A stretch of DNA of 64,000 bases, from contig NZ_ATUT01000001.1 in the NCBI RefSeq assembly GCF_000420345.1, forward strand, positions 248,001-312,000, read 5' to 3'. Below the pieces are notes generated by a model. The model was not told the origin of the DNA. It worked only from the letters and a program-made list of their open reading frames with translations, and made no database searches. Position 1 is the stretch's first letter. Every line of letters begins with the position of its first letter. Shown piece by piece: positions 1-64,000 of the stretch. A program made the position numbers and the translations under genes. The DNA comes from Faecalicoccus pleomorphus DSM 20574. Lineage in GTDB: Bacteria > Bacillota_I > Bacilli_A > Erysipelotrichales > Erysipelotrichaceae.

Positions 1-941
1 GGTCGCATGGGTTTGATACATGGAATGTGTTTTCTACAATACTCCACGACAAAATCAATATTGTCACTTAAATAGGCAAGCAGTTGATCCAGCCATTCTT
101 CCCCTTTATTCAAGGCTGTTTCCATCGCAATCAGACTGAATGCGTTGTTTCGGTGGATATCCATCCTGGCCCAGTATCGATCAAATACTTCCTTCTGTCT
201 TGCATCACTGAATACGACCGTACAGGCCTGCAGACCGGCCAGATTGAAGGTCTTCGTACACGAAATACACGTGATCACATCCGGATCGACCAGAGCCGAT
301 GGAATATGTGTCTTTCCATGGAAGACTAGATCCGAGTGAATCTCATCGGACACAACAGGAACCGAATATTTCTTACAAATGGAAAACATCCGTTCCAGAT
401 CTTTTCTTTCCCAAACGATGCCTAAAGGATTATGCGGTGAGCATAAGATAAACAGCGAAGCCTGGCTTGCCTTTTCTTCAAAATCCTTCCAGTCAATAGA
501 CCAGTTTCCGTTTTCTTCCACCAGACGGTTTTCAATCACCGTGCGATCCCAGGCTTCAACGACATCATAGAATTCCGGATAGACCGGTGTCTGAATCATG
601 ACTTTTCCACTCAACGGAGTAAACAGCTTGACGATAGCACTCAAAGAAGGAACCACACCTAACGCATAGGACATTTTCTTGATCTCCGGTTTCCAGCCAT
701 GACGTTTCTCCTGCCAGTTGGCATAGGCTTCAAAATACGAATCATCTCTGGAGGTATAACCCCATATACCTTCTTTGGCCCGTGATTCTAGAGCATCAAT
801 GATCGGCTGTGCGGTCTTGAAATCCATATCTGCCACCCATAGAGGAATGACATCCTCTGTACCAAACTTTTTGATTCGCTCATCATACTTCGCTGCATGA
901 TTCTTGGAACGATCTATGACTGTATCAAAGTTATACTTCAT
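1..941 (-). CDS. PatB/MalY-type pyridoxal-phosphate C-S lyase (3' partial)
   Basis: Fold-type I pyridoxal-phosphate enzyme of the MalY/PatB family, which cleaves C-S bonds (cystathionine beta-lyase activity) and resembles class I/II aminotransferases. About 313 residues are visible and the C-terminal quarter lies beyond the left edge. The protein opens MKYNFDTVIDRSKNHAAKYD, followed by WVADMDF, both typical of this family. The cofactor aspartate is in SDEIHSDL near residue 197 and the Schiff-base lysine in SCTKTFNLAG near residue 228. The ATG at 941 follows a purine-rich AAGTGAAAG. The exact substrate cannot be told from sequence; a plain aminotransferase is the alternative. Confidence 0.85.
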   Translation of the reverse strand, partial: MKYNFDTVIDRSKNHAAKYDERIKKFGTEDVIPLWVADMDFKTAQPIIDALESRAKEGIWGYTSRDDSYFEAYANWQEKRHGWKPEIKKMSYALGVVPSLSAIVKLFTPLSGKVMIQTPVYPEFYDVVEAWDRTVIENRLVEENGNWSIDWKDFEEKASQASLFILCSPHNPLGIVWERKDLERMFSICKKYSVPVVSDEIHSDLVFHGKTHIPSALVDPDVITCISCTKTFNLAGLQACTVVFSDARQKEVFDRYWARMDIHRNNAFSLIAMETALNKGEEWLDQLLAYLSDNIDFVVEYCRKHIPCIKPMR

Positions 942-1067
942 AATCTTTCACTTCTTTCTTTATTCCTATTTATTTCGTATGTTTACTATACTATACTCAT
1001 TATAGAGCCATTTACAAGTTATTTACACTACTGCCCACTTCTCAACTCAAAAAAAGAAAGGCTACTC

Positions 1068-1319
1068 ATGAAAAATCAAACAGTAAAAAGATTATTATTT
1101 GCGCTCATCGTCATTTATGTCTTTATAGGTCTGTGTGATATGGATCAAAGAATCTCTTCTCCTATTTTTCATATAATCGGCTATATAATCATGGCGATCA
1201 TTTGGTCTTTGCTTTATTATGATGCGAAACAAGCAAACCAAAAATATACTTGGTTGTTTTTGATTCTAATTGTTTCATATCTATTGCAGGTCATGAATGC
1301 GATTTCGCTGCTTTTCTAG
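1068..1319 (+). CDS. small three-span membrane protein, unknown
   Basis: An 83-residue protein that I do not recognise. It has three hydrophobic stretches (about residues 7-24, 32-50 and 59-80) joined by short polar loops, so it should be an integral membrane protein. The frame is open back to 897, but the ATG at 1068 has AGAAAGG at the right distance and the upstream part would overlap the patB start region, so I place the start here. It stands alone between the divergent patB-like gene and plsY. No function can be inferred. Confidence 0.6.
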   Translation: MKNQTVKRLLFALIVIYVFIGLCDMDQRISSPIFHIIGYIIMAIIWSLLYYDAKQANQKYTWLFLILIVSYLLQVMNAISLLF

Positions 1320-1379
1320 ACTTATTTATTTAGAATTTTCACCTATCGCATCCTTATTTTGTTTTTACTGAAGAATAAT

Positions 1380-1408
1380 TTTACATTTCCTATAAAACTG
1401 TTTAGAAT
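1380..1408 (+). promoter_or_regulatory. sigma-A-type promoter of plsY
   Basis: The -35 TTTACA (1380-1385) and -10 TAGAAT (1403-1408) are separated by 17 bases. This would give a leader of roughly 20 bases carrying the plsY Shine-Dalgarno sequence AAAGGTGAGGG. Confidence 0.6.
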
Positions 1409-1433
1409 AAAATTGTTGAAAAGGTGAGGGATT

Positions 1434-2057
1434 ATGAATTTTTTATATTTGATTCTTTGTATTTTACTGGGCTATCTTTTAGGTTCCATTCCCTTCGCAT
1501 TGGTCATTGGCAAGGTTTTCTATAAAACCGATATTCGCCAATACGGGTCTGGAAACTTAGGTGGTACCAATGCCGGACGTGTATTAGGAAGAAATGCCGG
1601 AATTTCCGTTATTGCCTGTGATATTTTAAAGGTTGTATTGGCCATGGGCCTAGCAAGCTTGATCGACGGCTCCTGCAGCATCTGGTGCGGTGTCGCTTGT
1701 TGTATCGGACACTGTTATCCTATATTTGCGCACTTTAAGGGTGGAAAAGCAGTCAGTACGATGTTTGGTTTCTTAGTTTCCTTATGGTTTTTTACTTTCC
1801 ATGATATCAGCTATGCCCTGGTTCCATTAGGAATGTTTTTAATCATTCTCTTTATTTTTAAATATGTATCGCTGGCCAGCATTTGTGCATCGATTGCCAG
1901 CTGTATGTATATCAGTGCTCGCGTTCTTTCATTAGCGCTGAATCCTATTTTTATCGTTTTAGCTTCATGGATTATGATGTTTTTGATTATCTATCGCCAT
2001 CGTTCCAATATTCAAAAGATTATGAACGCAACGGAAAATAAAATTTCCTGGCTCTAA
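1434..2057 (+). CDS. plsY: glycerol-3-phosphate acyltransferase PlsY
   Basis: Transfers the acyl group of acyl-phosphate to sn-glycerol-3-phosphate, making lysophosphatidate, the first step of phospholipid synthesis in most Gram-positives; it acts in the membrane. At 207 residues it has the family's normal length, with about five hydrophobic segments. The three conserved loops are visible: GSIPFALVIGK near residue 17, GSGNLGGTNAGRVLG near 38, and the later GHCYPIFAHFKGGKAV around 96-111. It has its own promoter and strong Shine-Dalgarno sequence. A hairpin directly downstream (2085-2119) acts as its terminator and also hides the start of the next gene. Confidence 0.93.
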   Translation: MNFLYLILCILLGYLLGSIPFALVIGKVFYKTDIRQYGSGNLGGTNAGRVLGRNAGISVIACDILKVVLAMGLASLIDGSCSIWCGVACCIGHCYPIFAHFKGGKAVSTMFGFLVSLWFFTFHDISYALVPLGMFLIILFIFKYVSLASICASIASCMYISARVLSLALNPIFIVLASWIMMFLIIYRHRSNIQKIMNATENKISWL

Positions 2058-2084
2058 AACTCTAAAAAGTAAGATATTGGTAAG

Positions 2085-2119
2085 AACACTTCATTACTCT
2101 AAGAATGAGGTGTTTTTTT
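2085..2119 (+). terminator. plsY intrinsic terminator containing the comK ribosome binding site
   Basis: An 11-bp stem pairs 2085-2095 with 2104-2114 (one G-U pair) around an 8-base loop and is followed by a run of T ending at 2119. The 3' arm contains GAGGTG (2107-2112), the only plausible Shine-Dalgarno sequence for the ATG at 2120, which comes right after the U-tract. One element can therefore end the plsY transcript and hide the comK start in any read-through RNA. Confidence 0.8.
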
Positions 2120-2533
2120 ATGACAAACTATCTATATTACAATTATGCGAATAGTTCTGTTTGTAAGGTCGCAGAAGAACAAATAGAATATGAGCCTTGC
2201 TCCAGCGTTCATCGTTATTTTGACAAGGAATGCCTACGTCATGGTTCCACTTTAAAAGGGCGAAAAACGGCCTATGCGAACCAGATGAACCAAAAACAGT
2301 ATATTCCTGTCATTGTTCAGGAAAATCCGCATTGTATCTTTTTTCCAATCAAACCTTTAGATGATCCAAACAACATATGGATTTGTTATGAAAAGATTGA
2401 TTTTGTGACCTACAACAAAAAAACATGTACGATCCATTTTAAAGATCATACATGTTTAGGGTGTAAAGAGCTGCATCGTGTTCAAAAACAGATGCGTCAA
2501 ATATTTCGTTATTTAAGACGTTTGGATGTCTAA
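2120..2533 (+). CDS. comK: ComK-family competence transcription factor (short)
   Basis: A 137-residue protein that matches the core of ComK, the DNA-binding activator of late competence genes in Bacillus. The recognisable stretch is HGSTLKGRKTAYANQMNQ (compare the GSSYEGRKAGT block of ComK), then a CIFFPIKPLDDPNNIWICYE block (compare YFFPT...CAWISH), a short beta segment, and a basic C-terminus with RVQKQMRQIFRYLRRL. It is shorter than Bacillus ComK (about 190 residues), mainly at both ends. An ATG at 2105 is in frame but falls inside the terminator stem, so 2120 is preferred. It overlaps the convergent RidA-like gene by 4 bases. Assignment is by motif recall only. Confidence 0.72.
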   Translation: MTNYLYYNYANSSVCKVAEEQIEYEPCSSVHRYFDKECLRHGSTLKGRKTAYANQMNQKQYIPVIVQENPHCIFFPIKPLDDPNNIWICYEKIDFVTYNKKTCTIHFKDHTCLGCKELHRVQKQMRQIFRYLRRLDV

Positions 2534-2961
2534 TCGTGACAGCCGCCATTGCATCCATGACAGCCGTTAGAGCAGGCACTTTCCTTTTGTTGGTGTTCAT
2601 AACGTAAAGTATTTACCCCTAAGGCTTCAATTGATACCAGCGCATTCTCTTCCAGATTGTTGACCTCGACAAAGCTGCAGGCCGGAAAAGGTGCTTCCAC
2701 AAAGTTTTTGAAAGCCTGTAAAAAGGATGTTTTATTTTGGATATCTGTAAGATATACGGTAAATTTTACTAAGTGATGCATCTGTAAACCAAAATCCTCG
2801 ATTGCATCCAATACTTTATTGCATGCGGTCAAAGTCTGTTCTTCTATTGTTTCTCCGTTGCCGGTTTGTGCGCTGACATATACAAAATCACCTAGCATAA
2901 CGGCTTTAGATACACAATCGCATCCTTCCTGTTTACCCGTGGAATTCAAAAAAACGTTCAT
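2530..2961 (-). CDS. RidA/YjgF-family protein with Cys/His-rich tail
   Basis: A RidA/YER057c/UK114-fold protein of 143 residues. Active RidA members hydrolyse reactive enamine/imine intermediates made by PLP enzymes, using an arginine in a VEVARLP-type motif. Here the matching stretch reads VEVNNLEENA, so that arginine is absent and deaminase activity is doubtful. The C-terminus carries an extra tail ending CSNGCHGCNGGCHD, with four cysteines and two histidines, which looks able to bind metal. A good Shine-Dalgarno sequence (AGGAGATG) precedes the ATG. It lies 11 bases downstream of ftsK in the same orientation and is probably the last gene of that transcript. Confidence 0.82.
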   Translation of the reverse strand: MNVFLNSTGKQEGCDCVSKAVMLGDFVYVSAQTGNGETIEEQTLTACNKVLDAIEDFGLQMHHLVKFTVYLTDIQNKTSFLQAFKNFVEAPFPACSFVEVNNLEENALVSIEALGVNTLRYEHQQKESACSNGCHGCNGGCHD

Positions 2962-2972
2962 TACTACATCTC

Positions 2973-5243
2973 CTATTCTTCGGGGTCTTCCAAAGTATTC
3001 TGCACTAAGATCTTTCTTGGTTTAGAGCCGTTGGCCGGACCAATCACACCTTGTTCTTCCAAAGCATCGATCAAGCGAGCAGCACGCGAATAGCCTACCG
3101 AGAACTTTCTCTGAATCAGAGAAGTGCTGGCTCTGCGTGACTGTACGACAAAGTTTTTGACTTGATCATAGAGCGGATCGGCACATTCGGATCCGACTTC
3201 CTGTCCCTGTGACTGCAGATCTTTGAGCTGAATAAAGGCATCGTCATAATGAGGACTGGCCTGTGACTTGACATAGGCTGAAATACGGTTGACTTCCTCA
3301 TCTTTGATAAAGACCCCCTGTATTCGTTTTGGACTTGTCTCCCCATTAGGAAGATACAACATATCCCCATATCCAAGCAAGCGTTCTGCCCCGGATTGAT
3401 CTAAAATCGTTCGAGAATCGGTTGAAGAACTAACCGCAAAGGCAATTCTGGATGGGATATTGGCCTTAATGACACCTGTGATCACATCAACACTAGGTCT
3501 TTGTGTCGCAACGATCAAGTGAATACCGGCGGCTCTGGCAAGCTGTGTGATGCGCTGAATACTGGATTCCACTTCCTTTGCAGCAACCAACATTAAATCA
3601 GCCAACTCGTCAATAATGACGACGATTCGCGGCAGTTTCTTTAAGCTGTCATTTGGATAATTCATAACATGTTCATTGTAAGATTGGATATTTCTTACAC
3701 CCAAATGGCCAAACAAGTCATAGCGATGTTCCATGATCTGAACGATGACTTTTAAAGCTTTATTGGCCAAGTCACCATCCGTGATAACTGGAGCCAAAAG
3801 ATGTGGTACATCGTTATAAGGGGTAAATTCCACCTTTTTAGGATCAATCAGGACCATTTTTACTTCATCTGGTCTGGTTCGTAACAAAATCGATGAAATA
3901 ATAGAGTTAACACAGACAGATTTTCCGGAACCTGTAGCACCCGCAATCAATAGATGCGGCATTTTATTCAATTCGCCATAAACACAGTTTCCCATCAAAT
4001 CTTTTCCCAAACAGAACAGAAGCTTTTTATCTTTTAAAGAATCCGGAATGCTTTTGACAAGCTCTTTCATTTGTACGGTAGTTTTTTCTACATTTGGTAT
4101 TTCGATGCCTACTGCACTTTTCCCCGGAATCGGCGCTTCGATACGAATATCTTTGGCGGCCAAAGCCATTTTTATATCATATTGCAGGTTACTGATACGA
4201 TTAACACGCACACCCAGTTCCGGACGCACTTCAAATTTTGTGACACTGGGTCCGATATGAATTTGCACCAGAGTAGCATTCACACCAAATTCATGCAGAA
4301 TTTCCATCAATTTATGGCCTTGTTGTTTTGCTGACTGCACATTGACATTATTCTTAGATTTTTTCTCAATTTCATTTAAGATAGAAAGTCTTGGCAGGCG
4401 ATAATTCGCATAAGCTTGTTCTTCATCCGCAATATACTCTGCCGGTTGATCAATAACTTCTTTAACTTCTACAACAGGCTCTGTTTTTTCTATGACATCC
4501 GGTTCAATGGTATGAATAGCCGGTTCATCCATATCATCGGCTACAAATAAGTTTGATTCTTCAGGATCAGCCTCCAAAAACATAGAATCATTCAATACCA
4601 CTTCTTCTTTCGGCTTAGTCTTTGTTGGTTTCGATTTTTTGGTCTGTGTCTTCTTTTGTGCACGCTTATTTTCAATCAACATGCGTATAGCATCATATCC
4701 AAACAAGCTGAAGGCGAGAATGATGAACAACACGATCAAAACGATACATCCTGTCGCATCAAACAAGCTGTAAAAGATACCAATCAATAAAGCACCGATC
4801 AATCCGCTTTTGGTCAAAGTCGAACCCGATAAAATAGAAAAAATATTCGATCCGATCTCACGCAACACACTCCAGCTTTCCTGATTGACAACTTCATTCA
4901 ACCCTTCCAACATCAACCATGCGATAAACAAAAAGAGCACGCCGACATAGTATCGAGCAGGAATTCGCTGAAGATCAAAACGAATAAAGACTAATAGGCT
5001 TCCCAAAATCAAAAGCAGGTAAAACAAGCTTGCCAATGAGCCCAGTAATAAATTGGCCAAATGATAAAAGAAGGTTCCTACGATACCCAGCTGAAAAAAT
5101 GCGATAATACTGATCGCAATAAGAGAAAGCAGAAGACACACGCGAACAAGGTTCGATTGTGTCTTGGACGCCTGTGTCTTTCGTTTTGTCGTTGTTTTTT
5201 TACGATTTGATGTTTTTTTTGTTCTGGCATTAGCCAATTTCAT
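2973..5243 (-). CDS. ftsK: DNA translocase FtsK/SpoIIIE
   Basis: Septal DNA pump that clears chromosomal DNA from the closing division septum. The 756-residue protein has a basic start, about four transmembrane segments within residues 35-190, an acidic/lysine-rich linker (about 190-290), then the motor with Walker A GATGSGKS near residue 434, Walker B IVVIIDELADL and the ATQRPSVDVITG block. The C-terminal gamma winged helix, which reads chromosome orientation signals, is present (VQSRRASTSLIQRKFSVGY). The ATG at 5243 is only three bases from AGGAG; a TTG six bases downstream (5237) is better spaced and may be used. It follows the RNase J gene by 9 bases. Confidence 0.95.
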   Translation of the reverse strand: MKLANARTKKTSNRKKTTTKRKTQASKTQSNLVRVCLLLSLIAISIIAFFQLGIVGTFFYHLANLLLGSLASLFYLLLILGSLLVFIRFDLQRIPARYYVGVLFLFIAWLMLEGLNEVVNQESWSVLREIGSNIFSILSGSTLTKSGLIGALLIGIFYSLFDATGCIVLIVLFIILAFSLFGYDAIRMLIENKRAQKKTQTKKSKPTKTKPKEEVVLNDSMFLEADPEESNLFVADDMDEPAIHTIEPDVIEKTEPVVEVKEVIDQPAEYIADEEQAYANYRLPRLSILNEIEKKSKNNVNVQSAKQQGHKLMEILHEFGVNATLVQIHIGPSVTKFEVRPELGVRVNRISNLQYDIKMALAAKDIRIEAPIPGKSAVGIEIPNVEKTTVQMKELVKSIPDSLKDKKLLFCLGKDLMGNCVYGELNKMPHLLIAGATGSGKSVCVNSIISSILLRTRPDEVKMVLIDPKKVEFTPYNDVPHLLAPVITDGDLANKALKVIVQIMEHRYDLFGHLGVRNIQSYNEHVMNYPNDSLKKLPRIVVIIDELADLMLVAAKEVESSIQRITQLARAAGIHLIVATQRPSVDVITGVIKANIPSRIAFAVSSSTDSRTILDQSGAERLLGYGDMLYLPNGETSPKRIQGVFIKDEEVNRISAYVKSQASPHYDDAFIQLKDLQSQGQEVGSECADPLYDQVKNFVVQSRRASTSLIQRKFSVGYSRAARLIDALEEQGVIGPANGSKPRKILVQNTLEDPEE

Positions 5244-5252
5244 CAACTCCTT

Positions 5253-6950
5253 TTACTGATTGTTGATTTCCAAGATAACCGGTAAGACCATCGGTCTTTT
5301 GGCGGTCTGTTTGTACAAATATTTTGAAATCTTATCTCGGATTTCATTACGCGTTGTCAAATTATCATACGTTTTATTCGCCACCGCTTCCTGAATCGTA
5401 TCCTCCAAGATCTTTCCGACATCCGTGGTGATATATTCTGCATCTTTGACATAGATCAAGCCACGTGTTTGAATATCCGGCCCGTTAATGATCTTCTTTG
5501 TCTTGGCATCTAAACCGATTGCCAGGATCATCACACCATCGGTAGAAAGAATCTCACGATCCTTTAAAACCACACCGGCCATATCCCAGTTTTCCTTACC
5601 GTCGATCATCACATCGTGTAGTTCCAGTTCCATAGAACAAGAACGTAACTTCCGGTTTTCAAATGTTGCGACCTGCCCATTATCCAGTAAGATGATTTGG
5701 CTTGGTTTATAGCCCATTTCCAGTGCAATTTCCGAGTTCATGTACAAATGACGATACTCTCCTTTGACCGGAATGTAATATTTTGGTTTCATCAAAAAGA
5801 GCATCATTTTTAAGTCTTCTTTAGAAGGGTGCATGCTTAATACATTACGATCCAATACAAGAATCGTTCCCTCTTCCTTATAAATATCGTTTTCCATTGA
5901 TTTAAAGACTTTTTCCACACCCGGAATCACCGGTGATGCGATTACGATCACATCGTTTTGCGTAAAGACGATATCTTCCACTTCATTATTGGCAATATTG
6001 GACATGGTTTTGAATAAAGACTTTCCCTGTCCGCTGATGATCACTACAACATTATCCGGTGCTTCCTTGATATAGGATGGATCTAACACCAGTTTCTTTG
6101 GAATCGATACATTGAAATCCTCTAAATTCGCAACCAGTTCTCTTAGCTCTTTAGAATAAAAGATCATAGGGCGATCGTATTGAATACAACACTCGATGAT
6201 TTCCTGAATACGATACACACTTTGCGTATAGACACTCACAAAAACACGGTTATGATCGGTCTGTTCCAAAACCTGAGAGAATTTTTCTGTAATGCGATGA
6301 TTCGGTGCCGTATGGCCGGAGCGCTCTGCACCTTTACTTTCCTGTAAAAGAACCAGTACACCTTCATTTCCCAATTTCGAACAAGTTGTAAAATCTCCAC
6401 GATAGCTGTCATGCAGATCATCGTAATCTTCAATAAATTCTCCGGAGTAAACAACATACCCCTGGATGGTTGAAATGGCAAGACCAAACGTGCCAGGATA
6501 TGCATGTGTTACCGGAAAAAACACCACTTTATGCGCTCCGATTTTTCTTTGATCATGTCGTTTGATCGTATGGATCTTACTTCCGGTAATTCGTTCCTTT
6601 TTAAAGACCTTATGAATGGCCTTAGAAGCCAATGGCGATGTATAAATATTCGCCTTGATATTTTTCATAAGATATGGCAAAGCGCCCATGACATCATCGT
6701 GTCCATGTGTAATAAAAATTCCGGCAATACGATCCTGATTTTCAATCAAATACGTAAAGTCCTGTACAATAAATTCGATTCCCAGTGATTCTTTTTCTTC
6801 CGGAAATTTAATTCCGGCTTCGATGATATAAATATCCTGATCCACTTCCACGACCATCATATTCTTACCATCTTCATCCAATCCTCCTAAACAAAAGATA
6901 CGGATTCTTTCATTCACAGAGCTGATTTCCTTATTATTTTTGTTTTTCAT
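5253..6950 (-). CDS. RNase J-family protein with degraded active site (RNase J2-like)
   Basis: Metallo-beta-lactamase/beta-CASP protein of 565 residues, full length for RNase J. RNase J1 of Bacillus is a 5'-3' exonuclease/endonuclease; J2 is its weakly active partner. The signature THGHEDHIGG reads THGHDDVMGA here (residues 81-90), so the second metal histidine is Val87. The GDF aspartate is a glutamate (SGEF, residue 171), and the C-terminal PVHGEYR histidine is lysine (PVKGEYR). His82, His84, Asp86 and His149 remain. Its place beside ftsK matches rnjB in Bacillus. It is expected to be structural or weakly catalytic and to need a second RNase J elsewhere. Confidence 0.87.
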   Translation of the reverse strand: MKNKNNKEISSVNERIRIFCLGGLDEDGKNMMVVEVDQDIYIIEAGIKFPEEKESLGIEFIVQDFTYLIENQDRIAGIFITHGHDDVMGALPYLMKNIKANIYTSPLASKAIHKVFKKERITGSKIHTIKRHDQRKIGAHKVVFFPVTHAYPGTFGLAISTIQGYVVYSGEFIEDYDDLHDSYRGDFTTCSKLGNEGVLVLLQESKGAERSGHTAPNHRITEKFSQVLEQTDHNRVFVSVYTQSVYRIQEIIECCIQYDRPMIFYSKELRELVANLEDFNVSIPKKLVLDPSYIKEAPDNVVVIISGQGKSLFKTMSNIANNEVEDIVFTQNDVIVIASPVIPGVEKVFKSMENDIYKEEGTILVLDRNVLSMHPSKEDLKMMLFLMKPKYYIPVKGEYRHLYMNSEIALEMGYKPSQIILLDNGQVATFENRKLRSCSMELELHDVMIDGKENWDMAGVVLKDREILSTDGVMILAIGLDAKTKKIINGPDIQTRGLIYVKDAEYITTDVGKILEDTIQEAVANKTYDNLTTRNEIRDKISKYLYKQTAKRPMVLPVILEINNQ

Positions 6951-6984
6951 AAGCCCTCGTTTCTAATATAATCATTCTATTTTT

Positions 6985-6993
6985 ATTATATCA
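6985..6993 (-). promoter_or_regulatory. extended -10 promoter of the RNase J-ftsK operon
   Basis: On the minus strand TGATATAAT gives a TGN-extended -10 box. The TGA supplying the TG element is the miaB stop codon (6991-6993). No good -35 box was found. Transcription would start near 6978, leaving a leader of about 27 bases with GAGGG before the ATG at 6950. Confidence 0.55.
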
Positions 6994-8424
6994 TATTGCC
7001 TCTCCATCCAAAGAGAATGTTTTTCCGGTTTTGATGCGTACTTTGACAAACTGGCCCGGTTCGATATTTTCTCCGGTAAAGTTCACCAGCTTATTTGTAT
7101 CGGTATATCCCGAATAGACATGATCATCCTTCTTACTGGTCCCATCTACCAAAACTTCTACGATTCGACCTTCATAAGCTTTATTCTTTTCTAAGGCATA
7201 AGCATTCCAAACCTTGTTTAAACGAGCCAGACGCTTTGATTTCGTTTCCATATCAATTGAGTCCTTCATGCGAGCAGCCGGTGTACCGGGACGTGCCGAA
7301 AAGATAAAAGTAAACGCATTATCAAATTTACATTCTTCCATGACTTTGATCGTATTCTCAAACTGATCATCCGTTTCATTCGGAAAACCAACAATAATAT
7401 CCGTACTAACAGAAACATTAGGAATACGTTCTTTGATCTTATAGAACAATTCCATGTACGATTCTCTAGTATAGCGACGACCCATCATGCGTAAGATTTC
7501 CGAATCTCCGGACTGCAGCGGCAAATGCACAAAAGGCATCACATTATCGTATTTGGCAATCACATCGATCATATCATCAGAAAAATCCCAGGGATGGCTT
7601 GTCGTAAAGCGAATACGTGGAATACCGATCTTTGCACATTCCTCCAACAAGGTCGCAAAATTGATGTTAGGATCAATATCTTTTCCATATGCGTTGACAT
7701 TCTGCCCAAGTAACGTAATTTCCTTATATCCCTGCTCTTTTAGCTCCCTGACTTCATCTAAGATTTGTTCCATAGTACGAGAACGTTGTTTTCCACGTGT
7801 ATAAGGAACGATACAGTACGTACAGAACTTATCACAGCCATACATTATATTAACCCATGCCTTAAATTTTCCAAAGCGATGTACCGGAAGATTTTCATAA
7901 ACTTCCCCTTCTTTGGAATAAATTTCAACTACACGTTTTCCTTCATGAATCACACTATATAACATTTCCGGTAAATTCTGTATATTATGAGTGCCGAAAA
8001 TCAAACGCACCTGAGGATATTTTGACAAAAGATTTTCGACAAAGCCTTCTTCCTGGGACATACATCCGCATACACCGATCACAAGATTTTTATTTTCATA
8101 GTAAAAACGTTTAAAATTTCCGATTTCCCCCAACACTTTATCCGTGGCATTTTGACGAATAGCACAAGTGTTGATCAAAATCACATCTACATGATCCGGT
8201 TCCATGGAACGCTCAAAACCCAACGCATCCAAAATACCTGCCAAGGTTTCACTGTCTCTTTCATTTGCCTGACAGCCATATGTTGAAATATAGTATTTTT
8301 TATTACGTCCGATCCACTTTGCCTCTTCCGGAATAATAAAGGAATCAATACGTGGCGAAGGCAACTTAGTTCTCTTACGAGCCGCTTCCAAATCCGGAAG
8401 CATCCACTCTGGTCTTATTTTCAT
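6991..8424 (-). CDS. miaB: tRNA-2-methylthio-N6-dimethylallyladenosine synthase MiaB
   Basis: Radical-SAM methylthiotransferase that adds the 2-methylthio group to i6A37 of tRNAs reading UNN codons. The 477 residues contain the N-terminal UPF0004 domain (STYGCQANERDSE; three cluster cysteines), the radical-SAM motif CDKFCTYC followed by VPYTRGKQRSR, and a C-terminal TRAM domain. I start it at the ATG at 8424, which has GGAGGAAAG six bases upstream. A start at 8454 would fall in the ferredoxin terminator hairpin. Its stop codon overlaps the promoter of the next operon. Expression may depend on read-through of that terminator. Confidence 0.95.
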   Translation of the reverse strand: MKIRPEWMLPDLEAARKRTKLPSPRIDSFIIPEEAKWIGRNKKYYISTYGCQANERDSETLAGILDALGFERSMEPDHVDVILINTCAIRQNATDKVLGEIGNFKRFYYENKNLVIGVCGCMSQEEGFVENLLSKYPQVRLIFGTHNIQNLPEMLYSVIHEGKRVVEIYSKEGEVYENLPVHRFGKFKAWVNIMYGCDKFCTYCIVPYTRGKQRSRTMEQILDEVRELKEQGYKEITLLGQNVNAYGKDIDPNINFATLLEECAKIGIPRIRFTTSHPWDFSDDMIDVIAKYDNVMPFVHLPLQSGDSEILRMMGRRYTRESYMELFYKIKERIPNVSVSTDIIVGFPNETDDQFENTIKVMEECKFDNAFTFIFSARPGTPAARMKDSIDMETKSKRLARLNKVWNAYALEKNKAYEGRIVEVLVDGTSKKDDHVYSGYTDTNKLVNFTGENIEPGQFVKVRIKTGKTFSLDGEAI

Positions 8425-8443
8425 TTTCTTTCCTCCATTAAAA

Positions 8444-8467
8444 AAGCCAAGCACTTTGGCTTGGCTT
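8444..8467 (-). terminator. terminator after ferredoxin gene
   Basis: A perfect 9-bp inverted repeat (8444-8452 with 8459-8467, loop of 6) is followed on the minus strand by a run of T. It sits between the ferredoxin gene and miaB, so miaB is reached only by read-through or an unseen promoter. Confidence 0.85.
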
Positions 8468-8482
8468 AGTCTCTACAGATAA

Positions 8483-8656
8483 TTACTGAGAAATAGCTCC
8501 AACAGGGCAAGTTCCTACACAAGAACCACAGTCGATGCAAGTAGCTTCATCACAAGTAGATTTACCTTCATCGTCCATAGAAAGTGCCCCAACTGGACAT
8601 CCACCAACACATGCAGCACATCCGATGCAAGCGTCTTTATCAATAGTAACAGCCAT
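8483..8656 (-). CDS. 2[4Fe-4S] ferredoxin
   Basis: A 57-residue bacterial ferredoxin carrying low-potential electrons in the cytoplasm. Two classic cluster motifs are seen: CIGCAACVGGCPVGA near residues 10-24 and CIDCGSCVGTCPVGA near 40-54, each CxxCxxCxxxCP. The length equals clostridial 2[4Fe-4S] ferredoxins. It starts MAVTIDKDACIGC with a strong AAGGAGGAAC ribosome site, and it has its own consensus promoter and terminator, so it is probably an abundant single-gene transcript. The redox partner is not in the window. Confidence 0.96.
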   Translation of the reverse strand: MAVTIDKDACIGCAACVGGCPVGALSMDDEGKSTCDEATCIDCGSCVGTCPVGAISQ

Positions 8657-8689
8657 TTTTAATGTTCCTCCTTATTTAACTTCATGTAT

Positions 8690-8718
8690 AGTATAGACGT
8701 TAAATTTAGGGGTTTCAA
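8690..8718 (-). promoter_or_regulatory. promoter of ferredoxin gene
   Basis: The -35 TTGAAA (8713-8718) and -10 TATACT (8690-8695) are exactly 17 bases apart on the minus strand, close to the sigma-A consensus. The leader would be about 25 bases long. Confidence 0.8.
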
Positions 8719-8757
8719 GCCAAAGTAGTAAGTAAAAACTTACTGGTAATTAAAGCT

Positions 8758-8783
8758 ATGACGGACGCTGTAACGTCCGTCAT
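8758..8783 (-). terminator. hairpin after rny
   Basis: A perfect 10-bp inverted repeat (ATGACGGACG / CGTCCGTCAT) with a 6-base loop lies just after the rny stop codon. The bases after it on the minus strand are only moderately T-rich, so termination may be partial. Confidence 0.6.
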
Positions 8784-8791
8784 TTCTTGTT

Positions 8792-10345
8792 CTATTTTGC
8801 CAATTCCTGAGCACGAATCTCACGAATTACATTGACTTTGATCTGTCCCGGATATGTTAATTCCGATTCGATCTGGTCACGAATCTCACGTGCCAGTTTT
8901 ACACAGGTCAAGTCATCCACAGATTCCGGATTTACCATAACGCGAATTTCACGTCCTGCCTGAATCGCAAATGCGTTTTGCACACCTTCGTAGGAAGTTG
9001 CGATCTTTTCCAGATTTTCCAAACGATCGATGTAAGCCTGAGCGCTCTCTTTTCGTGCACCCGGACGTGCTGCGCTGATTGTATCAGCCGCAATGACTAA
9101 ATGGCTTGTCAAAAACTTCGGTTCTACATCCCCATGATGAGAAAGAATGGCATTTAATACGATTTCCTTTTCACCATGCTTCTTACAGAACTTATAGCCC
9201 AACTCTACATGAGAGCCATCCTGCTGTTCGATGTTCAAAGCCTTTCCAATGTCATGCAACAAGCCGGCACGTTTAGCCATCTGCTGATTTAAGCCCAACT
9301 CGGCAGCCATGGCACCTGCTAAATAAGCCACCTCGATCGAATGTTGCAACGCATTCTGTCCATACGAATAACGATACTTCATCGTACCAATCAGTTTTAC
9401 GATCTCCCGATCGATCTTTCCAATTCCCAGTTTAAAGATGGCATCTTCTCCCGCATTCATGATCTCCTGGTCAATTTCCTGCTGGTATTTCTTTACCACT
9501 TCTTCAATACGGCCCGGCTGGATACGACCATCACGAATTAAATGCTCTAATGCCAGTCGTGCCACTTCACGGCGAACCGGGTTAAAACAAGTGATCGTAA
9601 TCAAATCCGGTGTATCATCAATGTTCAACTCTACACCCGTTGCTTGTTCAAAAGCACGAATGTTACGGCCTTCACGTCCGATGATTCGACCCTTCATCTC
9701 TTCGCCGGGAATGCTGACAACGCTGACCGTACGCTCCTGCGTTTCCTGCTGTGACATACGCTCGATCGCTAAGGCAATAATATTCTGCGCTTTTTGCTGC
9801 GCCGTTGCCTTGGCTTCTTCTTCCTTGTCTTTGATGTACGCAATTGTTTCATGCTCCATCTTCTTTTCCACAACAGAGAATAATTCCTTGCGGGCATCCT
9901 GCTGTGACATCTTAGCTACACCTTCCAAAACCACGATTTGGTTATCGATTTGTTCCTGCAGCTTTTTCTCTTTGTTCTCTAAGGATGATAGTTTATCAGT
10001 CACTTTCTGCATTTTTTCGGTAATCTGACGCTCTTTTTGATTTAAAGCTTCATCACGAAAATTCAAGTTATCTTCTCTTCGCAATAACTTGTTTTCCAGG
10101 TTTTGTACTTCCTGTCTTCTTTCTTTGATGTCTTTTTCTGCTTCGATCTTTAAATCGTGAGCCTGTGTTTTACCATCCAAGACTGCCTGTTTCAGTTTTG
10201 CCTGTGCTTCTGATTCGGCATCTTTTAAAATTCGTTCTGCTTCTTGCTGATTTTTATTAAACCCTGCTTTGTTATAGACGATCATTCCACCGCCGCCAAC
10301 ACACAGACCTATGATCCCTGAGATAAGAGCGGTAATTGGATCCAT
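8792..10345 (-). CDS. rny: ribonuclease Y
   Basis: Membrane-anchored endoribonuclease that starts mRNA decay in many Bacillota. The 517-residue protein has one N-terminal transmembrane helix (about residues 4-22), a long charged coiled coil (about 25-195), a KH RNA-binding domain with GRIIGREGRNIRAFE near 215, and the HD catalytic domain with HDIGKA near 360. The ATG at 10345 is seven bases from AGGAGG. Another ATG six bases upstream is too close to that site. A promoter and a following hairpin suggest a single-gene transcript. With the RNase J-like gene nearby, two RNA-decay factors lie within 6 kb. Confidence 0.96.
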   Translation of the reverse strand: MDPITALISGIIGLCVGGGGMIVYNKAGFNKNQQEAERILKDAESEAQAKLKQAVLDGKTQAHDLKIEAEKDIKERRQEVQNLENKLLRREDNLNFRDEALNQKERQITEKMQKVTDKLSSLENKEKKLQEQIDNQIVVLEGVAKMSQQDARKELFSVVEKKMEHETIAYIKDKEEEAKATAQQKAQNIIALAIERMSQQETQERTVSVVSIPGEEMKGRIIGREGRNIRAFEQATGVELNIDDTPDLITITCFNPVRREVARLALEHLIRDGRIQPGRIEEVVKKYQQEIDQEIMNAGEDAIFKLGIGKIDREIVKLIGTMKYRYSYGQNALQHSIEVAYLAGAMAAELGLNQQMAKRAGLLHDIGKALNIEQQDGSHVELGYKFCKKHGEKEIVLNAILSHHGDVEPKFLTSHLVIAADTISAARPGARKESAQAYIDRLENLEKIATSYEGVQNAFAIQAGREIRVMVNPESVDDLTCVKLAREIRDQIESELTYPGQIKVNVIREIRAQELAK

Positions 10346-10394
10346 ACTCATACCTCCTAATCCTAGTTAAGTTTTTAAACGAAAAACCATATCT

Positions 10395-10423
10395 ATTATA
10401 CATAAAAAACACATCAAAGTCTA
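10395..10423 (-). promoter_or_regulatory. promoter of rny
   Basis: A perfect -10 TATAAT (10395-10400) sits 17 bases from a weaker -35 TAGACT (10418-10423) on the minus strand. Confidence 0.6.
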
Positions 10424-10504
10424 ATGATAAATATCGAGATGCATCCCTGCCGATACAACTAAATTCTGTTCAAATTTAAGATTTTAAATAATTTAAATGG
10501 TTCA

Positions 10505-10744
10505 TCAATATTTATAATACACGATGGCTGCTGCCATAAGCTGTACAATAGCAACCAAAAACCATGTACTAAACGGCTTATCTTTCTCTTTCATTTCCTG
10601 CACCGCATAAATTATACTGCTTATTCCGATCAAAACCATCGCAAGACTAATAAAGAATAATAGCACTATATTAAAAAACGAAAGAATTAAAATAATTAGA
10701 CAAAGTATGATCAATAGATAATTGATGAGACGATTTCTTTTCAT
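10505..10744 (-). CDS. small membrane protein, unknown
   Basis: A 79-residue protein, not recognised. It begins with a basic MKRNR, followed by two very hydrophobic segments that nearly merge (about residues 8-48), a short charged loop (QEMKEKDKPF) and a third segment (about 60-77). It is therefore an integral membrane protein with the N-terminus probably inside. AGGAGTG lies seven bases before the ATG, so translation looks real. It stands alone between rny and the tRNA gene; no function is inferred. Confidence 0.65.
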   Translation of the reverse strand: MKRNRLINYLLIILCLIILILSFFNIVLLFFISLAMVLIGISSIIYAVQEMKEKDKPFSTWFLVAIVQLMAAAIVYYKY

Positions 10745-11033
10745 GGTATCACTCCTATCCGAATATATCTCGAAAGCACTTTGCGGAATAAAAGATACAT
10801 TTAACGATCTCTTTTACGATATAATTCAAAGTTGAAGAAACATCATCTTTCTTTAGAAATAAAAAAGAAAACAGGTATGAATATGTATTAAATTTAATGC
10901 TAGTTATATTTTACAATACTTAAATCATAACATCTATATTTTTTATATGTTTTGTAATTTGAATTGTATATTTTTAAAGATAGGGATACTCGATTTATAT
11001 CCATCACATCTTATGATCTTACATATAAAGAAG
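10745..11033. other. AT-rich intergenic stretch, no gene seen
   Basis: About 290 bases between the small membrane protein and the tRNA-Ala terminator. No open frame with a ribosome site, no RNA gene and no clear repeat was found. It presumably holds the promoter of the small membrane protein, but I could not pick a convincing one. Confidence 0.5.
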
Positions 11034-11040
11034 CACAAAA

Positions 11041-11062
11041 AAAGTGCTCGCTAAAGCACTTT
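11041..11062 (-). terminator. terminator after tRNA-Ala
   Basis: An 8-bp perfect stem AAAGTGCT / AGCACTTT with a 6-base loop is followed on the minus strand by TTTTTTT (read from 11040 down). It ends the yceD-rpmF-tRNA transcript. Confidence 0.85.
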
Positions 11063-11074
11063 ACATTTCGATTA

Positions 11075-11150
11075 TGGTGGAGCGTAGGGGGCTCGAACCC
11101 CTGACCTCTACGCTGCCAGCGTAGCGCTCTCCCAGCTGAGCTAACACCCC
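11075..11150 (-). tRNA. tRNA-Ala (anticodon GGC)
   Basis: A 76-base cloverleaf on the minus strand. The anticodon stem CTACG/CGTAG encloses the loop CTGGCAG, giving anticodon GGC, which reads alanine GCC/GCU. The D arm (GCTC/GAGC), T arm (AGGGG-TTCGAGC-CCCCT) and acceptor (GGGGTGT with ACGCTCC) all pair, with wobble pairs in the acceptor. The 3' CCA is encoded. It lies 32 bases after the rpmF stop, separated by a hairpin, and has no obvious promoter of its own. Confidence 0.96.
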
Positions 11151-11159
11151 AAAAATAGA

Positions 11160-11178
11160 AGCTGACTCAGTCAGCTTA
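11160..11178 (-). terminator. hairpin between rpmF and tRNA-Ala
   Basis: An 8-bp stem AAGCTGAC / GTCAGCTT with a 3-base loop is followed by CTATTTTT on the minus strand, ending nine bases before the tRNA. It may be a leaky terminator or a processing site that trims the tRNA precursor. Confidence 0.65.
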
Positions 11179-11182
11179 TTCA

Positions 11183-11353
11183 TTAACCTTCGATAATTTT
11201 TTTACCGTTGTATTCCCCACAAGAACACATTTTATGTGCAAGTTTATATTCACCACAATTTGGACAACGTGTTAATGCCGGTTTACTCAATTTGTAGTGA
11301 GTTCTACGTTTTGCCTTACGTGTTTTTGATCCTCTTCTCTGTTGAACAGCCAT
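11183..11353 (-). CDS. rpmF: 50S ribosomal protein L32
   Basis: A 56-residue structural protein of the large ribosomal subunit. It starts [20 protein letters not shown], the standard basic N-terminus of L32, and keeps four cysteines in CPNCGEYK and CSCGEY, so this is the zinc-binding form. A strong AGGAGGTG precedes the ATG. It lies 11 bases downstream of yceD, the usual bacterial pair, and the tRNA-Ala gene follows closely. Confidence 0.96.
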
Positions 11354-11364
11354 GGTTACACCTC

Positions 11365-11871
11365 CTAGTCATCATCCAGTTTGAATTCATTTAACTTTGC
11401 CCATCTAGGATCGATCTTCTCCTCTTTAGGATCCTGATCCGACAGGACTTGCCATCCATCCCCCTTTGGATATTGATCTCTTGGACAGTTGGTAATGTGC
11501 ATAGGTGCTTCATAAATCACTGCCTGTAAGATCTCCGGGTTTATATCGATCGTATCCTTCTTGACAACGATAATCTCGTCTTCATCCGGATCGACCGGTT
11601 CGAATGAATAGGTTACTTGCGACGTTGTGTCAAATGTCACTTCTAGGTCTTCCAGAGTAATGGAATCTGGAACGATCATCACTCCATCCAGTTCCAAATT
11701 GGAAAAGACCAAAGAAGATTGGTCAAACTGTAAAGTACCAGTTATATGTACCTCTGGAATGGATTTGACTTGAGTATGACGCAGAAAATCATTTTCTTCC
11801 ACAGAGATTCTCTCATCGATATGAATGATTCCATTTTTCGCATTTTGAAAATCAATTTTTTGAAATTTCAC
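11365..11871 (-). CDS. YceD/DUF177-family protein (YlbN-like)
   Basis: A 168-residue member of the YceD (DUF177) family, almost always encoded just upstream of rpmF and linked to 23S rRNA accumulation in studied bacteria and plants. The acidic middle ([14 protein letters not shown]) and the C-terminal motif with [11 protein letters not shown] are typical. I choose the GTG at 11871, with GAGGTGGAG just upstream. An in-frame ATG at 11892 coincides with the predicted transcription start, so it is unlikely to be used. The biochemical activity of the family is not established from sequence. Confidence 0.87.
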
Positions 11872-11897
11872 GATCTCCACCTCATGTCGCATTTGAT

Positions 11898-11926
11898 ATT
11901 ATAATAAAACACCTGACGAAAGTCAA
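11898..11926 (-). promoter_or_regulatory. promoter of yceD-rpmF(-tRNA-Ala)
   Basis: The -35 TTGACT (11921-11926) and perfect -10 TATAAT (11898-11903) are 17 bases apart on the minus strand. The start would be near 11891, which supports the GTG start of yceD at 11871. It overlaps the oppositely oriented tmcAL promoter. Confidence 0.85.
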
Positions 11927-11941
11927 CTTAAATGGTAAGAT
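11913..11941 (+). promoter_or_regulatory. promoter of tmcAL, abutting its start codon
   Basis: A TGG-extended -10 TAAGAT (11936-11941) lies 17 bases from CTGACG (11913-11918). Only six bases separate the -10 box from the ATG at 11948, and no Shine-Dalgarno sequence is seen, so the mRNA should be leaderless or nearly so. Confidence 0.55.
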
Positions 11942-11947
11942 ATTATC

Positions 11948-12967
11948 ATGAAAATTACAGGAATCATTGCCGAATACAATCCATTTCACCAGGGGCATAT
12001 CTATCACATTCAAAAGGCAAAGGAAATTACTCAATGCGATTGTTTAGTTGTTATTCTTACAGGCTGCTTTTCGCAACGTGGTTTACCATCCCTGCTAACG
12101 CCTTATGATAAAACTAAGCTTGCTTTGCAGTATGGAGCAAATTTGGTTTTAGAATGCCCGGTTTGTTTTGGAGCGCAGAGTGCGGATTATTTTGCCAAAT
12201 ACAATTTACAGGCACTATCCTGCCTTCCAATCGATACACTTTGTTTCGGATCCGAAACAAACGATGTTGCTTATTTGCGACATCTTTTAACGAGACAAAA
12301 GGAAATTTCTGCTGACCCTTCAAAAAGTTTAAACATAAACCAGAATTTGGATATCCAGCCTAATGATATATTAGGCATGCAGTATATCCGTTATTGTGAT
12401 TTATACCACATTGAACCGGTAACGATTCATAGAAATCCTGCCTATAAAAGCGCAACGCAGACCCGTTCTGATTTCTTTTCCGGAAAAGAAGAATTCTACG
12501 GTTCCCTGTTTTTGAAAGAACAATCCTGGGATACGTATTATCCTTATTTACGTCTTCTTTTACAAATGATGGATGCCGAAGATCTAAGAAAGATACATCT
12601 GGTAACCGAAGGCATTGAAAATCGTTTAAAAGCTGTGGCACAAAGCGCATCCAACTGGTCTTCCTTTTTAGAGGCTGCCATCACAAAAACATATACACGT
12701 GCCCGAATACAAAGAACGTGTTTGATGATTCTTTTACAAATTAAGAAAGAAGAGATGAAGGAGACATCTTTCTATAAACTTAAGGTTTTAGGATTTGATT
12801 CCATCGGAAAAGCCTGCTTGAAACAATGTGATGCATCCAATATCATTACACGTTTTAATCAGATGGATCCTTTTCTTCAAGCGATCCATCAAAAGACATG
12901 GGCATTGTATAACAGTGTTTTAAAACATCCTATTCCGGAAAGGCCGGTGCTCATCTATGATCGTTAA
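11948..12967 (+). CDS. tmcAL: tRNA(Met) cytidine acetate ligase TmcAL
   Basis: Uses ATP and acetate to make N4-acetylcytidine at the wobble position of elongator tRNA-Met. The 339-residue protein opens MKITGIIAEYNPFHQGHIYH, the nucleotidyltransferase HxGH-type signature of this family (YlbM in Bacillus), followed by CFSQRGLPSLL and LCFGSE. It is somewhat shorter than the roughly 400-residue Bacillus protein. The gene is divergent from yceD-rpmF, the same neighbourhood as in Bacillus. There is no ribosome site and the promoter touches the ATG. Its last 11 bases overlap the DUF218 gene. Confidence 0.9.
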   Translation: MKITGIIAEYNPFHQGHIYHIQKAKEITQCDCLVVILTGCFSQRGLPSLLTPYDKTKLALQYGANLVLECPVCFGAQSADYFAKYNLQALSCLPIDTLCFGSETNDVAYLRHLLTRQKEISADPSKSLNINQNLDIQPNDILGMQYIRYCDLYHIEPVTIHRNPAYKSATQTRSDFFSGKEEFYGSLFLKEQSWDTYYPYLRLLLQMMDAEDLRKIHLVTEGIENRLKAVAQSASNWSSFLEAAITKTYTRARIQRTCLMILLQIKKEEMKETSFYKLKVLGFDSIGKACLKQCDASNIITRFNQMDPFLQAIHQKTWALYNSVLKHPIPERPVLIYDR

Positions 12968-13529
12968 AATGCTTTTGGTTTTGTTCATTTTATTTGTAGT
13001 ATGCTTGCTGTTGGTGTATCTTCATTATTTTCCTGCCATACCTAGACGAAAGGAAAATTACCCCTATGCTCTTTTATTAGGATGTCCCAGTCACAATGAC
13101 GGTTCGTATGCAACCAGCCAGATTCGCCGATGTGAACTGGCAATGGAAGCTTATAAAAAGGGTTATTTTGATACATTGATCATTTCCGGAGGTGCTGTCA
13201 AAAATGAATATGTAGAAAGCCTTCAAATGGAAAAATACATTCGAAAGCGCATTTCTATGCCGATTGTATGTGAGACAAAAGCAAGAAACACATGGGAAAA
13301 TTTTCAATTCACGAAAGAGAAAATCGGTGATGTCCCGGTTTTGATTTTGTCCAGCGGCACTCATATTCGCCGTGCCTGTGCCATCGGAAAAAGTTTTTTT
13401 AAAGAATACAGCGGTCTCTGGTATCCGGATCATAAGCCCAAACACATCCTTCGTGAGATCGCATCACGTTGCATCTATATTTCTATCGAATATAAAAAGA
13501 AAAAAGCTACAAAACATATCGTTTCATAG
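12957..13529 (+). CDS. YdcF/SanA-like DUF218 membrane-anchored protein
   Basis: A 190-residue protein with one N-terminal transmembrane helix (about residues 4-24) followed by an extracytoplasmic DUF218 domain. Typical blocks are YALLLGCP near residue 37, SQIRRCELAMEAYKKG, LIISGGAV, ETKARNTWENFQFT and LILSSGTHIRRA. The family includes SanA, linked to envelope integrity, and YdcF, but its chemistry is unclear. It overlaps tmcAL by 11 bases and should be translationally coupled to it. It converges on rel with no gap; its terminator lies inside the rel coding sequence. Confidence 0.82.
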   Translation: MIVKMLLVLFILFVVCLLLVYLHYFPAIPRRKENYPYALLLGCPSHNDGSYATSQIRRCELAMEAYKKGYFDTLIISGGAVKNEYVESLQMEKYIRKRISMPIVCETKARNTWENFQFTKEKIGDVPVLILSSGTHIRRACAIGKSFFKEYSGLWYPDHKPKHILREIASRCIYISIEYKKKKATKHIVS

Positions 13530-15734
13530 CTATTGAATCGTTCGTATGACGTCGGTGACGCTACGAACTTTTTTTAGATTGGTCATGATCACTTTTAAAT
13601 GATCAGCATCCTGCACCGTGATTGCAAGTTTAGTCGTAGCCGTCAGATTGTTTTCATCAACACAGGAATCTACATGGCGTAAATACGCATTGCATTGTTG
13701 TAGTGTTGTCACGATATCGCTTAAAAGGAAGTTTCGATCATCACTGTAAACGATTAATTTCACCTCGTAGCGTTTTTCATCGATATGCTCTGCCCAACTT
13801 ACCGGAATCAGACGTTTTTTCTCATTGGCAATGTTTGGACAATCTGCACGATGTACTTTAACACCCTGCCCTTTTGAGATATAGCCTACAATCGCATCCC
13901 CCGGAATCGGTGAACAACAGTTGGCCAGAGAAACCGCAATCGTGTCGATACCCGGAACAATAACACCACAGCTTGTGGCTTTTTGTTCTTTTGGTAATGC
14001 TTTATTAAACTGTTTAACGATTTCTTCATCGCTTAGGGCCGACTGACGATTTTTAACTAGTCGATCCACGACAGCCTGTACAGAAACCCGTTTATTGGCA
14101 ATCGCAACATAAAGATCATCCAGTGCTTTAAACGACAAAGAATGTAAAATGCCTTCTATACGCTTAGGTTGCAGATAGGACTCATCCAGCTTTTCCTTTT
14201 TGAATTCCTCCTGCAACATCTCTTGTCCTTTTTTGATGACTTCCCGCCGGTCACTTTGTTCCTGGCGCTGTAAAAAGGAACGAATCTTATTACGAGCATG
14301 ACCGCTTTTAACAATCTTGATCCAGTCCTTTGATGGTCCCGGTGAATTGTTATTGGTTAAAATATCGACAACATCTCCGGTTTTTAATGGGGTATTTAAA
14401 GGAACGATGGCACCATTGACTGTAGCTCCCACCGTCTTATGACCGACTTCTGTATGTACACGATAAGCAAAATCGATTGGTGTTGAACCACTTGGTAAGG
14501 CAATGACCTTCCCTCTTGGTGTCAGACAATAGACATTGGCTTCAAAAATATCTTTTTGAAGCACATTCATATATTCTAACGGATCTTCACTTTCCTCATC
14601 AGTCATCATGGAAAAATCACGGAACCAGGAAAGCTTGTCTTCGATTTCTTTTTGTTCGATTTCCGGCACGGAATTTGGCTTTTCCTTATAGCGCCAGTGG
14701 GCCGCAACACCACGCTCGGCAATCGCATCCATATCTTCAGTACGAATCTGGATTTCAAAAATATTACCGTGTTGAGGCTCTACGATCGTTGTGTGCAAAG
14801 ACTGATACATATTTGCCTTGGGCATGGCTATATAATCTTTAAAACGTCCGGGAATCGGACGATAGGTCGCATGGATATAGCCCAAAATTTCATAACAATG
14901 TGTTACGGTATCTGTCACGATACGAATGGCCAAAAGATCCAGGATCTCTTCAAACCGTTTGTTTTTGGTCACCATCTTTTTATAGATGCTGTAAAAATGT
15001 TTAGAACGTCCAAAAATGCGATATTTGATATTATACGTATCCAATATCGTTGTAATGTCTTTGATCATCATTTGAACTTGTTCGTTTCGCTCTTCTTCTC
15101 TTTGTTTGACAAGACCTTTGATCTCGTTATACTTTTTCGGATCGATATACTTAAAGGATAGATCTTCCAGTTCGTTTTTGATTGAACTGATACCTAAACG
15201 ATGGGCGATGGGCGCATAAACACTCAGGGTTTCTCTAGCGATCTTCTGCTGCTTTTCCGGCTTCATATATTCCAGCGTTCGCATATTGTGCAAACGGTCT
15301 GCCAACTTGATCAAGATTACGCGAATATCCTTGGCCATCGCAATAAAAAGCTTTCGATGGTTGTTTGCCTGGTATTCCTTTTCATCCTTGAACTGAATAT
15401 TTCCGATCTTCGTAACAGCATCTACCATCGTTTGGATCTCATCACCAAATTCCTGACGAATCGTATCGTCCGTTACATCGGCACAGTCTTCCACCGTATC
15501 ATGCAAAAGGCCGGCCGCAATCGTCTTTGGCCCACAATGCATCTCAGCCAGTGTATTAGCCACTTGTATGACATGTGTCACATAAGGAGCCCCGCTTTTT
15601 CGAAACTGCCCCTCATGATGTTTTTGGGCAAACTGATAAGCCTTAACAATCAGATCTATATTTTCCGGACGTTTGATGTAGGTCTTGATTTGTTTTAGAC
15701 ATTCATCAAATGTCACTTCTTTTTTATGTGCCAC
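13530..15734 (-). CDS. relA: bifunctional (p)ppGpp synthetase/hydrolase Rel
   Basis: Makes and degrades the stringent-response alarmone. The 734 residues show, in order, an HD hydrolase domain (HDTVEDC near 78), the synthetase domain with GRSKHFYSIYKKM and the RFKD motif near 296 (the basic form found in bifunctional enzymes), YQSLHTT, a TGS domain (about 395-455), the conserved CC/zinc-finger region near 605 and a C-terminal ACT domain. The start is a GTG at 15734 with AAAGGAG eight bases upstream. It follows apt, as in Bacillus (recJ-apt-rel). The far 3' end carries a terminator for the opposite strand. Confidence 0.96.
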   Translation of the reverse strand: MAHKKEVTFDECLKQIKTYIKRPENIDLIVKAYQFAQKHHEGQFRKSGAPYVTHVIQVANTLAEMHCGPKTIAAGLLHDTVEDCADVTDDTIRQEFGDEIQTMVDAVTKIGNIQFKDEKEYQANNHRKLFIAMAKDIRVILIKLADRLHNMRTLEYMKPEKQQKIARETLSVYAPIAHRLGISSIKNELEDLSFKYIDPKKYNEIKGLVKQREEERNEQVQMMIKDITTILDTYNIKYRIFGRSKHFYSIYKKMVTKNKRFEEILDLLAIRIVTDTVTHCYEILGYIHATYRPIPGRFKDYIAMPKANMYQSLHTTIVEPQHGNIFEIQIRTEDMDAIAERGVAAHWRYKEKPNSVPEIEQKEIEDKLSWFRDFSMMTDEESEDPLEYMNVLQKDIFEANVYCLTPRGKVIALPSGSTPIDFAYRVHTEVGHKTVGATVNGAIVPLNTPLKTGDVVDILTNNNSPGPSKDWIKIVKSGHARNKIRSFLQRQEQSDRREVIKKGQEMLQEEFKKEKLDESYLQPKRIEGILHSLSFKALDDLYVAIANKRVSVQAVVDRLVKNRQSALSDEEIVKQFNKALPKEQKATSCGVIVPGIDTIAVSLANCCSPIPGDAIVGYISKGQGVKVHRADCPNIANEKKRLIPVSWAEHIDEKRYEVKLIVYSDDRNFLLSDIVTTLQQCNAYLRHVDSCVDENNLTATTKLAITVQDADHLKVIMTNLKKVRSVTDVIRTIQ
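13540..13575 (+). terminator. terminator of tmcAL-DUF218, inside rel coding sequence
   Basis: GTTCGTA (13540-13546) pairs with TACGAAC (13562-13568) and is followed by seven T bases. On the other strand the same bases encode the last residues of Rel, including KKVRSVTDV, so a terminator and an antisense coding end share sequence. Confidence 0.75.
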
Positions 15735-15759
15735 ACCAAAGTCTCCTTTCTATTGATCC

Positions 15760-16281
15760 CTATTCTCCTTCAAAATGTGTCAGAGAAAGCACCGGTATAT
15801 CCTTAAATTTTTCTTTACCTTTTAAATCATCCAATTCGATCACAAATCCAATTCCTGCCACGATTGCCTGTTTGAATTCCACCATCTTGATCATAGCTTC
15901 TACCGTACCTCCGGTAGCTAGCAAATCGTCAATGATGACGACACGCATTCCTTCTTGAATGGCATCAATATGCATTTGCAGCTCATCCACACCATATTCG
16001 AGCTGATATGTTTGTGACATTGTTTTCCTTGGCAACTTACCGGGCTTTCGTACCGGTGCAAAACCAACATGACATTCCAAGGCCACCGGAATACCGAAAA
16101 AGAAGCCTCGTGCCTCCGGGGCAATGATCAAATCTGCCTTCACCTCTTTGGCAAATGCCGAAAGTTTTTCCGTAACGTATTTCATACAGTCCGGATTTTT
16201 CAAGATCGGTGTTACGTCCCGAAAAATGATGCCTTCCTTAGGGAAGCCGGGAATACTGGCAATGTATTGTTTAATATTCAT
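15760..16281 (-). CDS. apt: adenine phosphoribosyltransferase
   Basis: Purine salvage enzyme that converts adenine and PRPP to AMP. At 173 residues it is normal size. The PRPP-binding loop VVIIDDLLATGGT is at about residues 113-125, and the N-terminus (IKQYIASIPGFPKEGIIFRD) is the family signature. It lies 25 bases upstream of rel and downstream of recJ, the usual Bacillota order, so the three are probably co-transcribed. Confidence 0.97.
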   Translation of the reverse strand: MNIKQYIASIPGFPKEGIIFRDVTPILKNPDCMKYVTEKLSAFAKEVKADLIIAPEARGFFFGIPVALECHVGFAPVRKPGKLPRKTMSQTYQLEYGVDELQMHIDAIQEGMRVVIIDDLLATGGTVEAMIKMVEFKQAIVAGIGFVIELDDLKGKEKFKDIPVLSLTHFEGE

Positions 16282-16342
16282 ATGTGATCTCCTTTAAATT
16301 ACTTCTATTTTACATGAATCCCTGCACTGAAACAATGACATT

Positions 16343-17896
16343 TCACTTATAGAGAATTTGATCAATGATAAAGCTGACTCTTTTTGAGCCTCTATAATAA
16401 TTGATTTGCGGTGAACCGACAAATCCCCTGATTGAATTTACACTTTTTGCCTTATCGGCTGCCGAGATGTTAAAACATAAACACTGTAAGCCACTTTGCA
16501 GCGTAAACCGTCGATGCTTTCCATTGCTTAGATCATAAACCGATTTGATATTGACTGGCGAAATTTCAAAAGCCGGCAGTTGAAAGCCCGGCCCAAACGG
16601 TCGTAAAGCATCCAGACTCTGTACAGATTGCGTTGTGATATCTTCCGGTTCGATGTGCAGAGTATTCTTTTTTAAAGGCGTCCAATCAAAAGTTGCTCCG
16701 GCTTCTTTTACATAATTGACAAAAGCCGGAAAGCTTTGTAGATCCAGAGAAAAACCAGCAGCCTGTGTATGACCGCCCAAGGCTCTAAAATCATCAAACC
16801 CAGATAAAAAATCCATACAGTCAAAACCCTCCGGAGAACGCATACTGGCTTTATAGCTGTCCGTATTTTGTGCCATTACGATAGCTGGCTTTTGAAATTG
16901 ACTGCATAAAGAACCGGCCACAAGTCCAATGATGCCCTCATGAAAGCTTGGATCACAGACAAGCAAGACAGGATCCTGCGGTGTACACTTACGCAAAGCA
17001 CACTCTGTCATCTTTGTACTGATTTGTTTGCGCAGATCATTGACATGAACAATCTGATCGTAAAAACGACGAATCTCTCGCTCATCCTGATTTAGGAAAT
17101 AACGAACCGCATTGTTCACATTGGCCATATTGCTTAAACGACCAATCGCATTTAATTTAGGCACGATCTGAAAACCAACGCTGGTTTCATTCAATACGCC
17201 ATCATTGGCCAAGATATAAGTATGTTTTTCTTTTGATGTGTTTAAAAGCTGTAAGCCATTTTGAATCAACGCTCTTGTCTGATGGGTTACCGGCATAACA
17301 TCACCAACGCTGGCGATGGATGCCAGAATCAAATGATAAGGTGTATCGACACCTAGTGCCCGTATGCATTCATAGGCAACAGCCGCACCACATAACGTTG
17401 AAAAAGACTCCTCCATTTTTGAAGGATGCACAAGTACATCGCAACATATCTCTTCTTCAATTCGATGATGATCGGTTACGATCGTTTCCATGCCACTTTC
17501 TTTGGCAAATGAAAGTGCATCGTGCGCCTTGACTCCATTATCGACCGTCACTAACAGCTCATAGCCTTTTTTATGAGCCAAAGACACGGTATTACAGTTT
17601 AGACCATATCCTTCCTTGATCCTGTCTGGTATATAAAATCCGACTTCTAAGCCATACTTCTGCAAGCCATCCACCATGATTGTCGTTGCCAAAATACCAT
17701 CACAGTCATAATCTCCACAGACAATCACTTTCTTATTTTGTTCTCGCGCATTTTGAATACGATCGACAAATGTATGTATACAAGTGGCTTCACTAACTGA
17801 TTGAAGCTCTTGTTTTTCAAGCCAGTAAGACCACCGGCTTTCATCCGGTTCTAAATATCGTAAAACTTTTTCTGAAAATGTTGTTAAATTTGCCAT
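16343..17896 (-). CDS. recJ: single-stranded-DNA exonuclease RecJ
   Basis: A 5'-3' single-strand DNA exonuclease used in recombination and repair. It has the DHH motifs CGDYDCDGILATT near residue 60, TVDNGVKAHDA and TDHH near 142, and the DHHA1 domain with GGHTQAAGFSL near 375. At 517 residues it lacks the long C-terminal extension of Bacillus RecJ (about 780) and is close to the catalytic core only. The ATG at 17896 lies six bases after a perfect extended -10 box and has no Shine-Dalgarno sequence. Confidence 0.93.
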   Translation of the reverse strand: MANLTTFSEKVLRYLEPDESRWSYWLEKQELQSVSEATCIHTFVDRIQNAREQNKKVIVCGDYDCDGILATTIMVDGLQKYGLEVGFYIPDRIKEGYGLNCNTVSLAHKKGYELLVTVDNGVKAHDALSFAKESGMETIVTDHHRIEEEICCDVLVHPSKMEESFSTLCGAAVAYECIRALGVDTPYHLILASIASVGDVMPVTHQTRALIQNGLQLLNTSKEKHTYILANDGVLNETSVGFQIVPKLNAIGRLSNMANVNNAVRYFLNQDEREIRRFYDQIVHVNDLRKQISTKMTECALRKCTPQDPVLLVCDPSFHEGIIGLVAGSLCSQFQKPAIVMAQNTDSYKASMRSPEGFDCMDFLSGFDDFRALGGHTQAAGFSLDLQSFPAFVNYVKEAGATFDWTPLKKNTLHIEPEDITTQSVQSLDALRPFGPGFQLPAFEISPVNIKSVYDLSNGKHRRFTLQSGLQCLCFNISAADKAKSVNSIRGFVGSPQINYYRGSKRVSFIIDQILYK

Positions 17897-17902
17897 GCAA
17901 CT

Positions 17903-17911
17903 ATTATAGCA
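17903..17911 (-). promoter_or_regulatory. extended -10 promoter of recJ, abutting the ATG
   Basis: TGCTATAAT on the minus strand is a perfect TGN-extended -10 box (TATAAT at 17903-17908). Six bases separate it from the recJ ATG, implying transcription starts at or next to the A of the start codon. No strong -35 box is visible, as is common with extended -10 promoters. Confidence 0.65.
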
Positions 17912-17957
17912 CGCTTCCTAATATTTTATGGTACAAAAGCTTGGAAAGGACAAAAAG

Positions 17958-17983
17958 AAAAAGCCGGTTTTTCCGACTTATTC
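17958..17983 (-). terminator. terminator after ruvB
   Basis: AAGTCGG and CCGGCTT pair (one G-U) around a short A-rich loop, followed by TTTCTTTTT on the minus strand. The hairpin includes the end of ruvB. Confidence 0.7.
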
Positions 17984-18985
17984 AAACAAAGGATTTTGAT
18001 AGCTGATTTGTAGATGCTCATAAGCCTTTGGTGTTGCCACACGACCTCTTGGTGTTCGATTAATAAAACCAATCTGCAACAAATAAGGCTCGTACACATC
18101 TTCCAGGGTCATCGGTTCCTCTCCGATACTGGAGGCAATAGCTTCCAAGCCTACAGGGCCACCCTTAAAGCGTTCAATAATACCACGTAAATATTTATGA
18201 TCGACCGCATCCAGACCCAAATGATCGACTTTTAAACGATCCAGAGCATCCTTAGCCACATCCAGTGAAACAATTCCTTCATTATAGACCTGCGCAAAAT
18301 CCCGTACTCTTCGAAATAAACGATTGGCAATACGCGGTGTTCCACGAGAGCGCATGGCGATCTCGTGTGTTGCTTCCGAATCGATCGTTGTGTCCATGAC
18401 ATGACTGGTTCGATTTACGATTTTTTCCAAATCCTCCAGCGTATAATACTCCAACTGCGATACGATACCGAAACGATCACGTAAAGGCGCACTCAAATCT
18501 CCGGCTCTGGTCGTAGCTCCCACCAAAGTAAAAGGCGGTAAGGTTAGACGAATATTGTGTACAGTGGCACTATCCTTTCCCACTAAAATATCCAGACAAT
18601 AATCTTCCATAGCCGGATACAACACCTCTTCTACCTGTTTTGGCAAGCGGTGGATCTCATCGATAAACAATACATCACCTGGTTCCAAAGTCGTCAAAAT
18701 CGCCGCTAAATCTCCACTTTTTTCAATACTGGGACCACTTGTCGTTTTGATATTTCCATGCATTTCATTGGCCAGAATATAAGCCAATGTTGTCTTTCCC
18801 AATCCCGGTGGCCCATACAACAAAACATGATCCAGGGCTTCCTGACGCTGTTTGGCAGCACGTATAAAAACACTGAGATTCTGTTTTAAATCTTTCTGGC
18901 CGATATATTCCTGCAAGGTGCTGGGACGAAGCGTTTTTTCAAAGTTGTCCTGCTCCTGCATATGTGCATCCATTTCTCTATCCAA
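17978..18985 (-). CDS. ruvB: Holliday junction branch-migration ATPase RuvB
   Basis: Hexameric AAA+ motor that works with RuvA to move Holliday junctions. At 335 residues it has normal length. Visible features are the N-terminal [12 protein letters not shown] block, Walker [12 protein letters not shown] near residue 60, Walker [12 protein letters not shown], sensor [18 protein letters not shown] and the C-terminal winged helix ending around [12 protein letters not shown]. It lies two bases after the ruvA stop. Confidence 0.97.
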
Positions 18986-18987
18986 AT

Positions 18988-19566
18988 TTATACCCCATTT
19001 CTTTTCGCAAGCAAAGCCAATGCCTTACGAAGCATCGCATCCACACTGATATCCTGTGAAGCCAATTCTTTTTTTACCCCTGTCAGCTGATTTCCTTTAT
19101 AACCAAGGGATAAAAGCGCCTCTTTAACTTCTTCCCAGACAGGATTTGTATCCACACTTTCTTCTTCAATGGCCGATACAAATTTTCCCTTTAGATCAAG
19201 AACGATTTGTGATGCCGTCTTTGCCCCGATACCCGGCAATGCCTTTAATCGCTTTACGTCATCTTCTTCGATGGCCTGTATCATCTCTTTTCCCGAACAG
19301 ACTCCTAACATATTTAATGCCGTACGTGGTCCGATTCCTTTTACGTTGATCAAACGCATAAAGACTTCATAATCCTTTTCATGTACGAAACCAAATAAAA
19401 GGATCGCATCCTCCCGCACATGTTGATAGGTGTATAAAAACTGATCTTCTCCCAATCTAAAATTATAAGGATGACTCACATAGACCTCATATCCTACACC
19501 CTGTACATCTAAAACGATCGTATCATTTCGTATGAGTCGTACCGATCCCTGTATAAACGCTATCAA
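18988..19566 (-). CDS. ruvA: Holliday junction DNA-binding protein RuvA
   Basis: Tetrameric junction-binding partner of RuvB. The 192 residues show the N-terminal OB domain ([11 protein letters not shown]...), two helix-hairpin-helix motifs ([15 protein letters not shown] and [17 protein letters not shown]) and the flexible C-terminal domain that contacts RuvB. The start is a TTG at 19566 with GGGAGG eight bases upstream. No ATG fits, because the conserved N-terminus begins exactly here. Confidence 0.96.
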
Positions 19567-19581
19567 AAGAAAATCCTCCCT

Positions 19582-20331
19582 TTACAGTGTAATATCCAAT
19601 TCGATTGGACAATGATCACTACCATAAATATCCGTTAATATTTTAGAATCTTCTACTTTTTCCATCAGCTCCGGACTTACCAGCCAATAATCAATTCGCC
19701 ACCCGGCATTGTTTTTACGCGCATTAAAACGATAGCTCCACCAGGAATATTGCACCTTGTCTGGGTATAAGGTACGGAACGTATCCTTTAAATACGGTAA
19801 AAGGTTAGCTTTAAAGCTATCACGCTCCTCATCGGTAAAGCCCGCATTTCTTCGATTTGTTTTAGGATTTTTGATATCAATTTCTTCATTGGCCACATTA
19901 AGATCACCACAGATCACAACAGGCTTATCTAACGATTGAATATAAGAACTGAATGCTTTATCCCATTCCATGCGATAATCTAAACGCTTTAATCCATCTC
20001 CGGAATTTGGTGTATAAACCGTTACTAAATAAAAGTTTTCAAATTCAGCCGTGATGACACGTCCTTCCTGATCATGTTCTTCAATCTGCAGACCATAAGA
20101 AACGGAAAGCGGCTCCTTTCGAGACAAGATCATGGTTCCACTATAACCTTTTCGAACAGCACTGTATGCATACTGATAGGGATATAATTCTTTAGATATT
20201 TCAATCTGCTCCGGCTGTGCCTTTGTTTCCTGTAAACAAAAAACATCAGCATCCAGTGCATCTACGATATCGATAAAACCTTTATTGATACAAGCTCTGA
20301 TTCCATTTACATTCCATGATATTAATTTCAT
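19582..20331 (-). CDS. exodeoxyribonuclease III family AP endonuclease
   Basis: Base-excision repair enzyme that cleaves DNA at abasic sites and trims 3' ends. The 249-residue protein has the exonuclease-endonuclease-phosphatase fold: SWNVNGIRA near residue 5, [12 protein letters not shown] near 33, the [13 protein letters not shown] catalytic block near 140 and the terminal [11 protein letters not shown]. It belongs to the ExoA/Xth group and sits 15 bases upstream of ruvA, making a small DNA-repair operon with ruvAB. A TGC-extended TAGAAT about 35 bases upstream is the likely promoter. Confidence 0.93.
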
Positions 20332-20438
20332 AAAGTGTCTCCTTTAAAACTATGTATATTCTAGCATATCTTTTCTCATTCCTATAAAAAGAATGCACAT
20401 TGTCCTTGTATTTATGTATAAGAAGAGGATGTAAAAAA

Positions 20439-20470
20439 ATCGGAATACAGAAACCATCCCATATTCCGAT
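20439..20470 (-). terminator. terminator after obg
   Basis: ATCGGAATA pairs perfectly with TATTCCGAT (9 bp) and is followed by TTTTTT on the minus strand, 36 bases after the obg stop. Confidence 0.85.
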
Positions 20471-20505
20471 CGATTCATTTTGAGCTAATAACCTATAAAT
20501 GATTT

Positions 20506-21789
20506 TTAACTTTCGACAAATTCAAATTCATAACCTAATAACTGTACGGTATCGCCATCTTCACATCCAGCCTCGCGCAATGCCTTATCAATACCAAGAT
20601 AACGCATTTTATTGGCAAATTCAAAGTAGTCTTCTTCGGTATTCAGTTTTTGAATATCAAAGACTCTTTCCACTCTAGGACCGGAAACTTCCCATACATG
20701 AGCATCCACCTGTTGAATTTGAAGATCGCTCTTTTTCTCTTCAAAGGTATAAACAACACCATCATTTTTCATTTCATCATCAGTGATGGCAAAGGCCGGT
20801 GTTACCGCTAAAAGATCGGCAGCCTTTGTCAAAACCGGATCGATCCCTTCATGAATGATAGTAGTCGTCGGATATACCGTAACATCCGGATAGGCTTCTT
20901 TAAAACGCTTTAAGTTTTCTTCGGCATGTTCCAGATCCATTTTATTGGCTACTACGATTTGCGGTCTTTCCAGTAAACGAATTTGATAAGAACCAAGCTC
21001 ATCGTTGATGATCTTATAATCTTCCAATGGATCACGACCTTCTTCAGCTCCCATATCAACGACATGCACGATAACACGACAACGTTCAATATGCCGTAAG
21101 AACTGATGTCCTAAACCCTTTCCGGTACTGGCTCCTTCAATCAAGCCAGGCAAATCGGCCATGATAAAGCTGCGGCCATCTCTAGTCTGTACGACACCGA
21201 CATTGGGCGAAATCGTTGTAAATGGATAATCACCAATTTCCGGCTTTGCTCTGGATACCGCATCCAATAAAGTGGATTTTCCAACGCTTGGAAAACCGAC
21301 AAGGCCAACATCCGCCAATACGCGAAGCTCCACCATGCAGTCAAACTCTTCCCCCAGTGTTCCTAACTCCGCATATTTTGGTGCGGTATTCCGGCTGGAT
21401 TTAAAATGATAATTGCCACGACCGCCTTTACCGCCTTTGGCGATAACTTGCTGCTGATATGGCTCAGTTAGATCGGCAATAATCTGTCCGGTATCTTCTC
21501 TTTTGACGATCGTACCTAAAGGAACTTTGACAATCTTATCTTCCCCATTGGCCCCATGCATCTTTTTATTTTTTCCTTTTTCACCGGGAGTGGCCTTGAT
21601 TTTTCGATGATAGCGCAAATCCAGCAGAGTTGTCATACCCGGATCCGCCTGAAAGATGACACTGCCGCCATTGCCGCCGTCGCCACCAAATGGACCGCCA
21701 TAAGCTACATATTTTTCATGACGAAAGCTAACGATACCGTCACCGCCTTTTCCCGCCTGTACATGTATTTTGACCTGATCAACGAACAT
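20506..21789 (-). CDS. obg: GTPase Obg
   Basis: Essential GTPase in ribosome assembly and the stress response. The 427 residues show the glycine-rich Obg fold at the N-terminus (HVQAGKGGDGIVSFRHEK), the GTPase core with VGFPSVGKSTLL near residue 166, DLPGLIEGA and NKMD, and the C-terminal OCT domain typical of Gram-positive Obg. I start it at 21789, where MFVDQVKIHV begins and AAGGAGG stands at the right distance. The longer frame to 21837 runs through the rpmA terminator. It follows rplU-prp-rpmA, the standard order. Confidence 0.96.
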   Translation of the reverse strand: MFVDQVKIHVQAGKGGDGIVSFRHEKYVAYGGPFGGDGGNGGSVIFQADPGMTTLLDLRYHRKIKATPGEKGKNKKMHGANGEDKIVKVPLGTIVKREDTGQIIADLTEPYQQQVIAKGGKGGRGNYHFKSSRNTAPKYAELGTLGEEFDCMVELRVLADVGLVGFPSVGKSTLLDAVSRAKPEIGDYPFTTISPNVGVVQTRDGRSFIMADLPGLIEGASTGKGLGHQFLRHIERCRVIVHVVDMGAEEGRDPLEDYKIINDELGSYQIRLLERPQIVVANKMDLEHAEENLKRFKEAYPDVTVYPTTTIIHEGIDPVLTKAADLLAVTPAFAITDDEMKNDGVVYTFEEKKSDLQIQQVDAHVWEVSGPRVERVFDIQKLNTEEDYFEFANKMRYLGIDKALREAGCEDGDTVQLLGYEFEFVES

Positions 21790-21812
21790 AAGATTTCCTC
21801 CTTCTTGAAAAA

Positions 21813-21832
21813 AAGATCCCCGAAGGGATCTT
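21813..21832 (-). terminator. terminator between rpmA and obg
   Basis: The stem AAGATCCC / GGGATCTT closes a TTCG tetraloop on the minus strand and is followed by a run of T. It is a very stable hairpin placed 24 bases before the obg start, so obg expression relies on read-through or another promoter. Confidence 0.85.
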
Positions 21833-21837
21833 ATCAA

Positions 21838-22122
21838 CTATGCCTGTGGATAAACAGAAACTTTCTTCTTATCCTTACCAAGACGTTCGTAGCGTACAAC
21901 ACCGCTGACCATTGCGAACAATGTGTCATCAGCACCACGTCCTACATTCGTTCCCGGATGAATCTTTGTACCACGCTGACGATAGATAACGCTTCCGGCA
22001 TGACAAGACTGACCATCGGCTACTTTTGCCCCTAAACGTTTCGAATGGGAATCACGACCGTTCTTAGTAGAACCAACTCCCTTTTTAGAAGCGAAATACT
22101 GAATATCTAAACTAAAACGCAT
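21838..22122 (-). CDS. rpmA: 50S ribosomal protein L27 with cleavable N-terminus
   Basis: Large-subunit protein reaching toward the peptidyl-transferase centre. It begins [20 protein letters not shown]. In Bacillota the first residues up to the aromatic pair before ASKKG are removed by the protease Prp, and the expected site (YF|A) is present here. The remaining 84 residues are standard L27. The gene is directly downstream of prp and separated from obg by a strong terminator. Confidence 0.97.
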
Positions 22123-22124
22123 AC

Positions 22125-22439
22125 TTACACCTCTTTTCTTGTAATTTGAATGGATTGCGGATATTTTTCTCTCACTGTTTCCAGCTGAATTCTTAGAAAA
22201 TCCAAAGAATTTTGAACATTATCCGTATAATTTAAAACCTGAATATCAATCTGATTATCCTGCATCTGCAGATCACAATCTTCATGACATAATACATCCA
22301 ATGCATTTAAAGCACCAATACTTGCAACACTGACTCCGGCACACACGATATCCTGTCCATAGGGACCGCTTTGCGCATGTCCGGTAATCTGAATACTTGA
22401 CACCTGATCCTCATGATATGTCAGGATGACCTTGATCAT
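22125..22439 (-). CDS. prp: ribosomal-processing cysteine protease Prp
   Basis: A 104-residue cysteine protease that removes the N-terminal extension of L27. The catalytic dyad is visible as GHA (residues 20-22) and Cys in [10 protein letters not shown] near residue 33, with the SGPYGQD loop between them. It lies two bases from both rplU and rpmA, the position held throughout Bacillota, next to its only well-characterised substrate. Confidence 0.95.
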
Positions 22440-22441
22440 AA

Positions 22442-22744
22442 TTAAGCCTCGATTGCTTCGATCTTAACACGAGTGTAAGGTTGACGGTGTCCCTGTTTTC
22501 TACGTGTAGAAGATTTTTTAGGTTTATATTTTACAATCGTAATTTTCTTACCTTTCCCCTGCTTTTCAACAGTTCCTGTAACTTTAGCACCTTCTACATA
22601 AGGTTTACCAAATTTTCCATCAGCGAATAAAACCTTATCAAATGTAACTGTATCTCCTTCGTTTGCATCTAATTTTTCTACGAAGATCACAGCATCTTTT
22701 TCAACTTTGATCTGTTTTCCGCCTGTTTCAATAATTGCGTACAT
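22442..22744 (-). CDS. rplU: 50S ribosomal protein L21
   Basis: A 100-residue large-subunit protein that binds 23S rRNA. The start [15 protein letters not shown] and the C-terminal [20 protein letters not shown] are diagnostic. It is the first gene of rplU-prp-rpmA and has a structured leader that may allow autoregulation. The Shine-Dalgarno sequence is AGGAGGTG. Confidence 0.97.
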
Positions 22745-22850
22745 GCAAGCACCTCCTATTCTATGTTCCTGATACTCGCCATGAAGGTGGATTTCTCACT
22801 TTTTACCTTTTTTGTGCGGTTGCAAGATCAGAACAGAATCTGCAACATAG
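22745..22850 (-). promoter_or_regulatory. structured leader of rplU (candidate L21 leader)
   Basis: From the predicted start near 22847 the leader has a hairpin GTTGCA...TGCAAC, a purine-rich segment with CCGCACAAAAAAGG, then CTTCATGGCGAGT. The first bases (AACATAG read on plus, 22844-22850) can pair with CTATGTT at 22761-22767, closing the whole leader. Layout and the CGCACA/ATGGCGAG bases recall the Rfam L21 leader family, which is autoregulatory in Bacillota. A covariance-model search is the deciding test. Confidence 0.5.
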
Positions 22851-22852
22851 GT

Positions 22853-22881
22853 AGTATATAAAATCTGATCGTCTTCGTCAA
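22853..22881 (-). promoter_or_regulatory. promoter of rplU-prp-rpmA
   Basis: The -35 TTGACG (22876-22881) and -10 TATACT (22853-22858) are exactly 17 bases apart on the minus strand. Confidence 0.8.
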
Positions 22882-22912
22882 GAAAGAATCCATTTATTTC
22901 CTTAGAAATCCT

Positions 22913-23295
22913 TCATTCGAATGCGAGATCATACGATCCAACAGACAGTCCACTTTGTATCGAGATCAGATTATTGACATCGACAACTATATTAATACGG
23001 TACAAAGGATCTAAACGTCGTACTTTTCGTAATAAAGCCTCGGAAGAAGCCCGATACCTACCTGGATTTCTACCAAAAACCTTATAAGCCAAACGACTTC
23101 CTTTAACACCGGGAATTTGATTCCATTCCTTTCCCTCTGAAGACTGCCTTATACCGGGTATCACATCAGTATCTCTACATATTCCCAGAATTTTGGCTGG
23201 AATTTCTGAACCGTCGCATCAAATTGAATACAGCCTAAACGGATATCTCTATATTGCGTAAATAATGCCTGATCAATATCAACCTTTACCCTCAT
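22913..23295 (-). pseudogene. broken B3/B4-domain protein gene
   Basis: Two frames together resemble a protein with the B3/B4 domain, also found in the beta subunit of phenylalanyl-tRNA synthetase. The first part (23295 to 23161) reads MRVKVDIDQALFTQ...RLGCIQFDAT and then stops. The second, in a different frame, reads EGKEWNQIPGVKGSRLAYK, RYRASSEALLRK and INIVVDVNNLISIQSGLSVG, and stops at 22913. The switch near 23180 needs one base lost or gained, and the usual C-terminal third (with a GPFGNPTSD-type motif) is missing. It lies 20 bases after murB and just upstream of the rplU promoter. A sequencing error could explain the frameshift but not the missing C-terminus. Confidence 0.7.
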
Positions 23296-23315
23296 ACTTT
23301 CTTAGCTCTATTTAT

Positions 23316-24200
23316 TTATTTTCTGCCTATGATTCGAACTTCCGGTTCCAGACGCACACCAAATTTTTGATCGATCACTTTTTGTATATGGGCAATCAAT
23401 TCCTCATAATCCTTTCCGGTCGCATGATCGATGTTTACGATAAATCCAGCATGTTTCTCAGAGATTTGAGCTCCACCCCACTTTAATCCCTGCAGTCCGG
23501 CCTGTTGAATCAAAGCACCGGTATAATGTCCTTTTGGCCGTTTAAAGACACTGCCACAGGATGGATATTCTAAAGGTTGTTTACTGCATCTAAGCTCCAT
23601 TAAATGATCCATTTTTTCTTGAATTTTTATCGAATCACCAGGAGTCAGTTGAAATTCTGCTTCCAACACAATCGCTTTTCTTTCCTGTAAAATGCTGTGA
23701 CGATACGAAAAATCCATGTGTTCTTTTGTCCATGTTTCAATCGTTCCTTTTTCCGTTAAAACCGTGGCACTGTAAAAGACTTCATCAATCTGTCCATCAT
23801 AAGCACCGGCATTCATATAAACCGCTCCACCGATACTTCCCGGTATGCCACAGGCAAATTCCAAGCCGCTAAGTGCATATTCGCAAGCCCTGGCACAGAC
23901 CGCTTTCAAGCTGGCTCCGGCCTGGGCAACGATTCGAGTTTCCTTGACATGGATCTGTTTTTGTTGTGTCGTTAAGATGACTAAGCCTTCGACACCCTGA
24001 TCCCGTACGATCAGATTGCTGGCATTTCCTAAGACAAGGTAAGGTATATTCTTTGTTTTGGCATAAGTAATGCAGTCACAAAGCTCTTCGATCGTTTCCG
24101 GTAAGGCTAAATAATCCGCCGGACCTCCTGTCTTTGTATATGTGTATTTTTTTAATAGTTCATTCTTATAAATGGGCGTGTTGTCAAAAATATCTTTCAA
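23316..24200 (-). CDS. murB: UDP-N-acetylenolpyruvoylglucosamine reductase
   Basis: FAD enzyme that reduces UDP-GlcNAc-enolpyruvate to UDP-MurNAc in peptidoglycan synthesis. The 294-residue protein has KYTYTKTGGPADYLALP near residue 20, the FAD-binding VLGNASNLIVRDQGV, FACGIPGSIGGAVYMNAGAY near 115, and the catalytic serine and C-terminal glutamate region (YPSCGSVFKRP; EPEVRIIG). This matches type II MurB of Gram-positives. It lies 18 bases after dnaE. Confidence 0.96.
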   Translation of the reverse strand: MKDIFDNTPIYKNELLKKYTYTKTGGPADYLALPETIEELCDCITYAKTKNIPYLVLGNASNLIVRDQGVEGLVILTTQQKQIHVKETRIVAQAGASLKAVCARACEYALSGLEFACGIPGSIGGAVYMNAGAYDGQIDEVFYSATVLTEKGTIETWTKEHMDFSYRHSILQERKAIVLEAEFQLTPGDSIKIQEKMDHLMELRCSKQPLEYPSCGSVFKRPKGHYTGALIQQAGLQGLKWGGAQISEKHAGFIVNIDHATGKDYEELIAHIQKVIDQKFGVRLEPEVRIIGRK

Positions 24201-24218
24201 AATAGACCTCTTCTTTCT

Positions 24219-27200
24219 TTAGCTTTCGGTATCGATCCAGCGAAGCTTTCGCGCTACGATCGATTGAGGACGATTTTTATTTCCCTGCACAAAAACGATA
24301 CGATCTTTGGCAATTTGATCCTTTTCCTTCGCATATAAAGCCGGCATCAGTACGATATCGATCTTTCCGGTTTCATCTTCCAGCGACACAAAGCACATAA
24401 GCTCTCCCTGCTTTGTCGTATGGGTACGAAAGCTGGTCGCTCGCCCAATCACCTGCATAAAGCCATTTTTATTTTCAGCCTGTGAAAAAGGAATACACTC
24501 TTTAAATCTTTCCTGTCGTAACTGTTGTACCGGGTGTTGGCTTAAATAAAAGCCATAGACCATGAACTCTTTTTTGGCCCGCTCCATTTTATTTTCCTTG
24601 ACCCTGATTAAATTAGGCTTGGAGACAACTGAAAAATCAAAGGAAATCTGTCCCATAGCTTCGGTTCGTACTAAATCGGCATAGACTAGAACTCGTCCTA
24701 AATTTTCATGCATAGTAGCGCGATTCAGTCCAAAGGAATCTAAAGCTCCACCATCGATCAAAATACGCATGCTGGATTCAGTCAGTTTTCTGGCATTGCA
24801 TCGAACGACAAAATCAATATAATCTTTATACGCTCCGTTCTGGCGTTCTTTTAAGATGATCGGATAAATAGATTGTCCAATTCCTTTTAGCACCTGCAGC
24901 GGCATACGTAATGCCTGGTTTTCAATATGATAATGATCTTGCGAAGCATTGACATCCACACATAAGATCTTAACATGTCGATGCATACATTCCTGCCGAT
25001 ACTGATTGGTTTTTGTTTCCGAACCAATCACACTGTCTAATAAACACTGATAAAAATATAAAGGATAATTAGCCTTTAAATACGCCATTTGATAGGCAAT
25101 CAGAGCATAGGCATAGCTGTGTGATTTATTAAAGCCATAGCTGGCAAACTGGGCCATGGTATCAAACAAGCCATTGGCCTGTTTAAACGTACATTGATGC
25201 TGCAAAGCACCTTGAATGAACAATTCCTTATAGCTTTCCATCTGCTCATGATTTTTCTTAGACATCGCCTTACGCAAAGAATCGGCCTGTGCCAGACTTA
25301 AATTACCAATCGCTCTTGCGATCTGCATGACCTGCTCCTGATAGATCATGATGCCATAGGTTTCCTCTAAAATCGGCTTGGTCAAAGGATGAGGATATTC
25401 GATCTTTCGAGGGTCTTCCTTGCGGGCAATATATAGATCAATATTATGCATGGCACTTGGGCGATATAAGGCCAGTACCGCACAGATATCTTCAAATCGT
25501 GATGGCTTCATTTTTCTAAGCAGACTTTGAATACCTGAACTTTCCAGCTGAAAAACACCCAGGGTATCGGCTCTTGCCAATAACTGATATGTTCTTTGAT
25601 CATTTAAGGGAATCTTTAAGATATCAAAAGGCTGATGTGTCTTTTTTTGAATTTGTTTAACAATTTGGTCAATTGTTGTCAAGTTTCTTAAACCCAGAAA
25701 ATCCATTTTGATCAAGCCAAGCTCTTCAAGATATTCCATGGTAAACTGCGTAGCCTGATTATCCGCATCCACCTGTACTTTTGGACATACATTGGTAATC
25801 GGCTGATTGCTTAAAACGATGCCGGCGGCATGTAAAGAAATATGGCGTGGCAAGCCTTCTAAAACCAGGCAGTTATAATACAATTCTTTTAAAAGATCAT
25901 CTTTTTGAACTAAAGACTGAAACTTTGTATTTTCCTGATATGCTTGTCGCAGTGTCATATTTGGTACGTTTCGAATTAACTTGGTCAAGGAATCAATCTT
26001 GGAAGAAGAAATTGAATACACCCGACCTACATCTCGTAAGACCTGTTTTGCCTTTAACGTGTTGAATGTCACAATATGACAGACATGCTGCTCACCATAT
26101 AAATTTTTGACATATTCTATGACCTCGTCTCGACGATCATCAGGAAAATCAGTATCAATATCCGGCATAGAAACACGATCAGGATTTAAAAAACGCTCAA
26201 ACAATAAATGATTCTGAATGGGATCAATGTGCGTGATTCCTAAACAATAGGCGACCAGAGAACCGGCTGCACTGCCTCTGCCGGGTCCAACATAAATACC
26301 TTGTGTTCGGGCAAAACGAATAAAATCATAGACGATCAAAAAATAGTTAGTAAAGCCCATCCGTGTAATCACAGATAATTCATATTCCAGTCGTTTTATA
26401 TAAACTTCATTTTCTTTGTTATGCAGTCTCTTTTGTAGTCCGGCCTTACATAGCTTGATCAAAAAAGAAGACGAGTCAATGCCTAATTTATTTTGAAAGA
26501 CCGGTAAATGACTTTTTTTCATAGCCATCTGCACATTGCACATCTTGGCAATTTCTTCAGTATTTTGAAGATCCTCAGGATCATATAAAGATTCCATCTC
26601 CTTCATGGAGCGAATATAACGATCATTTAAAACATTTAAATTTTGATCATGTATGCGTGCCTGTTTTTGAATAGCTTTTAAGATACGCAATTGTTTGACA
26701 TCCTCTTTTTTTTCATAAAGAATATACGATAAAGCACAAGTCGGGATGGATAAAGATCGATACAATTTCTTTAATTCGATATTTTTAGCTCGCCAAAAGC
26801 CGGAATCGTTACAGGCAATACCGGCATAAAAACAAGGAAAATTGTTTTGACATGTTATAAAATACTCTTTCAACTTTTCTGTATCATCATGTAAGATCCA
26901 GCCATTGAGGATGTCATGATCTTGTATGCCACAGGAAATCACGACACAATCCCTACTACGTTTACATAATTCTTCAAAGGTTACAGTATTCTGTATCTGC
27001 ATTCTCTGTGTCGATAACGCGTACAAATCCTGCAGGCCGTGATCATTTTTCGCAAGCAGGATAAAAGTAGAAGGTCCCTGTTTCATCTGCACATCCAGTT
27101 CCAGTCCAAGAATGGGATGTATGTTTTTTGATAAAGCATATTTATAAAACTTCATAGCCGCAAACATCGCATCTTTATCCGTTAATGCCACATGTCGATA

Positions 27201-27290
27201 GCCCAGTGAGGCACTTTGATCGACCAGTCTTTCCACACGCAGACTGGATTCTAAAAGGCTGTAACAACTGCGGGCATGTAAATGAACCAT
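24219..27290 (-). CDS. dnaE: DNA polymerase III alpha subunit DnaE
   Basis: Replicative polymerase subunit; in Bacillota the DnaE form usually extends RNA primers before PolC takes over. The 1023 residues show an N-terminal PHP domain (MVHLHARSCYSLLESS), the polymerase core with catalytic aspartates in MPDIDTDFPDDRRDEV near residue 375 and YVGPGRGSAAGSL just before, helix-hairpin-helix segments, and a C-terminal OB fold (VIGRATSFRTHTTKQGE). It is slightly shorter than Bacillus DnaE (about 1115). A promoter overlaps the upstream nrnA terminator, and AGGAGG precedes the ATG. Confidence 0.96.
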   Translation of the reverse strand: MVHLHARSCYSLLESSLRVERLVDQSASLGYRHVALTDKDAMFAAMKFYKYALSKNIHPILGLELDVQMKQGPSTFILLAKNDHGLQDLYALSTQRMQIQNTVTFEELCKRSRDCVVISCGIQDHDILNGWILHDDTEKLKEYFITCQNNFPCFYAGIACNDSGFWRAKNIELKKLYRSLSIPTCALSYILYEKKEDVKQLRILKAIQKQARIHDQNLNVLNDRYIRSMKEMESLYDPEDLQNTEEIAKMCNVQMAMKKSHLPVFQNKLGIDSSSFLIKLCKAGLQKRLHNKENEVYIKRLEYELSVITRMGFTNYFLIVYDFIRFARTQGIYVGPGRGSAAGSLVAYCLGITHIDPIQNHLLFERFLNPDRVSMPDIDTDFPDDRRDEVIEYVKNLYGEQHVCHIVTFNTLKAKQVLRDVGRVYSISSSKIDSLTKLIRNVPNMTLRQAYQENTKFQSLVQKDDLLKELYYNCLVLEGLPRHISLHAAGIVLSNQPITNVCPKVQVDADNQATQFTMEYLEELGLIKMDFLGLRNLTTIDQIVKQIQKKTHQPFDILKIPLNDQRTYQLLARADTLGVFQLESSGIQSLLRKMKPSRFEDICAVLALYRPSAMHNIDLYIARKEDPRKIEYPHPLTKPILEETYGIMIYQEQVMQIARAIGNLSLAQADSLRKAMSKKNHEQMESYKELFIQGALQHQCTFKQANGLFDTMAQFASYGFNKSHSYAYALIAYQMAYLKANYPLYFYQCLLDSVIGSETKTNQYRQECMHRHVKILCVDVNASQDHYHIENQALRMPLQVLKGIGQSIYPIILKERQNGAYKDYIDFVVRCNARKLTESSMRILIDGGALDSFGLNRATMHENLGRVLVYADLVRTEAMGQISFDFSVVSKPNLIRVKENKMERAKKEFMVYGFYLSQHPVQQLRQERFKECIPFSQAENKNGFMQVIGRATSFRTHTTKQGELMCFVSLEDETGKIDIVLMPALYAKEKDQIAKDRIVFVQGNKNRPQSIVARKLRWIDTES

Positions 27291-27313
27291 AGAAGAACCT
27301 CCTTTCTTTTTTC

Positions 27314-27342
27314 ATTGTACAGGAAATGAAAAAAGTGTTCAA
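27314..27342 (-). promoter_or_regulatory. promoter of dnaE-murB, overlapping the nrnA terminator
   Basis: The -35 TTGAAC (27337-27342) and -10 TACAAT (27314-27319) are 17 bases apart on the minus strand. The -35 box lies in the 3' arm of the nrnA terminator hairpin. Confidence 0.65.
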
Positions 27343-27358
27343 ATGAACTGAACACTTT
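27332..27358 (-). terminator. terminator of ackA-nrnA
   Basis: A 10-bp perfect stem AAAGTGTTCA / TGAACACTTT is followed by TTTTTT-like sequence on the minus strand. It overlaps the last bases of nrnA and the dnaE -35 box. Confidence 0.8.
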
Positions 27359-28283
27359 ACATTGTACTTCGTTTCGCAAGCTGATCGGTAATTTCATGAA
27401 CCTGCTCAATGGTCAGGTTTTTGATACCGCAGGCACAGGCATGACCACCGCCATGAAAGGCCTGGGCAATATCGCGAATATCGATCGTTTTGGAGCGTAA
27501 AGATGCGCTGTAGTGCACACCGTCTTCCATACGCGTAAACAAAGCCCATATTTCAATTGAAGAAACACCACTTAACGCATAGACCATTTCTTTAGCTTTC
27601 GCAAAGGTTTTCATGAGCGGTAAATATTCTGCAGTTTCCATAATTGCCGTCATACATTTTTGTGATACTTTTGCCTTGTTGCGAATCATCGTTTCATACT
27701 GAAAGTCTTCCAGCGTACTAGAAAAATTGATACGATCAGCCTGTACCACATCGGCGCCCTTCTCAAATAAGAAGCCTGCTGCCTGAAAGGTTTCCTTGCG
27801 CACACTGGTTGTCGTAAATCGAACATTATCGGCAACAAGTCCCTGATACAACATCTGCGCTGCCTCTTTCGAACAATCTTTTTCCATCAGCAGCAGCCCT
27901 AACATTTCACAGGTTGCACTGGCCTTCTCATCAATCCATTCCAGATCACAAAAGCTCTCAGTCTTTACATGATGATCGATACGTATCGTAAAATCACAAA
28001 GCTTGTAGTTTTCATCATCCACCCGATTGGCTGTCGAAGCATCCAACAAGATTCCCAGTGATCTTGTGTATGTATCATCCGCAATCGTATCAAAGGAAAG
28101 CTGAAGTTCATTTGATAATGCATTCGCACTTCCAGTGACATAAATCTGTTTTTGCGGATAAGTTTTTTTTAGCCAATAAGCCAAACCAAACTGGCTACCC
28201 AAGGCATCCATATCCGGCAAGACATGACGAAACAAAATGATGGAATCGTATTGTTCAATCAACGAGAAGATCTTATTTTTCAT
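27357..28283 (-). CDS. nrnA: NrnA-type DHH phosphoesterase (nanoRNase/pAp phosphatase)
   Basis: DHH/DHHA1 phosphoesterase that degrades very short RNA oligonucleotides and dephosphorylates pAp in characterised homologues. Of 308 residues, the DHH part has HVLPDMDALGSQ near 22, LLDASTANRVDD and RIDHHVK near 110. The DHHA1 part ends with GGGHACACGIK near 290. I start at 28283 (MKNKIFSLIEQYDSII), which fits the family N-terminus. The longer frame to 28304 only extends the overlap with ackA, and no strong ribosome site is seen, suggesting translational coupling to ackA (11-base overlap). Confidence 0.88.
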   Translation of the reverse strand: MKNKIFSLIEQYDSIILFRHVLPDMDALGSQFGLAYWLKKTYPQKQIYVTGSANALSNELQLSFDTIADDTYTRSLGILLDASTANRVDDENYKLCDFTIRIDHHVKTESFCDLEWIDEKASATCEMLGLLLMEKDCSKEAAQMLYQGLVADNVRFTTTSVRKETFQAAGFLFEKGADVVQADRINFSSTLEDFQYETMIRNKAKVSQKCMTAIMETAEYLPLMKTFAKAKEMVYALSGVSSIEIWALFTRMEDGVHYSASLRSKTIDIRDIAQAFHGGGHACACGIKNLTIEQVHEITDQLAKRSTM

Positions 28284-29472
28284 CGCAAAGGTTGGCATAA
28301 GCATCTCTTGCCATCACAAGTTCTTCATTGGTTGGAATCAACCATACGCTGATCTTAGAATCATCACTGCTTAATTTCTTTTCAATACCGCGAACACCCA
28401 TATTTAAGTTTTCCGGCACCTTAACGCCTAAAACAGACAAACGATCGCAGATTTTTTGACGCATGACAGAGTCGTTTTCACCGATACCGCCGGCAAAGAC
28501 GATCGCATCAGCACCACCCATCAAACCGTAGTAACCACTGACAGTTTCAACAATGGAATTTACATAGATTTTCTGGGTCAGGATTGCTCTTTTGTTTCCG
28601 GCTTCAGCAGCTGCTTCTACATCACGTCCGTCACTGCTGATACCCGATACACCAAGCATTCCGGATTTTTTATTTAAGATCGTATCCATTTCATCGGGTG
28701 TATAACCATATTTCTTTTCCAAAAACATGATGATGGCAGGATCGATATCACCACAACGCGTTCCCATCATGACACCGGAAAGCGGTGTAAATCCCATACT
28801 GGTTTTAAAGGACTTACCGTTTTTGACAGCCGTAATACTGGCACCGTTTCCTAAATGACATGTGATGATGTTCATATCTTCCACTGGTTTATCCAAAATT
28901 TCTGCCAATCGATGTGTTAAATACAGGTGACTGGTACCATGCATTCCATAACGGCGAATTTCATCTATTTCATAATATTCATAAGGAATCGGATAGATAT
29001 AGTTTTCTTCCGGCATGCTTTGATGGAAAGCTGTATCAAAGACAAAGGTATGCTTACATTCCGGCAAAGCCTTCTTGAAAGAACGATAGCCTAACAAACC
29101 AGCTGGGTTGTGCAAAGGCGCAAGCACCTTTAATTCATCGATCTTATCTTCGGCTTCTTTACTTTCCGGTACCGAATGATCATAGTATTCTCCACCATGA
29201 ACCATACGATGACCAATAGCTTTGATATCTTCCAAGCTTTCTACAATATGGTACTTGATCAAAACTTCCATAAGCTTGGAAACAGCTACCCCATGATCCG
29301 GGATATCTAAGACTTCTTCTACTTTCTGATCGTTAAACTTCATTCCCACAATGGAATCGTTTAATCCGATTCTTTCAATGTTTCCCTGCGCTAATACTTT
29401 TTCTTCCGGCATTTGGAATACCTGAAACTTCAACGAACTGCTTCCGGCATTGACACTCATTACGATTGGCAT
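28273..29472 (-). CDS. ackA: acetate kinase
   Basis: Converts acetyl phosphate and ADP to acetate and ATP, the energy-yielding end of mixed-acid type fermentation. The 399-residue protein has the N-terminal VNAGSSSLKF signature, VFDTAFHQSMP near residue 145, GHRMVHGG, CHLGNGAS near 205 and the GIGEND loop near 325. The phosphotransacetylase gene is not in the window. It lies 13 bases after ylxM, an unusual continuation of the smc-ftsY-ylxM block, where ffh is normally expected. Confidence 0.97.
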   Translation of the reverse strand: MPIVMSVNAGSSSLKFQVFQMPEEKVLAQGNIERIGLNDSIVGMKFNDQKVEEVLDIPDHGVAVSKLMEVLIKYHIVESLEDIKAIGHRMVHGGEYYDHSVPESKEAEDKIDELKVLAPLHNPAGLLGYRSFKKALPECKHTFVFDTAFHQSMPEENYIYPIPYEYYEIDEIRRYGMHGTSHLYLTHRLAEILDKPVEDMNIITCHLGNGASITAVKNGKSFKTSMGFTPLSGVMMGTRCGDIDPAIIMFLEKKYGYTPDEMDTILNKKSGMLGVSGISSDGRDVEAAAEAGNKRAILTQKIYVNSIVETVSGYYGLMGGADAIVFAGGIGENDSVMRQKICDRLSVLGVKVPENLNMGVRGIEKKLSSDDSKISVWLIPTNEELVMARDAYANLCDEK

Positions 29473-29485
29473 GTTTTATTACCTC

Positions 29486-29776
29486 CTATAATATGCTCAA
29501 TATTTCCTCTTTTATCTTATCATCATCCAAATCTTTTAAAAGAGAAACAATACGTTTTCTTTTTGATACATATTGAATGATGTCTTCGTATTTATGTAGC
29601 TGCTGCATCGATTTTTTTAAACTGTCCTGCACAGCGGCTCTGGATATTTCCAGGGCCTCACTGATTTCTGTGTAAGAAAAATCTTCTTCAAAATACAGCG
29701 AACAAATCTCTTTTTGACGCTTTGTCAACAAATCACCATAAATATCAAATAATACATTGGATTCTAATCTATTCAT
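29486..29776 (-). CDS. ylxM: YlxM/UPF0122 helix-turn-helix protein
   Basis: A 96-residue protein with a sigma-like helix-turn-helix (LTKRQKEICSLYFEEDFSYT followed by EISEALEISRAAVQ). The family is regularly encoded with ftsY and ffh and is thought to assist the signal recognition particle. It overlaps the ftsY end by 8 bases, so the two are translationally coupled. ffh itself is not adjacent here. Confidence 0.9.
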   Translation of the reverse strand: MNRLESNVLFDIYGDLLTKRQKEICSLYFEEDFSYTEISEALEISRAAVQDSLKKSMQQLHKYEDIIQYVSKRKRIVSLLKDLDDDKIKEEILSIL

Positions 29777-30734
29777 CCGATTCCAGTCCTTTTGTGATAC
29801 CCATCAAGTAACTGTTGATCTCAAATGGTTTTAAATCCTCGGGCTTTTCACCTAAACCTAAAAAGCGTACCGGAATATGCAGACTGTCGCGAATGGCCAA
29901 TACGACCCCACCTTTTGCGGTACCATCCATTTTGGTCAGGATAATACCGGATACTGAAGTCGCCTCCAAAAATTCCCTGGCTTGAGAAATACCATTTTGA
30001 CCGGTGGTCGCATCCAGTACCAACCATACTTCATGTGGTGCTCCTTCGATTTCACGATCACAGACACGAACCATCTTACTTAATTCTTTCATCAGATTGG
30101 TTTTGGTCTGCAGACGACCGGCTGTATCTGCCAACAAGATATCAATTTGATGTTCTTTAGCGTAGCGACACGCATCGACCAAAACAGAGCTAGGATCCTG
30201 GTTTGGTTTTCCTTTGATACACGGAACCCCTAATCGATCGGCCCATGTGGCTATCTGATCGACCGCGCCGGCACGAAATGTATCAGCCGCTGCCACAGCA
30301 ACGGAAAGATTTTGATCCTGGTAATATTTGATCAGCTTAGCCGAGCTGGTCGTTTTTCCTGAACCATTGACACCCACCATAAAAATTACCGTAGGTCCAT
30401 TCTCATTATACTGAATATCTTCATCGCTTTCCTGATTATAAAAGTCATGTAGGATGCTGATAAAATAATCTTCCATAGAATCATAATCGCGAATATGAGA
30501 AGCACTCTCCTCAAACTGATCCACAATCTTTTGTGCCGTATGAATACCAACATCACTTTCCAATAGGATGATCATGATTTGTTCCAGTAACTCATCATTA
30601 ACACCATTAAAGCTGTTGGACAGAGCACGTAGTCGATCTCCAAAGCTTTTACGTGATCTTCCTAAACCGGACAAGTATTTATCCTTATCTTTATTTTTGA
30701 CAAAGGCTTCTTTGATGGATTGAAAAAATGCCAT
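29769..30734 (-). CDS. ftsY: signal recognition particle receptor FtsY
   Basis: SRP receptor GTPase that docks ribosome-SRP complexes at the membrane. The 321 residues have a short charged N-terminus, the four-helix N domain, and the G domain with VGVNGSGKTTSSAKL near residue 118, DTFRAGAVDQ, DTAGRLQTKTNLM, TKMDGTAKGG and GLGEKPEDL. The acidic A domain of some species is nearly absent. The ATG at 30734 is one base after the smc stop, and its ribosome site AAGGAGG lies inside smc. Confidence 0.96.
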   Translation of the reverse strand: MAFFQSIKEAFVKNKDKDKYLSGLGRSRKSFGDRLRALSNSFNGVNDELLEQIMIILLESDVGIHTAQKIVDQFEESASHIRDYDSMEDYFISILHDFYNQESDEDIQYNENGPTVIFMVGVNGSGKTTSSAKLIKYYQDQNLSVAVAAADTFRAGAVDQIATWADRLGVPCIKGKPNQDPSSVLVDACRYAKEHQIDILLADTAGRLQTKTNLMKELSKMVRVCDREIEGAPHEVWLVLDATTGQNGISQAREFLEATSVSGIILTKMDGTAKGGVVLAIRDSLHIPVRFLGLGEKPEDLKPFEINSYLMGITKGLESDE

Positions 30735-30735
30735 T

Positions 30736-33663
30736 CTAACTTTCCTCCTTTTCCAGGATATGTACCGCATCTTTGAGCTGTACCTTTAATAATTTAGAAA
30801 CACCGTCTTTTTGCATCGTAATCCCATACAACATTTCACATTGTTCCATCGTTCCCGGACGATGTGTTACAACGATAAACTGTGAACGATCGCTGAAATG
30901 TGATAAGTATTTCGCAAAACGTTCGACATTGGCCTGGTCAAGAGCCGCTTCAACTTCATCGAAAATACACAAAGGCATCGTTCTTGCCTGCAGAATGGCA
31001 AATAAGACACTAATCGCAATCAATGCTTTTTCACCACCGGAAAAAGACTGTAGGTTTTTGACCATCTTTCCCGGAGGCTGTACATCGATTTCGATTCCCG
31101 TATTCAACACATCCTGTGGATCGACCATGGATAAGCGAGCCTTCCCACCGCCAAACATTGCTTTAAAGATACCATCCAGCTCCTTATTGATCTTGTGGAA
31201 CATTTCCGTAAACTGTATCTTCATCGTTTCATCCATTTCATCAATAGCCTGTAAAATCTGGGCAGAGGCTTGTTCCAGGTCTACTTTTTGACCCTGCATA
31301 AAATCAAAACGTTCCTTGATTTCCGAATATTGTTGCGGCGCATCTAAATTCACATTCCCCAGACGATTGATGGCCTGGCGAAGCTCTACGACACGATCTT
31401 TTGCTTTCTCGATATCGATCTCTTTGCGTTGTTCACAAGCATATTCGTAAGTCATCTGATAATCTGCATTCAAACGATTTAACGCACTTTCCAAATATGC
31501 CTGTTTTTTAGCCTGCTGCAGCTCCGCATCATGAATCTCCGACTGCAAAGCATTCATTTCGCGCCTTGTCATACGCATCTGATTTTCCAGCTGCTCTACC
31601 ATGCTTCCTTTATCATAGCGGCGTTTTCGCAAAGAAGAGATCGACGATGTGATCTCATCAATGCGGGCATGCATTTTTGACATCAAAACAACAATATCAT
31701 CTTCCTGTAGATCCTGTGTGTTTTCCTGTGGAACCAGCTCATTATATTCCGCCTGCAAAGATTCATATTTTTCCTTTTTGGTCTGAAAAATATTTTCCAG
31801 CTTTGCGACTTCGATCTGCAGCTGCATACAAGTATCCGTTTCATTATCCATCTTACTTTCAATCAAACGGTTTTCTTCCGAAATATGAGCCACTTTGATC
31901 TTCTGTCCTTCAATCTGCTCTTTTAAGCGATTGAGTTCATGTTGCGCCGTCACCGGTGTGCTTTGGTGACGATTGGTCCCTCCGGTCATACTACCACCGG
32001 CATGAACGATATCTCCATCTAAGGTCACGATCTTGACTTGATAACGTAATCGTTTGGCACATTCATTGGCATTAACCAGATTATCGATGATCAATACATT
32101 TCCCAACAAACGATCTCTTAGATCATTAAAAATTTCCTTACACTCAACACTTTCGTTAGCCCAGCCTAAATACCCTTTGGATTGCGAAGCAATGACTTTC
32201 TGCTCTTTGGATGGATAACGAGGACGCATGATATCTAATGGCAAAAAAGTAGCACGACCACTGCGATTTCGCTTCAAGTACCCAATAGCCTCTCTGGCAC
32301 TGGCTTCATCTTTGGTAACGATATGATAAATACTGGCTTGTAACGCTGAGCTGATCGCATTGGCTCGATCATCCTTTGCAATCAACAATTCACTGACAAC
32401 ACCTAAGATGCCGGATAATGAATGTCGTGCTGATAAGACCGCTTTAACACCTTGTTGATGCGTAAAGGGCTGACGAATCATATTTTCCAGGACTTGTTGG
32501 CGGTTTTTTAGCTGTTGAAGAACTTGTTGCTCTTCCACATTCTGCTGGATGATCCCACCCGATTTTTGTTTCAGCATATTTAAGCTCTTAGTATGAAGCT
32601 CCAATTCTGCCTGTAAGCGCTGCAGACGATTTTTACGATCTTCAAATTCAAAGCGGGCTTCCTGCACCATTTGTGAAAGCTCATCTTTTCTCTCTAACGC
32701 ATCCGCCTGACGTAAACGATATTTTCTCTTTTCATCCAACTCGACCTTGCGCTTTTCAAGCTGATAGCTTTCTTCCATCGCTTTGGTATATTCTCCCTGT
32801 AGATCATTGATCTGACGATCTAGAGCATGCATTTCCTTTCGTAATTCCTGTATGTCGATTTCCTGCTGATTCAAGCTGGCTTCCTTGGATACGTGAATCG
32901 TATTATTTTCAAATAATGTATTTTTTATCGCTTCAATTTCTTCATTTAAGGCTTCAATTTCTTCGACTAACACGCTGATTTCAATGGAAGACAATTCCTC
33001 TTTATACGTTTTGTACTGCTTAGCCTTTTTTGCCTGCTTTTCCAAAGGTCCTAACTGATGTTCCAGTTCATCTAAAATATCTTGTAAGCGATCTAAGTTC
33101 TCCTTAGTTTTTTCCAGCTTCTGCAAAGAAACTTTTTTACGCTTTTTATATTTGGCAACCCCGGCAGCTTCTTCAAACAACGATCGTCTTTCTTCCGGTT
33201 TGGCATCGGCAAATGAACTGATATTTCCCTGCGTAATTATACTTAAAGAATCACGTCCTAAACCCGTATCCATCACCAGATCATTGATGTCTTTCAAACG
33301 ACAAGGCGTTTTATTGATAAAATAGCTTGCTTCATTGGTTGAACGCTGCAATTGTCTTGTGATCTCGATTTCTTCAAAAGGCGAGTCGAACACCTTGGTC
33401 GTATTATCAAAAACCAGTGTTACCTTTGCCATATTAACCGGTTTGCGATATTCACTTCCACTGAAAATGATATCGGTCATACTGGTACCGGAACGAAGAC
33501 TTTTGGTACTCTGCTCTCCCAATACCCAGCGTATCGCATCGTTGACATTACTCTTCCCACAGCCGTTTGGCCCTACGATACCGGTTATATTATGATCAAA
33601 TTGTAATATCGTTTTATCCGCAAAACTTTTGAATCCTTGTATCTCAATCCGCTTTAAAAACAT
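30736..33663 (-). CDS. smc: chromosome segregation ATPase SMC with short arms
   Basis: Condensin-type ATPase that organises and segregates the chromosome. Head motifs are present: Walker A GPNGCGKSNV near residue 32, ABC signature SGGEKAL near 872, and Walker B FDEVEAALDQANV near 897. The hinge lies at about 400-565 (SLSGILGVVSELL through GGSMTGG). The total of 975 residues is about 200 fewer than typical bacterial SMC (about 1180), with both coiled-coil arms shortened by roughly equal amounts. rnc, a common upstream neighbour, is absent. The ATG follows GAAGGTGAG. Confidence 0.96.
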   Translation of the reverse strand: MFLKRIEIQGFKSFADKTILQFDHNITGIVGPNGCGKSNVNDAIRWVLGEQSTKSLRSGTSMTDIIFSGSEYRKPVNMAKVTLVFDNTTKVFDSPFEEIEITRQLQRSTNEASYFINKTPCRLKDINDLVMDTGLGRDSLSIITQGNISSFADAKPEERRSLFEEAAGVAKYKKRKKVSLQKLEKTKENLDRLQDILDELEHQLGPLEKQAKKAKQYKTYKEELSSIEISVLVEEIEALNEEIEAIKNTLFENNTIHVSKEASLNQQEIDIQELRKEMHALDRQINDLQGEYTKAMEESYQLEKRKVELDEKRKYRLRQADALERKDELSQMVQEARFEFEDRKNRLQRLQAELELHTKSLNMLKQKSGGIIQQNVEEQQVLQQLKNRQQVLENMIRQPFTHQQGVKAVLSARHSLSGILGVVSELLIAKDDRANAISSALQASIYHIVTKDEASAREAIGYLKRNRSGRATFLPLDIMRPRYPSKEQKVIASQSKGYLGWANESVECKEIFNDLRDRLLGNVLIIDNLVNANECAKRLRYQVKIVTLDGDIVHAGGSMTGGTNRHQSTPVTAQHELNRLKEQIEGQKIKVAHISEENRLIESKMDNETDTCMQLQIEVAKLENIFQTKKEKYESLQAEYNELVPQENTQDLQEDDIVVLMSKMHARIDEITSSISSLRKRRYDKGSMVEQLENQMRMTRREMNALQSEIHDAELQQAKKQAYLESALNRLNADYQMTYEYACEQRKEIDIEKAKDRVVELRQAINRLGNVNLDAPQQYSEIKERFDFMQGQKVDLEQASAQILQAIDEMDETMKIQFTEMFHKINKELDGIFKAMFGGGKARLSMVDPQDVLNTGIEIDVQPPGKMVKNLQSFSGGEKALIAISVLFAILQARTMPLCIFDEVEAALDQANVERFAKYLSHFSDRSQFIVVTHRPGTMEQCEMLYGITMQKDGVSKLLKVQLKDAVHILEKEES

Positions 33664-33728
33664 AACTCACCTTCATCCTAACTTTAACATTGTATCAAAA
33701 AGCACCCTAAAAATCGACAATCTTTCCC

Positions 33729-33757
33729 TTGAATTTTAACACCAACCTTTTTAAAAT
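33729..33757 (+). promoter_or_regulatory. promoter of the hemolysin III gene, abutting its start
   Basis: The -35 TTGAAT (33729-33734) and -10 TAAAAT (33752-33757) are 17 bases apart. The first in-frame ATG (33765) is seven bases beyond the -10 box, so the transcript would be leaderless if that ATG is used. Confidence 0.65.
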
Positions 33758-33764
33758 AGTGGGT

Positions 33765-34430
33765 ATGAAAAAGAAAATGAAAGAAAGCATGAAAAATGTA
33801 TTCCCACTTTCTTTTGGCGAAGAAGTGGGCAATTCAGTCAGTCATGGGGTCATGGCCCTGCTCTTATTATTCGCATTACCTTATTACGCCATACGCGCTT
33901 ATCTGCAGGCAGGCGCTTTGCATGCCACAGGTATTTCCATATTCATCATCTGTATGATCTTTATGTTTTTAGGCTCCTGTCTTTATCACAGTATGCCACA
34001 TGATACAACACATAAATTAGTTTTTCGTAAATTAGATCACATTATGATCCTTTTGGCCATTGCCGGAACCTATACACCGGTATGTTTAAGCTTGATGAAT
34101 AACTGGATCGGATATACGGTCTTAGCTATTGAATGGCTCATGGTTATCGCCGGTGTGCTTTTAAAATCCATCTCCAATACCAATCACAAAGTATTGTCGA
34201 TGACGATCTATATGACGATGGGATGGATGGCCATCTTTATCTTACCGGCATTGATACAAAAGTGTTCCCTGCCGTTCTTCTTATTAATCTTAGCTGGCGG
34301 CATACTTTATACGATCGGAACTTATTTTTACGGACATCCACAAAGAAAGTTCAATCACTTCGTATGGCACATTTTTATCATTCTGGCATCTATCTGCCAC
34401 TTGATTGCGATTCTCTATTTTATGATTTAG
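33765..34430 (+). CDS. hemolysin III / PAQR-family membrane protein
   Basis: Integral membrane protein of the YqfA/hemolysin III group (PAQR superfamily), seven predicted transmembrane segments. Conserved polar residues of the fold are visible: SFGEEVGNSVSHG near residue 20, SCLYHSMPHD near 78, KLDHIMILLAIAGTYTP near 96, and the terminal HFVWHIFIILASICH; these histidines form a metal site in PAQR proteins. The hemolysin name is historical and no toxin role is implied. No Shine-Dalgarno sequence precedes 33765. In-frame ATGs at 33777 and 33789 are possible starts; the latter (MKNVFPLSFGEEV) matches the usual family N-terminus. Confidence 0.88.
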   Translation: MKKKMKESMKNVFPLSFGEEVGNSVSHGVMALLLLFALPYYAIRAYLQAGALHATGISIFIICMIFMFLGSCLYHSMPHDTTHKLVFRKLDHIMILLAIAGTYTPVCLSLMNNWIGYTVLAIEWLMVIAGVLLKSISNTNHKVLSMTIYMTMGWMAIFILPALIQKCSLPFFLLILAGGILYTIGTYFYGHPQRKFNHFVWHIFIILASICHLIAILYFMI

Positions 34431-34452
34431 GCACCTAACGGTGTCTTTTTTT
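34429..34452 (+). terminator. terminator of hemolysin III gene
   Basis: AGGCACC pairs with GGTGTCT (one G-U) around TAAC and runs into seven T bases. The stem begins inside the stop codon. Confidence 0.8.
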
Positions 34453-34541
34453 CTGAGCCTTTTGCAATGAAAAAAAGTGGGCTGTATTTAAGCGATTCAT
34501 TTTATCATATCTTTCTATTAAATTGAAATACACTGATTCTT

Positions 34542-35043
34542 TTAAACGTTACCAAATCCACTTTGTAATTGTTTATGTTGATTTACATATTCACTTACAC
34601 TACATCGCTTAATCTTTTTATGATCCACCAGCAAGACTTCATCATATAAAAGCAGTATTTTTCTGGTGATCTGATGCTCAATCGATACAACTGTAATATT
34701 CGAATCGGATAAAATCAAGTTGTGTATCTCTTGGGATGTGCCTTTATCCATTGCGGAAAATGCCTCATCTAAAAACAACCATTTTTTATTTCTATACAAA
34801 GCTCTTGCCACGCATATACGTTGTTTCTCTGCTCCACTGATATTTTGTTGTTCTTTCTTTAATTCTTCCCTTTTCGGATCAAAAATAGTTTCAAGATGAA
34901 ATAAAGAAATCAGTTCTTCCAGTGAATATTTTGATCCTTTCTTTCCTAAAGTCATATTTTTTTCAAAAGGAAACGGTAATACTTCATTGTTTTAGCTTAT
35001 ATAAGAAAAACGTTGTACGTAATCTTGAAAAACCATATCTTTC
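34542..35043 (-). pseudogene. decayed ABC-transporter ATPase (C-terminal part)
   Basis: Remnant of an export-type ABC ATPase. From 34955 down it reads MTLGKKGSKYSLEEL, then the signature ISGAEKQRICVARAL, Walker B WLFLDEAFSAMD and the H-loop SIEHQ. The same frame continues upstream across one stop: DYVQRFSYIS, then TAA at 34992-34994, then NNEVLPFPFEKN. In relatives the stopped position is the Q-loop glutamine (CAA to TAA would do it). Further upstream the frame closes again and Walker A and the membrane domain are missing. The gene is truncated and nonsense-mutated. Codon use is AT-rich, like the rest of this patch. Confidence 0.82.
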
Positions 35044-35304
35044 AAGATTTTGTACAATAAAATTGGATGGGATTAAGTGAATTTGCTCTCTAAGATTCTG
35101 TGGGGTTCCCTATACACAAAAATAGTTTTTAGTGCCCTCTGTTAGATAACAGGGGCTTTATATGGTCGCTCGCAAACTCGTTCCCAGCCGAAGTAAACCA
35201 ATCGTTTGAAAGCGCAGCTATCATGACTCTATGGCTTCGATTGCCACCACGACAGGTTCACTCCGTCTGTATGTGAATGATTATTCATACAAATAGAAAT
35301 TTTT
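35044..35304. other. non-coding stretch with a strong hairpin and unfamiliar base composition
   Basis: A stem pairing GCCCTCTGTTA with TAACAGGGGC (about 35132-35155) is the main structure. The part from 35160 to 35260 is richer in G and C than its surroundings. It contains a short frame ending MASIATTTGSLRLYVNDY (stop near 35298) with no ribosome site. I cannot assign it; a fragment of a mobile element is possible. Confidence 0.35.
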
Positions 35305-35541
35305 CTATCTTATAAAAACATTGTAAATCACTACAACATAAACAAATACTGCGGTTAAACAGGTTATAATAAAACCGCCTTTATCTCTATTATTTTTATA
35401 TTCTACACTTCTTAATAATAAAAGAGTGGCAAGTGATACAAGCATAATCGGGATTGCAATGTCAAAGGAAAGCATTTTCACTAATCCTAATGTAGCAAAA
35501 AGCATTGTTATTATAGATAAAATGATTTTTGCGATTTTCAT
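35305..35541 (-). CDS. small DUF3953-like membrane protein
   Basis: A 78-residue membrane protein with three hydrophobic segments. The opening MKIAKIILSIITMLFATLGL resembles DUF3953-type proteins, small proteins of unknown function often found in variable regions of Gram-positive genomes. The ATG at 35541 has AAGGAGTG seven bases upstream; the frame extends to 35577 but without a ribosome site. It lies 51 bases downstream of the DUF3795-like gene in the same orientation and shares its AT-rich codon use. Confidence 0.65.
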   Translation of the reverse strand: MKIAKIILSIITMLFATLGLVKMLSFDIAIPIMLVSLATLLLLRSVEYKNNRDKGGFIITCLTAVFVYVVVIYNVFIR

Positions 35542-35592
35542 ACAATTACACTCCTTTTTAAAATTCCTATTCGACAACTTAGAATTTACAAA

Positions 35593-36132
35593 CTACTTTT
35601 TAACAAGTTTTAACTCTATATTTCTTCTATCAGCAATTTTTTGAAGTATATCAACTATATATGAACATTGTTCTTTGACGGACAAGACAGACAATTCATC
35701 ATTATGTTGTATTTGTTTCATAGCTTCTTGTAATTCTGATAGCTCTAACAAATTGACTGCTACACAGAAGAAATTCTTCCTACGACCGTCATTATAGTTA
35801 GCAAGTAAATGAGAAAGAATCTGCATTTTTTCTCGTTGTTGAAAATTATACTGCTCAACACCAATGTCCCGTATCAGTTTCAAGTCTGCTTTCTGGCGTT
35901 TATGAGTTATAAAAGAATCATATTTATCAATATACCGATATTTTTCACATGGATAACTTTCACATTCGTAGCAGTATTCAATCTTACCATGTTCAAGGCT
36001 ACACTTAGCAATTCCGCACGATTGATTACCGTTCCCGCAACCGCCACAATGCTTTCCCAAAAACATGGAACATAACCCACAATTCAATCCGCAAAGGGAA
36101 AATAATTGATTTTTTCTCTCAAATCCTTTCAT
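35593..36132 (-). CDS. cysteine-rich DUF3795-like protein
   Basis: A 179-residue protein whose first third holds clustered cysteines: SLCGLNCGLCSMFLGKHCGG, CGNGNQSCGIAKC, and YCYECESYPCEKY. This pattern is that of DUF3795 proteins, thought to bind a metal or cluster, of unknown function. The rest is helical and polar (NFQQREKMQILSHLLANYNDGRR), and that block is also typical of the family. AGGAAGGAT precedes the ATG at 36132. It is AT-rich compared with the housekeeping genes around it and was probably acquired with its small membrane neighbour. Confidence 0.75.
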   Translation of the reverse strand: MKGFERKNQLFSLCGLNCGLCSMFLGKHCGGCGNGNQSCGIAKCSLEHGKIEYCYECESYPCEKYRYIDKYDSFITHKRQKADLKLIRDIGVEQYNFQQREKMQILSHLLANYNDGRRKNFFCVAVNLLELSELQEAMKQIQHNDELSVLSVKEQCSYIVDILQKIADRRNIELKLVKK

Positions 36133-36183
36133 ATTATCCTTCCTTATAAATTCCAATTTGTCGCTTTCTTTTAATGTAATTAT

Positions 36184-36192
36184 ACCATGTAC
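36184..36192 (-). promoter_or_regulatory. extended -10 promoter of the DUF3795-like gene
   Basis: TGGTATAAT on the minus strand is a perfect extended -10 box about 50 bases upstream of the ATG at 36132. No good -35 box is seen. Confidence 0.5.
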
Positions 36193-36204
36193 AAATAGTA
36201 GCAT

Positions 36205-36351
36205 CGCTTATTTTCTGATCTTGACAAATTATTTATCAGCCTACACTTTGTAAAGGGTTGCTATTCAGCATTGCTTATGTAACAAGCCCTTGACAAACCA
36301 TAGCCCGATAAGTTTATGATAATCAAGCAGAAAAAGAAATCATATGTTATT
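36205..36351. other. intergenic stretch, no gene seen
   Basis: AT-rich sequence. A bulged stem, AAGGG-TTG with CAAGCCCTT (about 36256-36293), is the only structure noted. TTGACA occurs twice but without a -10 box at a proper distance. Confidence 0.35.
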
Positions 36352-36501
36352 TCACAACATAGAAAAACACTCTATTTCAAGTATCATTTCATAATCTCTA
36401 TATTTCTCTGTATAAGTCGGTATATTAGGCTCTTTCGTTTGTTGTAATTTCGTTGTAAATTCATTGATGTTTTTTGTTTTATATTGCTTTAAACGCTTGA
36501 T
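36352..36501 (-). pseudogene. relic reading frame, 49 codons, unknown
   Basis: An open stretch without a start codon. It begins after an in-frame TAA and reads IKRLKQYKTKNINEF through EKYRDYEMILEIE to a TGA at 36352. The composition is protein-like (charged, few rare residues) and suggests the tail of a larger gene that was deleted. I cannot name its family. Confidence 0.35.
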
Positions 36502-36542
36502 TTATAAGGACATCTTCGATTTTCTATCTGTTTTTACTTCTA

Positions 36543-36566
36543 GAAAAAAAAGGGACATTAGTCCCT
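36543..36566 (-). terminator. terminator of the pyrH-frr-uppS-cdsA-rseP operon
   Basis: AGGGAC pairs with GTCCCT around a 4-base loop and is followed by eight or nine T bases on the minus strand. The hairpin overlaps the rseP stop codon. Confidence 0.85.
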
Positions 36567-37635
36567 AAAATAAACGAATAATATCGTTATATGTCGCAAA
36601 GACAAATAATCCAATCAATAAGACAAAGCTGGCAACAATAATATTTTCCACGATTTTTGTGTTGATCTTTCTTCTAAATAATTTTTCTAAAAGTAAGATC
36701 AAAATACGTCCACCATCCATTGCCGGAATCGGTAAGATATTAAAGATACCGATATTTAATGAAATCAGTGCAAACAGACTTAAATACGAGCGTAATCCCA
36801 TTGAAGTAGCCTGTGTTGTGACTTGGGCAATACCAACCGGCCCGGATAAATTCTGTAAGCCTTCTCCTTGAATCAAATGTGCCAGAGCACTGAATATGGC
36901 GGTACTGGAATCCAACATATCCAGCGTACCATAATAGAAACCCTGATACCAAGGAATCGGTTGTGCATATGCCTGTACCACATAGCCTAAAGTATAAGTA
37001 TTGGATTCTTCGTCCAGCTGTGGTGTAATAGGCACAGTTAGAGTTTGATCATCGCGTTTTACACTCAGTTCCAGATTTCCATGGTGATACTGCAGCCATT
37101 CTAAAAAATCATATTGCGTTTCTGGTTCAATGGTATCTTCTCCATCCGCCGCTTTAACGATCGTATCGCCTGGCTGTAGTCCGGCTTCCTGTGCCGGTGA
37201 ACCTTCTACAACTTCATAAACTTGTGCAATAGGTTCTTCTACCACATATCCTTGTGTCATGGATAACCCGACAAATAAAACCCATGCCAAAACTACATTC
37301 ATACAAACGCCGGCTACCATAACTAAAATCTGCTGCCAACATGGTTTATGATTTAAACGCTTTTCATCCGGTACATTTTTTAACCAGTCATCTTCCTCGT
37401 CCTGTGATCCATCTTCTTCACCGGCCATCATTACATAACCACCAAAAGGAATGGCACGAATGGAAAACTGTGTTTCCTTACCTTGTCTGGCATACAACAA
37501 AGGTCCCATACCGATAGAAAACTCTTTACAAAAGACACCAAAATGTCTGGCAACCATAAAATGACCGAGTTCATGAATGAGCACGATCACGCTCAACATA
37601 AAGAAAAAGGCAATCAACCCAATAACAAGCTGCAT
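36565..37635 (-). CDS. rseP: site-2 protease RseP (RIP metalloprotease)
   Basis: Intramembrane zinc metalloprotease that cuts membrane-anchored regulators such as anti-sigma factors. The 356 residues start with the catalytic helix carrying HELGH (residues 18-22), then a PDZ domain around 150-220 (EGSPAQEAGLQPGDTI), and the C-terminal NILPIPAMDGGRI motif supplying the third zinc ligand. I use the ATG at 37635 with GGAGGAATG upstream; the longer frame to 37689 would overlap cdsA. It is the last gene after cdsA, the standard order. Confidence 0.96.
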   Translation of the reverse strand: MQLVIGLIAFFFMLSVIVLIHELGHFMVARHFGVFCKEFSIGMGPLLYARQGKETQFSIRAIPFGGYVMMAGEEDGSQDEEDDWLKNVPDEKRLNHKPCWQQILVMVAGVCMNVVLAWVLFVGLSMTQGYVVEEPIAQVYEVVEGSPAQEAGLQPGDTIVKAADGEDTIEPETQYDFLEWLQYHHGNLELSVKRDDQTLTVPITPQLDEESNTYTLGYVVQAYAQPIPWYQGFYYGTLDMLDSSTAIFSALAHLIQGEGLQNLSGPVGIAQVTTQATSMGLRSYLSLFALISLNIGIFNILPIPAMDGGRILILLLEKLFRRKINTKIVENIIVASFVLLIGLFVFATYNDIIRLF

Positions 37636-37645
37636 TTCATTCCTC

Positions 37646-38416
37646 CTACATAAAGAACGTTGAAGTGAGCACACCAAATAAAAGTACATTCATCAATAAA
37701 GAATCTACTCGATCGAGTATGCCGCCATGGCCTGGCAACAACTTCGAAAAATCTTTGATATGATAAAAGCGCTTGATGGCACTAAAACAAAGATCTCCGA
37801 ATTCCGCAACAACAGGGCACAAAAGACATAATAAGAATACTAAAACCACTGAAACTTGATCTAAAAAGAAGAAGGTAGGAATCCATCCTATAATAAATCC
37901 ACTGATAATACCGCCTACAAAGCCTTCCCAGCTTTTTTTAGGAGATATACGCGGGTTCATCTTATGTCTGCCATAGCGTCGGCCAAAAAACCAGGCTCCC
38001 GTATCACTGCCATACGTAGCAAATACGATTGTGATTAAGTATAAATGATTTTCCTGAAGGAGTCCAATACATTGATAGATCAACGAAAAGATCACAAAGA
38101 ATGAAATAGCGACAAACGCATTACCAATCGTATAAGATTCCAAAAAGATAGGCAGTCCCCAAAGATACACCAGGCAAAGGATCCAATACGCAAACTGGTA
38201 CGATTGCGGAATAAAACGCGAAGCAATCGTCAATACTAATAGACTAACAGGTACAAATAAAGGCCATTTGCGAAATTCAGCTTGTGGACAAAGCCATTCG
38301 TAAAGACTCCCTGTCAAAATCAATAACGCTAAAATTTCCAGAGGAATTCCACCCAAGGCTACCGGCAAGATACAAACTAATATGATCAATATTGCTGTAA
38401 CGATGCGCGTTTTCAT
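37646..38416 (-). CDS. cdsA: phosphatidate cytidylyltransferase
   Basis: Makes CDP-diacylglycerol from phosphatidate and CTP at the membrane. The 256-residue protein has about seven transmembrane segments and the C-terminal family signature DRVDSLLMN, with KKSWEGFVGG before it. The ATG at 38416 overlaps the uppS stop (ATGA), so translation is coupled; GGAGGATTGACC serves as ribosome site. Together with plsY at the left end this is the second phospholipid gene in the window. Confidence 0.95.
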   Translation of the reverse strand: MKTRIVTAILIILVCILPVALGGIPLEILALLILTGSLYEWLCPQAEFRKWPLFVPVSLLVLTIASRFIPQSYQFAYWILCLVYLWGLPIFLESYTIGNAFVAISFFVIFSLIYQCIGLLQENHLYLITIVFATYGSDTGAWFFGRRYGRHKMNPRISPKKSWEGFVGGIISGFIIGWIPTFFFLDQVSVVLVFLLCLLCPVVAEFGDLCFSAIKRFYHIKDFSKLLPGHGGILDRVDSLLMNVLLFGVLTSTFFM

Positions 38417-39108
38417 GAGGTCAATCCTCCAAAACGGCGATCTCTGGATGCAAATTTGCAAATGCAGTCATCCAGTGCCTTTTCATCAAAATCGGGCCAG
38501 GCAACCGGAGTAAAAATCAATTCCGAATAAGCAATCTGCCACAACAAAAAGTTTGAGATTCGCAGTTCCCCACTGGTACGAATCAAAAGATCAATCTCTT
38601 CCGGAACCATCAAATACTGCGCAAACTCTTCTTCTGTCAAATCATTTGCTCGTTTCTGCTCCAAAACATCCTGTGTATATTTCTGCACTGCCAAAAGAAT
38701 CTCACGACGAGAACCATAATTGATCGCAATACAAAGCTCCAGTCCCGTATTTTCCTTTGTCTGATTTACGGCTTTTAAAATCACTTTCTGCGTTTCAGCT
38801 GGGAAACGTTCCAATTCTCCGACAAAAGTAACTCGTATGTTATTGATCATCAGATCCTTTATAAAACGATTAAAGAAAATTCCCGGCAATTTACAAAGAT
38901 AGCTGACTTCTTCCTCAGGACGTTTCCAGTTTTCGGTTGAAAACGCATATAAGATCAGTTTTTCAACACCGATTTTATTCGCATGTAATGCTACAGTACG
39001 AATTGTATCGGCTCCTTGTTTATGCCCTGCCGTTCTAGGCAAGCCCTTTGCCTTGGCCCAACGACCATTTCCATCCATGATGATGGCAATCGTTTTGGGA
39101 AAACTCAT
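38413..39108 (-). CDS. uppS: isoprenyl transferase (undecaprenyl diphosphate synthase)
   Basis: Cis-prenyltransferase making the C55 lipid carrier for peptidoglycan. Of 231 residues, the catalytic block IAIIMDGNGRWAKAKGLPR near residue 7 and LIRTSGELRISNFLLWQ near 180 are diagnostic. In most homologues the latter reads R(T/I)SGE(Q/L)RLSNFLLWQ. I start at 39108 (MSFPKTIAII) with GGAGGG upstream. A strong terminator separates it from frr, so read-through or a weak promoter must feed it. Confidence 0.95.
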   Translation of the reverse strand: MSFPKTIAIIMDGNGRWAKAKGLPRTAGHKQGADTIRTVALHANKIGVEKLILYAFSTENWKRPEEEVSYLCKLPGIFFNRFIKDLMINNIRVTFVGELERFPAETQKVILKAVNQTKENTGLELCIAINYGSRREILLAVQKYTQDVLEQKRANDLTEEEFAQYLMVPEEIDLLIRTSGELRISNFLLWQIAYSELIFTPVAWPDFDEKALDDCICKFASRDRRFGGLTS

Positions 39109-39121
39109 ATCGAACCCTCCT

Positions 39122-39151
39122 AAAAAAATTTGCCCAATGCACATTGGGCAA
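39122..39151 (-). terminator. terminator between frr and uppS
   Basis: A perfect 10-bp inverted repeat (39130-39139 with 39142-39151) is followed on the minus strand by a run of T. It lies five bases after the frr stop and its T-run ends about 14 bases before the uppS ATG. Confidence 0.85.
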
Positions 39152-39156
39152 TCTTA

Positions 39157-39702
39157 TTACACGTTTAAAATTTCTTTTTTCTTTTCATCAACGATTTTTT
39201 CAATATCTTTGACAAAACGATCGGTTAATTTTTGAGATTCCTCCAAATTTGCCTTACGATCATCTTCCGTTTCTTCTTTATCTTTCTTGATCAAATCGTT
39301 TGTATCACGACGAATATTACGAATCGCAACCTTTGCTTCTTCTCCATATTTTTGTGCTTCTTTGGCCAGCTCTTTACGACGATCTTCTGTTAAAGCCGGT
39401 ACCTGAATACGAATACAGTCTGCTTCTGCCTGCGGGTTTAATCCTAAGTTAGCTGCCTGAATGGCGCTGGATATTCCTTTAATGATCTGGCGATCGTATG
39501 GACGAATCACAAGCTGTGTTCCTTCTACGACCTGAATCTGTGCCATCTGGTTAATCGGTGTTGGTGATCCGTAATAATCCACCTGTACACGATCCAACAT
39601 CTGCGCACTGGCACGTCCGGTACGAATCGTACGAAGATTCGATTCTAAATTTTCAATAGCGGACATCATTTTCACTTCTGCATTTTCTAAATAATCACTC
39701 AT
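39157..39702 (-). CDS. frr: ribosome recycling factor
   Basis: Splits post-termination ribosomes together with EF-G. At 181 residues it is close to the usual 185. LRTIRTGRASAQMLDRV near residue 23, QADCIRIQVPALTEDRRKE near 115 and the KKDKEETEDD region near 145 are typical. It lies nine bases after pyrH, the normal pair, but the usual upstream rpsB-tsf is 14 kb away. Confidence 0.97.
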   Translation of the reverse strand: MSDYLENAEVKMMSAIENLESNLRTIRTGRASAQMLDRVQVDYYGSPTPINQMAQIQVVEGTQLVIRPYDRQIIKGISSAIQAANLGLNPQAEADCIRIQVPALTEDRRKELAKEAQKYGEEAKVAIRNIRRDTNDLIKKDKEETEDDRKANLEESQKLTDRFVKDIEKIVDEKKKEILNV

Positions 39703-39711
39703 AAACTACTC

Positions 39712-40422
39712 CTATTTCTTTTTTGTGACAACGGTTCCTGATACTTTCTGAGTCACCGCATTCATTATATTTCCTGGTTCGTTCATATTAAATACGACCA
39801 GATCAATATCATTATCCATACACATACTGATTGCGGTTGAATCCATGACCTGTAATCCTTTATTAAGTACATCAAGGTAGTTCAACGTATCAAAACGTTT
39901 AGCTTCCGGATTCTTCTTTGGATCACAATCATAGACACCATCCACCCCATTTTTAGCCATTAAGATCACATCAGCATCAATTTCACTGGCACGAAGTGCA
40001 GCTGTCGTATCGGTTGAAAAATACGGTGAACCGGTACCGGCACCGAAAATAACGATACGTCCTTTTTCCAAATGACGAATGGCACGACGTAAAATGAATG
40101 GTTCTGCCACTTTCTGCATTTCCACAGCAGTTTGTACTCTTGTCTGTACACCTTCCTGCTCTAAAGCATTTTGAACGGCTAACGCGTTGATCACGGTTCC
40201 TAACATGCCCATATAATCGGCCTGTACTCGATCCATACCTAAATCTGCCATCATTTTGCCGCGGATAAAGTTTCCGCCACCAACAACAATGGCTAATTCA
40301 ACACCTAAGCTCTGTACTTCTTTTAATTCTTTTGCGAGATTTTTAAGCACTTCCGGATCTAAGGATTGTCCATGACCCGATAAAGCCTCCCCGCTTAGCT
40401 TTAATAATACACGTTTATACAT
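39712..40422 (-). CDS. pyrH: UMP kinase
   Basis: Phosphorylates UMP to UDP; a member of the amino-acid-kinase fold, usually allosterically inhibited by UTP. The 236 residues start [14 protein letters not shown], with [10 protein letters not shown] near residue 52 and [18 protein letters not shown] near 160. The ATG at 40422 is preceded by GGGGAG; the longer frame to 40437 has no ribosome site. It is the first gene of the pyrH-frr-uppS-cdsA-rseP run. Confidence 0.96.
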
Positions 40423-40454
40423 AGATGATCTCCCCAATAATCTAATTCAATAGA

Positions 40455-40460
40455 ATTATA
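40455..40460 (-). promoter_or_regulatory. -10 box of the pyrH operon
   Basis: A perfect TATAAT on the minus strand, 33 bases upstream of the pyrH ATG. The -35 region is poor (TTTCTT), so strength is uncertain. Confidence 0.45.
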
Positions 40461-40504
40461 CACTAAGCCAGGTTTAAAAGAAAGCAGAACTCATTAGAAG
40501 TAAA

Positions 40505-40530
40505 AGACAGTCAAAATCCATCGACTGTCT
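40505..40530 (-). terminator. terminator of the lysA-dap operon
   Basis: AGACAGTC pairs perfectly with GACTGTCT (8 bp) and is followed by TTTAC on the minus strand, just after the dapH stop. Confidence 0.75.
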
Positions 40531-40538
40531 AGTTTGTA

Positions 40539-41216
40539 TTATAAAGATCGCAGTGCTTGTACAAGTGCCGTTTTATCCGTTGCCTTTTGATCCTTTTGCT
40601 TGATTACTCTGGCAGGAGTTCCGGCTACAACCACGTTTTCCGGTACATCTTCTATGACAACAGCACCGGCTGCCACTACTGAACCTTTGCCAATATGTAC
40701 ACCTTCGATCACAACCGCATTGGCACCGATCAATACATCGTCTTCAACGATAACCGGTGTAGCACTGGCTGGTTCGACAACACCGGCCAATACAGCACCG
40801 GCTCCAATATGACAATTCTTTCCAACCGTAGCTCGACCGCCAAGTACGGCACCCATATCAATCATCGTATTGTCACCAATAACAGCTCCAATATTGATGA
40901 TGGCCCCCATCATGATGACTGCATTATTTCCAATTTCCACCTGATCACGAATGATAGCTCCGGGTTCAATTCGAGCTTGTATGTCTTTTAAATCCAACAA
41001 AGGAACGGCACTGTTGCGACAATCGTTTTCAATCACATAGTCCAGCTCCGGATACGAATCCAAAACGGGTTTAATATCCTTCCAATCTCCGTAAACAATA
41101 TTTCCAAAGACTCTACAATTCTTCCAGTAAATATCTTTATCACTGTTAAAGATTACTTTGACCGGTGTTTTCTTTTCGGCATTGTGTATAAAATCAATAA
41201 TTTCCTGTGCTTCCAT
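40539..41216 (-). CDS. dapH: tetrahydrodipicolinate N-acetyltransferase DapH
   Basis: Acetylates tetrahydrodipicolinate, committing lysine synthesis to the N-acetyl branch used in many Bacillota. The 225-residue protein has an N-terminal alpha domain and then left-handed beta-helix hexapeptide repeats from about residue 85 to 205 ([43 protein letters not shown]). N-terminal length and the [11 protein letters not shown] stretch fit DapH rather than the succinyl-transferring DapD. It ends the lysA-dapF-dapA-dapB-dapH operon. Confidence 0.93.
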
Positions 41217-41220
41217 ATTT

Positions 41221-41928
41221 CTATCCTTTCATCATATCTTCCATCGTGTACCAGCCCGCTTTTTTACCTGATACATACATAGCTGCTTTGATAGCCCCAT
41301 TGACAAAAATCTGACGGCTGGTCGCCTGATGAGTAAACTCCAACACTTCATCCTGCCCTAGATACAATACAGAGTGTTCACCGGCTAAGGTTCCTCCACG
41401 AACCGCATGAATACCAATTTCTTTTTGACGGGCACCAACCATCCCGACGCGGCCAAACTGATGTGTATAAGCATTTTGTGGATCGATTGCCTCTAAAAGC
41501 TGTAAGGCTGTTCCACTTGGTGCATCTTTTTTTTGATTGTGATGTTTTTCAATAATCTCCATATCAAAATCGGTTTCCAAAAGTGGTGTGATTTCTTTGA
41601 TTACCTTGGTCAAAACCGCAATCCCAATGGAATAATTGGCAGAGTAGAAAACCGCATTTTGTTTGGATGTTGCTTTTAGTTTTTCTTTATCTTCATCGTT
41701 TAAACCAGTCGTACCATAAACCAGGGCAGCATGTGTTTTTTGTACATAGTCAATGACCCAATCTAAATTATCACGGTGACTGAAATCAATCACCAGATCG
41801 ACCGTTTGGTTTAATAGTTTTTCTTTATCGGTAATATCAAAGAGACCAACTACCTGCATTCCTTTGGCTTGAGCTGTTTGTTCCAATAAAGTTCCCATCT
41901 TTCCTTTTCCAATGATGGCTACTCGCAT
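41221..41928 (-). CDS. dapB: 4-hydroxy-tetrahydrodipicolinate reductase
   Basis: NAD(P)H-dependent second step of the lysine branch. At 235 residues it is shorter than E. coli DapB (273). The nucleotide-binding start [15 protein letters not shown] and the catalytic [18 protein letters not shown] near residue 128 are present. The ATG overlaps the dapA end by 10 bases. The fingerprint loop after the Rossmann motif is reduced, as in other short Gram-positive DapB proteins. Confidence 0.94.
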
Positions 41929-42803
41929 AAACCAGCCTCCTTAAGTGCCTTGTGTAATCGTTTCTGATTTTCCGGTGCCATTTCACAAAGCGGCAAACGA
42001 TAGCCACCCACCGACATGTCCATCAAACGCATCGCCTCTTTGACCGGAATCGGATTGACTTCACAGAATAAGGCATGAATGACATCCAAATACTTTAACT
42101 GCAGCTGCAGACTTTCTTTGACTTTTCCTTCATGAAACAAAGAAACCATATCATGTGTCTGTTTAGGCAAAATGTTACTTAAAACACTGATGACTCCACT
42201 GGCACCAATAGATAGTAAGCTTGTGATCATATCGTCATTGCCGGAATACATCGCAAAATCATCACTTAGATAACGAGCTATTGAAGTCGCATAAGAAATA
42301 TTTCCACTGGCTTCTTTAATTCCGCAAATATTTGGATGCTTGCTTAATACTTTGACAACTTCTTCGGAAATCGAACAACCGGTTCTTCCCGGAATATTAT
42401 AGAGGATGACCGGACAATCGACTGCATCCGCACAAACCGTAAAATGTCGAATCATTCCTTGTGTGTTTGCCTTGTTGTAGTAGGGAGAAATCAACAATAA
42501 AGCATCGGCTCCCATCTTTGAATATTTGATACTCTTTTCTAATTGTGTCTGTGTGCTGTTGGAACCGGCTCCCACGATGACCGGAATTCTTCCGTTGACC
42601 TTCTCAATGGTAAAACGCGCCACCTCATCATCTTCTTCATGCGTCATAGTCGTACTTTCTCCGGTCGTACCCAAGACCAGAATGCCATCCGTACCATTTT
42701 TGATCTGATATTCGATTGTCTGTTCCAATCGTTCAAAATCAACGCTTTCATCTTCTTTAAACGGTGTAACCATCGCCACGATACTACCCTTAATTGGTTT
42801 CAT
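41919..42803 (-). CDS. dapA: 4-hydroxy-tetrahydrodipicolinate synthase
   Basis: Condenses pyruvate with aspartate semialdehyde, the entry to lysine and diaminopimelate. The roughly 295-residue TIM barrel has GTTGEST near residue 44, the YNIPGRTG tyrosine loop near 132 and the Schiff-base lysine in GIKEASGN near 160. AAGGAG lies nine bases before the ATG at 42803; another in-frame ATG at 42809 is closer to it and also possible. The gene overlaps dapF, indicating coupling. Confidence 0.95.
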   Translation of the reverse strand: MKPIKGSIVAMVTPFKEDESVDFERLEQTIEYQIKNGTDGILVLGTTGESTTMTHEEDDEVARFTIEKVNGRIPVIVGAGSNSTQTQLEKSIKYSKMGADALLLISPYYNKANTQGMIRHFTVCADAVDCPVILYNIPGRTGCSISEEVVKVLSKHPNICGIKEASGNISYATSIARYLSDDFAMYSGNDDMITSLLSIGASGVISVLSNILPKQTHDMVSLFHEGKVKESLQLQLKYLDVIHALFCEVNPIPVKEAMRLMDMSVGGYRLPLCEMAPENQKRLHKALKEAGLCE

Positions 42804-43608
42804 AGACATATTCTCCTTTCGCAATGCACTGTGCATTTCCTGTCATATATACATCCCCGTGTGTATCAATATGAATTTTTAAATGTCCTTTTGGAAGCAG
42901 AACTTCCACGGTATCTTTACATTTGCCTAATTGATAAGCACAGACCACACTGGCGCAGGCCCCTGTTCCACACGCTAACGTCATGCCGCATCCTCGCTCA
43001 TAGGTCTGCATCTGTATATGGGTTGGATCGATACATTGGACAAAATTAACATTGGTTTGTAATGAAAACATCGGATCTTCACAAATGATCTTTCCATCCT
43101 TTCGCATCCACTCTTCATTCAATTCATCGACAAAGACAACCGTATGGATTGTACTTTGAAAAAATGTATGCAGTCGGTAGTGCCGATCTTCAATGATGTA
43201 CAAATCATTCCAAATTCTTTTCGAAGTACCAGTAAGGCTTAAATCTTCAAACTCGGGCTTGGACATATTGACCTGAAAGGTCTGATCATCTAAAACGCGA
43301 ATGATCTTATCACCGGCCAATGTTTTTACCACAAACTCTTTTTTATGGATGATGCCTTCATCAATACAAAACTGTGAAAAACAACGTATCCCGTTTCCAC
43401 ACATCGGTGCTCGGGATCCATCCTGGTTATAATAAAGCATCTCCAGCGGTTCTTTTCGGACAACGATAAATCCATCAGCGCCGATCCCCGTATGTCGATC
43501 ACAGCTTTGTACGATCAAATCTTGTAACAGCTCCGGATAAATTTCTTCTTCCTGTACGATAATAAAATCATTTCCACATCCATGATATTTTCTAAACGGG
43601 ATCTTCAT
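42790..43608 (-). CDS. dapF: diaminopimelate epimerase
   Basis: Converts LL- to meso-diaminopimelate, giving both the cell-wall precursor and the lysine precursor, with a two-cysteine mechanism. The 272 residues contain MCGNGIRCF near residue 72 (first catalytic Cys) and GCGMTLACGTGACAS near 214 (second). The start at 43608 (MKIPFRKYHGCGNDF) is the conserved N-terminus. The gene overlaps lysA by 17 bases. Confidence 0.96.
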   Translation of the reverse strand: MKIPFRKYHGCGNDFIIVQEEEIYPELLQDLIVQSCDRHTGIGADGFIVVRKEPLEMLYYNQDGSRAPMCGNGIRCFSQFCIDEGIIHKKEFVVKTLAGDKIIRVLDDQTFQVNMSKPEFEDLSLTGTSKRIWNDLYIIEDRHYRLHTFFQSTIHTVVFVDELNEEWMRKDGKIICEDPMFSLQTNVNFVQCIDPTHIQMQTYERGCGMTLACGTGACASVVCAYQLGKCKDTVEVLLPKGHLKIHIDTHGDVYMTGNAQCIAKGEYVYETN

Positions 43609-44872
43609 CACACACATCCCCTCTCACAAGCTCTTGCAGCGTTTCTCGTTTTACGACCAAGCGACTGTTCCCTTCTTTGACAAAAACAACGGCCGGACGT
43701 AAATTTCGATTATAGTTATTAAACATGCTGAAACCATAAGCACCGGTCGAATAGACCATCAAAAGATCACCACTGTCACAGGGCGACAAGGCAATAGAAT
43801 CGATCAAGATATCGCCTGATTCACAACACTTCCCGGCTACACAAACGATTTCGGTTTTCTTTTGATCCATATGATTGACGATATCCGCCTCATACTTTGC
43901 CTGATACAAGCTGGGACGAATATTATCAGACATACCGCCATCTACAAATACATATTTTTTATGCGGTGTCTTTTTAATAAAGCCTACCGTATATAAAGTC
44001 GATCCCGCTTCGGCAACGATACTTCGTCCCGGTTCGATTAAGATTTTCTGAATGTTTGTATGATACAATTCCTGCATCTTCTGACAGGTTTCCAAAATCA
44101 CAGAACTGAAAACGGAAATCGGAATCGGTTGATCTTCATTGGTATAATGCACGGCAAAGCCACCACCTAAATTCAAAGTATTACATAAAATGCCCTTTTT
44201 CTGCATTGTATCGATTAAAGAAAACATCGTTTCGATTTCTTTGACAAAAGCTTCTTTTTCAAAGATTTGCGATCCAATATGTGCATGAAATCCATCAAAG
44301 ACAATATGATTCGATTGTTTCAGTGTTTGGATCAGATCTACAATTTGCGATATCGATTCTAAATGAATGCCAAATTTGGAATCTATATTGGCCGTTTGAA
44401 TATAAGCATGCGTATGGGCTTCAATACAAGGATTGATTCGTAATAAAACATGCAGAACATAATCTCTTGTTTTCATCTCTTCCACCAATAAATACGCTTC
44501 TTGTAAATTGTCGACAATAAACGTTTGAACATGATTATCCAGCGCATATTGAATCTCTTCCAAAGTCTTATTGTTGCCATGAAAATAGATGCGATCAGGT
44601 GATATACCGGCTTTTAATGCGGTAAACAGCTCTCCCATTGACACAACATCAACACTGAGTCCCTGATTTTTAACTAGACGAAGCATTTCTATACAGCTAA
44701 ATGCCTTGGACGCATAAAGCACTTCGGTATCAAAGGCATCGCAGCTAAAATATTGACTATATTGCCTGCATTGATGAAGCAGTTTTTCTTCATCATATAC
44801 ATAGAGCGGTGTTCCATATCTTTCTTTTAATTCGGTAACCGGAACTCCGCCAATCTTTAAAACGGCATCCAT
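43592..44872 (-). CDS. lysA: diaminopimelate decarboxylase
   Basis: PLP enzyme that decarboxylates meso-diaminopimelate to lysine. Of 426 residues, the PLP lysine is in YASKAFSC near residue 50; FHAHIGSQ near 198, EPGRSIVAEAG near 280 and the CESGDIL active-site cysteine near 350 are present. The ATG at 44872 is eight bases from AGGAGGG; the TTG at 44878 is too close to it. It is first in the operon, directly behind the lysine riboswitch terminator. Having lysA first, before the DAP genes, means lysine supply controls DAP synthesis too. Confidence 0.96.
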   Translation of the reverse strand: MDAVLKIGGVPVTELKERYGTPLYVYDEEKLLHQCRQYSQYFSCDAFDTEVLYASKAFSCIEMLRLVKNQGLSVDVVSMGELFTALKAGISPDRIYFHGNNKTLEEIQYALDNHVQTFIVDNLQEAYLLVEEMKTRDYVLHVLLRINPCIEAHTHAYIQTANIDSKFGIHLESISQIVDLIQTLKQSNHIVFDGFHAHIGSQIFEKEAFVKEIETMFSLIDTMQKKGILCNTLNLGGGFAVHYTNEDQPIPISVFSSVILETCQKMQELYHTNIQKILIEPGRSIVAEAGSTLYTVGFIKKTPHKKYVFVDGGMSDNIRPSLYQAKYEADIVNHMDQKKTEIVCVAGKCCESGDILIDSIALSPCDSGDLLMVYSTGAYGFSMFNNYNRNLRPAVVFVKEGNSRLVVKRETLQELVRGDVCDEDPV

Positions 44873-44888
44873 ACTCAAGCCCTCCTAT

Positions 44889-45095
44889 GAAAAAAAGACA
44901 GGATAGACTATCCTGTCGGTACGATCAAAATCGTGCGATAGCCCTCCTACATCCGTAGACAGTCCGATAAATATTCTTTATCGGCCCACCGTTTGTTCAT
45001 GCCTGAAAAAACAGTTCGGCAAAGTTGCCCCCAAAATGGATCAAATGCCCGCCGGCTTTCCATTTTTTCATCGTCTTTGCGCCTCTATCATGAAA
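44889..45095 (-). promoter_or_regulatory. lysine riboswitch (L-box) with terminator
   Basis: The aptamer spans about 44937-45089. P1 is formed by GATAG and CTATC at its two ends. The conserved AGAGGCGC start, GCCGAACTG, the GGGCCGATAAA...TCGGACTGT arm and CTACGGATGTAGGAGG follow in order. The expression platform ends in a 9-bp stem GACAGGATA / TATCCTGTC (44897-44917) with a run of T. The 3' strand of P1 (CTATC) could pair with the GATAG of the terminator to form the antiterminator. Lysine binding should stop transcription of lysA-dapF-dapA-dapB-dapH. Confidence 0.85.
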
Positions 45096-45097
45096 GA

Positions 45098-45126
45098 ATT
45101 ATACAAAAGATGAAAGAAAATGTAAA
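45098..45126 (-). promoter_or_regulatory. promoter of the lysine riboswitch-lysA operon
   Basis: The -35 TTTACA (45121-45126) and perfect -10 TATAAT (45098-45103) are 17 bases apart on the minus strand. It stands back to back with the M20 gene promoter. Confidence 0.8.
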
Positions 45127-45132
45127 TAGTTT

Positions 45133-45161
45133 TTGAAAATTTACAAATTTTTCGATAGAAT
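45133..45161 (+). promoter_or_regulatory. promoter of the M20 gene, abutting its start codon
   Basis: The -35 TTGAAA (45133-45138) and -10 TAGAAT (45156-45161) are 17 bases apart. Six bases separate the -10 box from the ATG at 45168 and no Shine-Dalgarno sequence exists, predicting a leaderless mRNA. Confidence 0.75.
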
Positions 45162-45167
45162 AACTCT

Positions 45168-46256
45168 ATGTTAGAAAAAGTGAGAAAGTATAGAAGGGAT
45201 CTTCATCAGATTCCTGAGTTAGAACTTGTACTACCCAAGACCAAGCAATATATCCTGCAAGCTTTAGATGGGCTGGATTGCCAGATCGAATCACCGATTG
45301 AAAGTGCTGTTGTAGCCTATTTTGACAACCAAAAGCCAACTACGATTGCATTTCGCAGTGATATGGATGCTCTTCCTGTTAAAGAGATGACAGAGGTTCC
45401 TTTTAAAAGCGGACATGAAGGATGTATGCATGCCTGTGGACATGATGGCCATATGGCCTTGTTGCTGGGATTTGCCCAGGAACTCAATACCTTTTATAAA
45501 GAGCTTTCCTGTAATGTACTGTTGATCTTTCAACCCGGAGAAGAATCACCCGGCGGTGCCAAGCTTTTGTGTCAACAAGGTATCTTAGAAAAATATAAAG
45601 TCAAAGAAATCTATGGCACACACCTTTGGCCCTTTCTTCCTGCCGGTCAGATTGCCACGATCCCGGGGCCTATGATGGCAAGAAGCAGTGAGGTAAACAT
45701 CGATATTTTCGGAAAGACCAGTCATGCGGCCAAATATAAAGAAGGAATCGACGCTCTGGAAATCGGTGCCCGTTATCTTCTAGACCTCTATCAAATGGAA
45801 TCCCAGATTGATCCAAAGTATGCCCGATTACTTCGCTTTGGAAGAATAGAAAGCGGAACAGTACGAAATGTAGTCAGTGATCATTGTCATTTAGAAGGTA
45901 CGATGCGCTCCTTAGATGAGGATATCTACCAATATCTTAAGGAACAGCTATATAGTTGTGCAAAAGCGTATCAAGAAGCTAGATTCGAGTTTTCCATCAG
46001 TGAGGGCTATCCTGTCGTATTCAATGATAAAAAGCTTGTACGAAAGGTACATACGATTCTGGATTCTCTATCGATTTTAGATACTCATGAAATGATTTCC
46101 GAGGACTTCAGCTGGTATCAACAATATGTACCGGGCGTCTTCTTCTTTTTAGGCACAGGAACAAATATTCCCCTTCACAATTCACATTTTGATTTTGATG
46201 AAGAAATCTTATTGCAGGGGATCCAGGCATATATTCAAATTGCCAAAAACGCATAA
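45168..46256 (+). CDS. M20-family amidohydrolase, probable N-acetyldiaminopimelate deacetylase
   Basis: Dinuclear-metal peptidase-fold hydrolase of the M20D group. The 362 residues show RRDLHQIPEL near residue 8, RSDMDALPV near 64, MHACGHDGHM near 88, FQPGEESPGGA near 124 and HNSHFDFDEE near the end. Placement against a dapH-containing lysine operon suggests it is the N-acetyl-LL-diaminopimelate deacetylase (YkuR/DapL role) missing from that operon; hippurate or other N-acyl amino acid hydrolysis is the alternative. It is transcribed away from the riboswitch, so it escapes lysine control. It shares a bidirectional terminator with the cupin gene. Confidence 0.85.
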   Translation: MLEKVRKYRRDLHQIPELELVLPKTKQYILQALDGLDCQIESPIESAVVAYFDNQKPTTIAFRSDMDALPVKEMTEVPFKSGHEGCMHACGHDGHMALLLGFAQELNTFYKELSCNVLLIFQPGEESPGGAKLLCQQGILEKYKVKEIYGTHLWPFLPAGQIATIPGPMMARSSEVNIDIFGKTSHAAKYKEGIDALEIGARYLLDLYQMESQIDPKYARLLRFGRIESGTVRNVVSDHCHLEGTMRSLDEDIYQYLKEQLYSCAKAYQEARFEFSISEGYPVVFNDKKLVRKVHTILDSLSILDTHEMISEDFSWYQQYVPGVFFFLGTGTNIPLHNSHFDFDEEILLQGIQAYIQIAKNA

Positions 46257-46277
46257 AAGAGCACATCGTGCTCTTTT
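46255..46277. terminator. bidirectional terminator between M20 gene and arg operon
   Basis: AAAAGAGCAC and GTGCTCTTTT form a perfect 10-bp stem with a 3-base loop. A-tract and T-tract flank it, so it can end transcripts from both convergent units. Confidence 0.85.
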
Positions 46278-46620
46278 ATTGTGGTTTTGAATTAATGATC
46301 AATGCCATAAAGACTAGATCTTCACTTCCCGGATTCGAAATAGAATGTCCCTTCCCATCCGGACAATATAAATGTTCACCCGGTAAAAGCGTTACTTCTC
46401 TTTCCTGATTATCGTTGACAAGCGCTTTCCCTTTAAGGATATAATAATCCTCACCATTTCCGATATGGGTATGATATCCGATGGAGCATCCAGGCTTTAA
46501 TGTAACCTGGGAATACATCTTGTTCATACCTTTCATTTCTTCACTGGTTAGAATGTGTTCAAAATGAACCGTACCATTCCCGTTTTGAACATTCGTTCGA
46601 TCTTCTGGTGTTAACTTCAA
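46276..46620 (-). CDS. small cupin-domain protein
   Basis: A 114-residue single cupin barrel. The metal-binding pattern is visible: GYHTHIGNGEDYYILKG (two His, one Glu) near residue 48, then the second motif around PDGKGHSISNPG near 88. It is the last gene of the arginine operon and overlaps argF by 4 bases, so it is co-translated with it. Function is unknown; small cupins include isomerases, dioxygenases and sensors. Its tight linkage suggests a role connected to arginine or ornithine metabolism, which is inference. Confidence 0.85.
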   Translation of the reverse strand: MKLTPEDRTNVQNGNGTVHFEHILTSEEMKGMNKMYSQVTLKPGCSIGYHTHIGNGEDYYILKGKALVNDNQEREVTLLPGEHLYCPDGKGHSISNPGSEDLVFMALIINSKPQ

Positions 46621-47531
46621 GCTTTTTCTCCCTTCATCAATAAGACCATGACGGCCTTTTGTGCATGTAAGCGATTTTCGGCTTCTTCAAAGATTTCATC
46701 GGCATGATCCTCAAAGACTTTTTCTGTGATTTCCTGACCACGATAAGCCGGCAAACAATGTTGAACCATGGCTTGTGGCTTGGCCAATGCCATTAAATCA
46801 TCATCAACCGTATAGCCCTGAAACGCCTTTTGGCGAATTTCCTTTTCTTCTTCCATTCCCATGCTGGCCCAGGTATCGGTAATCACAACATCCGCATCTT
46901 TGATGGCTTCTTTAGGCTCGGATGTCCAGCTAAATGTCGCATAGTCTTTGGCAAAATCCATCACTTTGGCATCCGGTTTATAATCAACCGGTGTTGCCAC
47001 ACTGACCTGCATACCAACAAGCAAACCTCCGACGATCAAAGAATTCGCCATATTATCGCCATCACCAATATAACACATTTTTAATCCTTCCAGTATTCCA
47101 TAGCGCTCACGAATCGTCATGAGATCAGCCAGTACCTGGCAAGGATGGCTGTAATCAGTCAAGCCATTGATGACAGGGATGCTTCCATATTTTGCCAGAT
47201 CTTCTACTTCTTTTTGGTCAAAGGTTCGAATCATGATCATATCCAAATACCGGGAAAGAACACGGGCCGTATCTTGCACCGGCTCTCCTCGTCCGATCTG
47301 TAAATCACGACTTGACAAAAACAAAGGCTGTCCACCCAACTGATAAATACCGGTTTCAAAAGAAACGCGGGTCCGGGTACTTGATTTTTGAAAAATCAGA
47401 CCTACGCTTTTGCCTTCCAGATGCCGATGTGGAATCTGATGTTTTCTTTCATATTTTAACTGATCGGCCAAATCCAAAATCTGAAGGATCTCTTCTTTGT
47501 TCAAATCTTGCATTGTAAGTAAATGTTTCAT
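46617..47531 (-). CDS. argF: ornithine carbamoyltransferase
   Basis: Makes citrulline from ornithine and carbamoyl phosphate. The 304-residue protein has the carbamoyl-phosphate loop SSTRTRVSFETG near residue 52, HPCQVLAD near 128 (carbamoyl-phosphate/ornithine site), DTWASMGMEEE near 220 and HCLPAYRG near 261. It lies in a biosynthetic cluster, so the anabolic role is likely. It overlaps argD by 4 bases. No carbamoyl-phosphate synthetase gene is in the window. Confidence 0.97.
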   Translation of the reverse strand: MKHLLTMQDLNKEEILQILDLADQLKYERKHQIPHRHLEGKSVGLIFQKSSTRTRVSFETGIYQLGGQPLFLSSRDLQIGRGEPVQDTARVLSRYLDMIMIRTFDQKEVEDLAKYGSIPVINGLTDYSHPCQVLADLMTIRERYGILEGLKMCYIGDGDNMANSLIVGGLLVGMQVSVATPVDYKPDAKVMDFAKDYATFSWTSEPKEAIKDADVVITDTWASMGMEEEKEIRQKAFQGYTVDDDLMALAKPQAMVQHCLPAYRGQEITEKVFEDHADEIFEEAENRLHAQKAVMVLLMKGEKA

Positions 47532-48709
47532 GAAAATACCTCCTGAAATGCCTGAATCACCTGATCCAGTTCTTCTTTAGAAATGATCAAAGGTGGCAAA
47601 AGACGAATGGCCTGTGATCCTGCTGTTAAGACAAGTACACCCTTCTCCTGAAGTTTTTTGACAAAACCGGCTCGTTTCTTTTCGTCCACGACTACCCCGA
47701 TCATCAGTCCCATACCGCGCACCTCTAAAATATCCTGGCTTTGTATATTTTGTAGGGCATCCATGAAATACTTTCCTTTTTCTTTCACGCTTTCCAAAAA
47801 TTCCTTTTGGTTAATGATCGATAAAACCGTCATGGCTGCTCTTGTGCTCATTAAATTCCCACCAAATGTTGAACCATGCATACCGGCCTGTAAAACAGTT
47901 GAACATTTTTCATTGGTCATGATGCCCCCAATCGGAAGACCGCCACCTAAGCCTTTAGCCATCGAAACAATGTCCGGTTGAATTTCATATTGTTGATAAC
48001 AGAATAAGCTTCCGGTTCGACCGATTCCGGTTTGTACTTCATCAACCGCTACCAGCACATCCTTTTGATGACAAAGTTTTGTGACTTCCTGTACGAATGT
48101 TTTATCAAGTGGCAATACACCGCCTTCTCCCTGAATCATTTCCATCAAGACAAGGCATACGGAATCATCCAGCTTTTGTTTGAAATCTTCAATATCATTG
48201 GCAATGACATATTCAAATCCATCTGGAAACGGATAAAAATACTGATGAAATTTATCCTGACCGGTTGCCGTCAACGTCATCATCGTTCTTCCATGAAAAG
48301 ACTGTACCAGACTTAATACTTTATATCGATGTTGCCCATAGCGATCACTGGAGTATTTACGTGCCAGCTTAATAACACCTTCATTAGCTTCAGCGCCTGA
48401 ATTGGCAAAAAACACTTTTGACATACCAGTTGATTCTACTAACTCTTTAGCTACCTGCACCATCGGTTCGGTGTAATACAGATTGGAAGTGTGCATCAGC
48501 TTTTGACTTTGATCGTGTAAGGCTTCTACCAATGCCGGATGATTATGTCCAAGGCAATTAACACCTATACCGGATGTCATATCGATGTAGCTGTTTCCTT
48601 TATCATCATATAACATACATCCTTGCCCATTGACCAAAAATAAGTCATTGCGCGCATAGGTCTGCATCACATATTGTTTTTCCAATGTTTTTATCTCTTC
48701 TAAATTCAT
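47528..48709 (-). CDS. argD: acetylornithine aminotransferase
   Basis: PLP aminotransferase that forms N-acetylornithine from the semialdehyde. The 393 residues have TSGIGVNCLGHNHPA near residue 45, FFANSGAEANEGVIKLARK near 100, DEVQTGIGRTG near 219 and the PLP lysine in MAKGLGGGLPIG near 248. ArgD of some bacteria also transaminates the DAP intermediate; no separate DAP aminotransferase is visible in this window, so a dual role is possible. It lies nine bases after argB. Confidence 0.95.
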   Translation of the reverse strand: MNLEEIKTLEKQYVMQTYARNDLFLVNGQGCMLYDDKGNSYIDMTSGIGVNCLGHNHPALVEALHDQSQKLMHTSNLYYTEPMVQVAKELVESTGMSKVFFANSGAEANEGVIKLARKYSSDRYGQHRYKVLSLVQSFHGRTMMTLTATGQDKFHQYFYPFPDGFEYVIANDIEDFKQKLDDSVCLVLMEMIQGEGGVLPLDKTFVQEVTKLCHQKDVLVAVDEVQTGIGRTGSLFCYQQYEIQPDIVSMAKGLGGGLPIGGIMTNEKCSTVLQAGMHGSTFGGNLMSTRAAMTVLSIINQKEFLESVKEKGKYFMDALQNIQSQDILEVRGMGLMIGVVVDEKKRAGFVKKLQEKGVLVLTAGSQAIRLLPPLIISKEELDQVIQAFQEVFS

Positions 48710-48718
48710 GATGGCCTC

Positions 48719-49579
48719 CTAATAGAACATCGTACCCACACCTTGATCACTAAATAACTCAATGAGGATCGAATGTGGGATGCGTCCGTCTTGTATATTG
48801 GCAGAATGAATTCCCTGACGTACTGCCTCAACACAACACTGTACTTTAGGAATCATCCCTCCGGAAATAATACCTTCTTTTTCCAGGGATCGTACCTTTG
48901 AAACTTGAATCGAAGGAATCAGGCTCTCCGGATCTTCTATATCCTCCATGACACCACTAACATTAGTCAGCAGGATAAACTTCTCAGCCTTTAAGGCAAT
49001 GGCAATTTTTTCTGCTGCCAGATCGGCATTGATATTGTAGCTTACGTCCTCATCATAGCCGGAAGCAATACTGCTTAAAACCGGAATATAGCCTTTATCA
49101 AGTAACTCCTGCACTAAAGAAGCATCTACTTTGATGATATCGCCTACATATCCATAATCCGTACGATAAATATCGGTATGACGTAAAGCTTTAAAGATGG
49201 AAGCATCCAATCCGGAAAGACCGACCGCTTTTCCGCCGGCTTTTTCTAAAAGGGAGACTAAATCTTTATTGACTTTTCCACATAAGGCCATCTGTACAAA
49301 TTCCATTGTTTCCGCATCGGTATAGCGAAGGCCATTGATAAATTGTGTTTCTTTACCGACTTTTTCCAATAAATTGGAAATTTCCGGTCCTCCACCATGA
49401 ACCAAAACCACATGGACACCGACCATGTTTAATAACACGACATCCTGAATGACCGCCATTTTCAGCGCTTCATCGATCATCGCATTTCCGCCATATTTAA
49501 TAACGATCGTTTTTCCTCTATATTTTTGGATATAAGGCAAGGCCTCTACCAAAACTTGTGCTTGTGTTTCTGGTTTCAT
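48719..49579 (-). CDS. argB: acetylglutamate kinase
   Basis: Phosphorylates N-acetylglutamate, the second step of ornithine synthesis. The 286-residue amino-acid-kinase fold has VIKYGGNAM near residue 26, LVHGGGPEISNLL near 59, the NAD-like AVGLSGLDA stretch and YNINADLAAEKIA near 180. The length and short N-terminus match both arginine-sensitive and insensitive enzymes, so feedback control cannot be told by eye. It overlaps argJ by 4 bases. Confidence 0.96.
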   Translation of the reverse strand: MKPETQAQVLVEALPYIQKYRGKTIVIKYGGNAMIDEALKMAVIQDVVLLNMVGVHVVLVHGGGPEISNLLEKVGKETQFINGLRYTDAETMEFVQMALCGKVNKDLVSLLEKAGGKAVGLSGLDASIFKALRHTDIYRTDYGYVGDIIKVDASLVQELLDKGYIPVLSSIASGYDEDVSYNINADLAAEKIAIALKAEKFILLTNVSGVMEDIEDPESLIPSIQVSKVRSLEKEGIISGGMIPKVQCCVEAVRQGIHSANIQDGRIPHSILIELFSDQGVGTMFY

Positions 49580-50784
49580 GTTCTATAATCTCCATTTATC
49601 TTTACATAATCATACGTCAGATCACAACCCCAGCACGTAACAACCTCATCCCCTTGATGCAGATCGATCAAAACTTGAACGGAATCTGTCTGGAGAATTT
49701 TTTTGGCTTGTTCTTCATCAAAATCCAGGGCTTTACCACTCTGGCATACTTGAATCTTGCCAAATTTTGAGGCAAATGTCACATCCACGATTTCCGGATC
49801 AAAGGCTGCCTGGGAATACCCCATGGCACAAAGAACACGACCCCAGTTGGCATCACTGCCAAACATCGCCGCTTTAAATAATGTACTGGAGGCAACAGAT
49901 TTGGCAAGCTTTTCAGCCTGTTTTTCGCTTTGTGCATCATACACGGTCACGCTCAACAAGCGACTGGCACCTTCTCCATCACTGGCAATTTGTATCGCTA
50001 GATTCTCCATGACCGTATGTAACGCTTTTTTTAACGTATCATAGGCTTCGCCTTCCGTTTGAATTAGTTTGTTTTTGGCCATGCCATTAGCCAAAACCAC
50101 ACACATATCATTGGTGGAAGTATCTCCATCTACACTGATTCGATTAAAAGTCTTCTTAGTAATTTCCTGTAACGCTTTTTCCAACAAAGAAGATTCGATA
50201 TCCACATCACTGGTAATAAAAGCTAGCATCGTTCCCATATTTGGATGAATCATGCCAGACCCTTTGCAGATTCCACCTAAATGAACACGAATTCCGTCCA
50301 ATTCAAAAGAAACTGCACAGCTTTTTGTTTTAGTGTCTGTTGTCATGATGGCCTGCGCTGCTTCCAATGAATTATTTTCTTTAAGCTCAATCTGCATGGC
50401 ACCTTGTTCGATAGCTTCGATCGGTAAGGTTTGCCCAATTACACCGGTACTGGCGACAATGACATCCTCGGTATCTAACTGTGTTAATTTGGCACAGGCA
50501 ACAGCTTCCTTTAAGGCATTTTCTTTTCCAAAAGGAGCACATGCATTCGCATTCCCTGAATTACAGATAATAGCCTGTGCTTTACCGTTTGATAAATGTT
50601 CTTTGGTCAACTTCAAACAATCGGCCTTAACTTGATTGGTCGTATAGACGGCAGCTGCCGCACAAGGCTTTTTCGAATAGATCACCGCAAGATCTAACTT
50701 GGACTGTGATTTACGCACACCACAATGCACCGCTCCTGCCAAAAAACCTTTTGAAGCACAAACGCCTCCTTGTATCAATTCCAT
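49576..50784 (-). CDS. argJ: bifunctional glutamate N-acetyltransferase/ornithine acetyltransferase
   Basis: Recycles the acetyl group between acetylornithine and glutamate, so that ornithine synthesis runs as a cycle without a dedicated ArgA. The 402-residue precursor cuts itself before a conserved threonine; here the site lies in HPNMGTMLAFITSD near residue 180. SGNANACAPFG near 75 and the SDGEGASRL stretch near 273 are typical. It lies 14 bases after argC. Confidence 0.95.
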   Translation of the reverse strand: MELIQGGVCASKGFLAGAVHCGVRKSQSKLDLAVIYSKKPCAAAAVYTTNQVKADCLKLTKEHLSNGKAQAIICNSGNANACAPFGKENALKEAVACAKLTQLDTEDVIVASTGVIGQTLPIEAIEQGAMQIELKENNSLEAAQAIMTTDTKTKSCAVSFELDGIRVHLGGICKGSGMIHPNMGTMLAFITSDVDIESSLLEKALQEITKKTFNRISVDGDTSTNDMCVVLANGMAKNKLIQTEGEAYDTLKKALHTVMENLAIQIASDGEGASRLLSVTVYDAQSEKQAEKLAKSVASSTLFKAAMFGSDANWGRVLCAMGYSQAAFDPEIVDVTFASKFGKIQVCQSGKALDFDEEQAKKILQTDSVQVLIDLHQGDEVVTCWGCDLTYDYVKINGDYRT

Positions 50785-50798
50785 TTCGATGCTCCTTC

Positions 50799-51704
50799 CT
50801 AGTAAGATAATCCTTTATATTCTTCCAATCCTAACATTAAATTCATATTCTGAATGGCGGCTCCACTGGCCCCTTTACCTAAATTATCAAACAAAGCACT
50901 GATCATCACTTGTTGATCATTACCATGAATACAAATCTTCAAGTTATCTTTTTGGGCATATAAATTAGCCGAAAGATACGTTTCTTCATCCTTTGTCACT
51001 TCGATAAAAGTATCTTGATAAAAATCTTGATACAGTTGAACAATTTCTTCTTTATTGCCCTCGATCATGATCGTTGTCAACATGCCTCGATAATAATCAT
51101 CGACGACCGGACAAAATAAAGGTGTTTTTTCTAAATGACAGATTTGTTTCATTTCCTTTAAATGCTTGTGCTGTAAAGAAAGACCATAGAGTCTGGGAGC
51201 ATATAGATCCGATGTTTTCTCCGTCTCGTATTGAGCAATCATCGACTTCCCACCACCTGAATATCCGGTCAAAGATGTGCACGATAGCAATGTATCCTTT
51301 TGAATGAACTGATGTTTCATCAAAGGATAGACTATGCTGATAAAGCCTGTTGCGTGACATCCGGGATTAGCCACTCGATAACTTGACTTGATCTTTTGTT
51401 TCTGTTGATTTGATAATTCCGAAAAGCCATAGACCCAATCCGGATTGGTTCGATGCGCCGTGGAAGCATCAATGACTTTTGTTTTATCGTCAATGAGCTT
51501 AATTGCTTCGATACTGGCAGCATCCGGCAAGCATAAAAACACCAGGTCTGCTTCTTTCATATATTCTTTTCGTACGACATCATCATGTCTTTTATCGTCC
51601 GGTATTTTTAAAAGTTCAATATCTTCTCGATTTGATAAGCGCTTTACGATTTCCAGACCGGTCGTACCGGCCTGTCCATCGATATAAATCTTCGGCTTAT
51701 TCAT
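50799..51704 (-). CDS. argC: N-acetyl-gamma-glutamyl-phosphate reductase (short type)
   Basis: NADPH-dependent reduction of acetylglutamyl phosphate. The 301-residue protein opens KIYIDGQAGTTGLEI and has the active-site cysteine in RVANPGCHATGF near residue 110. This is the short ArgC type (about 310 residues), distinct from the 345-residue Bacillus form. The ATG at 51704 overlaps the argH end; a GTG at 51719 is an alternative. It lies between argH and argJ. Confidence 0.95.
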   Translation of the reverse strand: MNKPKIYIDGQAGTTGLEIVKRLSNREDIELLKIPDDKRHDDVVRKEYMKEADLVFLCLPDAASIEAIKLIDDKTKVIDASTAHRTNPDWVYGFSELSNQQKQKIKSSYRVANPGCHATGFISIVYPLMKHQFIQKDTLLSCTSLTGYSGGGKSMIAQYETEKTSDLYAPRLYGLSLQHKHLKEMKQICHLEKTPLFCPVVDDYYRGMLTTIMIEGNKEEIVQLYQDFYQDTFIEVTKDEETYLSANLYAQKDNLKICIHGNDQQVMISALFDNLGKGASGAAIQNMNLMLGLEEYKGLSY

Positions 51705-53085
51705 GAAAACCACTCTCACTCAAAAATTCTTCGATCTTTTTAATCTGGCGACTAACCTCTTCCGGTGCCGGGCCACCTAGGCTCTTTCGCTGTGCCAGAC
51801 AAGTCTGCAGATCAATGGCCGTATAAACATCTTCACTAAAAAGTGCGGAATATTTTTGAAACTCTGTAAGTGTTAAATCGTTTAACGCTTTTTTGTTTTC
51901 AATACAATAGGCAACCAGTTGTCCTACACACTTATACGCATCTCGAAATGGCATACCTTTTTTTGTGAGATAATCGGCACAATCGGTCGCATTGATAAAG
52001 CCACCCAAGGCCGCCTGATGCATTTTTTCCTTGTGAATAACAGCCGTCTCAAACATTGGAATCATGACCTGCATCGAGTGAATCGTGGTATCCAGGATAT
52101 CAAAGAAAGCTTCTTTATCCTCCTGCATATCTTTATTGTAGGCAAGTGACAATCCTTTCTGCATAGTCAAAAGTGTCATCAGATCTCCATAGACACGCCC
52201 GGTTTTACCGCGGATCAATTCACATACATCCGGATTCTTCTTTTGCGGCATGATACTGGAACCTGTTGAAAAGGCATCATCGAGCTCCATAAAGCCAAAT
52301 TCACCGGAACACCATAAGATCATCTCTTCACACATTCTGGAAAGGTGCATCATCAAGATCGAACAGACATTGCCGATCTCCATACAATAATCTCGGTCAC
52401 TGACACCATCCATCGAGTTATCTGTCGGACACCGAAATCCTAACAGCGCACAAGTATAGTCTCGATCGATCGGATACGTTGTTCCAGCTAAAGCACCAGA
52501 TCCAAGCGGCATCTCATCCATCAACTCTAAAGCATTCATCAATCGCTTATGATCTCTTTTTAACATATTGGCATAGGCCATCCACACATGCGCCACGGTC
52601 ACTGGTTGTGCTCTTTGCAGATGCGTATAACCCGGCATTACGGTCGTTAAATGCTCTTTGGATTTTGTACAGAAAGCCTGCAACATCGATAAGATCAAAT
52701 CGGATAAAATAGTAACCTGCTCTTTGGTAAACAGCTTCAAATCTAAAGCAACTTGATCATTTCTCGATCTTGCGGTATGTAATCGTTTTCCGGCATCACC
52801 GATTCGTTTGGTCAGCTCCTGTTCGACAAACGAATGAATGTCTTCTGCATTACAGATAACAAGCATACCGGATTCAATATCCTTTAAGATGGATTCTAAC
52901 CCCGATTGAATCGATGCTTGATCTTCAAAAGAAATAATTCCTTGTTTGCCAAGCATTTTGGAATGTGCCATAGAGCCTTGAATATCTTGTCTGTATAATC
53001 TTTTATCAAAAGGAAGGGATGCGTTTAATTGATCTAACAGCGCATCCGTCTCTTTTGAAAAACGTCCAGTCCAAAGCTTACTCAT
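51697..53085 (-). CDS. argH: argininosuccinate lyase
   Basis: Last step of arginine synthesis: splits argininosuccinate to arginine and fumarate. The 462 residues show LWTGRFSKETD at the start, HTARSRNDQVALDLK near residue 103, the histidine in PGYTHLQRAQPVT near 155 and the flexible loop signature GSSIMPQKKNPD near 276. It shares one base with the argG stop (TAATG). Confidence 0.97.
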   Translation of the reverse strand: MSKLWTGRFSKETDALLDQLNASLPFDKRLYRQDIQGSMAHSKMLGKQGIISFEDQASIQSGLESILKDIESGMLVICNAEDIHSFVEQELTKRIGDAGKRLHTARSRNDQVALDLKLFTKEQVTILSDLILSMLQAFCTKSKEHLTTVMPGYTHLQRAQPVTVAHVWMAYANMLKRDHKRLMNALELMDEMPLGSGALAGTTYPIDRDYTCALLGFRCPTDNSMDGVSDRDYCMEIGNVCSILMMHLSRMCEEMILWCSGEFGFMELDDAFSTGSSIMPQKKNPDVCELIRGKTGRVYGDLMTLLTMQKGLSLAYNKDMQEDKEAFFDILDTTIHSMQVMIPMFETAVIHKEKMHQAALGGFINATDCADYLTKKGMPFRDAYKCVGQLVAYCIENKKALNDLTLTEFQKYSALFSEDVYTAIDLQTCLAQRKSLGGPAPEEVSRQIKKIEEFLSESGFHE

Positions 53086-54323
53086 TATTCCACTCCCGGA
53101 AAATCTTCAACTTCTTTTGCCTTCAAGGCTCTTACCTTCAACGGCAAACCAAACAGATGAATGAATCCGGCAGAATCACTCTGGTCATAGCAATCATCTT
53201 CATCAAAAGTGGCCATACCGGCACTGTATAAAGAATATGGACTTGTTACAGAAACCGGAATGATATTTCCTTTATATAATTTTAAAGTCACATCCCCGGT
53301 CACGGTTTCCTGTGTACTGGTCACAAAAGCTGTCATCGCTTTTCTAAGCGGTGTGTACCATTGTCCGTTATAAACCAGATCGGCAAACTTTAAAGCCAGC
53401 GATTGTTTATAGTGCTGTGTTTCTTTATCCAGTGTGATTTCTTCCAGTTTTTCATGAGCTTTATACAGTACCGTACCGCCCGGTGTTTCATAAACACCAC
53501 GACTCTTCATACCAACCAGTCTATTTTCAACGATATCTAAAATTCCACAACCATTGGCACCGCCAACCTCATTTAATTTCTCAATGATCTGTGTTGGTGT
53601 CATTTCTACACCATCAACTGAAGTAGGTACCCCCTTTTCAAAGTGGATCGTTACATTTGTTGGCACATCCGGTGCCTGTTCCGGAGAAACGCTCATTTCC
53701 AGGAAACCAGGTTTATTGATCGGTGCTTCATTGGCCGGATCTTCCAGATCCAAACCTTCATGACTTAAATGCCATAAGTTCTTATCTTTGGAATAGTTGG
53801 TTTCTTTATTGATCTTTAACGGAATATTGTGTGCTTCGGCATAAGCGATTTCCTTTTCACGAGAATTCAATTCCCAGAACCGCCATGGCGCAATGATATC
53901 AATTTCCGGTGCAAAAGCCTGAATAGCCAGTTCAAAACGTACCTGGTCGTTTCCTTTTCCGGTACAGCCATGACAGATCGCATCCGCCCCTTCTTTTTTC
54001 GCAATCTCTACAATTCTTTTCGCAATGATCGGACGGGCAAAGCTGGTTCCAAGTAAATATTGTTCATATGTAGCACCTGCCTGCATCGTTGGAATCACAT
54101 AATCATTCACAAATTCATCCGTTAAATCTTCAATGTATAACTTACTGGCTCCGGTTTTTAAAGCTTTTTCTTCCAAACCATCTAATTCTGTACCTTGTCC
54201 TACATTTCCGCTGACTGCAATGATTTCAGCTCCATAATTTTCTTTTAACCAGGGAATCAATACCGATGTATCTAATCCTCCTGAATATGCTAAAACAATT
54301 TTGTTGTATTTTTTCTTTTCCAT
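53085..54323 (-). CDS. argG: argininosuccinate synthase
   Basis: Joins citrulline and aspartate using ATP. The 412 residues have the PP-loop motif [14 protein letters not shown] near residue 9, [14 protein letters not shown] near 118 and GRNGCGI-like [21 protein letters not shown] region near 258. The ATG at 54323 is preceded by GGAGGAG. It is the first gene of argGHCJBDF-cupin, behind a T-box leader. Having the two terminal enzymes first in the operon is a common Gram-positive order. Confidence 0.96.
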
Positions 54324-54415
54324 GTTATTCTCCTCCATCTTTAAATTCATTCAAGCTATATAAACGACACCCACATCGTCGGACTTTTTCAGACATCGTT
54401 CTCACTCCCATCTAT

Positions 54416-54645
54416 AAAAAAAAACGTCCTTTTCTTCAAAGGACGTGAATACGCGGTACCACCTTATTTCCATCTACGCTATGTAAATGACACCTTATCG
54501 TTAACGCGGATCGCGTCTATGCCTCACTATAATGTTTCGACATAGAAGTTCCAAGACACGTTCCAGAGCTTCTCTTTATGGCTTGCACCATCCGCCAATT
54601 CTCTTGAAATAAAAGTCTCTGTACTCCTTCTCTTCACAACTTATG
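54416..54645 (-). promoter_or_regulatory. T-box leader of the arginine operon (apparent CGU specifier)
   Basis: The conserved T-box AGGTGGTACCGCG (complement of 54452-54464) lies just before a terminator stem ACGTCCTTT / AAAGGACGT (54424-54446) with a long U-tract. Upstream, stem I can be drawn: AGAAG/CTTCT and AGAC/GTCT below, AGAG/CTCT and TGGC/GCCA above, and a GGATGGTGCAA terminal loop. The loop between the lower and upper stems carries GGAACGT on its 3' side, and the triplet CGT at 54558-54560 reads as an arginine codon. Uncharged tRNA-Arg should relieve termination before argG. Confidence 0.88.
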
Positions 54646-54651
54646 TACATT

Positions 54652-54679
54652 ATTATACATTTTTGAAAGTAATTTTCAA
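54652..54679 (-). promoter_or_regulatory. promoter of the T-box-arg operon
   Basis: Perfect -10 TATAAT (54652-54657) with -35 TTGAAA (54674-54679), 16 bases apart on the minus strand. Confidence 0.7.
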
Positions 54680-54719
54680 GAAAAATTTTCAGTTTCTTAC
54701 ATCATATTTTCATTTCATA

Positions 54720-54744
54720 AAAAAAGAGCTAATTTAATTAGCCC
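54720..54744 (-). terminator. terminator after tsf
   Basis: GGGCTAAT and ATTAGCTC (one G-U pair) form an 8-bp stem followed by TTTTTTT on the minus strand. The tsf stop codon lies within the hairpin. Confidence 0.8.
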
Positions 54745-55628
54745 TTAATCTGTGACATAACTTCTTCAGCGAAGTTTTCTTCTTTCTTTTCGATACCTTC
54801 ACCAGCCTGATAACGTACGAAGCATACAGCTTCAGCTCCGTTTTCTTTCAAGAACTGAGATACTTTTTGTTTTGGTTCCAAGAAGTATTCCTGATCATTC
54901 AAGCAAAGATCTTTAAAGTGTTTGTCAACTTTTCCTTTTAAGATACCCTGTAATACTTTTTCAGGTTTACCAGCCATCTTAGAATCGTTCTGCATCATCT
55001 GCATCTGTAATTCACGTTCATGTTCTACAACATCTGAAGGAATTTCAGACTGACTTACATAAACCGGAGACATAGAAGCAACCTGCATAGCAATGTTCTT
55101 TGCGATCTGTGCATCCTGTGTACCCTTCAATACAACAACGGCAGAAATCTTTCCACCCATGTGCATGTAAGTACCGAAAATTTCATCATCTTTCTTTTCT
55201 ACAACATCGATACGACGGAAAGAAATCTTTTCACCGATCGTAGCAGTAGCGTTTGTGATCACTTCTTCTACAGTACCTTCTGGTGTAGATACCTTTAACG
55301 CTTCTTCTAAAGAAGCAGGTTTTGTTTCTAATAAGCTTGCCTGTAATACATCCAATACATGCAAGAACTGTTCATTCTTGGCAACAAAGTCTGTTTCAGA
55401 GTTGACTTCGAAAATAACCGCATGGTTTCCCTGTGCAGCTACACGAGTCAAACCTTCTGCTGCGATACGTCCGGCTTTCTTTTCAGCCTTAGACATACCT
55501 TTTTCACGCAGCCAGTCAACAGCTTTAGCCATATCTCCATCGCATTCAGTCAGGGCTTTTTTACAGTCCATCATTCCTGCGCCGGTTTTTTCACGTAATT
55601 CTTTTACTTGACTTGCGGTAATAGCCAT
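54738..55628 (-). CDS. tsf: translation elongation factor Ts
   Basis: Nucleotide exchange factor for EF-Tu. The 296-residue protein starts MAITASQVKELREKTGAGMM, with the second signature EVNSETDFVAKNEQF near residue 73. It lies 19 bases after rpsB. A terminator follows directly, so the usual continuation into pyrH is cut here. Confidence 0.97.
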   Translation of the reverse strand: MAITASQVKELREKTGAGMMDCKKALTECDGDMAKAVDWLREKGMSKAEKKAGRIAAEGLTRVAAQGNHAVIFEVNSETDFVAKNEQFLHVLDVLQASLLETKPASLEEALKVSTPEGTVEEVITNATATIGEKISFRRIDVVEKKDDEIFGTYMHMGGKISAVVVLKGTQDAQIAKNIAMQVASMSPVYVSQSEIPSDVVEHERELQMQMMQNDSKMAGKPEKVLQGILKGKVDKHFKDLCLNDQEYFLEPKQKVSQFLKENGAEAVCFVRYQAGEGIEKKEENFAEEVMSQIKG

Positions 55629-55647
55629 GATTTTTCCTCCTGTTTGA

Positions 55648-56565
55648 TTATTCAGCAGCTGGCTGTTCAGCCGGTGCTTCTTCTTTTACTTCTGCTTTAG
55701 CTTCTTCTTTAGGAGCCTGTTTGTTGAAACGACGATTTCTTCTTTCGAAGTTTCTCTTTCTCTTTTCTTCAATACGCTGACGACGACGTCTTTCGTTTTC
55801 GGCAATCTGCTGTTCAACGTTTTTGATAACGTCATCCATTGTTACATCATCTTCTGTGTTATCCAGGTAAGCTAATTCTAAAACGCCACCTTTAGCATCT
55901 ACGATAGCATCTGCCAAGATTGTAGTAACTAATTTGATAGAACGAGCTGCATCATCGTTAGAAGCAATTGGATATGTTGCATCATCTGGATCACAGTTTG
56001 TATCCAACATTGCAAATACCGGAATACCTAATTTCTTAGCTTCAGCAACAGCGTTGTGTTCTTCCTTTGGATCGATAATGAATACTGCATCTGGCAATTT
56101 TTTCATTTCTTTGATTCCACCTAAACTGCTTTCCAATTTAGCTTTTTCCTTACGAAGATTTGCCTGTTCTTTTTTCGTATATACTTCGATTTTTCCACTG
56201 GCTTCCATTTCTTCGATTTCAACCATACGTTTAACACGTTTCTGAATTGTACGGAAGTTTGTTAATAAACCACCTAACCAACGTTTGTTTACATAGAAAG
56301 AACCAGAACGTAAAGCCTGTTCTTCGATAACGTCAGCAGCCTGTTTCTTTGTTCCGACAAACAGAACCTTTCCACCATTTTCGCTGATTTCTTTTAATTT
56401 CGCATATGCTTCTTCGATCTGTTCGATCGTCTGGTTTAAATCTACGATATAAACCCCGTTACGGCTGGTGTAGATGTATGGTTTCATCTTAGGATTCCAG
56501 CGGCGAGTCTGATGTCCGAAATGTACACCATTCTCCAACAATTTCTTCATTGATACAATTGACAT
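55648..56565 (-). CDS. rpsB: 30S ribosomal protein S2
   Basis: Small-subunit protein, 305 residues. [20 protein letters not shown] at the start, [14 protein letters not shown] near residue 66 and [10 protein letters not shown] near 94 are standard. The C-terminus is longer than in most S2 proteins (about 250-260 residues), with a basic [18 protein letters not shown] stretch followed by an acidic, alanine/glutamate-rich tail. It has its own promoter and a leader of about 100 bases that contains a hairpin. Confidence 0.97.
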
Positions 56566-56604
56566 AATAGTCCTTCCTTTCCGTTACTCCTCCATCATTT
56601 CCAA

Positions 56605-56635
56605 CGAATGCAACAATAAATTGCACGGGCATTCG
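56605..56635 (-). promoter_or_regulatory. hairpin in the rpsB leader
   Basis: CGAATGC (56605-56611) pairs with GCATTCG (56629-56635) around a loop that can pair further. It may be a protein-binding element for S2 autoregulation, but I could not match it to a named family. Confidence 0.35.
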
Positions 56636-56673
56636 AATCCATGATGTGTGTATTCGCGCTTGCACGCTCATTT

Positions 56674-56702
56674 ATATTAGCATGACAAATTTGCAAATTC
56701 AA
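56674..56702 (-). promoter_or_regulatory. promoter of rpsB-tsf
   Basis: The -35 TTGAAT (56697-56702) and TGC-extended -10 TAATAT (56674-56679) are 17 bases apart on the minus strand. Confidence 0.7.
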
Positions 56703-56718
56703 TATATTTACATGAAAA

Positions 56719-57630
56719 CTACCCTTTTATTGAATGATTTGCCAAAGGGTGTGATTTTTCATACTCTTTCTGCAGTTTTTTCGTTGAAACATGTGTATAG
56801 ATCTGAGTCGTTGAAAGACTGGAATGCCCTAACAATTCCTGCACGATGCGGATGTCAGCACCGTTATCCAGTAAATGTGTGGCGAAGCTGTGACGAAACA
56901 TATGCGGATGCAGATTATTGGATATGCCTATTTCCTCGGCATGTTGACGCATCAACATCTGTACGGCTCGTGTTGTCATTGGTTTTCCGCGAAGAGACAC
57001 AAATACCGCATCAGTATGTTTTGCCGTCTTTTCCCAGAAAAACAGTTTGTAATGACGAAGTTGTTCAATCATATCTTTATAAAAAGGCACCAGACGCTCT
57101 TTATCACCTTTTCCTCGAATACGCATAAAACGCTCCTGAAGATGAATATCCTCCCATGTCAGATTTACGATTTCCTGTACACGAAGACCACAAGCATATA
57201 GCACTGTAAACAACATCTGATCGCGACACTTTACCGGTTTGCTTGTATCATACGTTTCTAAAAAATACTGGATTTCTGACAGGAACAAAAACTCAGGAAT
57301 CTTTCTTGTATTCTTGGGAGAATGAATCGAAACCAAAGGGTTAGTCTGTATTCCGATATATTCGTTTAAATAATGATAAAAAGATCGATACGTACTTAAT
57401 TTTCTGGCAATCGTGGCGTTTTTGGCTACTCTTCCATCCGATAATTCTCGACAGGAAGCTAAAAATTCCATAAAGACCAAACGATCAACTTCCTCAAAAC
57501 TTTCAATTCCCTGACTCAACAAATAATCACGAAATTGAAATAAATCTCTACGATAGGCATCAACGGTCTTCTCAGATTGAGAATGACGATGATAAATATA
57601 TTGAAGAAAGCGATCAATCAGCTCATTCAT
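56719..57630 (-). CDS. xerC: tyrosine recombinase XerC
   Basis: Site-specific recombinase that resolves chromosome dimers at dif. The 303 residues have an N-terminal SAM-like core-binding domain ([20 protein letters not shown]) and the catalytic domain with arginine in [12 protein letters not shown] near 151, [18 protein letters not shown] near 247, [15 protein letters not shown] with the second histidine and the nucleophilic tyrosine near 282. Position after topA-trmFO is that of Bacillus codV (xerC). A second Xer protein is not in the window. Confidence 0.93.
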
Positions 57631-58918
57631 CTAACATCTCTTTGATCTGCTCGATGCGAGATAATGCCTGCTGGCAGATTTTTTCCTTTCGCAAATTCTT
57701 CTTACATTTTTCTTTTAATTCTACAATGCCAAAATTCGCATTCATCGGCTGAAAATGCTCTGGTGTACAATGTGTAATATAATGAGCCTGACTGCCCATG
57801 ATACACGTATTACCAAAAACAATCGGTTCTTTTCCTTCCAGATAACGAGCCATATTGATACCTGCAATCAAACCGCTGGCACAAGATTCCACATAGCCTT
57901 CCACACCGGTCAGCTGTCCGGCAAAGAAAAGATCTTCCCGCTTTTTGGACTGATATGTTTCCTTTAAAACCCTTGGTGCGCATAAGAAGGAATTTCGATG
58001 CATAACACCATAACGAGTAATACGAAGATTCTCCAATCCCGGGATCAAAGAAAATACTCTTCGCTGTTCAGGCCAAGTCAAATGTGTCTGAAACCCTACT
58101 ATATTATATAAGGAACCGGCCACATTATCCTGACGCAGCTGTACAACCGCAACAGGATGATGGTTTTCATCCTTTTCCAATCCAACCGGCTTTAACGGAC
58201 CAAACAGCATCGTTTTCTTACCGCGGCGTGCCATTTCTTCAATTGGCATACAGCCTTCGAACACTTTCAGTTCAAAATCATGCATTTTTACACATTCCGC
58301 ATGAATCAACGCCTCATAAAAACGATCAAATTCTTCTGCATTCATCGGACAGTTGATATAACTGGCCTCTCCTTTATCATATCGCGATTTAAAATAAGCC
58401 TTTGAAAAATCAATGGAATCTTTTTCTACGATCGGGGCTGCCGCATCATAAAAATGCATCGGTTCTGTTTCCAGATATTCGTCAATTTTTTTCGCAAAGG
58501 CATCGCTTGTCAAAGGGCCGGTGGCAATGATGACCGGTCCATCCGGAATTTCGGTCACTTCCTTTTCGGTTACACGAACATTAGGATGCTCTTTGAGAAC
58601 TTTTGTGATCTGTTCTGAAAAAAGCGTACGATCAACAGCTAAAGCACTGCCGGCCGGAACACTGGTTTCATCCGCTGTCTTTAAAATCAAAGAATCTAAG
58701 ATTCGTAGTTCTTCCTTTAAAATACCCACAGCATTATTTAAGGCATTGGAACGAAGAGAATTAGAGCAGACAAGCTCCGCAAAATTTCCTGTATGAAATG
58801 CGGGACTTTTCTTGGCAGGTCGCATTTCGATCAAATGAACCTGTATGCCTCTTTTAGCACATTGCCAGGCCGCTTCGCAACCGGCTAATCCGGCACCTAT
58901 GATCGTTACTTCTTTCAT
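57623..58918 (-). CDS. trmFO: methylenetetrahydrofolate-tRNA-(uracil-5-)-methyltransferase TrmFO
   Basis: Folate- and FAD-dependent enzyme that makes m5U54 in the T-loop of tRNAs. The 431 residues start with the FAD-binding [19 protein letters not shown], then [15 protein letters not shown] near residue 38 and CSNSLRSN near 57. The later conserved blocks include [17 protein letters not shown] near 345. The ATG at 58918 overlaps the topA stop (ATGA) and has AAGGAAG upstream. It overlaps xerC by 8 bases. Confidence 0.96.
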
Positions 58919-61053
58919 GACTTTTCTTCCTTTTTCTTTGTTTCTTTTTTGATATAGCGGCACTTTGGATAGTTACTACAACCGATAAAGGTCGTTCCAA
59001 AACGCGATTTGCGTTTTACTAGATCATGACCACACTCCGGACATTTTTCTCCTGTCGGTTCCGGTTTGGACTTTTCCTTTAATGGTACGATTGTTTTACA
59101 TTCCGGGTAGTTTGAACAAGCCCAGAAAGGTCCATAACGACCTTTTTTGATGACCATCTTAGCTCCACAGTTCGGGCAGAATTTCTCTTCCTGTCCTTCC
59201 GGTGTAGTCTGTTCATCCTGCTCACTTTCTGTATAGCGACATTTTGGAAAATTGATACAAGAAATAAACTTGCCATATTTTCCGTTACGATAGACAAGTT
59301 CACCACCACATTCCGGGCAGGTACGCCCCACTCGCTCCAGTTCTTTTTTAGGCATCTTATCATACGCTGATTGTACTAAAGGCGCAAATTCATCATAAAA
59401 AGTATGCATATAGGCAATCGGGTCGATCTGTCCTTCCGCAATTTCATCCAATGTATTTTCCATATTGGCCGTATATTCGACATTGATCACACTTTTAAAA
59501 TATTCCTGTAGCTTTTCATCCGTCAACATTCCCTGTTCACTTGGAAAGAAAACTTTTGTCTTCGTTGTCTTGTTTGGATCGGCCTTGAGTTCAGCATAGC
59601 CTCTTTTCTGCAGCGTATCGATGATCATCGCATAAGTGCTTGGACGACCAATGGATTTTTCTTCCAGCTCCTTGATCAGTTTTGCTTCGGTATAGCGAGC
59701 CGGTGGTTCGGTAAAGTGCTGTTTGGATTGCACCGGTACATCCTCAAAGACATCTTCCTTTGTCAAAGCCGGTAAAAGATCGTCTTTTTGTTTCTCATAT
59801 TTATCATAGACCTTTAAATAACCATCAAAGGTTAAGATCGAACCGGATGCCGCGAATTCACAACCGTTGCAGTCTAATTTTACATTGGTCACACTAAAAA
59901 CCGCATCGCTCATCAAATACGCCATGGTACGGGCATAGATCATCTCATATAAACGGAATTGTTCACTTGTCAGATAAGGCTTTACCCGTTGGGGTGTATT
60001 TAACACATTGGTAGGACGAATAGCTTCATGAGCATCCTGCGAATTTTTTGAGTTTTTCGCATGTAGCTTACCCACATAGTCCTTGCCATATTCCTGTTCG
60101 ATCTGCTGCATCGCATCTTTGACAAACAGGTCGCTCAAACGTGTGGAATCACTACGCATATACGTAATCAAACCTTCCATCTGTCCGCCCAGATCGATCC
60201 CTTCATACAGCTTTTGGGCAATGCTCATCGTACGACGGGCACCAAAGCCTAATTTAGTACTGGCTTCCTGCTGCATCGTCGATGTCGTAAATGGTAAACG
60301 TGCCTGTTTTTTGCGAGAACGTGTCGTCAAAGAAGAAATCGTGAAAGGAGCTTTGCATCGTTCTACGATTTCCTGTGCCTGTTCTTCATTTTTCAACTTC
60401 GGCTTCTTTCCATCTACTTTATTCAAAAGCGCTTCAAACGATTGTCTTCCCTTTTTTAACGTCGCATGAATGCTCCAGTATTCTTCGGATTTAAACGCCT
60501 GAATTTCCTTTTCCTTTAAAACGATAAGATGTAACGCAACCGACTGTACACGACCAGCTGATTTTGACTGGATCTTATTTTGTAGAAGCTTGCTCAATTT
60601 AAAACCGATGATTCGATCCAGCATTCTTCTAGTTTCCTGTGAATGTACTAGATCCATATCAATATGTGTTGGCTCTTTGATAGCTTCCAATACGGCCGGT
60701 TTAGTGATTTCATGAAAGATGATACGATTTGTCGTATCAATATCCAGATCCAAAACCCTTGCCAAATGCCAAGCAATCGCTTCTCCTTCACGGTCCGGGT
60801 CGCTTGCCAGATAGATAGAATCGCTTTTTTTCGTGAGATCCTTCAATTCCTTTACCACATCTTTTTTATCTTTACTGATCGTATAAGTTGGTGCAAAGTC
60901 ATGATCTACATCGATACCAAGTCCTTCTTTTCCAGATGTCGCAAGGTCACAGATATGTCCCTTGCTCGATACTACTTTAAAATCTTTACCTAAATATTTT
61001 TCAATCGTCTTCGATTTGGAAGGCGATTCCACAATGACTAAATTCTTCCCCAT
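58915..61053 (-). CDS. topA: DNA topoisomerase I
   Basis: Type IA topoisomerase that relaxes negative supercoils. The 712 residues show the TOPRIM domain ([33 protein letters not shown] near 90), the active-site tyrosine in [12 protein letters not shown] near 297, and three C-terminal four-cysteine zinc motifs (CPECGG, CPNCGA and CPECGH blocks) ending in a lysine-rich tail. GGAGGAT precedes the ATG. It is upstream of trmFO-xerC, as in Bacillus. Confidence 0.97.
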
Positions 61054-61108
61054 ATCTATCCTCCTATGGTTCGTTAGATATCAAACAATAAAAAAAGTGT
61101 TTTGTCAA

Positions 61109-61849
61109 TTATATTTCATACAAGTCTTGTTCCTGTACGATACTCAATGCTCCGTTTTGAATCAAGACATTGCATCCCTGATAGACTTTATCTTCATAGG
61201 CACTGGGCAAACAATAGACTGGCTTGGAAAGCTCCAAACATTCATTGACTGTATGCATGGTTCCACTTTTACATCGCGCCTGAATAACGACGATAGATGA
61301 AGAACAAGCCGCAATCAAACGATTTCTCCAGGGAAAATGATGAGCCTTTGGCGCTGTCTGCATAGGATATTCACTAAGAATCAAATGTTGATTGGCCATG
61401 ATCTGATATAAATCCTGATTTTCTTTGGGATAAATACGATCGATTCCACAGCCAATGATTCCAATCGTTCTTTGATCAAAAGCACTCTTATGGGCCATCG
61501 CATCAATTCCTTTGGCAAGCCCTGAGACGATCACATACTTTTTCTTCAGAACATTCACCACTTCTCTGGTATTTTTTAAAGCTTGATCCGTGCAATCTCT
61601 GGCACCGATGATCCCCACACATTTTTGCGATAAATATGAAAGCTTTCCCTGATAAAAAAGGATCCAGGGTGGATAACGCAGCTGTAAGAAGCATCTTGGA
61701 TATTCCTTATCGGCCCTAGTGACAAAGGGATACGCATACTCTACTTTTTTATAAGGTGCTTTTACCTGCAGGCAATGAGCAATTTGTTTCCAATCGCCAT
61801 CATTTTGAATGGCATACCATAAAATCGCATCTCTTAAATTTTTCTTCAT
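61109..61849 (-). CDS. dprA: DNA-processing protein DprA (short)
   Basis: Loads RecA on incoming single-stranded DNA during natural transformation. The 246-residue Rossmann-like domain has YPPWILFYQGKL near residue 78, the GIIGARDCTD block near 95, VSGLAKGIDAMAHKSA near 124, GCGIDRIYP and the FPWRNRLIAACS motif near 187. It ends soon after the Rossmann fold, without the C-terminal winged helix found in longer DprA proteins. It lies between rnhB and topA, as in many Bacillota. Confidence 0.94.
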   Translation of the reverse strand: MKKNLRDAILWYAIQNDGDWKQIAHCLQVKAPYKKVEYAYPFVTRADKEYPRCFLQLRYPPWILFYQGKLSYLSQKCVGIIGARDCTDQALKNTREVVNVLKKKYVIVSGLAKGIDAMAHKSAFDQRTIGIIGCGIDRIYPKENQDLYQIMANQHLILSEYPMQTAPKAHHFPWRNRLIAACSSSIVVIQARCKSGTMHTVNECLELSKPVYCLPSAYEDKVYQGCNVLIQNGALSIVQEQDLYEI

Positions 61850-61861
61850 ACTATTTAATAC

Positions 61862-61905
61862 GATAAAAAAATAAAAAAGATAGAAAAAATTTTAATTTTT
61901 CTATC
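61862..61905 (-). terminator. terminator after rnhB
   Basis: GATAGAAAAA pairs with TTTTTCTATC, all A-T rich, followed by TTTTTTATTTTTTT on the minus strand. It overlaps the end of rnhB. Confidence 0.65.
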
Positions 61906-62512
61906 AAAATAGCTTTATTTCCAATTTTTCTTTGACCGGCCCATACGATTTTCGATGACATGGCAATACACCATATTTTTCTAAAGCCTCCAAGTGTGCT
62001 TTGGTCGGATATCCCTTATGTTTCTTAAATCCATATTCGGGATATTTCTGATCCAGTTCCATCATGATATGATCTCTGGTGACTTTGGCTAGAATGCTGG
62101 CAGCCGCAATCGATACTGATTTAGAGTCTCCTTTTATAATGGCTTCATATGGTTTTAAATAACCCGGTAACTTCATCGCATCCGTCAAACAGTAAGCACA
62201 ATCAGCACTTTGCGCAATCGTAAGCATCGCATCTTGAGTAGCTTTATAAATATTTTTTTGATCGATTTCTTTTTCAGAAATGACCACTATCGAAAACCAT
62301 AAGGCATCTTCTTGAATTACCTGAAAAAGCTGTTCCCGCTTTTTTTCAGTCAGCTTTTTAGAATCATCAATATCCGGATGCCAATATCCTTTTTCAAAAA
62401 CACAGCCGGCAACGACTAGTGGACCGGCAATAGGTCCTCTTCCTGCCTCATCAATACCTACGATAGAATCATAGGTTCGCCAAAGTTCCTTTTCCAAAGG
62501 TTGTTCAATCAT
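61904..62512 (-). CDS. rnhB: ribonuclease HII
   Basis: Removes RNA from RNA-DNA hybrids, including single ribonucleotides. The 202 residues have VGIDEAGRGPIAGPLV near residue 18 (catalytic DE), DSKKLTEKKRE near 50, YCLTDAMKLPG with the third aspartate near 110 and KGDSKSVSIAAASILAKVTRD near 127. It overlaps rbgA by 8 bases. Confidence 0.96.
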   Translation of the reverse strand: MIEQPLEKELWRTYDSIVGIDEAGRGPIAGPLVVAGCVFEKGYWHPDIDDSKKLTEKKREQLFQVIQEDALWFSIVVISEKEIDQKNIYKATQDAMLTIAQSADCAYCLTDAMKLPGYLKPYEAIIKGDSKSVSIAAASILAKVTRDHIMMELDQKYPEYGFKKHKGYPTKAHLEALEKYGVLPCHRKSYGPVKEKLEIKLF

Positions 62513-63359
62513 GAGGGAACTCCCAAGTCAAAGGACCTAATTTATCTTCACGGATATCTTTAATAAAAGAGCGAACAAGACGATTTTCATCAATGCTTCC
62601 TTTTTGAAGATACCCTCGTTTTAAGGCAATCTTTTCCAAGGTCTGCCAAGGATCCTTTTGTTCTTCGATCTGATACAGCTTTGCCAAAAGACCCGGTTTT
62701 GTTTCCTGTAGCCATCGACAGGCATAAATAGCAAGTTCCTGCATATTGACTACTTCATCTCGAACCGACCCTAAAATCGCAAGACGCATACCGGTATTAG
62801 GATCTTCAAACTTTGGCCATAATACGCCCGGCGTATCTAATAATTCCAGAGACTGCCCTAATTTGATCCACTGCAGGGATTTTGTCACACCCGGACGATC
62901 GGCCGTCTGCGCCGCTTTTCGCTTGGCCATCGTATTGATAAAGGTACTTTTCCCTACATTGGGAATTCCGCAAACCATGGCGCGCAAAGCTCTGGGACGA
63001 ATACCTCGTCTTTTTTGTTTATCAATAAGTTTTTGACAAGTCGTCTGCGCTGCCTGTACCAAAGCTTTAAAATACGAATCTTTGATCAAATCCAGGGATA
63101 AGACCTGATGCCCCTGAGACTGTAGTTTTTGAATCCACTCTTTGGTAGCAATCGGATCCGCTTTATCTTTTTTTGACAGAAGGATCAGACGTGGTTTATT
63201 TTGAATCAGTTCATCCAACATCGGATTCTTGCTGGAATCGGGAATACGGGCATCCCGAATTTCAATCACAAAATCAACCTTCTTCAAATTCTCTTCCATT
63301 TGCCGTTTGGCCTTGGTCATATGACCGGGAAACCATTGAATCGGATTTTGATTCGACAT
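62505..63359 (-). CDS. rbgA: ribosome biogenesis GTPase RbgA (YlqF)
   Basis: Circularly permuted GTPase needed for late assembly of the 50S subunit. The 284 residues begin IQWFPGHMTKAKRQME, then the G4 motif LSKKDKADP near 58, the G1 motif GIPNVGKSTFINTMA near 131 and G3 DTPGVLWPKF near 173; the order G4-G1-G3 is the hallmark of the permuted family. It lies five bases after lepB, the same order as in Bacillus (lepB-rbgA-rnhB). Confidence 0.96.
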   Translation of the reverse strand: MSNQNPIQWFPGHMTKAKRQMEENLKKVDFVIEIRDARIPDSSKNPMLDELIQNKPRLILLSKKDKADPIATKEWIQKLQSQGHQVLSLDLIKDSYFKALVQAAQTTCQKLIDKQKRRGIRPRALRAMVCGIPNVGKSTFINTMAKRKAAQTADRPGVTKSLQWIKLGQSLELLDTPGVLWPKFEDPNTGMRLAILGSVRDEVVNMQELAIYACRWLQETKPGLLAKLYQIEEQKDPWQTLEKIALKRGYLQKGSIDENRLVRSFIKDIREDKLGPLTWEFPHD

Positions 63360-63364
63360 ACACT

Positions 63365-64000
63365 CTATCCTTTCAATCCCAGTTCATCAAATGGATAAAG
63401 AACTAAGACGCCTACACCATAGATTTGGTTACGCTGAATAACACCGATAGCACTGTCACGAGAATCTTTTGAAACCGGACGGTTATCTCCCATGACAAAA
63501 TATTCATCTTCTCCCAAAGTCACTTCCGGAAAATCGACATAATCCACAACCGTTCTTCCTTCATCATCAGTCGAAATCTGCTCGATCTGGTTGAAATAAC
63601 CATATTTTTCACGACATTCTTTGATATAATCCGGATCGATATAGTCTTCATCCAGCTTTGCCCCGTTGATATAGATTTCATCATCAATACAAGATACTGT
63701 ATCTCCCGGCATTCCGATCACACGCTTAACGATCTGAATCGTTTCATTGGTCGTTTCGCCGGTTTGTGAATCAGTTATATCCTGCTGAGTAGTGACCACA
63801 ACGATATCATATCGATTGATCTGATTCAGCCAGACGCTAGCTAGACTGGTAAAACCAAATTCACCATCCTCCAAAGTAGGATCCATGCTTTTTCCATTCA
63901 CTTTGATCGGATGTGCAATAAAATTCATAAAAACTAAAATAACAATAGCGGTGATCGCAAAAACTTTGACAAACCCTAATATATCTTCTAAAAGTGTTCT
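63365..64000 (-). CDS. lepB: signal peptidase I (5' partial)
   Basis: Membrane serine protease that removes signal peptides from secreted proteins. The frame stays open to the right edge, so the true start lies outside. At least 211 residues are visible: a transmembrane helix (FVKVFAITAIVILVFMNF), the catalytic serine in VNGKSMDPTL, the lysine in IVKRVIGMPGDTV and the MGDNRPVSKDSRDS block. It is followed by rbgA five bases later. The first codon cannot be determined here. Confidence 0.95.
   Translation of the reverse strand, partial: RTLLEDILGFVKVFAITAIVILVFMNFIAHPIKVNGKSMDPTLEDGEFGFTSLASVWLNQINRYDIVVVTTQQDITDSQTGETTNETIQIVKRVIGMPGDTVSCIDDEIYINGAKLDEDYIDPDYIKECREKYGYFNQIEQISTDDEGRTVVDYVDFPEVTLGEDEYFVMGDNRPVSKDSRDSAIGVIQRNQIYGVGVLVLYPFDELGLKG

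Follow-up and report, generated by a model that had tools for sequence, protein, structure and literature searches.

The window analysed here, a stretch of 64,000 nucleotides, covers positions 248001-312000 of contig 1 of the Faecalicoccus pleomorphus genome (1.99 Mb; Faecalicoccus is a genus of gut bacteria in the family Erysipelotrichaceae) and carries, directly behind plsY, a gene for a homologue of the competence regulator ComK whose profile match lies well above the family cut-off (Table 1). The stop codon of plsY is separated from comK by 62 nt in the window and by 45-62 nt across Faecalicoccus. In a genus-level ComK alignment search the matches were Faecalicoccus acidiformans DSM 26963 and an uncultured Faecalicoccus, with Faecalitalea cylindroides as the second-nearest named relative.

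Table 1. Features of the plsY-comK region, in window coordinates
Feature	Position	Strand	Evidence	Remark
plsY (glycerol-3-phosphate acyltransferase)	1434..2057	+	PF02660, E 2.4e-48	upstream of and co-directional with comK
Hairpin 5' arm, AACACTTCATT	2085..2095	+	predicted fold; compensatory changes within the genus	extendable by 2082-2084
Putative -10 hexamer TACTCT, top of the hairpin	2095..2100	+	alignment A2; enrichment over other terminator loops	weak: TANNNT only
Hairpin 3' arm, AATGAGGTGTT	2104..2114	+	predicted fold	
comK Shine-Dalgarno sequence GAGGTG	2107..2112	+	sequence	entirely within the 3' arm
T tract, 7 T; terminator U tract and SD-to-ATG spacer	2113..2119	+	sequence; T run invariant in 17 elements	
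comK, competence regulator homologue, 137 aa	2120..2533	+	PF06338, E 4.7e-14, 52.9 bits (cut-off 22.3)	

A competence regulon seems plausible in this organism since the genome also encodes comGA, dprA and a ComEC homologue. The last is a divergent ComEC (C1:224019-224711, minus strand; TIGR00361, E 1.9e-40); a search with the Pfam model PF03772 did not find ComEC in the family members searched, except for one match below the cut-off, and the idea that ComEC is absent was dropped once TIGR00361 detected the homologue. Upstream of comGA there is one exact K-box (AAAAN5TTTT), AAAACATCATTTT (contig C9, ~286-376, locus L141), and the comGA ATG has no SD before it, which is a possible leaderless start.

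Positions 2082-2122 read AAG AACACTTCATT ACTCTAAG AATGAGGTGTT TTTTT ATG, where the ATG (2120-2122) is the comK start codon and the T run ends at the preceding base. All 11 pairs of the stem form, from 2085-2114 through 2095-2104 and with one G-U pair among them, and three extra pairs are possible between 2082-2084 and 2115-2117. Sequence and predicted fold (11 bp, -11.1 kcal/mol, with a centroid that is hairpin 2085-2095/2104-2114 alone) agree with the initial annotation, which described an 11-bp stem and a U tract ending one base before the comK ATG and placed the sole Shine-Dalgarno (SD) sequence inside the 3' arm. Indeed, GAGGTG, 7 nt upstream of the ATG, is the one SD seen for comK, and no second one was found. 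An in-frame ATG at 2105, within the 3' arm, is possible as the comK start but is not conserved in relatives and is not favoured.

Taking as the sequence criterion of an intrinsic terminator a stable stem of ~7 bp or more with a U-rich tract immediately after it, the hairpin at 2085-2114 is a predicted member of this class. A simple scan for terminators missed it, which carries no weight against the hairpin, given its AT-rich stem and arms that extend into the T tract. In a read-through RNA the SD has a predicted probability of being unpaired of 0.00 in the window, and plsY is the predicted source of the read-through that the hairpin would stop. The earlier claim that one hairpin would both terminate plsY-derived RNA and hide the comK start site is thus borne out at the level of prediction, and the comparative data described below show selection on it.

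The arrangement of hairpin, SD and T tract is not due to chance. Dinucleotide shuffling of the 62 nt between plsY and comK gave a comparable hairpin (-11 kcal/mol or lower) with an adjoining T tract in 0 of 5000 trials, and within 452 kb of the same genome, where a simple ORF picker gave ~447 ORFs, the same arrangement was seen at approximately one other, an ORF with a DUF3791 domain.

This other clear case is a 67-aa gene at C2:27484 (locus L135, ~7484), which lies behind a vanY-like gene, so named from sequence motifs and not from a search. Its hairpin, AAAACATCCTC...GGAGGATGTTTTT, has the SD within its 3' arm and is followed by a U tract abutting the ATG. In a gene for a DeoR-type regulator (C4:4368, minus strand, locus L137) a 9-bp hairpin that lacks a U tract, CTCCTGCAG-ATAGG-CTGCAGGAG, overlaps the SD.

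ComK homologues were drawn from the family and the order, and their upstream DNA was scored by a script for a hairpin, an SD within its 3' arm and a U tract adjoining the ATG. The element is present at 17 comK loci in nine genera: all four Faecalicoccus, all five members of genus g2, both of g18, one of the five of g50, and one species each of g14, g51, g23, g54 and g30. Since the genes upstream of these elements differ (12 have plsY, 4 a RidA-like gene and 1 an unrelated gene), the element belongs to comK and not to plsY. The SD lies within the 3' arm in 17/17, and is of the GGGG type in L030 and L074. Aligning the plsY-comK junction in relatives, as had been proposed, revealed compensatory stem changes. 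Across the stems of L008, L063, L007 and L009, 97.9% of cells are paired and 6 of 12 pairs have changed on both sides, with a covariation score of 0.736 vs. 0.042-0.347 when the alignment is slid; the Faecalicoccus arms are 100% paired, with 3 of 14 pairs changed on both sides. That the stem sequences differ and the pairing is kept by compensatory changes means that selection acts on RNA pairing rather than on an operator sequence. On the ComK tree the element needs 6 changes by parsimony (bootstrap range 5-7), at least 2 of which are forced, so some of its gains or losses were independent. Judged from these alignments, the element is maintained across several genera during turnover of the stem sequence.

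The top of the hairpin also resembles a promoter -10 element. The window hexamer, TACTCT, matches TATAAT at only 3 of 6 positions. In alignment A2, TANNNT occupies one column in 13 sequences (TACTCT in the window, then TAAAAT, TAGAAT, TAAAAT, TATGAT, TACGAT, TATAAT, TACGAT, TACAAT, TACAAT, TATAAT, TACTAT and TATTCT), with the homologous hexamer being TAAAAT, TAGAAT and TAAAAT in the three other Faecalicoccus and TATAAT or TACAAT in other genera. An exact TATAAT is found in the loops of L030 and L074, in their own register, and also in L008/L063 while the stems change; in alignment A4 the loop keeps TAnnAT, columns T16, A17, A20 and T21 being invariant and the stems variable. The loop of L105 lacks a -10, and that of L019 has only a weak one.

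To put these hexamers in perspective, 265 ordinary terminators were taken from these genomes as controls and scored in the same way for TANNNT overlapping the loop. A match of at least 5/6 to TATAAT occurs in 10/17 elements vs. 9/265 ordinary terminators, and a 6/6 match in 4/17 vs. 0/265, figures to be read with the facts that AT-rich loops favour TANNNT hexamers and that the 17 elements are phylogenetically related. When each genus counts once and the controls are AT-rich, the enrichment at 5/6 or better persists (Fisher p ~9e-4), and that of exact TATAAT, counted by genus, is marginal (p 0.04). No -35 is recognisable in the elements at 16-18 nt (the best reach 1-4/6), and outside the elements comK genes showed no general tendency to carry a -10 at 18-25 nt before the ATG (0.11 per locus vs. 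0.15 in control genes).

The distance from the end of the -10-like hexamer to the SD is 6-7 nt in 11/15 elements and 9-11 nt in the other four. With this spacing the start site is expected to fall on the SD or immediately ahead of it, and we predict from the position of the hexamer that comK transcription begins at the SD or 1-3 nt before it, at about 2104-2107. If the RNA begins at 2105-2107, the predicted probability that the window SD is unpaired rises from 0.00 to 0.57. In long upstream RNA the corresponding value is at most 0.13 in the 15 elements computed; in short RNA starting 5-7 nt past the -10 it is predicted to reach 0.1-0.9 in most relatives, the SD remaining mostly paired in the predicted short mRNAs of L074 and L061 (0.03-0.15; L074 0.03). 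A comK transcript starting downstream of 2095, which the initial annotation had set against its own interpretation, is in this way suggested, as a prediction from the conserved -10-like loop hexamer with the SD left free.

Seven plsY-comK loci are without the element. A separate hairpin and T tract right after plsY is clear in 5/7 (L005/L065 of Faecalitalea, L010/L066 and L011); in L013 it lies slightly further from plsY, and in L015 there is T-rich hairpin sequence between the genes. Loss of the stem with retention of the SD, the other observation that the initial annotation had named as counting against it, occurs in Faecalitalea L005/L065 and also in L013 and L015. At 6/7 of these unmerged loci TCAC-N10-(TACAAT, TATTAT, TATCAT, TAAGAT or TTGAAT) is located near comK, downstream of the plsY terminator, and the merged loci L007, L008, L009 and L012 have CAC-N10-TANNNT in the same register, where CAC also complements the SD. 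The gap from TCAC to the hexamer peaks at 10, with 8 loci vs. 0-2 at other gaps. The simplest reading of this comparison seems to be that comK has its own promoter throughout the clade, and that in some genera promoter, ribosome binding site (RBS) and terminator have merged into one sequence.

CAC thus recurs exactly 10 nt before a -10-like hexamer (L005, L065, L010, L066, L013, L015, L007, L008, L009 and L012), and at that spacing it is not known as a sigma-A element. In L010 and L066 (genus g22), in the ~80 nt upstream of comK, the comK start lies ~7 nt after TATTAT/TATCAT and no SD is present; the comK mRNA of these loci may be leaderless because there is no SD before the likely ATG. Both also have an additional in-frame ATG directly behind the plsY terminator, again without an SD.

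We estimate a probability of roughly 0.6 that the comK promoter is nested in the terminator and that the region insulates comK as a nested terminator, RBS and promoter. Transcription from plsY would form the whole hairpin and mostly stop in the U tract, and RNA that leaks through would keep the SD locked in the 3' arm. From the comK promoter, whose -10 would lie in the loop, RNA polymerase would start ~7 nt downstream, on the SD or immediately ahead of it, so that comK's own mRNA would lack the 5' arm, could form no terminator and would expose its SD. ComK would then be expressed only upon firing of its own promoter, which is probably activator-dependent because no -35 is recognisable. What we infer is terminator activity of the hairpin, a start site within the 3' arm, exclusive use of the nested promoter and silence of plsY-derived RNA for comK. 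The enrichment of the loop hexamers speaks for the nested promoter; the missing -35 and the weak hexamer of the window speak against it.

The first alternative is a conditional attenuator acting on transcription and translation alike. Here comK would be made from plsY read-through whenever the hairpin is unfolded, be it by an antiterminator, by a protein, by temperature or by a ribosome stalled at the plsY stop. Selection on hairpin, SD and U tract agrees with this explanation, and in plsY-type loci the hairpin begins ~8-27 nt past the plsY stop, which in some of them lies inside or close to the stretch that a terminating ribosome covers. However, a conserved leader or alternative pairing is not seen in the gap of 45-62 nt, the element persists where a different gene lies upstream, at 58-150 nt, comK of unmerged relatives has a promoter-like site of its own, and the loop -10 is left unexplained. 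We consider it unlikely, if the foremost of the alternatives. A riboswitch or protein-dependent attenuator in particular is not supported, as the genus shows no conserved leader with a mutually exclusive antiterminator or aptamer in that gap; a riboswitch or sRNA was rejected after an Rfam search of the locus at a permissive threshold returned sub-threshold matches only (SpF11 sRNA, 27.1 bits vs. 54). The proposal of the initial annotation that comK is kept off and could be opened by an antiterminator, a protein or a temperature shift is not supported, given the short gap, the lack of a conserved alternative fold or leader and the lack of an Rfam family above threshold; insulation is favoured over this less likely reading.

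It could also be that an ordinary plsY terminator simply abuts comK, with its purine-rich 3' arm borrowed as an SD and no further regulatory role. Intergenic regions are short, terminator arms can resemble an SD, and the DUF3791 gene at C2:27484 shares the arrangement in the same genome. Such compaction would not readily account for an arrangement found at ~1/450 other genes vs. 17 comK loci in nine genera with unrelated upstream genes, nor for the SD spacing and loop hexamer being kept as the stems change, and we regard it as improbable, next in order after the attenuator. Lastly, the inverted repeat might serve as an operator in the DNA, bound by a dimeric regulator such as ComK itself, rather than as an RNA hairpin. 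Its place at the start of a regulator gene and the autoregulation of B. subtilis ComK could suggest this. We consider it very improbable and rejected it, since the arms covary, differing between species with pairing kept, including G-U pairs that an operator would not need, and since the exact K-box AAAAN5TTTT is absent within 150 nt upstream of all 17 comK genes, whereas comGA of the same genome has one.

Insulation by a nested terminator, RBS and promoter would make sense for such a gene. ComK of B. subtilis feeds back on its own gene, and a ComK-like self-activating regulator could be set off by stray transcription. A compact block at both transcription and translation, with the promoter of the gene itself left free, would explain how comK can lie directly behind an active housekeeping gene, and it would also mean that plsY-comK read-through RNA need not produce ComK. 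With this element, the terminator-plus-RBS device predicted in 2010 (PMC2965389) would have a candidate in nature, and its design for insulating genes is easy to test. We see an even chance that the fuller description applies, namely a triple overlap in one 40-bp sequence of the upstream gene's terminator, an RBS lock on read-through RNA and a loop-borne -10 promoter of a master regulator, with an mRNA that begins at its own SD, kept in several genera and perhaps guarding at least one other gene (DUF3791).

Among known systems, a looser parallel is the E. coli frd/ampC junction. There the promoter of ampC precedes the terminator, which its RNA therefore traverses, and the ampC RBS is outside the hairpin, unlike the arrangement proposed for comK. 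What the two would share is a terminator that ends the upstream operon, also acts as a control element for the gene behind it and overlaps the promoter of that gene (the frd terminator/ampC attenuator overlap of Grundstrom and Jaurin, 1982, cited in PMC11838884). Closer to the present case, Naville and Gautheret (2010) predicted bifunctional terminator/RBS-sequestering attenuators as a possible class, with no demonstrated example at that time (PMC2965389). As in that class, a single terminator hairpin would also sequester the RBS at comK; that class concerns regulated attenuation, whereas the comparison of comK loci favours insulation by an element with a nested promoter.

In IS10/Tn10 and IS200 the RBS is occluded in outside transcripts, and we know of no case among them where terminator and RBS hairpin form one 40-nt element with a -10 in the loop. 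Like comK in our reading, their genes are shielded from read-through, at two levels for Tn10; unlike comK, these are transposases of mobile elements. This protection from external promoters is attributed to Davis, Simons and Kleckner (1985) and Beuzon (1999), both cited in PMC2965389, where 5' terminators are described as keeping an IS from being expressed when it has inserted into a transcribed region. A further likeness is offered by T4 late genes (I-TevI, segB, soc and e, together with mobE of Aeh1), in which a hairpin hides the RBS in long upstream transcripts and the gene's own promoter yields an RNA too short for the inhibitory hairpin and hence translatable (PMC2988022). As for I-TevI, the comK SD would be paired in the longer transcript, and its own promoter, predicted here, would drop the 5' arm. 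T4 differs in that these are phage genes with late promoters and the hairpin, as reviewed there, is not described as an intrinsic terminator with a U tract (PMC2988022), whereas the comK hairpin is predicted to be both and precedes a chromosomal regulator. By analogy with these systems, we infer that the comK element works like the RBS-hiding hairpins of T4 combined with a terminator, and that it probably serves as insulation in the manner of T4 I-TevI or IS10 rather than as an off-switch that needs an antiterminator.
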